DNA of 22,068 nucleotides from the IMG/VR virus record IMGVR_UViG_3300025112_000216, positions 1 through 22,068 of that record; one strand, written 5' to 3'. The notes under the pieces were generated by a model, which was given only the letters and a program-made list of their open reading frames with translations, did not search any database and was not told the DNA's origin. The position numbers and the translations under genes were made by a program. The stretch comes from a virus. Below, piece by piece: positions 1 to 22,068 of this stretch; position 1 is the first letter of the stretch, and each line of letters opens with the position of its first letter.

Positions 1-1359
1 GAATCCGTTGAACTGGATGAGAAAATTCTTTCTCCGATGTATTTCGATTCTGGCATGTCCAATCGAGCCCATGCAGATAGATTTGTTAAATTTATAAAGA
101 GCAAGAAAATAACAATACAATCTTATCGTATTTCTGGTCAATATGAAATCTTTCCTAAAACTCCTCAAGATGTAGACACAATACGCAAAGCCGCAAAAAA
201 ATACGGTTTGATTGCCATAAAAGAATCCGTTGAACTGGATGAAGCAGACAACACTGCCGCTGTTGCAAAGCAAGTCAAGCAAGCAGTAAAGAAATATACA
301 ACAGGTAAACTTGCTGTCCAATCAAAGGGTGGTAAGACTCGTTTTATCATGCTAAGAGCAGATAAGATTGACAACAAACTTCGCAAGATGATTCTTGATA
401 TTGAACACCCAAATGCAAATGTTAAGAACATGGATGACATTCACTATGCTAACATCAGCGATAGAATCATCAGTGCGGGTGCCGATGTATGGATAGATGC
501 ACTTGGACTGAAAGAATCCGTTCAACTGGATGAGGTGTGGATTCTCGCAAGTGATGAAATGAATCCTGTCAAGAAGACTGCACAGAAACTTGCCAAGCAA
601 AATCCCGATAGAACCTACTTTCTTGTTCAGCACGCCAGACACCATGCTGGTGGAATAATCAAGTATCGCTACGAGGTGGTTGATGGGGTTGATATGCATA
701 TGTACAGAGATGCAAAGAGAATCGCACAATATGGCAAGATCAAAGAGTCCGTTGAACTGGATGAAAAACTTTCCGCAAAAATGATGAAAAAGTTGGGGAT
801 AGTAAATCCTTTAGCAGGAAAACACTACCCATATCAAGAAGAAAATACACAAGTAGAAGACAAAGCACAGATAAATGAAGCAGAAGAATGGCTCCTTGCG
901 TTTGAATTTAAGACAGCCTACTCTGGAGAAGGTCGTGACACTAGAAGAGATCTTGAAAAAAGATTTAAAAAATATTGGACCGGATCTGGAAGTACAGGTA
1001 AAGGATGGGATGTAAGTTTTCATGGAACAAAGAACGAACTTCAAAAGATCAAGAAATATGTCGAAAAAACATACGGTAAAGATTTAGATAAGAGACATAC
1101 TATTCTCTCTGTTTTTGAATCGGCTGTTGATGAATATAGGGGTTCAATTGATTCTACTAGTCATAAGAGTGCTGAACAACGAAGAGAAGAATATGCAATG
1201 AAGAAAAAGAAAAAGGAAAGACTTGCAAAAAAATCTGTTGGTTTGGGTGAAGTTGCTCCCGCTGGTTGGGAAGGAACAGTCAAGGCAATGAAGAAGAAAA
1301 AAGATATTGATAATCCTTGGGCATTGACACATTGGATGAAAAATAAAGGACAAATATAA
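1..1359 (+). CDS. modular (polyprotein-like) phage protein, 5' end outside window
   Basis: The frame is open from base 1 (it begins ESVELDEKILSPM), so the ATG at 37 is internal and the true start lies upstream. The motif ESVELDE or ESVQLDE occurs at bases 1-21, 223-243, 514-534 and 745-765. It separates modules of about 67 to 90 residues with mixed alpha/beta character. These modules are not obviously alike, although the two ending at 222 and 744 both close with an Ala/Lys-rich helix just before the linker. A fourth module follows INEAEEW. A Lys-rich stretch (KKKKKERLAKK) and a tail containing GWEGTVKAMKKKKDIDNPWA end the protein; I have the impression that this tail recurs in marine phage proteins. 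The L-D-E endings fit the T4 gp21 prohead protease consensus (L/I-x-E), so I infer a head-packaged polyprotein. No enzyme motif was recognised. Transcription probably ends at the terminator at 1395. Confidence 0.85.
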   Translation, partial: ESVELDEKILSPMYFDSGMSNRAHADRFVKFIKSKKITIQSYRISGQYEIFPKTPQDVDTIRKAAKKYGLIAIKESVELDEADNTAAVAKQVKQAVKKYTTGKLAVQSKGGKTRFIMLRADKIDNKLRKMILDIEHPNANVKNMDDIHYANISDRIISAGADVWIDALGLKESVQLDEVWILASDEMNPVKKTAQKLAKQNPDRTYFLVQHARHHAGGIIKYRYEVVDGVDMHMYRDAKRIAQYGKIKESVELDEKLSAKMMKKLGIVNPLAGKHYPYQEENTQVEDKAQINEAEEWLLAFEFKTAYSGEGRDTRRDLEKRFKKYWTGSGSTGKGWDVSFHGTKNELQKIKKYVEKTYGKDLDKRHTILSVFESAVDEYRGSIDSTSHKSAEQRREEYAMKKKKKERLAKKSVGLGEVAPAGWEGTVKAMKKKKDIDNPWALTHWMKNKGQI

Positions 1360-1394
1360 GAAAAGATAACAAGTCCTTTCAAACACACTAAACA

Positions 1395-1430
1395 AAAACA
1401 GCCAAAAAAGTGGCTGTTTTTTTCTATTTT
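1395..1430 (+). terminator. Rho-independent terminator after the modular protein gene
   Basis: AAAACAGCCA (1395-1404), a six-base loop and TGGCTGTTTT (1411-1420) form a 10-bp stem that runs into TTTCTATTTT. It lies 36 bases after the stop codon and before the next gene's promoter-like box, on the coding strand of the preceding gene. Confidence 0.85.
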
Positions 1431-1446
1431 GGGTTCACAAATTTCC

Positions 1447-1453
1447 CTAAATA
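1447..1453 (+). promoter_or_regulatory. late-promoter-like box CTAAATA
   Basis: CTAAATAGGA lies just after the terminator and 13 bases before the protease ATG. It resembles the T4 late box TATAAATA and the CTAAATA variant I associate with T4-like cyanophages. The same stretch contains AGGA, the only plausible ribosome-binding sequence, so a transcript starting just downstream would have almost no leader. The promoter role is therefore uncertain. Confidence 0.45.
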
Positions 1454-1466
1454 GGATAGTAGAAGT

Positions 1467-2282
1467 ATGCAAAACCTAATACGGTATCTCTTAGTCCCTT
1501 TGCTATTGATTACGGGGTGTAAAGCCCCGCAGGCGAGCAGTCTACCCCCTCAAAACACAACAGATATAGTTATCGCCAAGATTGAATCACCCCCACCAAA
1601 TTACTTGGATGAGTGGTTTATCGCAGCAACACCAGAAGATGACCCATACCCGTCTGTATGTAGTTTGCATACAGAAAGTGGGTATCTGATAGGAAGTGGA
1701 ATACTAATCCGCCCGGGTGTCGTTCTAACGGCAGGCCATTGCGTCAATGGCAACAATGTGTTTTCTATTACCATTGGAAATGAACAGATAATGGTAAAGA
1801 AAACTGTGCTACACTCCCGATACAGCGATTCGCTCGGGCGGGTGCAAGATGATATAGCGTTGATATTCCTTGAGTGTGAATCTAAATACGAACCAGCCGA
1901 ACTGGGATGTATTGAATGGATCAAACGATATCAGAGTATCACTACTGTAGGGTATTCATTTGAGTATAAGAAGTACAGTAAACCAAAAGTATTTAGGTAC
2001 TTTGGAACTGTTACAGAAGAACCAGACACAATGAAATTTATTCCACGACCGGCTAGTGTTTGGTTTGGTGATTCTGGTGGCGGGGTATTTGCAGAGTATG
2101 AAGGAAAGAGTTATCTTGTGGGAGTTATTAGTAATTTTATGGTGATCAAACCATTTAGTGGTAAACCAGTAGTTTCAGAATGTTCTGCAACCATTGTGTC
2201 GCTATATCTAGAATGGATAGAAAGAGAGGTATTGAAAAATGAGATTGAAGAGACTGAAATATTTGTTAGGGATGGGCGGTAG
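1467..2282 (+). CDS. trypsin-like serine protease with lipoprotein signal peptide
   Basis: The 271-residue protein has a complete chymotrypsin-fold triad: His91 in LTAGHCVNG, Asp129 in DDIALIFL and Ser203 in GDSGGGVF. The N-terminus is a hydrophobic signal ending in LITGC (Cys18), a good lipobox. The protein should be exported and lipid-anchored on the outer side of the inner membrane or on the outer membrane. Two further Cys pairs (65/92 and 139/148) could form disulfides in an exported protein. The gene follows a terminator, and AGGA lies about 11 bases before the ATG. Its last 44 bases overlap a small membrane protein gene in another frame. Known trypsin-like folds in phages are rare, and a lipoprotein form suggests action on the host envelope. 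The substrate is unknown. The protease call is secure; the role is open. Confidence 0.93.
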   Translation: MQNLIRYLLVPLLLITGCKAPQASSLPPQNTTDIVIAKIESPPPNYLDEWFIAATPEDDPYPSVCSLHTESGYLIGSGILIRPGVVLTAGHCVNGNNVFSITIGNEQIMVKKTVLHSRYSDSLGRVQDDIALIFLECESKYEPAELGCIEWIKRYQSITTVGYSFEYKKYSKPKVFRYFGTVTEEPDTMKFIPRPASVWFGDSGGGVFAEYEGKSYLVGVISNFMVIKPFSGKPVVSECSATIVSLYLEWIEREVLKNEIEETEIFVRDGR

Positions 2283-2373
2283 TGCTGGAGAACGGATTTT
2301 ATCTGCTGTTGCTATTGTTGCTGGTTTTATCATCGGCTTGTATGGATCAAGATTCCTCATAGATTTAATGTAA
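2239..2373 (+). CDS. small single-span membrane protein (44 aa), overlaps the protease gene
   Basis: An ATG at 2239, nine bases after AGAGAGG, opens a 44-residue frame that overlaps the protease end by 44 bases and stops with TAA at 2371. The product has a basic N-terminus (MRLKRLKYLLGMGG), then a hydrophobic segment of about 20 residues (ILSAVAIVAGFIIGLYG) and the short tail SRFLIDLM. The good ribosome-binding site, the continuation beyond the protease stop and the clean membrane segment support a real, translationally coupled gene. A partner role with the protease, or a holin- or antiholin-like role, is possible, but nothing shows it. Confidence 0.65.
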   Translation: MRLKRLKYLLGMGGSAGERILSAVAIVAGFIIGLYGSRFLIDLM

Positions 2374-2393
2374 ACAAACAATTCATATATAAA

Positions 2394-2427
2394 AGACAAC
2401 CTTCTGATTCTAGTCAGAAGGTTGTCT
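2394..2427. terminator. 14-bp perfect hairpin; terminator-like on the - strand
   Basis: AGACAACCTTCTGA (2394-2407) and TCAGAAGGTTGTCT (2414-2427) pair perfectly around the loop TTCTAG. Read on the - strand the stem is followed by TTTTATATAT, the layout of an intrinsic terminator. On the + strand no U-run follows, so there it would be simply the first stem-loop of the intergenic RNA block. Confidence 0.7.
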
Positions 2428-2434
2428 ACTATGA

Positions 2435-2486
2435 CGGGCAAAAGGTAGCGAGTTCCTAATGAATGGCGTAACGAAACGCCTGCCCG
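2435..2486 (+). ncRNA. structured RNA resembling the 23S rRNA helix 70 core
   Basis: CGGGCA (2435-2440) and TGCCCG (2481-2486) close a small multibranch fold. Inside, AAGGTAGCGA (2442-2451), TTCCT (2453-2457) and GAATGGCGTAACGA (2461-2474) match, in order, three nearly invariant bacterial 23S rRNA pieces in E. coli positions of about 1927-1981. The rRNA reads AAGGTAGCGAAATTCCTT, then the helix 71 hairpin, then GAATGGCGTAAYGA. Here AA becomes G and the helix 71 hairpin is replaced by AAT. AGG/CCT can form the helix 70 pairing, and GGCGT/ACGCC (2465-2469 with 2476-2480) a further local stem. The sense orientation is the + strand. No reading frame explains it. The match is from memory of the rRNA sequence; function is unknown. 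Confidence 0.7.
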
Positions 2487-2490
2487 ATAA

Positions 2491-2524
2491 AAAACACTGA
2501 TGCCAATCAAGGCATCAGTGTTTT
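2491..2524. terminator. bidirectional 14-bp terminator hairpin
   Basis: AAAACACTGATGCC (2491-2504) pairs perfectly with GGCATCAGTGTTTT (2511-2524). On the + strand it continues TTTTACTTTATAC, and on the - strand TTTTTTATC. It can end transcription from either side and isolates the resolvase gene from the RNA block. Confidence 0.8.
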
Positions 2525-2570
2525 ACTTTATACAAAATGTTTATTGTTTTCCACTACCTTATGTATAAGA

Positions 2571-2578
2571 CATAAATA
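2571..2578 (+). promoter_or_regulatory. late promoter box CATAAATA
   Basis: CATAAATA lies 28 bases before the resolvase ATG, leaving room for a short leader with the ribosome-binding site GAGAGGA at 2595-2601. It differs by one base from the T4 late consensus TATAAATA. Confidence 0.65.
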
Positions 2579-2606
2579 GTTATGGAAGAATTTTGAGAGG
2601 ATTTTT

Positions 2607-3170
2607 ATGCCAGTGATAGCAGGAATAGATTATAGTATGCGTTCACCCTGTATATGTGTTTTTGTAGGAACACAAAAGGAATCCTTTTCGTTTGATAGAT
2701 GTACTTTTTATTACCTCACTGATACCAAGAAGTATGCAAATTTTTTCTTGAATAATATTCATGGAGAAAATTTTCAAGAATGGAATGAAGATTTTGAAAG
2801 ATATAAGTCAATAGCAGATTGGGCGATTGACCGTCTTATAGGGTGCGATCAAATTGCTATTGAAGGATATTCAATGGGTAGTAAAGGTAAAGTATTTCAT
2901 ATAGCAGAAAATACAGGCGTACTTAAATATAAAATCTACAATCTCGGAATTCCGCTTGAAGTTGTTCCTCCCACTACTATAAAAAAATTTGCTACTGGGA
3001 GAGGCAATGCAGATAAAAAAATGATGCACAGATATTTTAAAGACGATACAAAGGTTGATTTGAAAACGACAATTACACCCAACAAAAGTTCAATAGGCAA
3101 TCCGGTTTCGGATATTGTTGATTCTTTTTATATTTGTAAATTTTTGTATGAGAAAATCACAAAACCTTAG
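2607..3170 (+). CDS. RuvC-like Holliday junction resolvase / RNase H-fold nuclease
   Basis: The 187-residue protein has the RuvC layout. MPVIAGIDYSMRS carries catalytic Asp8; strand IAIEGYS carries Glu86; and PVSDIVDSFYIC has Asp169 and Asp172, spaced by three like RuvC D138/D141. The intervening VVPPTTIKKFATGRGNADK matches the family segment in which pyrimidine/resolvase enzymes read P..(I/V)KK..TG.G.A.K. Such enzymes cut four-way junctions in concatemeric phage DNA before packaging, a task done by endonuclease VII in T4 itself. A promoter box and the site GAGAGGA precede it. Its stop overlaps the stop of the convergent lipoprotein gene by four bases. The fold is confident; the exact junction specificity is not. 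Confidence 0.85.
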   Translation: MPVIAGIDYSMRSPCICVFVGTQKESFSFDRCTFYYLTDTKKYANFFLNNIHGENFQEWNEDFERYKSIADWAIDRLIGCDQIAIEGYSMGSKGKVFHIAENTGVLKYKIYNLGIPLEVVPPTTIKKFATGRGNADKKMMHRYFKDDTKVDLKTTITPNKSSIGNPVSDIVDSFYICKFLYEKITKP

Positions 3171-4075
3171 TGCTTATTCCACCCATTTTTGATCTTAATC
3201 TGACTCACTATGTTTTTTGTCATGGTACTTGTGAGTTGTGACGCAACTCCATCTTGTCCAAAGATTTCCTTACGCTCCTGAGAACTCAATCTGTCTTTCA
3301 TTTCTTCAATAAGTTGAACAATTTCTTTTATAGCCTTTTCGTTCCGTCTCCCGTTGAGAAGCATATATGCAATCACCCCCATAGTTATCAAAAAACCACC
3401 AATCAAGACGATCAAGCCAACCTGTGCAATTTCTTCCATATAGTATTGGCTAGCAGTAGCAAACCCAACAGTGAGAACACCCACCGCTAGAAGCACCGCA
3501 CCTAACCGACCATTTACCCAAAATGCTATAAAAGCACCTGCAACGAGCATTGCAAAACCGATAGTAAAGAATAGTGTGATGTTTTCGTGAAGATTTTCTA
3601 ATGCTTCTCGTCGGACTTCTCTATCAGATTGCTCATATTCTTTGACTAAATCTTCTAGGTCTTCGATTTGTCCGACAGCAGCAGCAACTCTTGCATTAGC
3701 AGATTCTAAATCTTCTAGTGCCTCATCCACTCTTACTTGTTCTTTTTGTGCATCATCTACAGATTCTTTGATTGATTCTGCTGAGTCTTCAATCGAATTC
3801 AGTGTAGGGTCTATATTATAATTGTGATCATCTGGGACAAGTGCAATATCATTCAGAATTGAATCTGCTTGATTGTCTATGTCTCCAAGATCATTACCAA
3901 TTTCATCAGAAGCACTACCAATTTCTTCTGTTTGTTCTTTTTGTTCTCTGAGAGAATCTACTACTGTACTTGAAGTGTTTGCTGGTGAATCTGGGTTTGT
4001 ATCCCACTCATCAAACATCTCACACCCAAAAGCAACAGTTATAGTTGCTACCATCATCATTATTAACTTTTTCAT
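3167..4075 (-). CDS. coiled-coil lipoprotein with three membrane spans
   Basis: 302 residues. The N-terminus MKKLIMMMVATITVAFGC is a signal peptide with a fair lipobox (Cys18). Residues 35-160 are acidic, Ser/Asp/Glu-rich and predicted coiled coil (repeated DSI, SIEDSAESIKESVDDAQ). Three hydrophobic spans follow at about 167-187, 191-209 and 217-240. The C-terminus is a charged helix (KAIKEIVQLIEEMKDRL). AGAAGG precedes the ATG. The long periplasmic-type coiled coil is reminiscent of spanin-like or superinfection-exclusion proteins, but I recognise no family. It is the last gene of the - strand run and converges on the resolvase gene. Confidence 0.8.
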   Translation of the reverse strand: MKKLIMMMVATITVAFGCEMFDEWDTNPDSPANTSSTVVDSLREQKEQTEEIGSASDEIGNDLGDIDNQADSILNDIALVPDDHNYNIDPTLNSIEDSAESIKESVDDAQKEQVRVDEALEDLESANARVAAAVGQIEDLEDLVKEYEQSDREVRREALENLHENITLFFTIGFAMLVAGAFIAFWVNGRLGAVLLAVGVLTVGFATASQYYMEEIAQVGLIVLIGGFLITMGVIAYMLLNGRRNEKAIKEIVQLIEEMKDRLSSQERKEIFGQDGVASQLTSTMTKNIVSQIKIKNGWNKH

Positions 4076-4078
4076 TTT

Positions 4079-4465
4079 TCACCTTCTAATTGCCGGAATT
4101 AAATATGACATTGTTCCGTATGTTCCATCCTTTATTATAACTGCTTTTCCAGGATTTTTATGTGCATATGATCTTATTTCTTGATTATTAATTTCTTCCA
4201 TATTAAGTTTTTTATTCCATCTTTCATATTTCATTCTGCCGTGCATACATTTGGTATAATCTTCACTTGCTACAGTAAATACAGGACATCCCGCAAACAT
4301 TTCTTTTATTTTTCTTTTCTTTCTTCGTATGCCTCCAAGAATTGGGTCATAACCAGCCAGATTACCCGAGTCAGACGATGCTTGATCAACACTAAATCCT
4401 CCGCCCATAGAATTCATCGGTGCATTTTCGATTAATTCTTCTATTATGTCTTGATATGTTTTCAT
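4079..4465 (-). CDS. probable internal head protein with T4-type targeting peptide
   Basis: 128 residues. It begins MKTYQDIIEELIENA, which closely resembles the T4 internal protein leader MKTYQEFIAEA and contains L-I-E and I-E-N steps suited to prohead protease cleavage. The rest has a Gly/Ser-rich stretch, a basic patch IRRKKRKIKEM and a C-terminal domain with HKNPGKAVIIKDGTYGTMSYLIPAIRR. No known enzyme motif. It starts three bases after the TAA of the upstream gene with no strong ribosome-binding site, suggesting translational coupling. Packaging in the head is inferred from the leader only. Confidence 0.75.
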   Translation of the reverse strand: MKTYQDIIEELIENAPMNSMGGGFSVDQASSDSGNLAGYDPILGGIRRKKRKIKEMFAGCPVFTVASEDYTKCMHGRMKYERWNKKLNMEEINNQEIRSYAHKNPGKAVIIKDGTYGTMSYLIPAIRR

Positions 4466-4468
4466 ATG

Positions 4469-4645
4469 TTATATATCATTTTTATCATATAATCTTTTTT
4501 CAAAAGTGTTTTGAGTTTCTTTATTCTTGTTCTGGATTTTAACTATTTTTGCTCTTCTTTGATTCGGAGTTAGACCCTTTTTCTTTATAGGCATTCTAGA
4601 GGATTTTCTGTTTATTCGTCTATTTTTTCCACAATTGCAACCCAT
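4469..4645 (-). CDS. small basic Cys-containing protein (58 aa)
   Basis: The frame is open further upstream, but AAGGAGTG four bases before the ATG at 4645 fixes the start at MGCNCGKNRRINRKSS. That ATG overlaps the upstream TAA as TAATG. The product is very basic (many Lys/Arg/Asn) with only two Cys, both at the N-terminus (Cys3 and Cys5). I have the impression that tiny MGCNCGK proteins recur in T4-like marine phages, with unknown function. It could bind nucleic acid or be packaged in the head. Confidence 0.7.
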   Translation of the reverse strand: MGCNCGKNRRINRKSSRMPIKKKGLTPNQRRAKIVKIQNKNKETQNTFEKRLYDKNDI

Positions 4646-5025
4646 TAAACACTCCTTGTTATGTTTAGTAGTTTTTGAATTTGTAAATCGCATTGTGTTT
4701 CTCTTTGAGATCCAGGCCAATATAGGTAATCTTTTTGTTTATTTTTCTTAAGATTTACTAGCAACGGGAGAGTAACCTTTTCAATTTCGTCCATTTTCAA
4801 TTGAAGTAATTGATCATATTGTTCTTTTACTTCTGTAGTTCCTTCACATGTAGAATTTATTTGTAAGATCAAATCGAGTTTGTCTTGCATTTCTTTTATT
4901 TCGTCGGGTGTTGTTTGATCGTCTAATTGTATTAATGAATTAAGTTCGTCTTCATCGGCCGCTGTAAAACCAAAATCAAACTCATCATTCAAAAGATCGT
5001 CTGGTATTTGATGATTGCTGCTCAT
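4645..5025 (-). CDS. conserved phage protein, acidic N-terminus
   Basis: 126 residues. The N-terminal 25 residues are acidic and aromatic (FDFGFTAADEDELN). Then come helical coiled-coil-like segments and a C-terminal motif DYLYWPGSQRE followed by LLNITRSV. The combination of an FDFGF-type N-terminus and a YxYWP motif is one I associate with small conserved genes of T4-like cyanophages; the role is unknown. It is joined to neighbours by TAATG overlaps at both ends, so it belongs to one translation unit with the genes on each side. Confidence 0.75.
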   Translation of the reverse strand: MSSNHQIPDDLLNDEFDFGFTAADEDELNSLIQLDDQTTPDEIKEMQDKLDLILQINSTCEGTTEVKEQYDQLLQLKMDEIEKVTLPLLVNLKKNKQKDYLYWPGSQRETQCDLQIQKLLNITRSV

Positions 5026-5462
5026 TATTCTACCTCTTTAATTAATTCTTCAAAAGACACATTTGTTTCTATTTCATCAACATCGACACCTGTTGTTAAT
5101 AAATATTTCTTTATTTCTTTTATAACCATATCTCCATCAGCACCTATTTTCTCTGCTTCTTCTTTTATAAGAATCATTGCAGTTGCCACATTTTTCATTT
5201 GTGCTTGAAACCGAGGATCTGGAAGTTTTTTGATTATTTTTTTAAGATTGATAATTAAACGATTAAATACATCGGCAGATCGTTTTTCTTTATCTGTAGT
5301 AAACTCTTCTGATTTTTTTAAAAAATTACCTTTATCGTCGATGATTCCTAATTTATAAGCATCCATTTGACGAAAAGGTGTTGCCATGAGTTTAATAAAT
5401 TTATATACAGTAAAAGCACCTACTACTTTTGTGATGTCTTTTTGTGCTTCGTTTAATATCAT
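5025..5462 (-). CDS. conserved phage protein with YKFIKLMATPF motif
   Basis: 145 residues, mostly helical. It starts MILNEAQKDI, with an LNEA step like a prohead protease site close to the N-terminus, then VYKFIKLMATPFRQMDAYKLGIID, a conserved-looking core, and a helical region FNRLIINLKKIIKKLPDP. It ends with acidic helices. Similar YKFIKL..TPF proteins occur, to my recollection, in T4-like marine phages without assigned function. Its ATG overlaps the upstream TGA as ATGA. Confidence 0.75.
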   Translation of the reverse strand: MILNEAQKDITKVVGAFTVYKFIKLMATPFRQMDAYKLGIIDDKGNFLKKSEEFTTDKEKRSADVFNRLIINLKKIIKKLPDPRFQAQMKNVATAMILIKEEAEKIGADGDMVIKEIKKYLLTTGVDVDEIETNVSFEELIKEVE

Positions 5463-5839
5463 TTGATTTTCTCTAGTTCTTTTAATATTTTATGATCTTT
5501 GGGTATTTCTTCTAGTTTTGCTTCGGGTATTTTTGTCGGTAAGTATTTAAGAAATTCTAAAAATGTTTTTAGGGAAGGATGAAATTCTGGTTCTAATTTA
5601 TAGAATAATATTCTTGTGCAGGCTGAATTTCCAAATACATTATTTAATATTATGATGTGATTTAATACCAGTCTTGTTTTTATAATCCCCTTTTTAACAT
5701 ATTTACCTAATAATCTTTTAATGTACTTTATTCGGTTTAAATCTTCATAGAATTCTTCAATGTTTTTGCATTGAGGGTTTTTATAATGTTTCATAACAAA
5801 CATCATAAAATTGTCATCATTTAATCCATCAAACAACAT
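5459..5839 (-). CDS. conserved helical phage protein (DUF7207-like)
   Basis: 126 residues. The segment FYEDLNRIKYIKRLLGKYVKKG, then LVLNHIIILNNVFG, ACTRILFYKLE and FLKYLP is the pattern of a small helical family common in T4-like cyanophage genomes, which I believe is named DUF7207; the name is not certain. No catalytic motif. No clear ribosome-binding site is seen before the ATG at 5839, and only 18 bases separate it from the upstream stop. It is coupled to the next gene by an ATGA overlap. Confidence 0.72.
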   Translation of the reverse strand: MLFDGLNDDNFMMFVMKHYKNPQCKNIEEFYEDLNRIKYIKRLLGKYVKKGIIKTRLVLNHIIILNNVFGNSACTRILFYKLEPEFHPSLKTFLEFLKYLPTKIPEAKLEEIPKDHKILKELEKIK

Positions 5840-5857
5840 AATAATAAAGAATATATA

Positions 5858-6325
5858 CTACCCCTCAGATTCTATAATTTTTGCATCCATTTTATATAAA
5901 CCTTCATCTCCAACAGAAATGTTAATATCTAAAGATAATCCTTTACCATTATTAAATTCCTTAATGCCATCTGTTGTTTCAAATTCCGCATGTGGGGTTT
6001 GGAGAGATTTTCCAAAAGTACCACCATAACGATTTAGTGGAAGAACCATTTTGCCATTTTCAGCAACAGTTGAAGTACCATTCCAATCAAAATCTAAACC
6101 AATGGTATTAAATTTGTGTCGGATTTGTGCAATTGCTGCTCTAGGCTCCATAAATTCCCGTTGAGTAAACGAATTTAAGAAAGAATTTATTCTTCCTCGT
6201 TGCTCTGGATTTTCTATACGATGAACACCATAATCACTATAAGCACTCCTTGATGCGCCGCCAGTAGTTTCTTCGCCTTCGAAAAGGTTTGTTAACAATT
6301 CATTTAGTTCTTTAAATTTTATCAT
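5858..6325 (-). CDS. conserved phage structural-type protein
   Basis: 155 residues. The N-terminus MIKFKELNELLTNLFEGEE resembles the head-targeting leaders in this region and holds L-F-E and L-N-E steps. It is followed by a Gly/Ser linker, then YGVHRIENPEQRGRINSFLNSFT, EFMEPRAAIAQIRHKFNTIGLDF and a beta-rich C-terminus. I associate the VHRIE...FLNSFT...GLDF pattern with a conserved T4-like marine phage family of unknown role. GGAGAAC lies six bases before the ATG, and a CATAAATA late box lies 13 bases upstream on the - strand. Confidence 0.78.
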   Translation of the reverse strand: MIKFKELNELLTNLFEGEETTGGASRSAYSDYGVHRIENPEQRGRINSFLNSFTQREFMEPRAAIAQIRHKFNTIGLDFDWNGTSTVAENGKMVLPLNRYGGTFGKSLQTPHAEFETTDGIKEFNNGKGLSLDINISVGDEGLYKMDAKIIESEG

Positions 6326-6337
6326 TTTGTTCTCCGT

Positions 6338-6345
6338 TATTTATG
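6338..6345 (-). promoter_or_regulatory. late promoter box CATAAATA (- strand)
   Basis: The + strand shows TATTTATG, so the - strand reads CATAAATA, identical to the box before the resolvase gene. It is in the 31-base gap between the GAMF-free stop of the GAF-like gene and the ATG at 6325, and would drive the run 6325 to 3167. Confidence 0.6.
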
Positions 6346-6356
6346 AACTACTCTAT

Positions 6357-7016
6357 CTATTTCTTTTTATTCTTTTTCAAAATATCTAATTGAATTTCAA
6401 CTAATCCTCTAGTATTTTCAACATGTTTAGATATTTCTTGTTCGTTAATATTGTCTGCTTTGTTCCAACTACACCATTGGCACATTATATATCCAATTGC
6501 TTGTCCGTATTTTTTTATAGGAAGGAAGGAAAAAGCCACAATATTACTATTTTCCATAAATTGTTTACACCACGAATCTTCCAATGCAGAAACAAGATTA
6601 ATTTTCGAATCATTTTCCAATAAGAGTAATAACTCATCCACACATATAGACAACAGTAAACCTTGCTTTAATGGTATTTCAGAAGAAACACCTTTTTCTA
6701 AAGATTCGTGGGTGAGAGACATTTTTTTCATCGAAACACCGTCAAGAAAATTTCCTGTATTATGAAATTGAACAATTTGTGCCCTAGCACAATCAGTTTT
6801 AATTCTTAATTCTGTGAGAGTTTCGTGTAAAATGGTATGCATTTCCCAAAAACAATTATCTGGAAGAGTAATTTTTTGCTTTTTTGTTGCTTTTCTTTCT
6901 TGTAGAAGCATTCCTATCTTTCCTTTGTTCACCAGATAATAAAATCCTGTTGCAATTCCTGCAACCACTGCTGCCAATATACCGCCGACTTGAAACCAAA
7001 TATGCAGATTATCCAT
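6357..7016 (-). CDS. membrane-anchored GAF-like domain protein
   Basis: 219 residues. One membrane span at about residues 7-29 (WFQVGGILAAVVAGIATGFY) is followed by a basic linker and a cytoplasmic domain. The latter has GAF-like order: a helix with LRIKTDCARAQIVQFHNTG, a long helical middle, then NIVAFSFLPIKKYGQAIGYIMCQW and a final helix. GAF folds bind small ligands or act as sensors. No kinase or cyclase domain is attached. It starts five bases after the stop of the giant gene, and the stop-codon region (GATAAATAG) could double as a late box, though very close to the ATG. GAF assignment is moderate. Confidence 0.75.
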   Translation of the reverse strand: MDNLHIWFQVGGILAAVVAGIATGFYYLVNKGKIGMLLQERKATKKQKITLPDNCFWEMHTILHETLTELRIKTDCARAQIVQFHNTGNFLDGVSMKKMSLTHESLEKGVSSEIPLKQGLLLSICVDELLLLLENDSKINLVSALEDSWCKQFMENSNIVAFSFLPIKKYGQAIGYIMCQWCSWNKADNINEQEISKHVENTRGLVEIQLDILKKNKKK

Positions 7017-7021
7017 TACTA

Positions 7022-10000
7022 CTATTTATCCCTGGTTATAGTCATATATGGGGTATCTTTTATATATCTTTTTATCAATTTCTCTGTGCCAATTTCTCCT
7101 GCACCATGCTCTTCTGCTCTCCATTTATTATTATTTCTACTTCTATTACGAGAAGCAGATGTGATTTGTATATTGGAAGATGAATTATTCAGGGGATTTC
7201 CGTCTTTATGATCTATATCTTTTCCATCACCTACCGATAATCTACCATCTCGTATCAATCTATTCCTCATACCTGTTCTGGCACTTCTTCTTTTTCTTTG
7301 TTCTGGTTGTGCATTGTATTTTTTTAATCTTTTTGCTCTATTTACCGGATCTTCATTTTCGTTGCTTTGTTTTTTATTCCTATTTTGAATATCCCGTAAA
7401 GGTTGTTGTGACGGAATATTTGACGGGGTATTTCCAAATTGTTGAAATGCGATTATATCAGATTTTTTTTGTCCTGTGTTTTGTTGCCCTGGTGTTACAG
7501 GAATCGGAGGTTGATTTTCCTTTGCACCCATATTTGCAATTCTTGAAGCATAATATATGGGGGCTAATGACTTTCCAAGTTTTGCTAATTTAGATAAACC
7601 ACCAAGTATTGCAATCTCTTCTAATGGGGGTGCTTCATTTATTTCTGTAAAATATTCTAATTCATCTCTTAAATCTTCAAACTTATCTGGCGGAATTTCC
7701 ATATCATCATACCCATCAGTCCATCTTAAAACTTCTGGTATAACCAATCCTTCTTCTTTAAGTGCAGGAAGAATCAATTCAAACACATTAAAATAATCTA
7801 TAAGAAGTTCTTCACCTTCGTTAATGTCTCTAATTGCATGTGTATAAAAATTACCATCCCGATTTTCTACTAAAACTAAATTTGGGTTACTCCACGAATG
7901 ATTTGTAAACCTACAGAAATCTGTTCTTTGATATTCTGGCGCATTACTATTTTCACTCAACAGATTTATATAATACAACCCAACACCCTCACCTTCTTTT
8001 ATATTATTAGTAGAAAATGTACCAATACCTTCTATCAAAGATTCTTTGAAATTGTATGCGATGTATTGTTCATCTGTTGTTGCAACATTTTGCTGTTGTG
8101 TATCAACTTGCTTTTTTTTAGTTGTGTGTGATTTGAATGTGGCAAGTTTGTTTTGTGCTGCTTTATTTTTCCCGGGAAGAATATTTTGTTTTTGCCTTTC
8201 CTTTTCTGTAGCACTTTCGTTAACATCTCTCCCTAAAGAATTTTCTATTTCGGATGATTTTGCCTTTTTAGATAATTTGTCATAATTTTTCCATTCATCA
8301 GAAGATAATCCCAAATAATCTTCATTTTCTTCGTCTTCTTTTTCTGGTTTATATTTTAATATAGAAACAAATTTAGATTTACCATCCATATTAATTTCGG
8401 TAGTTTCATCAGATATTTCTTTGGAACCGATTTCCTGCCATTCTAATTCATTGGTGCTAAAGTTTTCAAGTTCTATATTAAGGAAGTTCATAAGTTTCAT
8501 TGGATCTCCTCCAATTTCGTTCAACTTTTTCTTTCCCTCTTCTACAGCATCAGAATTGTTTGATATAGATATTAATTCATCAGGTTGTTCTGTGAGGATA
8601 TTGTCATATTCATGAAATGATAAAAACCCAGCAGCAAGTTCTTGTTGCTTTTGCTTTTGCTTTGCCCATGTTGCTTTTTCCTTACCCGACATTTTACTGC
8701 TACGAAGTGCCATATAATTTGCGTAATCGCCAGTTTTCATTTTCTTACCATCAACTATGATTTCTCTTTGACTCCCTTTCCATGCAAATATAAACTTTGT
8801 GTTGTCACTAACATTTTCAACCAAATTATTATCCATTTCTCTTATATTTGAGCCTGTACCATCTGGATTCATTGTAAAATATAAATTTGCAACTGCATTA
8901 TTACATCCACACTCAGCATTACAACACCCACAAAATTTGATACATCCCGTCATCGCTTCGTGTACCATTCCTTCTTTAAAAGAAGGACTTTCGTTTAGTA
9001 TATCATTAATTGATGCGGTTAGGTCATTTCTTAATTTTTCACTATCTGCAATAATTTTAACAATTTCTGGATCATATTCTGAAGCCTTAGTATTTTTCCA
9101 ATGTTCGGGTTTTGGGGCCTTTCCATATACTTCATTCCAATTAACACCAGCAGAACCCGGACCGTATGTGTCCCACCATTTTGGAGGATTTTTTTCATCG
9201 CACCCTTTCGATGCACCGCATGTATAACTACCACCAGGGGTAAACCAATTAAATGGCCCAACGCCTTTACCAGAATTAAGATACATTTTGGTTTTATCTT
9301 CTAATTTTTTAACGAGTGCTTTGACCTTTTCTTTGGTTTTTGGTTCAAGTTCCATTAAACTTTTACAATGTTTTGTATCTTTTCCGACACAATGAGATTT
9401 CTGTTTTCCCATTACTCCCATCAATATTGCCATTGCTTCACCCGGGGCAGGAGACATCAATTGTCCTGGTCCTGCTTTAATAGAAGTTCCGTGTTCATGT
9501 CTTACACCATTTTTATCAATTTGTACAATTATGATATCACTTTTTGGTGTTGCATTTTTTGCACCAAATTCTTGAAAATGCTCAGAAGTTGTGATTGCTT
9601 CTTCTGTGCCAGATCCCGTGTGTTCTAAGTGCCACTGAGATGTTTTATCAGGATCTACTTTCTCTATAAAAGGAATAATAGCAGTTTTAATTGCTCTTGC
9701 AGAAGCAGATTCCATTCCATGACCATATTTTTCTGCTTCTGAAGAAAGTAATGTCATACTTTTGTGTGCTTTTATCGAATCATTTTCAGACACATTACCA
9801 ACAGAATCATCAAGTCCTTGCATTCTATTAAATTCTAAAACCATTCCTGCTTCAATCATTACAGCAGGAAAATCTACAGGATATTTTGCACCAGAAGTTG
9901 GTGTTTTCTGAAGAAGTTTTCGTACATTTTCTTGTATTTTTGCATCTAATGATTGAAATGCTTCTTGATTTTCTAAATTTTTTAGTTGCTTATCTCGCTC

Positions 10001-11863
10001 AGATTTTAATTGTTTCTTTTCTTCTTTTTCTGCTGCTTTCATTTCTTTGGGGGTCATTTCTCTTGTTTCTCCCCCCTGTCCTGTTAATTCTTCTGGTTGT
10101 GGTGTTTGTTGCTGCTGTTGCGTTTTTTGTGTCTTTTTTTCAGCGGCATCAACTGCTGCTCTTCCGAGAAGTTTTACTGATGTTAATGTTCCTTTAAAAT
10201 CACCATATTTTCCATTTACAGCCCTTTTACCATCGGCAAGTTTTACTTTTCCTTTATCTACTAAAACATCATGACTTGCAGTGGTTTTTGTAACAATTCT
10301 AACTTGACCACTTTTATTTTTAACTATATAAACATCTTTCCAATCCAAATCAGAATCGGTTCTTTTTTCAACTTCTCTTTCTCCTCTTTTATCAGCAGTA
10401 TTTTTTTCTTGAGGGGTTTCAGCACCCGTTCCACGATTTCTTTCCCGTTCTTTAGCAATTCTTATTTGTTCGGATTTTTGCATTCGTGAAAATTCAACAA
10501 GTGACATTACACCACGATTATGTAAATTTGATTCATTTAAAACTTCTGATTTAAAACTAGCATCAAAACTTTCAATTGCTTTTGCAGGATCGTTTGTGGT
10601 CATTTTTGTTCTCACTTTTTTTAATCTTTCTTGTTCTGCTCTTCTTGCTTGGGGAACCAACCGCTTTGCGAGTTTACTAATTACATTTTTCTTCTTTTTG
10701 AGCCTATCTTCTATTTTTTCTCTTTGAGAAAATGATAATTCGTTCCAATTCATTCCTTTTATCATTCTTGCACGAAGTTTAGAAATTGCTGCTTTTTGTG
10801 CTTTCTTTTTAATTTCTGCACCAGACTTTTTTCTCTTCTCTTTCATCTTTCTTTTACGCATTCTTTTCTTTGCTGTTCTTCTGGCACTTCTTGCCATTTT
10901 TCTTCTGGATTGGATTGAAATTTCATTAAGTTCACTTTCGTTTGATTCAACAGATTCAGATGTTGTATCATGAACTCTTATATTTGTGTTTTTTGCATGA
11001 GTAAGAAGTTCATTTTTGTTTGATCCTCTTTTAATATGTACATCATCTAGTGTCAAAAGAGCATATCCGCTTGCAGATTTGACTAATTTAGCAGCCATTG
11101 TTTTTTCATCAATCTTTTCTTTTCTTTTCTTTTTCTTAAATCCTTTTGTTCCCCATACTTCGTTGTCTATTGCAGGAACATCTATACCTTCTCCACCCAT
11201 ATCAAATTTTTTCAATATATTTTTTGACATACAATATTCATTCTCTTCTTTTAAGAATTCGACGAATTCGTCATAATTAAACCAATTTTCTGAAACAAAG
11301 GGTTTTACTCCCATTCCGAGTTGAACTGCTTTAAATAATTGTTGTGTATCGTTTGTTGATACATGTGAAGGAACACCCAATCTAAAGGCATTCAAATTTC
11401 CCTCTTTTGCTGCTACACGCATTTTAGATGCAGACATTCCTTGAATATTTTCTGCATCTGGATCTCTTTCTCCTGCTGATACAACCTCAAATTTTTCAAA
11501 TTTATATATCTTATTTGGTCCAATATATTTGGACATACTTTTTTTGAATTCATTAACTCTGTCTCCACCAACCACCATAACGACATCTGTGTATCCTTCC
11601 TTATCCAATTCCGATAAGGCATCAAATGGGGTTTTAACTTTGTTATTTATTAATACATTGAATCCCTTAAGTGCTTTTTTCATAAATCTTAATTTTTGTT
11701 TAGAACTTAGTGGGTTCCTTTTTCTATCATAACTCATACTGCCATATATTCTATGATCGGCACTTCTTCTTAGTGCTTCTTGTTTCACCTTAGATGCTAA
11801 TAGATAATGCCCCGTAGTTGGGGGATTAAATCTACCGAAAGTAAAAACTATTTGTTTTCTCAT
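7022..11863 (-). CDS. giant multidomain virion polyprotein: nucleotidyltransferase, basic region, unknown domain, SET, HNH
   Basis: 1613 residues. Residues 1-190 are a cytidylyl/adenylyltransferase-like domain with GRFNPPTTGH (10-19) and SASKMR (144-149). Residues 260-297 hold a KRGSN module also found in the gene ending at 21449. ESVESNESELNE (303-314) is a linker like those of the gene at 1-1359. Residues 315-420 are extremely Arg/Lys-rich helix. Residues 505-570 form a small domain, and 575-635 are Gln/Lys/Glu-rich. Residues 640-1095 are one large unknown domain with FKEGMVHEAMTG and a Cys cluster at 974-987. A SET methyltransferase-like domain (1270-1360) has GIGTFS, RFTNHSWSNPN and GEELLIDYF. 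HNH lies at 1520-1585 (DIDHKDGNPLNN). L-N-E or I-N-E steps (311-314, 442-444, 1114-1116, 1408-1410) separate the modules. AAGGAA precedes the ATG. It is probably cut by the prohead protease, an inference. Confidence 0.85.
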   Translation of the reverse strand: MRKQIVFTFGRFNPPTTGHYLLASKVKQEALRRSADHRIYGSMSYDRKRNPLSSKQKLRFMKKALKGFNVLINNKVKTPFDALSELDKEGYTDVVMVVGGDRVNEFKKSMSKYIGPNKIYKFEKFEVVSAGERDPDAENIQGMSASKMRVAAKEGNLNAFRLGVPSHVSTNDTQQLFKAVQLGMGVKPFVSENWFNYDEFVEFLKEENEYCMSKNILKKFDMGGEGIDVPAIDNEVWGTKGFKKKKRKEKIDEKTMAAKLVKSASGYALLTLDDVHIKRGSNKNELLTHAKNTNIRVHDTTSESVESNESELNEISIQSRRKMARSARRTAKKRMRKRKMKEKRKKSGAEIKKKAQKAAISKLRARMIKGMNWNELSFSQREKIEDRLKKKKNVISKLAKRLVPQARRAEQERLKKVRTKMTTNDPAKAIESFDASFKSEVLNESNLHNRGVMSLVEFSRMQKSEQIRIAKERERNRGTGAETPQEKNTADKRGEREVEKRTDSDLDWKDVYIVKNKSGQVRIVTKTTASHDVLVDKGKVKLADGKRAVNGKYGDFKGTLTSVKLLGRAAVDAAEKKTQKTQQQQQTPQPEELTGQGGETREMTPKEMKAAEKEEKKQLKSERDKQLKNLENQEAFQSLDAKIQENVRKLLQKTPTSGAKYPVDFPAVMIEAGMVLEFNRMQGLDDSVGNVSENDSIKAHKSMTLLSSEAEKYGHGMESASARAIKTAIIPFIEKVDPDKTSQWHLEHTGSGTEEAITTSEHFQEFGAKNATPKSDIIIVQIDKNGVRHEHGTSIKAGPGQLMSPAPGEAMAILMGVMGKQKSHCVGKDTKHCKSLMELEPKTKEKVKALVKKLEDKTKMYLNSGKGVGPFNWFTPGGSYTCGASKGCDEKNPPKWWDTYGPGSAGVNWNEVYGKAPKPEHWKNTKASEYDPEIVKIIADSEKLRNDLTASINDILNESPSFKEGMVHEAMTGCIKFCGCCNAECGCNNAVANLYFTMNPDGTGSNIREMDNNLVENVSDNTKFIFAWKGSQREIIVDGKKMKTGDYANYMALRSSKMSGKEKATWAKQKQKQQELAAGFLSFHEYDNILTEQPDELISISNNSDAVEEGKKKLNEIGGDPMKLMNFLNIELENFSTNELEWQEIGSKEISDETTEINMDGKSKFVSILKYKPEKEDEENEDYLGLSSDEWKNYDKLSKKAKSSEIENSLGRDVNESATEKERQKQNILPGKNKAAQNKLATFKSHTTKKKQVDTQQQNVATTDEQYIAYNFKESLIEGIGTFSTNNIKEGEGVGLYYINLLSENSNAPEYQRTDFCRFTNHSWSNPNLVLVENRDGNFYTHAIRDINEGEELLIDYFNVFELILPALKEEGLVIPEVLRWTDGYDDMEIPPDKFEDLRDELEYFTEINEAPPLEEIAILGGLSKLAKLGKSLAPIYYASRIANMGAKENQPPIPVTPGQQNTGQKKSDIIAFQQFGNTPSNIPSQQPLRDIQNRNKKQSNENEDPVNRAKRLKKYNAQPEQRKRRSARTGMRNRLIRDGRLSVGDGKDIDHKDGNPLNNSSSNIQITSASRNRSRNNNKWRAEEHGAGEIGTEKLIKRYIKDTPYMTITRDK

Positions 11864-11882
11864 AAATTTAGTTCCTTGCTCA

Positions 11883-11890
11883 TACTTATA
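11883..11890 (-). promoter_or_regulatory. weak late-promoter-like box TATAAGTA (- strand)
   Basis: On the - strand TATAAGTA stands between a terminator and the AAGGAAC ribosome-binding site of the giant gene, the position expected for its promoter. One base differs from TATAAATA. Support is mainly positional. Confidence 0.4.
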
Positions 11891-11895
11891 TGTAT

Positions 11896-11929
11896 AAAAA
11901 ATAGGAAGATGTAATTTCTTACATCTTCC
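11896..11929 (-). terminator. Rho-independent terminator on the - strand
   Basis: GGAAGATGTAA (11904-11914) and TTACATCTTCC (11919-11929) pair over 11 bp around TTTC. Read on the - strand the stem is followed by TATTTTTTATAC. It ends transcripts coming from the genes at 12024-14411 and separates them from the giant gene. Confidence 0.85.
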
Positions 11930-11930
11930 C

Positions 11931-12006
11931 TGAACCCACTAGCGGAAGCAGGTATCGTTTTGTTTTTGACCACCTCCTCTGCAATATTAGCAACGCCAGT
12001 GGGGTT
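11931..12006. ncRNA. rod-like structured intergenic RNA candidate
   Basis: CCCACT (11935-11940) pairs with AGTGGG (11998-12003), then CG with CG. An inner stem pairs GAAGCAGGT (11945-11953) with ACCTCCTC (11972-11979), one base bulged. On the - strand the inner stem holds GAGGAGGTGG, a perfect Shine-Dalgarno core with no start codon after it. On the + strand it reads GACCACCTCCT, like the 16S rRNA 3' tail. On the - strand the element sits directly before the terminator at 11896. It could be a small RNA or a structured 3' end; the strand is undecided. Confidence 0.4.
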
Positions 12007-12023
12007 TTTATATTATGGGTGAA

Positions 12024-12155
12024 TTATTCGGTCCACGGAAAATACTTTTTCACCCAATTCCATAACGGAGTGCCAATTATTGCTCCAGCAATAAAAACCA
12101 AACCAGTGAACCATATTGTTCCAAAAAATCCTTCTACATTTGCGAGTGTTGTCAT
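12024..12155 (-). CDS. small single-span membrane protein (43 aa)
   Basis: ATG at 12155, eight bases after AAAGGAGA, opens a 43-residue frame ending in TAA at 12024. The product MTTLANVEGFFGTIWFTG... has one hydrophobic span of about 20 residues (GFFGTIWFTGLVFIAGAIIG) and an aromatic, basic tail (LWNWVKKYFPWTE) likely on the cytoplasmic side. The excellent ribosome-binding site, three-base spacing after the upstream stop and clear topology support a real gene. Function is unknown; T4-like phages carry many such tiny membrane proteins. Confidence 0.75.
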   Translation of the reverse strand: MTTLANVEGFFGTIWFTGLVFIAGAIIGTPLWNWVKKYFPWTE

Positions 12156-12158
12156 ATT

Positions 12159-12521
12159 CTATTCTCCTTTTGGTGGTAGTTTTCTACAAGTAAATCCTTT
12201 ATGATGAGATCTTTTTCCAGACATTACTTTATATATTGCTGATTTGTTCAATTCATTAATTCTGCAAAACTTACTAAAATTGTCAGTCAAGAATTCCACT
12301 CCATCTTTATTTATAAATATAAACTCTTTTCGTTCTTGTTGTATCCTATTGTCTTCAATAATTTTGTGTATTTTTTCTTTCCACTCCCAAAATCTACCAG
12401 TTTGAAGAAATTCCCCCCCATGCTCCTCTACAAATATATTTCGCCAATATCCTGATTTAGCATCTTCGTTGCATCTTATCCAATCTCTAGTGTTTCGCTT
12501 GTTTATATAATCTTTATTCAT
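12159..12521 (-). CDS. homing-endonuclease-associated (NUMOD-like) DNA-binding protein
   Basis: 120 residues from the ATG at 12521, chosen because AAAGGGG lies six bases before it and because the frame further upstream begins only with TTG. The C-terminal half, FIFINKDGVEFLTDNFSKFCRINELNK followed by SAIYKVMSGKRSHHKGFTCR, is the NUMOD-type helix-turn-helix repeat seen at the ends of phage homing endonucleases. The N-terminal half (KRNTRDWIRCNED...FLQTGRFWEWK) shows no clear GIY-YIG, HNH or LAGLIDADG core. It may be an orphan DNA-binding remnant or a divergent homing enzyme. It starts two bases after the stop of the ligase-like gene. Confidence 0.65.
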   Translation of the reverse strand: MNKDYINKRNTRDWIRCNEDAKSGYWRNIFVEEHGGEFLQTGRFWEWKEKIHKIIEDNRIQQERKEFIFINKDGVEFLTDNFSKFCRINELNKSAIYKVMSGKRSHHKGFTCRKLPPKGE

Positions 12522-12523
12522 TT

Positions 12524-13726
12524 TTACCCCTTTATCCAATCTTTCGGAACACTAAAATTCGCTTTACTAAATTCAAGTCTGTCTACTATTTTTATTGCAC
12601 TGTTTGTAAGTTTATCTACACCAACAAACCCCTCTGGTTTTGTAACTCGAAATCCGTCTTCCGTTTTTATGAATGTTTCCATAGATTCAATACTTTCAAG
12701 TTTTCTTAAAATAATCATTTTTGCTTTTCTCAATTCTTCTCTTAATGCAAATACCCCATCAAGTAATTTTATAGAAAATTTAAATTTATTCATCATTTCT
12801 TCTTTGAATGTTCTTTTTCTTTCTTTACCCTTTTCAGATTTCATAGAATTAATTTCGTTTTCAAATCTTTCATCTAACCATTTAATGAAATTATCAGAGG
12901 ATAAAGATTCTGTCCCTGCACGAACATTAACATTCACAAATATATTCAACAAATCGAACATTTTAGAATCATTTTTTATAACATTTATGAATCCTTTAGA
13001 TGTTTTTCTGTGCTTATTAATTTTGTTAAATGAATCATATATTGTACTAACTTCTGAGAGTGTTAATGAAGCAATACCACTTGTATTTTTAAATGATGCA
13101 TCATCTACCCACACTTGCCTATTGTTCTTTAGTTTGTTTATGTTTGGGTTAAATTTCGAAGACATTTTTGATAGACTTTTTCCGGTATATTCTGTGTGGA
13201 ATATTATCCCAAATTTAGATTGTTTAATTCTTTTTCCCAAGTCTGAATCAACAGGTATAGCATATGTAATAGTATTTGGAGTAAATGTGTAATACTGTTT
13301 ACCTTTGATTCTTTGCGTTTTAACATCACCGTGCGAAAATAACATATCCCCCTGTAATATACCCATAATAGGCAATTTCTTTAAATATTTGAGTGCAGCA
13401 ATAAGTTTACTTCCCACACCAGATGTATGATTTTTTTTAATATCCGAAACTGTATAGTTTACTTTTGGTCGTTTATTAAAAACACTTTTAGTACCGACAA
13501 AGAACTTTCCATTCTCTGGATTTTTACCACAAATAATTGCAGGTGCGCCATCCCACTTTACTGATGCATTTACCTTAGAACTAGAATTACCTTCCAGCAT
13601 TTTCACCAATTCTTCTAAAAAATACACACCCTCTTGAACACGATCATCACCCTCAAAAGCCAAATCTTCCAAATGGATTAGGTGAGTGTTTTTTGCTTCT
13701 ATAAGATATTGCTTGAAGGATTTCAT
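12524..13726 (-). CDS. KWDG nucleotidyltransferase (RNA/DNA ligase-like, DUF6267-like), head-targeted
   Basis: 400 residues. It starts MKSFKQYLIEA, the head-targeting leader of this region with an L-I-E cleavage step. VKWDGAPAII at about 56-65 is motif I of covalent nucleotidyltransferases, with Lys57 the expected adenylylation site; FVGTKSVFNK follows at the usual spacing and ILQGDMLF (123-130) resembles motif III. A region of helices makes up the C-terminal half. The family resembles what I recall as DUF6267 of T4-like cyanophages, annotated as uncharacterised. A packaged ligase could seal nicks in the injected genome or act on host RNA. The ATG comes four bases after the upstream stop with a weak ribosome-binding site. 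Confidence 0.82.
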   Translation of the reverse strand: MKSFKQYLIEAKNTHLIHLEDLAFEGDDRVQEGVYFLEELVKMLEGNSSSKVNASVKWDGAPAIICGKNPENGKFFVGTKSVFNKRPKVNYTVSDIKKNHTSGVGSKLIAALKYLKKLPIMGILQGDMLFSHGDVKTQRIKGKQYYTFTPNTITYAIPVDSDLGKRIKQSKFGIIFHTEYTGKSLSKMSSKFNPNINKLKNNRQVWVDDASFKNTSGIASLTLSEVSTIYDSFNKINKHRKTSKGFINVIKNDSKMFDLLNIFVNVNVRAGTESLSSDNFIKWLDERFENEINSMKSEKGKERKRTFKEEMMNKFKFSIKLLDGVFALREELRKAKMIILRKLESIESMETFIKTEDGFRVTKPEGFVGVDKLTNSAIKIVDRLEFSKANFSVPKDWIKG

Positions 13727-13730
13727 TAAA

Positions 13731-14411
13731 TTATGTATCTAACAATATTTTTTCATTTTCTTGTTGATAATATTTAATATCTTCATATAACCTAGGAACA
13801 TAATCAATAGGATTACCAGAAAATACTTGAGATATACATGATTCTTCTGTTGATATTAAAATATTAAACTTATGAATGGGTGTTCCGGTTCTTTCATGCC
13901 ACATAATAGCATATGCAGTTGCTTGAGTAAAATAATTTTCAATATGTTCTCTTCTTTTAATTCTAGTAGAACCCTTGAAGTCAATAATTGAAAGTTCGCC
14001 ATTATATTCTGCAACACAATCTACCCGACCCGCCAACTGTAGGGTACTACTCCAAAGCGGCACTTCTAATGCATAAATGTTATCAATTTTATCTAATTCT
14101 GGTTTTAATTGCATGAATAAACTGGCAGTAGTTGGGGGTGTTGTTAATAGATCTATGTCTTTATTATTTAAGTAATCTTCAATTAATTCGTGTAATAAAT
14201 TTCCCCGTGTTAATACTCGTTTAGACTCTTTTGGATTATTTTTTCGCCACTCTTTAAAAAATTCTCGTTTTTTCCATCCGGTTACAGTGGTGACACTAGG
14301 ATATTTATTACCTTCGTAAAGATAATATCTTGATCCGTTTTCATTCGTTGTTGGAATGTCTGGTAGTTCAGCAGACAACGATACATGTTCAAACTTCTTT
14401 TGCATATTCAT
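13731..14411 (-). CDS. PD-(D/E)XK exonuclease (MGME1/RecB/Cas4-type)
   Basis: 226 residues. The motif order is that of single-strand-acting PD-(D/E)XK exonucleases: YPSVTTVTGWKK, RGNLLHELIEDYL (His74), ALEVPLWS (Glu116), AGRVDCVAEYNGELSIIDFK (Asp131, Asp144, Lys146) and the QATAYA helix with Gln163 and Tyr167. This matches the mitochondrial MGME1-like branch that T4-like marine phages carry. It probably trims DNA ends during replication, recombination or host DNA degradation. GTGAGAG precedes the ATG by seven bases. The next gene encodes the ligase-like enzyme, four bases on, so the two are made together. Confidence 0.9.
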   Translation of the reverse strand: MNMQKKFEHVSLSAELPDIPTTNENGSRYYLYEGNKYPSVTTVTGWKKREFFKEWRKNNPKESKRVLTRGNLLHELIEDYLNNKDIDLLTTPPTTASLFMQLKPELDKIDNIYALEVPLWSSTLQLAGRVDCVAEYNGELSIIDFKGSTRIKRREHIENYFTQATAYAIMWHERTGTPIHKFNILISTEESCISQVFSGNPIDYVPRLYEDIKYYQQENEKILLDT

Positions 14412-14453
14412 ATTATACTCTCACTTTCAAAAAAATCAATAATATTATGTTAA

Positions 14454-15923
14454 CTAATAAAGACGAGGCGGTGGTGCATCCTGTCCACCAACTGTTGGTC
14501 TGGGGTCTTGGGGTTTTTTTTGTAATAGAGAAGGAGCAGAAAATGCCAATGCCATTGGAATACTTTTACCAACTTCCCTTGGCAATTTCTTTGCGTATTG
14601 TATTGTACCAGTCTTTGCTTTCTTTGCTAATTCTCCAACTCTGCTTAATCTTGAACCTGTATTTAATCTTGAACCATCGGTAGCCATCCTCGATTGTAAA
14701 CTGGTTGGTCCTGTTCGTATCTTCGGATTTATCTTTGGGGTTCTTCGTAATCTAAATATTGAAGATATTCTTTCAACCAATTCTGGGTCATAAGATGCGG
14801 CTAGTCGTCTATTAGTGGGTGGGGGTACAACTGGTATATTCTTTTTATAATTAATATTAGTTGAGGGTGCAGGCATAGGTGGTCGAGTTGAAACTGCTGT
14901 TGTGGGGGATTTCGGTTTTGGTGTCACAGCACTCATTCCACCCTGCATTGCGGCACCAGTTGCAACATTTTTACCTAGTTGCTTACCAGCACCAAGTGCT
15001 TTCTGTTTCAATGTTGACTGTCCTGTTGATTGTGCGGCTTTTTGTACAGCCAACTTACTTGCTTGCTTCGATGCCATTTTCGATGCCATCTTCGTTGCAC
15101 CCTTTGCGGCTACAGTAGTTCCAACTTTCGTTGCACCTTTTATTGCGGCTGCCGCACCAAGTCCTGCAAGAGAGAGTCCACCAGTGAATGGTGCCGCAAT
15201 TAGAGAACCGATTGTTAAAGCAGTTGATGCGGCATCTGCTACCTTCGCACCAGTCGCAACATTCTTCCATCCCTTTGCACTCAATTCATCCAAAACTGCC
15301 ACTTCATCAATTTGTTTGCTACCCTCAACAGTACCGGCGGCAGCAGAGGCTGCTTTATTAACCGATTCTGTCTGTGGGTGTTCAACACCAATTCTTGTAG
15401 GCGAAATTCTTTCTTCTTTTTCTTTTGCTTTTCTACGACTGGGTAAAAATGAAGTAAGTTTATCCAAACCACGATCAACAGCATACCAAGAAGCAGCCTG
15501 TCTTCCTGCTTGTGTTAAATGCGGGTCTTGTTTGACCCAGGTGGCAACATTTTTAAGTTTAGTTTTAATTTTACTTCTGTCACTTTTACCCGAACGGGTT
15601 GAACTGCTGCCAGAAGATATGCCAGAAGATCTGCCAGAAGATCTGCCAGAAGATTGTCCCCCAGGGCCCTCACGGACACGAGGCGGCGAATATGTCGAGG
15701 AGGATGATGAATGCCATGATCCCGGCTTTGGTGGCCCAGACCGCTCTGGTGGCCCAGACCCAGACGATGAAAGATCAGGGCTACCATGATGTTTTGAGGA
15801 TTCCTCTTCATAAATATAAAGGGGGTTATTTTTCTTCCAGTACCCACTCCCAAAATTTTGCATCATAGGATTGCTGTTTTGATTATTTTTAGCCCATTGT
15901 AACCATTCATTTCTGTTAAACAT
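14454..15923 (-). CDS. Ser/Gly-rich, Ala/Gly-helical virion protein, possible membrane-active ejection protein
   Basis: 489 residues in parts: an N-terminal segment (MFNRNEWLQWAK...), a Ser/Gly/Pro-rich linker at 42-116 built partly from a tandem 12-base repeat, a basic helical region 117-175, the step KQIDEVAVLDE (204-213) that looks like a prohead protease site, and a long Ala/Gly-rich amphipathic region 222-330 (ALTIGSLIAAPFTGGLSLAG, then repeated AAKGATKMASKMASKQASK). A Pro-rich tail follows. Gly/Ala zipper regions of this type occur in phage ejection proteins and pore-forming domains. Base composition is richer in GC than the neighbours. AAAGG precedes the ATG by about 12 bases. The role is inferred; no enzyme motif is seen. 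Confidence 0.78.
   Translation of the reverse strand: MFNRNEWLQWAKNNQNSNPMMQNFGSGYWKKNNPLYIYEEESSKHHGSPDLSSSGSGPPERSGPPKPGSWHSSSSSTYSPPRVREGPGGQSSGRSSGRSSGISSGSSSTRSGKSDRSKIKTKLKNVATWVKQDPHLTQAGRQAASWYAVDRGLDKLTSFLPSRRKAKEKEERISPTRIGVEHPQTESVNKAASAAAGTVEGSKQIDEVAVLDELSAKGWKNVATGAKVADAASTALTIGSLIAAPFTGGLSLAGLGAAAAIKGATKVGTTVAAKGATKMASKMASKQASKLAVQKAAQSTGQSTLKQKALGAGKQLGKNVATGAAMQGGMSAVTPKPKSPTTAVSTRPPMPAPSTNINYKKNIPVVPPPTNRRLAASYDPELVERISSIFRLRRTPKINPKIRTGPTSLQSRMATDGSRLNTGSRLSRVGELAKKAKTGTIQYAKKLPREVGKSIPMALAFSAPSLLQKKPQDPRPTVGGQDAPPPRLY
15608..15655. repeat. 4x 12-base tandem repeat inside the Ser/Gly linker
   Basis: Four copies of TGCCAGAAGATM (last base A, C, C, T) run from 15608 to 15655 and encode the (R/I)SSG repeats of the linker. 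The length of this linker probably varies between relatives by slippage. Confidence 0.85.
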
Positions 15924-15925
15924 AT

Positions 15926-16216
15926 TTAACTATACCTTTGCCTTAGAGAATCTCTTGGGTCTTGCCTAATATCTTTTATTTTTGCTGCTGTCATTCTTTT
16001 TTCAGAGTCTACTTTAAACCCTTCTCTTTTTTTCTTCTGTTTATCCAACAAGTTAGTTTTCTTTCTATTTAATTTAATTTTTGTTCTAATTTGATTTTTA
16101 GAATAATATCCATAAGCATCGTTTAATAGTTTATCTGTCCATCCTCCAAAATTTCGTCCAGATGCAATAGCATCACAAACATTTGAAATTAGATTATTTT
16201 TTGGTGGGGTTTCCAT
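15926..16216 (-). CDS. small basic protein (96 aa), function unknown
   Basis: The start is set at ATG 16216 (METPPKNNLISNVCDAIASG), since the longer frame begins only with TTG. GGAG lies 13 bases upstream, somewhat far. The N-terminal half (VCDAIASGRNFGGWTDKLLNDAYGYYSKN) looks folded. The rest is strongly basic helix (KIKLNRKKTNLLDKQKKKRE) with several Arg near the end. It is followed two bases later by the start of the 489-residue gene. No family recognised; a nucleic-acid-binding or head-interior protein would fit. Confidence 0.65.
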   Translation of the reverse strand: METPPKNNLISNVCDAIASGRNFGGWTDKLLNDAYGYYSKNQIRTKIKLNRKKTNLLDKQKKKREGFKVDSEKRMTAAKIKDIRQDPRDSLRQRYS

Positions 16217-16299
16217 CTGTTTATATATACTCCGTCTATATTCTATATATAATATATTCAACAGTTAAGTGATTCAGAAACAAAAAGGAGCATATTTTA

Positions 16300-16563
16300 A
16301 TGTCTTATCCAGTATATAATAGCGCAGCCGCAATAGCAACATCAACAAATGCTACAACCACATCAAGAAATAAAGGTGTAATGATAGTTAATGATGGTGT
16401 CGGTGTCACTACAACTTCAATCTTTTTTACAACATCTGGTGGAACTCAAGGACCAGAAATAACCATCAAGGGAGTGGCTAATCACGCACCAATCATCATA
16501 CCCATCCGATTTTATAAAACCGGATCAACACAAACCAATTGTGTCGTTTATGAATTAACTTAA
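16300..16563 (+). CDS. 87-aa beta-rich protein on the opposite strand
   Basis: Starts MSYPVYNSAAAIATSTNATT; AAGGAG lies ten bases before the ATG. The product is rich in Thr, Val, Ile and Gly with no long helix, as expected for a small beta-sandwich (GVMIVNDGVGVTTTSIFFTT, ITIKGVANHAPIIIPIRF). Similar short beta proteins decorate phage virions or fibres, but I cannot assign it. It is the only + strand gene between 3170 and the window end. It is transcribed away from its left neighbour, and its stop overlaps the stop of the FmdB gene by four bases, so it needs its own promoter in the AT-rich gap 16217-16299. Confidence 0.75.
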   Translation: MSYPVYNSAAAIATSTNATTTSRNKGVMIVNDGVGVTTTSIFFTTSGGTQGPEITIKGVANHAPIIIPIRFYKTGSTQTNCVVYELT

Positions 16564-16859
16564 CCTTTCCATTGCCTTCCTGTTCGTTTTGTGGATTTAT
16601 CTAATCCTTCATGATATCGTTTAGGAATATTATCTTTAATTCTGTTCATCGTTTCTGACCATTTACCACCAGTCGCTTTATCTGGTGTTAATGTGGTATC
16701 TGTACCAATTCCAGGTGTTACTCCCGCCCAAGATTTGGTAACTTCTTTTTCACCACATTTGGGACAAGGTTTTTTTATTGGTTTTAAATGGCTATCCATT
16801 GTGTGAACTTCTTCAAATATATGTTCACATGCATTACAACGATAATCGTATGTTGGCAT
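16560..16859 (-). CDS. FmdB-family zinc ribbon protein
   Basis: 99 residues. It begins MPTYDYRCNACEHIFEEVH, the hallmark of FmdB/CxxC_CxxC_SSSS proteins, with Cys8, Cys11, Cys32 and Cys35 as the zinc ligands (CPKCGEKEV for the second pair). The C-terminal part (ATGGKWSETMNRIKDNIPKRYHE) is basic and specific to phage versions. FmdB proteins were first linked to control of formamidase and amidase genes, and the small domain is widespread with unclear function. T4-like marine phages often carry it. Confidence 0.88.
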   Translation of the reverse strand: MPTYDYRCNACEHIFEEVHTMDSHLKPIKKPCPKCGEKEVTKSWAGVTPGIGTDTTLTPDKATGGKWSETMNRIKDNIPKRYHEGLDKSTKRTGRQWKG

Positions 16860-16876
16860 ATTATAATTCCTTCACA

Positions 16877-17350
16877 TCAAGTGGTTTTAAATAAATGTGT
16901 TTGACCCTGTTCTTCTTTTTTCTTTCTGCCTTTTATTCCCCTTATTGCTTGCAGTACATCACCAGCAGATTTTGCTGCACTTTTAGTTTCAGATTCTATT
17001 TCTGAGGGGGGTGGTGGCCCTTTTATAGGAGTTCCTTTTATGGATTTACCGTGTAATCCTGTTGTTAGTTTGGGTTGAATGAGTTGAGGTGATGTTTTTA
17101 TTTGCTTTTGAGCATCTCCTGGAAATTCTTTTTCTAATCTTCGCCTCTGCTTCAAAATCACGAACTCCGTACCAGCAGGAAGTTTTTCTCTTTCTGTTTC
17201 TTCTTCTGGACTAACTTCAACCAATTTTAAAACTGATTCTTTCAAAACAATTAAATCTATTACAGCCTTTTCTAAATGTTTGTGTGTAATAGATTCATTT
17301 GGTTGTCCATTAAAATATTCTTCAAAATATTTTAATACTTTATCTTGCAT
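16877..17350 (-). CDS. EYFNG-domain protein, head-associated candidate (157 aa)
   Basis: The N-terminal 45 residues (LKYFEEYFNGQPNESITHKH, then a helix LEKAVIDLIVLKESVLKLVEV) match the EYFNEYFNGG helical domain in the gene at 17635-18381. The rest is basic, Pro/Gly-rich and low in complexity (LHGKSIKGTPIKGPPPPSE), with KGRKKKEE near the end. No enzyme motif. AGGA lies about 11 bases before the ATG, and the start overlaps the end of the upstream gene by 11 bases, suggesting coupling. The shared domain points to a common partner, perhaps in the prohead core. Confidence 0.72.
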   Translation of the reverse strand: MQDKVLKYFEEYFNGQPNESITHKHLEKAVIDLIVLKESVLKLVEVSPEEETEREKLPAGTEFVILKQRRRLEKEFPGDAQKQIKTSPQLIQPKLTTGLHGKSIKGTPIKGPPPPSEIESETKSAAKSAGDVLQAIRGIKGRKKKEEQGQTHLFKTT

Positions 17351-17561
17351 GGTGAGTTTTATCCTGATTTTGTTTTTTCTTTGATTTATCCCAAGCCCTT
17401 ACTAATTCTCTAGTATTTGCCATTCCTCTTCTTTTTAAATTCAATTTTTTCTCTCTTTGTGCTTTTATTGCAGCCGCTGCGAATTCCATAGGGTCATCGT
17501 GCCTTCTTATTAAGTCAATAAGAATCTTTTCATTTAATAAATGTTCTTTAAATGACATCAT
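17340..17561 (-). CDS. small head-targeted basic protein (73 aa)
   Basis: Begins MMSFKEHLLNEK, a leader of the local MKSFKQY type with L-N-E at the expected cleavage place. The remaining 60 residues are helical and basic (IRRHDDPMEFAAAAIKAQRE, RRGMANTRELVRAWDKSKKK). The start could be either of two adjacent ATG codons (17561 or 17558), and no clear ribosome-binding site is seen. It is the first gene after the terminator at 17574, so it should have its own promoter. Confidence 0.7.
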   Translation of the reverse strand: MMSFKEHLLNEKILIDLIRRHDDPMEFAAAAIKAQREKKLNLKRRGMANTRELVRAWDKSKKKQNQDKTHHAR

Positions 17562-17573
17562 ATATTATGTATA

Positions 17574-17605
17574 TAAAAAAACAACCACAGATATATCTGT
17601 GGTTG
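17574..17605 (-). terminator. Rho-independent terminator on the - strand
   Basis: CAACCACAGA (17582-17591) and TCTGTGGTTG (17596-17605) pair perfectly around TATA; on the - strand the stem is followed by TTTTTTTATATAC. It lies 30 bases after the stop of the gene at 17635-18381. Confidence 0.88.
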
Positions 17606-17634
17606 CGTATAGTATAGTAAAGAGTTGCTTTATA

Positions 17635-18381
17635 TTATTTTCTCAAATCAGATGGACGAATCACTTTTTCATATGAACCCTGTCCTGTTTTTACCAATGG
17701 TTCATCTGTTGCTTTTTTACCAGATTGAGAAATACCCTTTGCTGGTGTTGGTTTTAAAGTTCTTATACGAGTTGTACTTTTAGCATACTTTGCTGGAATG
17801 TCAGTAGCCCAGGTCTTGGAATCTAGGCCTCTTGCAATATAAGGAGTTTCACCACCAACTACTGATTGTGCTGGATGGACAATATTAGGTTTGCCTGGCG
17901 GACTTGTTCTTACTGGAGTACTTCGTGGAGCTCCACGAAGAGCTGGTGCGTAGGGACGGTATGGAACTTTTGCTTCACTTAAACCGACTGATTCGCAGAC
18001 TGCATCGCAAAGTTCTACTAAACAATCTACGGCTTCCATGATGTCTTCATCGGATGTGTCCTCGGTAAGACCACCGTTGAAGTATTCATTAAAATATTCA
18101 TAAGCAAATTGCTCATTTAGTTCAACAGATTCATTATTTGTATCTTCCTTAACAGGGGCAGAATCATTTTCATCAGTTTTGCTGTTTGGTCGTAATGAAT
18201 CACCTGCTGCTGTAGTAGGTTCAATTGTTGATTTGTCTTTCTTTTCGTTTGGCTTATATTCCTTCATGTCAGAAGGATATGCTTCACGACGAATGCGAGA
18301 ATACATTTGTTTTGTGCCTGGATCATCATCCAACTTTCCGTGAATATGGTTTAGATGTTGTTTAAATTCGTTAATATTCAT
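17635..18381 (-). CDS. EYFNG-domain protein with ESVELNE processing-like site (248 aa)
   Basis: The N-terminus MNINEFKQHLNHIHGK has the FKQH element of the head-targeting leaders. An acidic, Lys/Glu/Thr-rich region ends in NNESVELNE (82-90), the same motif that divides the modular protein at 1-1359. Then comes the domain EYFNEYFNGGLTEDTSDED with helix IMEAVDCLVELCDAVCESVG (95-134), closed by GLSEAK, another L-x-E step. The last 110 residues are Pro/Arg/Lys-rich and unstructured. It looks like a processed scaffold or head-interior protein. AAGGAG lies seven bases before the ATG, and the gene is followed by a terminator, so it ends its own transcript. Confidence 0.8.
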   Translation of the reverse strand: MNINEFKQHLNHIHGKLDDDPGTKQMYSRIRREAYPSDMKEYKPNEKKDKSTIEPTTAAGDSLRPNSKTDENDSAPVKEDTNNESVELNEQFAYEYFNEYFNGGLTEDTSDEDIMEAVDCLVELCDAVCESVGLSEAKVPYRPYAPALRGAPRSTPVRTSPPGKPNIVHPAQSVVGGETPYIARGLDSKTWATDIPAKYAKSTTRIRTLKPTPAKGISQSGKKATDEPLVKTGQGSYEKVIRPSDLRK

Positions 18382-18421
18382 TAAATTCTCCTTGAATTAT
18401 AATATGTATAATTTATTCATA

Positions 18422-18946
18422 TTATGATTGAGTTATCGTCACATTTTCTATATGATACCCCTTTATACCACTATGGTCATGGACGGTATACTCTGGATAT
18501 TTATTACTCAAATTATCTTTCGTTTTTCGTATTAATCGTTTAATCACTCTCGCTTGGTGTGTGGTAGATGTTTTATCTTCTTTATCTGGTATAGAATTAT
18601 TTATACTATATTCTTTCTTTTTGTGGTCAATTCTTCCTTGGACAAAATGCTCTGGATCTCCTGCTTGAGTTATTGCTTTGCTCACCCTTTTCTTTGGATG
18701 CTTTTCTATCCATGTTTCGTGGTTTGCAGAATCGGGATGCATTTCATATCCTGTTTTTCGTTCATGTGCATCTCTTTTATTTTTATATAATTTTAAGTGA
18801 TTGACAGAATCGTGCCCACTGACAGCACCGTTATGATATAATTCTACATGCTTCATATCTCTATGAATCGTGTGATGCCCAACATCAAAATAACTTGTTG
18901 GTTTCTTTTTTTCTTCTGTTGTGATGTATTGGCGAAATGATTTCAT
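18422..18946 (-). CDS. head-targeted His/Lys-rich protein
   Basis: 174 residues from the ATG at 18946, which overlaps the upstream TGA as ATGA; the five codons before it are out-of-frame sequence of the upstream gene. The leader MKSFRQYITTEE fits the local type. The body is rich in His and Lys (YFDVGHHTIHRDMKHVELYH, NHETWIEKHPKKR), followed by a helix (ARVIKRLIRKTKDNLSNKYP). No known family. The overall layout (His-rich beta region, helix, final strand) weakly resembles that of the protein at 19305-19829. Confidence 0.75.
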   Translation of the reverse strand: MKSFRQYITTEEKKKPTSYFDVGHHTIHRDMKHVELYHNGAVSGHDSVNHLKLYKNKRDAHERKTGYEMHPDSANHETWIEKHPKKRVSKAITQAGDPEHFVQGRIDHKKKEYSINNSIPDKEDKTSTTHQARVIKRLIRKTKDNLSNKYPEYTVHDHSGIKGYHIENVTITQS

Positions 18947-19299
18947 TTTATTGTTGGCCATTTATCGAAAGATTTGTCCCAAGGTCCATGATGTCCATAC
19001 CCACCAAATTGATTTCGTGTTGCCTGTGTCGGGGTATACTTTACCGTATTTTTCACCTTGAATGTTTTATAGAACTTCTTTATGCTCCATCTACCACTGT
19101 CACCGATATTTGTGTCATATACTTTTCCCTTGTCTTCTATCCATGCATGAGGAAATGTTTTTCCTAAAGTGTTTGTCACTATGCCATGCACGACCTTGTG
19201 TGTTCCGCCCTTATGATGTTCTATGTTCCAATCATTCGCCCACTTGAAACAATCACCGCATACCATTGCTTCCGTAATGTATTGCTTGAAAGTTATCAT
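18943..19299 (-). CDS. head-targeted Cys-His-Asp (transglutaminase/papain-like) protein, copy 1
   Basis: 118 residues from ATG 19299 (an upstream frame start would be TTG). After the leader MITFKQYITEA comes MVCGDCFKWANDW (Cys14, Cys17), then FPHAWIEDKGKVYDTN (His51, Asp62). A Cys at the start of a helix, then HAW(I/V)E and a strand ending in D is the order of transglutaminase/papain-like enzymes and related cysteine peptidases. Cleavage after ITEA would leave the catalytic segment almost at the new N-terminus. Bases 18951-19280 match 20298-20627 with only one, silent, difference. The assignment to a catalytic fold is moderate. Confidence 0.8.
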   Translation of the reverse strand: MITFKQYITEAMVCGDCFKWANDWNIEHHKGGTHKVVHGIVTNTLGKTFPHAWIEDKGKVYDTNIGDSGRWSIKKFYKTFKVKNTVKYTPTQATRNQFGGYGHHGPWDKSFDKWPTIK

Positions 19300-19304
19300 A
19301 AATA

Positions 19305-19829
19305 TCAATCCTGACGAGATAAAGTAAATGTTGTCTTGTGTCCATGATCCGTTTCAGAATGTTTCATTCCAAGTTCCTTTGCAACTCTATTTGTCATCTT
19401 TCGATATACATTTTCTCTTGCTCTTGGATTTCCGTGATGATGGCTTGCTTTAAGTGCATCAAATTCAATTGTATGATTACCGTCCGGGTTCTTGGATGTT
19501 ATGTCCTTTGAGTGTCGGTGGACGAATGCTGCAACATGATTGAGTATTCTTTTGGCTCCTTTCGCTCCAACCTTTCCAGTTCTTGCAGTTCCTTCATCGT
19601 CTACACTAAAATCAACCTTAGATGTGTTTTTCTCTGTATCATGCCATGCAGACATGTTTACTTGGTGTTTACCAATTTTTCGATCATGAAAATGATGATA
19701 GTAACTTTTTCCCACATCCACCACATGAACCGGATGTGGTTCGTGCTGGACCTTAATCTTCTTCGACATTCTTTGAATTTTCTCCGCAGAAGATACCTTT
19801 TCTAAAATGTATTGTTTAAATGATTTCAT
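19305..19829 (-). CDS. head-targeted protein with IEF-A-K...R-A...G motif
   Basis: 174 residues. The leader MKSFKQYILEK has L-E-K after Ile. The middle is beta-rich with many His; then come helices (RILNHVAAFVHRH) and the motif HTIEFDALKASHHHGNPRAR, with VYRKMTNRVAKELGMK after it. That last motif (I-E-F-x-A-x-K, basic loop, R...Y...R.A...G-x-K) also ends the protein at 20643-21206. I take it for a shared phage domain with a core reminiscent of acetyltransferase-type folds, which is weak. GGAG lies seven bases before the ATG, which overlaps the upstream TGA (ATGA). Confidence 0.75.
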   Translation of the reverse strand: MKSFKQYILEKVSSAEKIQRMSKKIKVQHEPHPVHVVDVGKSYYHHFHDRKIGKHQVNMSAWHDTEKNTSKVDFSVDDEGTARTGKVGAKGAKRILNHVAAFVHRHSKDITSKNPDGNHTIEFDALKASHHHGNPRARENVYRKMTNRVAKELGMKHSETDHGHKTTFTLSRQD

Positions 19830-20293
19830 ATATCACTCCAGTATACTCTGTCCTTATCTTTGGCATTGATTCTCTTGGCGAGCAATTTCAATGTTCTGTT
19901 TTTGAGTGCAAAGTTTGTACCTACCGTGCGTGTATTCATAATAATAACTTTCAAGTTACCAACTGCTTCCATATCTGGGTCCAAATCATCTAAATCATTT
20001 ACAGTCATAAAGTTTATCATTCCTTTTGCATAGTCACCAACATACTTCTCACCAGTCATCGCATAGATAACAGGTTCATGAATTGCATCATATGAATCCC
20101 ACATCCACATTTTACCTTTGGAATCTACAACGAATCGGAGTTCTTTGATTTTAGACTTGTTTAGTGCTGTCGTGATTTCTTTTTCCGAAGGATTTTCAAA
20201 ACCACGAAAGTCACTCCACTCTGCACCTTTGTATGGAAAGGCTGAGGATAGTTTCGCTGGCTTCTCTGTGATGTATTGCAAGAATGATTTCAT
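19826..20293 (-). CDS. head-targeted protein with WDSYDAIH segment
   Basis: 155 residues from ATG 20293, which overlaps the upstream TGA (ATGA). The leader is MKSFLQYITEK. After a linker the core reads LRFVVDSKGKMWMWDSYDAIH, and EPVIYAMTGEKYVG follows; the rest is an acidic turn (NDLDDLDPDMEAVG) and a basic helical end (NRTLKLLAKRINAK). A strand with D-x-K-G, then W-D-x-x-x-A-x-H, is a pattern I have the impression of seeing in other phage proteins, function unknown. The DNA encoding the leader is nearly the same as that of the next gene upstream. Confidence 0.75.
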   Translation of the reverse strand: MKSFLQYITEKPAKLSSAFPYKGAEWSDFRGFENPSEKEITTALNKSKIKELRFVVDSKGKMWMWDSYDAIHEPVIYAMTGEKYVGDYAKGMINFMTVNDLDDLDPDMEAVGNLKVIIMNTRTVGTNFALKNRTLKLLAKRINAKDKDRVYWSDI

Positions 20294-20646
20294 TTTTTTG
20301 TTGGCCATTTATCGAAAGATTTGTCCCAAGGTCCATGATGTCCATACCCACCAAATTGATTTCGTGTTGCCTGTGTCGGGGTATACTTTACCGTATTTTT
20401 CACTTTGAATGTTTTATAGAACTTCTTTATGCTCCATCTACCACTGTCACCGATATTTGTGTCATATACTTTTCCCTTGTCTTCTATCCATGCATGAGGA
20501 AATGTTTTTCCTAAAGTGTTTGTCACTATGCCATGCACGACCTTGTGTGTTCCGCCCTTATGATGTTCTATGTTCCAATCATTCGCCCACTTGAAACAAT
20601 CACCGCATACCATTGCTTCCGTAATGTGTTGCAAGAATGATTTCAT
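20290..20646 (-). CDS. head-targeted Cys-His-Asp (transglutaminase/papain-like) protein, copy 2
   Basis: 118 residues from ATG 20646, which overlaps the upstream TGA (ATGA). It carries the leader MKSFLQHITEA in place of the MITFKQYITEA of copy 1, followed by an almost identical body (VCGDCFKWANDW; FPHAWIEDKGKVYDTN; last residues WPTKK instead of WPTIK). The DNA of the body differs by one silent base over about 330, but the leader differs, so the leader and body have been recombined. Retaining two copies suggests a dosage effect, a recent duplication, or gene conversion. The probable enzyme fold is as for copy 1. Confidence 0.8.
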   Translation of the reverse strand: MKSFLQHITEAMVCGDCFKWANDWNIEHHKGGTHKVVHGIVTNTLGKTFPHAWIEDKGKVYDTNIGDSGRWSIKKFYKTFKVKNTVKYTPTQATRNQFGGYGHHGPWDKSFDKWPTKK

Positions 20647-21206
20647 TTTTTTGTCAACTGCCATCTAACTCTTGACGCTTGTTTGTTTTCGTCTCTGTCT
20701 GATTTGTATCCCATTTTGCCTGCAAATCTCTTCACGATTGCACCATATGCTCCTGCACGACCAGTCGGTTCTTTTGTTCCCGTTTTACGATTATCTTGTC
20801 CTTTATCAGCACTAAAGATGAGTGTTATTGGTTCGTGCTTCTTTATGATAGACTTGATTATGTCTAACACTGTTGCAAGGATTCTCATTGCATCACCTTC
20901 GCCCGTCATATCATGGGTGGGATATCCATATTGAGTATCTCTCTTCATGAATTCTATAGCAATGGTGTGTCCTGTTTCCTTTATCATTACTCCCGCCATC
21001 TTCCAGTCTGATTCTACCCAAAAATGATTTGCAGTCACTTCAATAGTTCCACCATCAGATGTTTTGAATATATACTCTTCTAGCATACCCTGATTTTTTG
21101 GTGTTATTGAACCCTTTGCAACATTACCACCACGCCACTTGTATGGCTTGTCAAATACTTCTGTGATGTGTTGCAAGAATGATTTCATTTCTTTGTCAAC
21201 TGCCAT
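20643..21206 (-). CDS. head-targeted protein with SADKG...GRAGAY motif (187 aa)
   Basis: The leader MKSFLQHITEV starts at residue 7. The ATG at 21206 is preceded by GGGAAGAG at good spacing, while the second ATG (21188) would begin exactly at the leader; both remain possible. The body is beta-rich (YKWRGGNVAKGSITPKNQGM, EVTANHFWVESDWKMAG, IAIEFMKRD), with a helix (AMRILATVLDIIKSIIKK) and the motif TLIFSADKGQ, then RAGAYGAIVKRFAGKMGYKS. The last motif resembles the end of the protein at 19305-19829 and is common to phage proteins of this type. Function is unknown. Confidence 0.78.
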   Translation of the reverse strand: MAVDKEMKSFLQHITEVFDKPYKWRGGNVAKGSITPKNQGMLEEYIFKTSDGGTIEVTANHFWVESDWKMAGVMIKETGHTIAIEFMKRDTQYGYPTHDMTGEGDAMRILATVLDIIKSIIKKHEPITLIFSADKGQDNRKTGTKEPTGRAGAYGAIVKRFAGKMGYKSDRDENKQASRVRWQLTKK

Positions 21207-21449
21207 CTAACTCTTCCCTAGTGCTATTTTTATTTTATGATGTTTTGCAAATTTTTCTAATTCTTTTCTATTCGAACCTCTCTTTAGGAATACATCATCT
21301 CCACTTTTATCAACACCCAGTAATTGCCATCCATGTGCAACCCTTTCAATTCTTCCAGTACGAACCAAATGTCCTTCAATCCTTGCAAACTCAACAACGA
21401 AGGATGTTTTATGTTTGACGAATTGTTTGAAACTTTTGAAGTTCTTCAT
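21207..21449 (-). CDS. 80-aa protein with a KRGSN module
   Basis: A basic start MKNFKSFKQFVKHKTSF contains the FKSFKQF element of the leaders. GHLVRTGRIERVAHGWQLLG and DVFLKRGSNRKELEKFAKHHKIKIAL follow. The last 30 residues align with residues 268-297 of the giant protein (ALLTLDDVHIKRGSNKNELL, then AKNTNIRV), so a mobile module is shared. No catalytic motif. No clear ribosome-binding site is visible before the ATG at 21449. It may bind nucleic acid. Confidence 0.72.
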   Translation of the reverse strand: MKNFKSFKQFVKHKTSFVVEFARIEGHLVRTGRIERVAHGWQLLGVDKSGDDVFLKRGSNRKELEKFAKHHKIKIALGKS

Positions 21450-21628
21450 GTTATTATATATGATATGAGGTATATGTGGTGATTATGTGTTTTTTGAAAA
21501 TGACTTCATGACATAATGACCGGGTGTATGCCAAAATGGCAGATGAGGTATGGGGGATTTGTGGGGAAAGGTGGGGGAAAGTGGGGAAGTGGCTAGATTG
21601 GTAAGTTTGGTCTGGTATTTTAGCCGTC
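21450..21628. other. intergenic region with G-rich tract
   Basis: About 180 bases without a convincing gene. It holds an AT-rich start near 21450, the small hairpin TGCCAAAATGGCA, and an exceptional G-rich tract at 21552-21586 (described in the findings). A short + strand frame over the tract (ATG at 21517, 26 codons) lacks a ribosome-binding site and was not called. Confidence 0.6.
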
Positions 21629-21913
21629 TTAGACCGATTTTCTTGCCGGTTTTTGCAGCACCGTTATAGTTTTTACAAACCTAATCGGAATTTTTTCCAA
21701 TGTACTCGCTAAATCTTTGCCAGTTGTACTCAATAACGCAATGTGGTCCTTATCTCTATAGACTTCATACCCAACAGATTGCATAATCGGGCAAGGTTTC
21801 TTAGCCTCTCGCAGTTGTTTCTTTAGATTATTCCAACCAACATCACCAATTTCTTCTGCATCATGCCATATCACTTCAACAATATTATAATTTTTCGTCT
21901 TCTTTCGCGTCAT
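21629..21913 (-). CDS. conserved small phage protein with W-DA...GW motif (94 aa)
   Basis: After MTRKKTKNYN the protein reads VEVIWHDAEEIGDVGWNNLK, then CPIMQSVGYEVYRDKDHIALL, and ends KIPIRFVKTITVLQKPARK. This order (W-x-DA, GW, a Cys followed by a G-Y strand, I-P and a last strand) belongs to a small family common in phages and prophages, with no known function. TAGGAG lies nine bases before the ATG, but this site is buried in a hairpin (21921-21943), so translation may be controlled by RNA folding. It is the first gene of the rightmost - strand run. Confidence 0.78.
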   Translation of the reverse strand: MTRKKTKNYNIVEVIWHDAEEIGDVGWNNLKKQLREAKKPCPIMQSVGYEVYRDKDHIALLSTTGKDLASTLEKIPIRFVKTITVLQKPARKSV

Positions 21914-21920
21914 TACATAA

Positions 21921-21943
21921 GGCTCCTATTATATGTAGGAGCC
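21921..21943 (-). promoter_or_regulatory. hairpin masking the ribosome-binding site
   Basis: On the - strand GGCTCCTA pairs perfectly with TAGGAGCC, the latter holding the Shine-Dalgarno sequence of the gene at 21629-21913. A second copy of the anti-Shine-Dalgarno piece (GGGCTCCTCGC) stands just upstream, allowing an alternative pairing. Confidence 0.6.
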
Positions 21944-21974
21944 CGCGAGGAGCCCAATATATGCTCCCAAAATC

Positions 21975-21982
21975 AATTTATA
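21975..21982 (-). promoter_or_regulatory. late-promoter-like box TATAAATT (- strand)
   Basis: The - strand reads CTATAAATTG, one base from TATAAATA, about 32 bases before the ribosome-binding-site hairpin. It is well placed to start the transcript of 21629-21913 and the genes that follow. Confidence 0.5.
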
Positions 21983-21996
21983 GCAAATCAATGATA

Positions 21997-22043
21997 TTGA
22001 ATCAAAAACGCATATTCATCTATTTTTGAATCAATAATGCATA
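21997..22043. repeat. imperfect direct repeat near the window end
   Basis: TTGAATCAAAAACGCATA (21997-22014) recurs as TTGAATCAATAATGCATA (22026-22043), 16 of 18 bases identical with a 29-base period. No gene is seen here. It could be part of an operator or promoter of the gene beyond the window. Confidence 0.5.
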
Positions 22044-22068
22044 CTAATATTAGCAGGTACTTAGATGG

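What the first reader, a model, noticed from the sequence alone, without database searches (positions are those of the whole stretch)
1..1359. Modular protein divided by repeated ESVELDE sites
Four near-identical 20-base repeats (GAATCCGTTGAACTGGATGA and variants) encode ESVELDE between unrelated-looking modules. The L-D-E ending fits prohead protease cleavage (L/I-x-E). The preserved DNA repeat could also be a recombination point for swapping modules. A phage polyprotein that releases several small proteins inside the head would be an uncommon strategy.
Basis: partly seen in the sequence, partly recalled or inferred. Interest (0 to 1): 0.75.

Follow-up and report, generated by a model that had tools for sequence, protein, structure and literature searches.

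The report
Shuffled polyprotein inside marine phage heads
Marine relatives of phage T4 string many small, interchangeable proteins into one long chain separated by a repeated cutting-site linker, most likely so that the head protease frees them inside the virus particle, and the same repeat seems to let the viruses shuffle the pieces.

Summary
The 452-aa open-ended frame 1-1359(+) carries ESVELDE at nt 1, 223 and 745 and ESVQLDE at 514, between small unrelated modules. Sites separate small domains that recur with different neighbours. Six contigs hold such an ORF between portal gp20 and the gp21-type protease, the place of T4 gene 67, with a gp67-like leader; other ORFs start with a T4-like capsid-targeting sequence (window: 7 of 32 ORFs). 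P1 Glu and P3 Leu/Ile/Val are among the best kept linker residues. Where modules lack ESVELDE, 113 of 194 starts still follow [LIVMF]-x-E, against 7.6% at control positions. Linker codons are more alike within a contig (0.85) than between contigs (0.58) or than local codon usage predicts (0.50); one pair of relatives differs by exactly one module plus one linker. Best reading: a prohead-core polyprotein cut by a gp21-type protease after L-D-E into small head proteins, the linker doubling as recombination seam. Cleavage, retention and injection are inferred; the window lacks leader and protease. New variant of a known kind.

The parts
1..1359 (+). 5'-open ORF (452 aa), C-terminal part of a linker-separated polyprotein; N-terminal leader lies off the contig
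1..21 (+). linker 1 ESVELDE (predicted cut after E)
22..222 (+). module M0 (67 aa), no relative among the loci searched
223..243 (+). linker 2 ESVELDE
244..513 (+). module M1 (family F7); relatives in L001, L003, L007, L008, L019 (partial), L024, L026, L027, L068 and L115, some of these being the same contig or near-duplicates, in different contexts; AF2 model pLDDT 93.1
514..534 (+). linker 3 ESVQLDE
535..744 (+). module M2; one distant relative (L049, 35%)
745..765 (+). linker 4 ESVELDE
766..870 (+). short module/spacer M3 (KLSAKMMKKLGIVNPLAGKHYPYQE...), weak relative in L003
871..879 (+). I-N-E boundary without the DNA repeat; six relatives of M4 have LME, LTE, IAE, LIE, LDE or VVE at this place
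880..1116 (+). module M4, ferredoxin-like fold (AF2 pLDDT 89.2)
1117..1359 (+). C-terminal module M5 (WEGTVKAMKKKKDIDNPWALTHWMKNKG), relative in L017
4079..4465 (-). stand-alone protein with CTS-like N-terminus MKTYQDIIEE; its domain is a module of polyproteins L008, L001, L020, L025, L107
5858..6325 (-). stand-alone protein (MIKFKELNE...), relative fused at the C-terminus of the polyprotein L003 6332-8488
7022..11863 (-). 1613-aa ORF with CTP_transf_like, SET and HNH_3 matches; relatives L007, L027, L014, L003 carry ESVELDE modules inside
12524..13726 (-). DUF6267 protein with CTS-like N-terminus MKSFKQYLIEA
17635..18381 (-). protein with a single ESVELNE site
18943..19308 (-). CTS-like protein MITFKQYITEA
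19305..19829 (-). CTS-like protein MKSFKQYILEK
19826..20308 (-). CTS-like protein MKSFLQYITEK (inner Met)
20290..20664 (-). CTS-like protein MKSFLQHITEA, 99.1% DNA copy of 18943-19308 over 343 nt
20643..21206 (-). CTS-like protein MKSFLQHITEV

Best explanation
The ORF is the downstream part of a prohead-core polyprotein of a T4-type marine phage. Such polyproteins enter the prohead through an N-terminal T4-type leader (a gp67-like core domain or a capsid-targeting sequence). A gp21-type prohead protease then cuts after L/I-x-E, here mainly ESVELDE, and releases several small folded proteins in the head, which probably pass into the host with the DNA as anti-defence or takeover factors, as T4 internal proteins do. 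Because the linker is conserved as DNA and always in frame, it also serves as a homology seam where modules are gained, lost and swapped between genes and phages. Shown here: architecture, recurrence, leaders, gene place, protease gene nearby, linker constraint, linker homogenisation, one clean module+linker insertion. Inferred: cleavage, retention in the head, injection, function of the pieces.
For: Six contigs (G006, G008, G015, G016, G017, G018) have the linker-bearing ORF between gp20 (PF07230) and gp21 (PF03420), as T4 has 20-67-68-21. Eleven marine leaders against T4 gp67: hhalign probability 90, E 1.7e-6 (one comparison). Strict linker motif in 1 of 142, 1 of 62 and 2 of 50 ORFs of three large contigs, the extra one at the gene 22 (scaffold) place. 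CTS-like starts: window 7 of 32 ORFs (0.04 expected from shuffles); T4 control finds ipII and ipIII only, 2 of 56. 17 of 113 linker ORFs with the 5' end in view were classed as strict CTS starts, 0.15 expected. P1 E kept in 97.9%, P3 L in 92.4% (mostly changed to I/V) of 288 windows chosen by DNA alone. L-x-E at 113 of 194 module starts without ESVELDE, 7.6% in 11,630 control positions. 421 modules, 250 families; 23 of 70 multi-copy families have two or more different left and right neighbours. Within-contig linker codon identity 0.855 (55 pairs) vs 0.575 between vs 0.497 expected. L013/L005 differ by one module plus linker. Modules fold on their own. T4 recombines at 2-10 bp homologies and IPI-III are injected inhibitors (PMC9391042, PMC12373910; passages).
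Against: No cleavage or virion data. The window has no leader and no gp21 match; no gp20 or gp23 was noticed in it. In T4 the gp67/gp22 fragments mostly leave the head, so released modules may be lost. S, V and P7 E are conserved beyond what L-x-E needs. 81 of 194 module starts without ESVELDE show no L-x-E within 3 aa. 48 of 113 ORFs have an unclassified leader and the 29 loose CTS calls have about 10 expected by chance. gp21 was found in only 18 of 41 contigs searched, and missed in 5 of 16 contigs of 50 kb or more. No strict CTS-like ORF in G006 or G008.
Confidence: 0.72

Rival explanations
1. Uncut multidomain scaffold: the ORF is a long prohead-core protein whose modules stay joined; ESVELDE is a flexible acidic linker kept by duplication, not a cut site.
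For: No cleavage data; conservation of E-S-V beyond L-x-E; polyvalent proteins are known as uncut multidomain injected proteins in some cases (PMC5512222, passages).
Against: P1/P3 constraint; L/I-x-E kept at module starts with unrelated linkers; gp67, whose place the ORF takes in relatives, is a known gp21 substrate (PMC9026906, PMC5694885 passages).
Confidence: 0.15
2. Cut but discarded: the modules are elaborated scaffold that is chopped to clear the head before packaging, and the fragments leave; variety reflects drift of a scaffold.
For: T4 gp67, gp68 and gp22 fragments mostly exit (PMC9026906, PMC5694885 passages).
Against: Modules are compact conserved domains, some up to 88% identical between contigs with other neighbours, and the same domains occur as stand-alone CTS-headed proteins; enzyme domains sit in the related 7022-11863 type ORFs.
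Confidence: 0.15
3. The DNA repeat is a mobile element or recombinase site, and the peptide is incidental.
For: DNA-level conservation and two codon dialects.
Against: Only in frame, 230 of 230; substitutions follow the peptide, silent sites changing most; no inverted repeat was listed at the sites except one chance-like pair I6; contig ends are not enriched at linkers.
Confidence: 0.05

Closest known systems
T4 gp67 (prohead core protein, precursor to internal peptides)
   Same: Gene place between gp20 and gp21 in relatives, leader similarity, predicted gp21-type cleavage into pieces
   Different: T4 gp67 is 80 aa with an acidic tail and no modules; here hundreds of residues of separate domains with repeated linkers follow the leader
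T4 internal proteins IPI, IPII, IPIII and their capsid targeting sequence
   Same: Short N-terminal MK-[ST]-[FY]-type leader ending in L/I-x-E; small head proteins; strain-variable
   Different: T4 makes one protein per gene; here many modules share one leader, released (if cut) by serial internal sites
Polyvalent proteins (PMC5512222)
   Same: Many unrelated domains in one polypeptide predicted to be injected
   Different: Those carry known enzyme domains and are processed by their own MPTase domain or not at all; no shared repeated linker in the passages read, not in the T4 prohead core
phiKZ / SPN3US propeptides with several protease sites (PMC10052503, PMC9026906)
   Same: gp21-like protease cutting one precursor at several x-x-E sites
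   Different: There the extra cuts remove a propeptide; here they would release different mature products

Membership tests
substrate of a T4 gp21-type prohead protease | L/I-x-E before the cut | tested here: met
   ESVELDE/ESVQLDE and INE in the window; P3 L/I/V/M and P1 E kept in relatives
substrate of a T4 gp21-type prohead protease | the phage encodes the protease (PF03420) | tested here: inconclusive
   no match in the 22-kb window fragment; present in 18 of 41 contigs searched, 11 of 16 of those of 50 kb or more
substrate of a T4 gp21-type prohead protease | observed cleavage | not testable with these tools
   needs N-terminomics or purified protease
T4 gp67 family | gp67-like N-terminal domain | not testable with these tools
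   window ORF is 5'-open; in relatives hhalign probability 90 to T4 gp67
T4 gp67 family | gene between gp20 and gp21 | not testable with these tools
   the upstream side of the window ORF is off the contig; six relatives meet it
T4 internal proteins (CTS-headed) | N-terminal capsid targeting sequence | not testable with these tools
   leader of 1-1359 is off the contig; a CTS-like start is met by 7 of 32 window ORFs
polyvalent proteins | several known conflict-related enzyme domains in one chain | tested here: not met
   no Pfam match over its cut-off in 1-1359; the ORF 7022-11863 is nearer to that description

The most novel reading that the evidence does not exclude
Marine T4-type phages run an exchange system for injected proteins: one protein-coding repeat acts as protease site in the protein and as recombination seam in the DNA, so any module flanked by it can be added to gp67, to CTS-headed proteins or to the cytidylyltransferase-like carrier, packaged, cut free and injected without a promoter, start codon or targeting signal of its own.
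Probability: 0.45. Interest if true: 0.88.

Novelty: new variant of a known kind. Interest (0 to 1): 0.74.

Why it matters
It would explain how marine T4-type phages carry and renew many injected proteins in compact form, gives a simple sequence handle (leader plus L-D-E linkers) to find hundreds of candidate injected anti-defence proteins of unknown function, and makes directly testable whether a prohead protease can release functional proteins, not only remove propeptides. It also places gp67-like proteins in marine T4-like phages, which a 2010 review lists as missing from cyanophages (PMC2984593, passage).

Tried and rejected
Literal search of PMC for ESVELDE found no phage paper. Further PMC searches listed no paper whose title or abstract start describes linker-separated head polyproteins in marine phages; subscription papers and preprints are not held, so absence from print is not claimed.

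tblastn of the window ORF and of L002, L010 and L103 polyproteins against 50,697 phage records: no match. A polyprotein of L048 and DNA of L078 match the four cultured Melnitz isolates only. Melnitz-1 shows milder versions (EEVELDE, EEIEIDE, EEFQLDE, one per protein) and CTS-like starts; its paper does not use the words protease or polyprotein.

Contig ends are not enriched near linkers (6 of 167 ends within 60 nt, 6.5 expected), so the start of the window exactly at a linker is not evidence of population-level shuffling. The gp67-like count (15 of 113) is partly circular, as 10 of the leaders used to build the profile came from the same set. One search mixed in loci baited by one exact spelling and is replaced (the 80 rows displayed, 83 occurrences in 72 loci). 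The within/between linker comparison has the same bias; one search is the clean one. Adjacency counts (62 of 70) include truncated ends; one search is the stricter count (23 of 70 for both sides).

Structure: M1 has no clear PDB relative in these searches (best Foldseek E 0.5; best VIA Z 3.4, rmsd 4.4 over 65); M4 is a common ferredoxin-like fold (best Z 9.2, rmsd 2.2 over 73, a designed protein), which tells no function. The joint alignments A1 and A3 misplaced M4 rows and were not folded. 6 of 17 CTS-headed ORFs have a [TC]ATAAATA box within 100 nt upstream (2.5% at random positions), the T4 late-promoter core as I recall it; of ten window genes checked only 2607-3170 has one.

Full report
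What is there. The frame 1-1359(+) is open at its 5' end and carries ESVELDE, ESVELDE, ESVQLDE, ESVELDE at nt 1, 223, 514 and 745. Between them lie modules of 67-90 aa with no evident shared sequence, then a spacer, an I-N-E boundary, a ferredoxin-like module and a basic C-terminal module. The window is a 22,068-base IMG/VR fragment with no gp21 protease match.

How common it is. The exact 23-mer around the linker lies in 27 stretches of viral contigs. 133 non-redundant ORFs from the window and L001-L133 hold at least one strict motif, 61 of them two to six. In genome contigs of bacteria and archaea the 23-mer (two degenerate sites) has 2 hits, one a phage polyprotein in a MAG, one isolated.

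Where such ORFs sit. Contigs G006, G008, G015, G016, G017 and G018 have the linker-bearing ORF between portal gp20 and the gp21-type protease (for G017 and G018 the place of the ORF follows from module hits in L049 and L068). T4 has 20-67-68-21-22-23 there. The leaders of eleven such or similar ORFs align with T4 gp67 (hhalign probability 90, E 1.7e-6 for the one comparison) and with a Melnitz gene at the matching place (probability 94). The leaders were picked by eye. G002 has a gp67-like protein there without ESVELDE, and its six-site polyprotein is elsewhere (1500-3944). Three large contigs have the strict motif in 1 of 142, 1 of 62 and 2 of 50 ORFs; the second in G008 lies between gp21 and gp23, where T4 has scaffold gene 22.

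Capsid-targeting leaders. PMC9026906 (passages) reports that gp21 cuts after L/I-x-E and that the first ten residues of IPIII suffice for packaging. A pattern modelled on these and on window proteins finds 7 of 32 window ORFs (0.04 expected from shuffles), ipII and ipIII alone in 56 T4 ORFs, 3 of 148 in G002, 3 of 190 in Melnitz, none in G006 (63) or G008 (48). Of 113 linker ORFs with the 5' end in view, 17 were classed as strict CTS starts (0.15 expected for all strict matches), 15 as gp67-like, 4 as cytidylyltransferase-headed, 29 as loose CTS (about 10 expected), 48 unclassified.

Evidence for a cut site. 288 in-frame windows chosen by DNA distance alone keep P1 Glu in 97.9% and P3 Leu in 92.4% (changes I 10, V 8, M 2, F 1, E 1); P7 Glu 95.1%, V 89.2%, P4 E 87.8%, P2 D 86.8%, S 83.7%. 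So P1 and P3 stand high, but P7 Glu does too. Independent of the repeat, 113 of 194 homologous module starts without ESVELDE have [LIVMF]-x-E ending 0-3 residues before, against 7.6% of 11,630 control positions; some of the 194 are linker variants, some starts are set off by a few residues, and some contigs are counted twice through overlapping loci. The M4 relatives show it best: INE, LME, LTE, IAE, LIE, LDE and VVE before the same domain. gp23 of G002 and G008 has L-M-E and L-N-E near the T4 site, by eye.

Evidence for shuffling. 421 modules fall into 250 families; 70 have two or more copies, 39 have at least two left neighbours, 44 at least two right, 23 both. Between junctions that share neither neighbour, the 21-nt linker is 77.6% identical and the flanks about 30% (39,894 pairs; the linkers were chosen by motif). 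In the unbiased set codon choice in the linker differs from the same ORFs (Leu p=1e-18, Val 5e-8, Lys 6e-9), and codon identity is 0.855 within a contig (55 pairs), 0.575 between, 0.497 expected from local usage. Two spellings dominate, TCC...CTG and TCT...CTT. L013 and L005, both gp67-headed, differ by one module with one linker, with DNA similarity resuming at the next linker. Module family F7 lies in the window polyprotein and in the cytidylyltransferase-headed ORF of L007. The domain of the window's stand-alone CTS protein 4079-4465 is a module in L008 (66%), L001 (52%), L020, L025 and L107. T4 is known to recombine at 2-10 bp homologies (PMC9391042, passages).

Modules as domains. M1, cut at the linkers, gives a confident compact model (pLDDT 93.1) without a clear PDB match. 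M4 gives a ferredoxin-like fold (89.2). Functions are unknown. The analogy to T4 IPI-III, injected inhibitors of GmrSD enzymes (PMC12373910, passages), is an analogy only.

Mechanism and certainty. Shown: architecture, spread, gene place and leaders in relatives, protease gene in many of the same contigs (18 of 41 searched; 11 of 16 of 50 kb or more), linker constraint and homogenisation. Inferred: gp21-type cutting after LDE, retention in the head, injection, recombination as the cause of homogenisation. Not in view for this copy: leader, protease, capsid genes.

Standing. Works like T4 gp67 and internal proteins combined with polyvalent proteins. Membership of this particular ORF in the gp67 or CTS class cannot be tested from the window. 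I rate it a new variant of a known kind. In the papers found, of which I read passages of nine, I saw no description of it.

Noticed in passing
window 7022-11863 (-): 1613-aa ORF combining a cytidylyltransferase-like, a SET and an HNH domain (first two over the Pfam cut-off, HNH_3 below it); relatives carry ESVELDE modules between these parts, and in Melnitz the cytidylyltransferase-like domain follows a CTS-like start (MKKFSEIIEA).
   Followed up: partly
window 18943-19308 and 20290-20664 (-): Two CTS-headed genes 99.1% identical over 343 nt, separated by two other CTS-headed genes: a recent duplication in a cluster of internal-protein-like genes.
   Followed up: partly
window 1467-2282 (+): Trypsin-like protease with a lipoprotein-like N-terminus (by eye) directly after the polyprotein; a similar-looking gene lies near the polyprotein in L001 (4190-4909). 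Not the prohead protease family.
   Followed up: no
L159 2-796 (-): A contig filed under a Bacteroidetes MAG encodes a CTS-headed ESVELDE polyprotein, probably a misbinned phage contig.
   Followed up: partly
L134 (G002 59881-63369): gp67-like leader fused to an extra domain that resembles, by eye, a module of L028 (...HWIW...), without an ESVELDE linker.
   Followed up: no
L157 24008-24193 (phage Melnitz-1): A gene annotated hypothetical, gp67-like, after a gene that looks like gp20 and before one that looks like gp21 (both by eye), although a 2010 review lists gp67 as missing from cyanophages.
   Followed up: partly
L130, L127, L121: Three related contigs read as F30-F1-F1, F30-F65-F1 and F30-F65-F185-F1; the L127/L121 difference is only a boundary that has lost the motif (ESVEMQE against ESVDLDE).
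   Followed up: partly

Follow-up and report, generated by a model that had tools for sequence, protein, structure and literature searches.

A 1613-residue multi-enzyme protein of a T4-like marine phage is a candidate head-cargo protein with gp21-type sites at its module joints

Few viruses of the ocean are more common than T4-like phages, and the contents of their heads besides DNA are mostly unknown. In T4, internal proteins carry an N-terminal capsid-targeting sequence of 10–19 residues: targeting depends on residues 4 and 7, and processing is directed by residues 8 and 10. The protease gp21 cleaves after L/I-X-E, and fusions of the targeting sequence to proteins up to the size of β-galactosidase are packaged and delivered (PMC9026906). 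Polyvalent proteins, which are injected multi-enzyme chains, were expressly likened to polyproteins in the part of the describing article used here, which attributes their processing to zincin or assemblin-like peptidases within the chain (Iyer et al., 2017; PMC5512222). The portion of that text searched contained no occurrence of "SET domain," "cyanophage," "marine," or "cytidylyltransferase," no mention of marine T4-like members, and no NMNAT-like nucleotidyltransferase (NTase), HinP1I/MspI-like nuclease, or basic module. In cyanophage S-SCSM1, ORF91 and ORFs 89, 90, 92, 93, 95, and 97 are annotated as virion proteins, and their products were detected in virions by mass spectrometry (PMC9602691); virions of S-CREM2 contain a cytidylyltransferase (ORF154; PMC10665884). 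Both groups cautioned that NMNAT-like proteins might have been carried over from the lysate. We found no relevant report of SET domains in phages in the open-access literature.

We analyzed an entire IMG/VR virus record (IMGVR_UViG_3300025112_000216; 22,068 bp, hereafter the window). It is part of the genome of a Kyanoviridae-like, T4-like marine myovirus whose relatives include Pelagibacter phage HTVC008M and cyanophages. We propose, with a probability of roughly 55%, that its protein P0001 is a head-cargo protein of the T4 lineage, a string of effector modules that would be delivered into the host and possibly cut by gp21. Like polyvalent proteins, P0001 joins disparate enzymes (NTase, nuclease, SET, and HNH) in one chain and belongs to a family with shuffled architectures whose modules also occur alone; by homology, it may also be delivered with DNA, as is predicted for them. 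Unlike them, it contains no embedded peptidase and would depend on gp21 in trans, and it has none of their usual hub domains, which are common but not obligatory there. The relatives and neighbors of P0001 share with T4 IPI/II/III and Alt a 10-residue targeting sequence cut after L/I/V-x-E, and P0001 likewise has a basic component and is expected to be delivered with DNA; whereas the T4 proteins each consist of one effector behind an N-terminal sequence, P0001-type proteins carry up to seven modules. Judged against the open-access literature, what is new here is a T4-lineage polyvalent form with capsid-targeting sequences, gp21-type joints, a SET domain, and a HinP1I/MspI-like nuclease.

Architecture of P0001 and its large domain

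P0001 is encoded by one minus-strand ORF of 1613 codons (182 kDa), and the plus strand of the same interval is rich in stop codons. A terminator hairpin and the late-promoter-like TATACATATAA, 23 nt from the start codon, mark the head of a transcription unit at P0001 (Table 1), and the start codon is credible because these elements lie just upstream of it. An identical TATACATATAA precedes the NTase start in L007, L008, and L009 (L numbers label loci gathered in this analysis).

Table 1. Features of the window; arrows mark candidate cuts.
Feature	Residues	Position	Strand	Basis or remark
P0001, multi-enzyme protein	1–1613	7022–11863	−	ORF call
Terminator hairpin		11903–11930	−	Upstream of P0001
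Late-promoter-like TATACATATAA		11886–11896	−	Directly after terminator hairpin
NTase	5–186	11306–11851	−	HIGH-superfamily, NMNAT/cytidylyltransferase-like; TTGH 16–19, SASKMR 144–149
Small module	263–302	10958–11077	−	BLASTP E 1e-5 to stand-alone copy at 21207–21449
Basic RRK module	317–414	10622–10915	−	Own gene in HTVC008M and others
Predicted PD-(D/E)XK nuclease domain, HinP1I/MspI-like	655–1056	8696–9901	−	Invariant residues, model
SET domain	1270–1405	7649–8056	−	NHSWSNPN 1321–1328, GEELLIDY 1350–1357
HNH module	1518–1576	7136–7312	−	Also in L007, L008, L010, L013 with different neighbors
C-terminal EEHGAGEIGT module	1584–1609	7037–7114	−	Common to 23 other ORFs
Candidate VSE↓N ([IV]xE right after NTase)	Glu192	11288–11296	−	Conserved, 4/4 relatives
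Candidate LNE↓I (LxE before basic module)	Glu314	10922–10930	−	Conserved in aligned relatives
Candidate LNE↓S (LxE after basic module)	Glu444	10532–10540	−	VLSE, INE, IIE in relatives, by eye
Candidate INE↓A ([IL]xE after SET)	Glu1410	7634–7642	−	Conserved, 3/3 SET-bearing relatives
FVEFLKE, weak internal capsid-targeting-like candidate	200–206	11246–11266	−	FMEFLEE in L007
FLSFHEYDNILTE↓Q, targeting-like candidate with LTE site	1080–1092 (core LSFHEYDNILTE, 1081–1092)	8588–8626	−	Not kept in all relatives
DUF6267 neighbor, in-register MKSFKQYLIE↓A		12524–13726	−	Motif scan
Five more neighbors, in-register capsid-targeting sequences		18943–21206	−	Motif scan

The ORF call, Pfam searches, and composition bore out an earlier note, made from the DNA letters, that had described this ORF as uniting an NTase, a basic region, a large domain, a SET-like domain, and an HNH motif. 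The NTase matched Pfam CTP_transf_like at residues 8–149 (E 3e-6) and contains both HIGH-superfamily motifs ([HT]xGH and S-x-S-x-x-R). The SET domain was matched by Pfam at residues 1290–1357 (E ~5e-7; 4.5e-7) and contains the NHxxxPN and GEELxxDY motifs, and the HNH module matched HNH_3 at residues 1546–1573 with an E value of 4e-4, slightly below the Pfam cut-off. Residues 315–444, which cover the DNA-binding-like basic module, are 35% Lys and Arg with a pI of 11.6. The note had missed the 40-residue small module, whose homolog in the window is a separate gene with a targeting-like start. The Pfam search of P0001 returned no peptidase domain, zincin-like or other, and no ArdC-N, ART, or ParB domain; PADLOC matched P0001 to no defense system.

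The large domain, which the note had left as unknown, could be identified. Its sequence had no match in Pfam, PHROG, or the PDB, save for phrog_22045 (unknown function) with the L008 copy, and tblastn of the region against the phages collection gave none at E 0.01. In an alignment of eight sequences (P0001, four relatives, and three phage proteins that stand alone), the invariant residues were Glu671, Pro773-Lys774, Asp776, and Ser794-x-Lys796, of which E671, D776, and S794-x-K796 provide the acidic...x-K catalytic motif of PD-(D/E)XK enzymes. The spacing from the Asp to the SxK is 18, which we take to be similar to that of MspI. Profiles of the fused and stand-alone sets matched each other with a probability of 98.9 (E 2e-17). 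An AlphaFold2 model of the domain (pTM 0.68, mean pLDDT 68) aligned over ~200 residues with HinP1I (Z 10.2 and 9.1) and MspI (Z 9.5) in the structures 2fkc, 1ynm, and 1sa3, and the next chains fell to Z 3.6; Foldseek alone gave a weak match (E 0.03), and sequence identity to the two enzymes was 9–15%. The best reading is that residues 655–1056 form a predicted PD-(D/E)XK nuclease of the sort found among type II restriction enzymes, sharing the fold and D...SxK motif of HinP1I and MspI. The phage proteins differ from those enzymes in that the stand-alone relatives bear a targeting-like N-terminus. With this assignment, the earlier statement that no functional pathway links the activities is too strong: two nucleases and the basic module fit one DNA-directed role.

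A mosaic family

A peptide-pattern search of viral contigs with whole P0001 found no direct relatives; profile searches did. The NTase profile retrieved more than 570 loci from IMG/VR, of which the best 80 were taken, and module orders were scored with 22 module profiles built in this analysis. Among 99 NTase ORFs of 208–1873 aa, which are related and non-independent sequences, we counted 30 module orders, so the carrier idea of the earlier note was not contradicted by one fixed set and order. L007 reads NTase-RRK-PDX-SET-HNH, L008 has this order with one extra module, and L009 has it without SET and HNH; L010 reads NTase-DUF192-RRK-...-HNH and L013 reads NTase-HNH-RRK, which places HNH ahead of the basic module in L013 and behind it in L007. 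Separate homologs of the modules were found in related phages: in HTVC008M, one locus contains the NTase, the basic module, the nuclease, and DUF6267 as four individual genes, and outside NTase ORFs the basic module occurred in 14 ORFs and the nuclease in 31.

Two further arrangements were observed. In L011, L014, L017, and L064, the NTase is followed by an ATP-grasp ligase resembling RimK and by the Pfam domain PF05618, a putative ATP-dependent zinc protease, possibly a further cargo type that might bring its own protease. In L055, L059, L067, L075, L076, L078, and L081, a Pol-beta-like nucleotidyltransferase is fused before the NTase (Pol-beta-like-NTase-KOW in L055, L075, and L081), and the joint in several of them contains an xEA(K/R) step exactly where the targeting-sequence cut of other NTases sits.

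L/I-x-E steps at module joints

The earlier note had placed L-N-E and I-N-E steps in low-complexity linkers. P0001 contains six (Glu314, 444, 958, 1116, 1349, and 1410) compared with 1.22 in composition shuffles (P 0.0005), and the reversed E-N-L/I occurs once; the location given in the note held in part, as Glu958 and Glu1349 lie inside the folded nuclease and SET domains. The broader L/I-x-E showed no excess over the whole of P0001 (22 vs. 17.6, P 0.15). In the alignment of a four-member clade, [LIVM]xE was kept at the borders E192, E314, and E1410 and at five more positions inside domains; the reversed motif was conserved only inside domains. Two steps were rejected as cut sites, Glu1116 (KLNE↓IGG), which relatives do not keep, and Glu958, which sits within the nuclease.

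For an unbiased test across the family, we took as joints the points where local alignments of proteins with unlike neighbors break off. At the N-terminal joints of the NTase polyproteins, [LI]xE was 2.6-fold more frequent than in flanks, compared with 1.4-fold for both the reversed motif and Glu alone; over all proteins, these values were 1.85-, 1.25-, and 1.24-fold. Comparison of linkers with modules gave 2.7-fold for L/I-[NDSTQ]-E and 1.2-fold for its reverse. The linker-wide L/I-x-E frequency (1.9-fold over modules) was dropped as evidence, as Glu alone reached 1.8-fold there; because the linkers are acidic, part of this signal is composition. The per-module upstream counts include some LRE inside the KOW module and were set aside in favor of the joint and border results; the [LIV]xE that immediately precedes the basic module in nearly all copies could belong to its fold.

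HTVC008M has gp21, which itself shows VQLIAE↓A at its N-terminus; the gp21 gene was not within the window, which is a genome fragment. The retention of gp21-type L/I-x-E sites at module borders suggests cutting as a pattern, and we see about an even chance that P0001 is cut at its joints. A prohead protease of the gp21 type would cleave the acidic joints (Glu192, 314, 444, 1410, and perhaps 1092) in trans. Cuts at 192, 314, 444, 1092, and 1410 would give pieces computed at 21.7, 14.0, 15.3, 71.9, 36.7, and 22.8 kDa, that is, about six pieces of 14–72 kDa that would be active at once in the cell.

P0001 might instead be packaged and injected whole, with its domains tethered and L/I-x-E a mere feature of acidic, flexible linkers. 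The virion RNA polymerase of N4 is packaged unprocessed, according to the portion of the polyvalent protein article used (PMC5512222), and the Glu-rich linkers, in which the reversed motif also exceeds the shuffles, fit such a chain, as does the want of a peptidase domain in P0001. Against it, L/I-x-E is conserved specifically at borders amid diverged flanks, it is enriched at N-terminal joints above the reversed and single-residue controls, and gp21 cuts exposed L/I-x-E in the T4 prohead. We consider a whole, uncut chain rather unlikely and less probable than processed cargo.

Targeting sequences, virion proteins, and a proposed role

Many NTase orthologs open in the T4 register, with MKSFKQFVTE↓A, MKTFGKFLTE↓A, or MNNLSFKQYLVE↓A ahead of the NTase. 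Of the 1521 unique genes in the loci as a whole, 82 began with an in-register targeting motif, compared with 0.7 expected from the internal rate, and six of these genes were in the window (the DUF6267 gene and five small genes). P0001 starts MRKQIVFTFGRF and, like its counterparts in L007, L008, and L009, has no N-terminal targeting sequence; the T4-type N-terminus of 10–19 residues with aromatic residues at 4 and 7 and an L/I-x-E cut was found in many orthologs and neighbors and not in P0001.

Within the chain, FVEFLKE and LSFHEYDNILTE are weak candidates for internal targeting sequences, the former against a motif background of 6% per 45 residues. The idea that a targeting sequence follows the NTase when the N-terminal one is missing found no general support (Fisher P 0.19 with the relaxed and 0.04 with the strict motif, each time against the direction proposed); the N-terminal classifier overlooked sequences parted from the NTase by an insert. 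In four NTase ORFs of 208–214 aa (L028, L052, L058, and L080), a strict in-register match, such as LSFGAFLNE↓Q, lay within the last 20–24 residues and none at the N-terminus, so a C-terminal targeting sequence is possible there.

The S-SCSM1 locus (L112) lies between gp41 and gp61/nrdA and is syntenic with that of P0001. ORF91 (409 aa) reads MKSFLQFLKE↓A-NTase-KOW, with 43% identity to P0001 residues 5–187; it resembles P0001 in its homologous NTase, its locus, and its presence in virions, and differs in having only NTase and KOW, with no nuclease, SET, or HNH. S-CREM2 ORF154 has the same annotation and is also in virions, a likeness by annotation alone. In S-SCSM1 (MK867354.2, 86357–93306), seven of nine consecutive ORFs (89–97) are virion proteins, and ORF92 contains EEVELDE and ESTEMDE joints.

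These data bear on whether P0001 is instead an ordinary intracellular enzyme of NAD metabolism and DNA degradation, never packaged, whose fusion reflects co-regulation. Its N-terminus without a targeting sequence, the possible carry-over in virion proteomes, and the view of most phage NMNATs as metabolic genes (PMC9503650) fit this explanation. We nevertheless judge it improbable, as orthologous NTases and the DUF6267 neighbor carry exact T4-register targeting sequences, the syntenic S-SCSM1 locus gives seven virion proteins, and P0001 has its own late-promoter-like element. Packaging of P0001 in the head is, from these sequence comparisons, likely. The carrier polyprotein of the earlier note thus gained support from module shuffling and from the targeting sequences and virion detection of homologs; for its cutting, the border motifs lend support as a pattern.

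In the head-cargo reading, P0001 would be made late, enter the prohead core, be packaged, and reach the host along with the DNA. We infer its injection and the target of each enzyme. NAD or nucleotides may be the substrates of the NTase, which might, for instance, restore NAD+ against an NAD-depleting defense, a role proposed for phage NAD+-synthesis enzymes (PMC9503650); the nucleases and the basic module may act on host or rival DNA; and SET, as a protein-lysine methyltransferase, may methylate host proteins. More tentatively, and with somewhat less than even odds, P0001 would be a true head polyprotein of five or more enzymes, with gp21-type cuts in trans yielding equal numbers of NTase, nuclease, SET, and HNH and a targeting signal inside the chain. 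If so, it would be a T4-lineage counterpart of RNA-virus polyproteins and contain the first virion-delivered SET methyltransferase. The locus offers a sequence rule for head cargo, namely a 10-residue targeting sequence followed by modules with L/I-x-E joints, and suggests new types of cargo enzyme, among them a SET methyltransferase and a restriction-like nuclease; the exact cut sites predicted can be checked by virion mass spectrometry of cultured phages.

Other genes of the window were also of note. The 440-aa protein encoded at 37–1359 (+) contains three ESV(E/Q)LDE steps (63, 160, and 237) and QINEA between small modules, with four [LI][ND]E compared with 0.4 expected; by its sequence, it is another bead-on-string protein whose joints are of the gp21 type. 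At 1467–2282 (+), this phage encodes a trypsin-like protease that bears a lipoprotein-like signal (MQNLIRYLLVPLLLITGC). The row of small genes at 18422–21449 (−), mostly with T4-type targeting N-termini, differing bodies, and almost no Pfam or PHROG match, looks like an internal-protein array. It includes a 300-nt direct repeat (18920–19219 and 20267–20566; 98% identical) in two near-identical targeting-sequence genes, whose proteins show the pattern GDC...HAWIE...YDTN, possibly a Cys-His-Asp triad.
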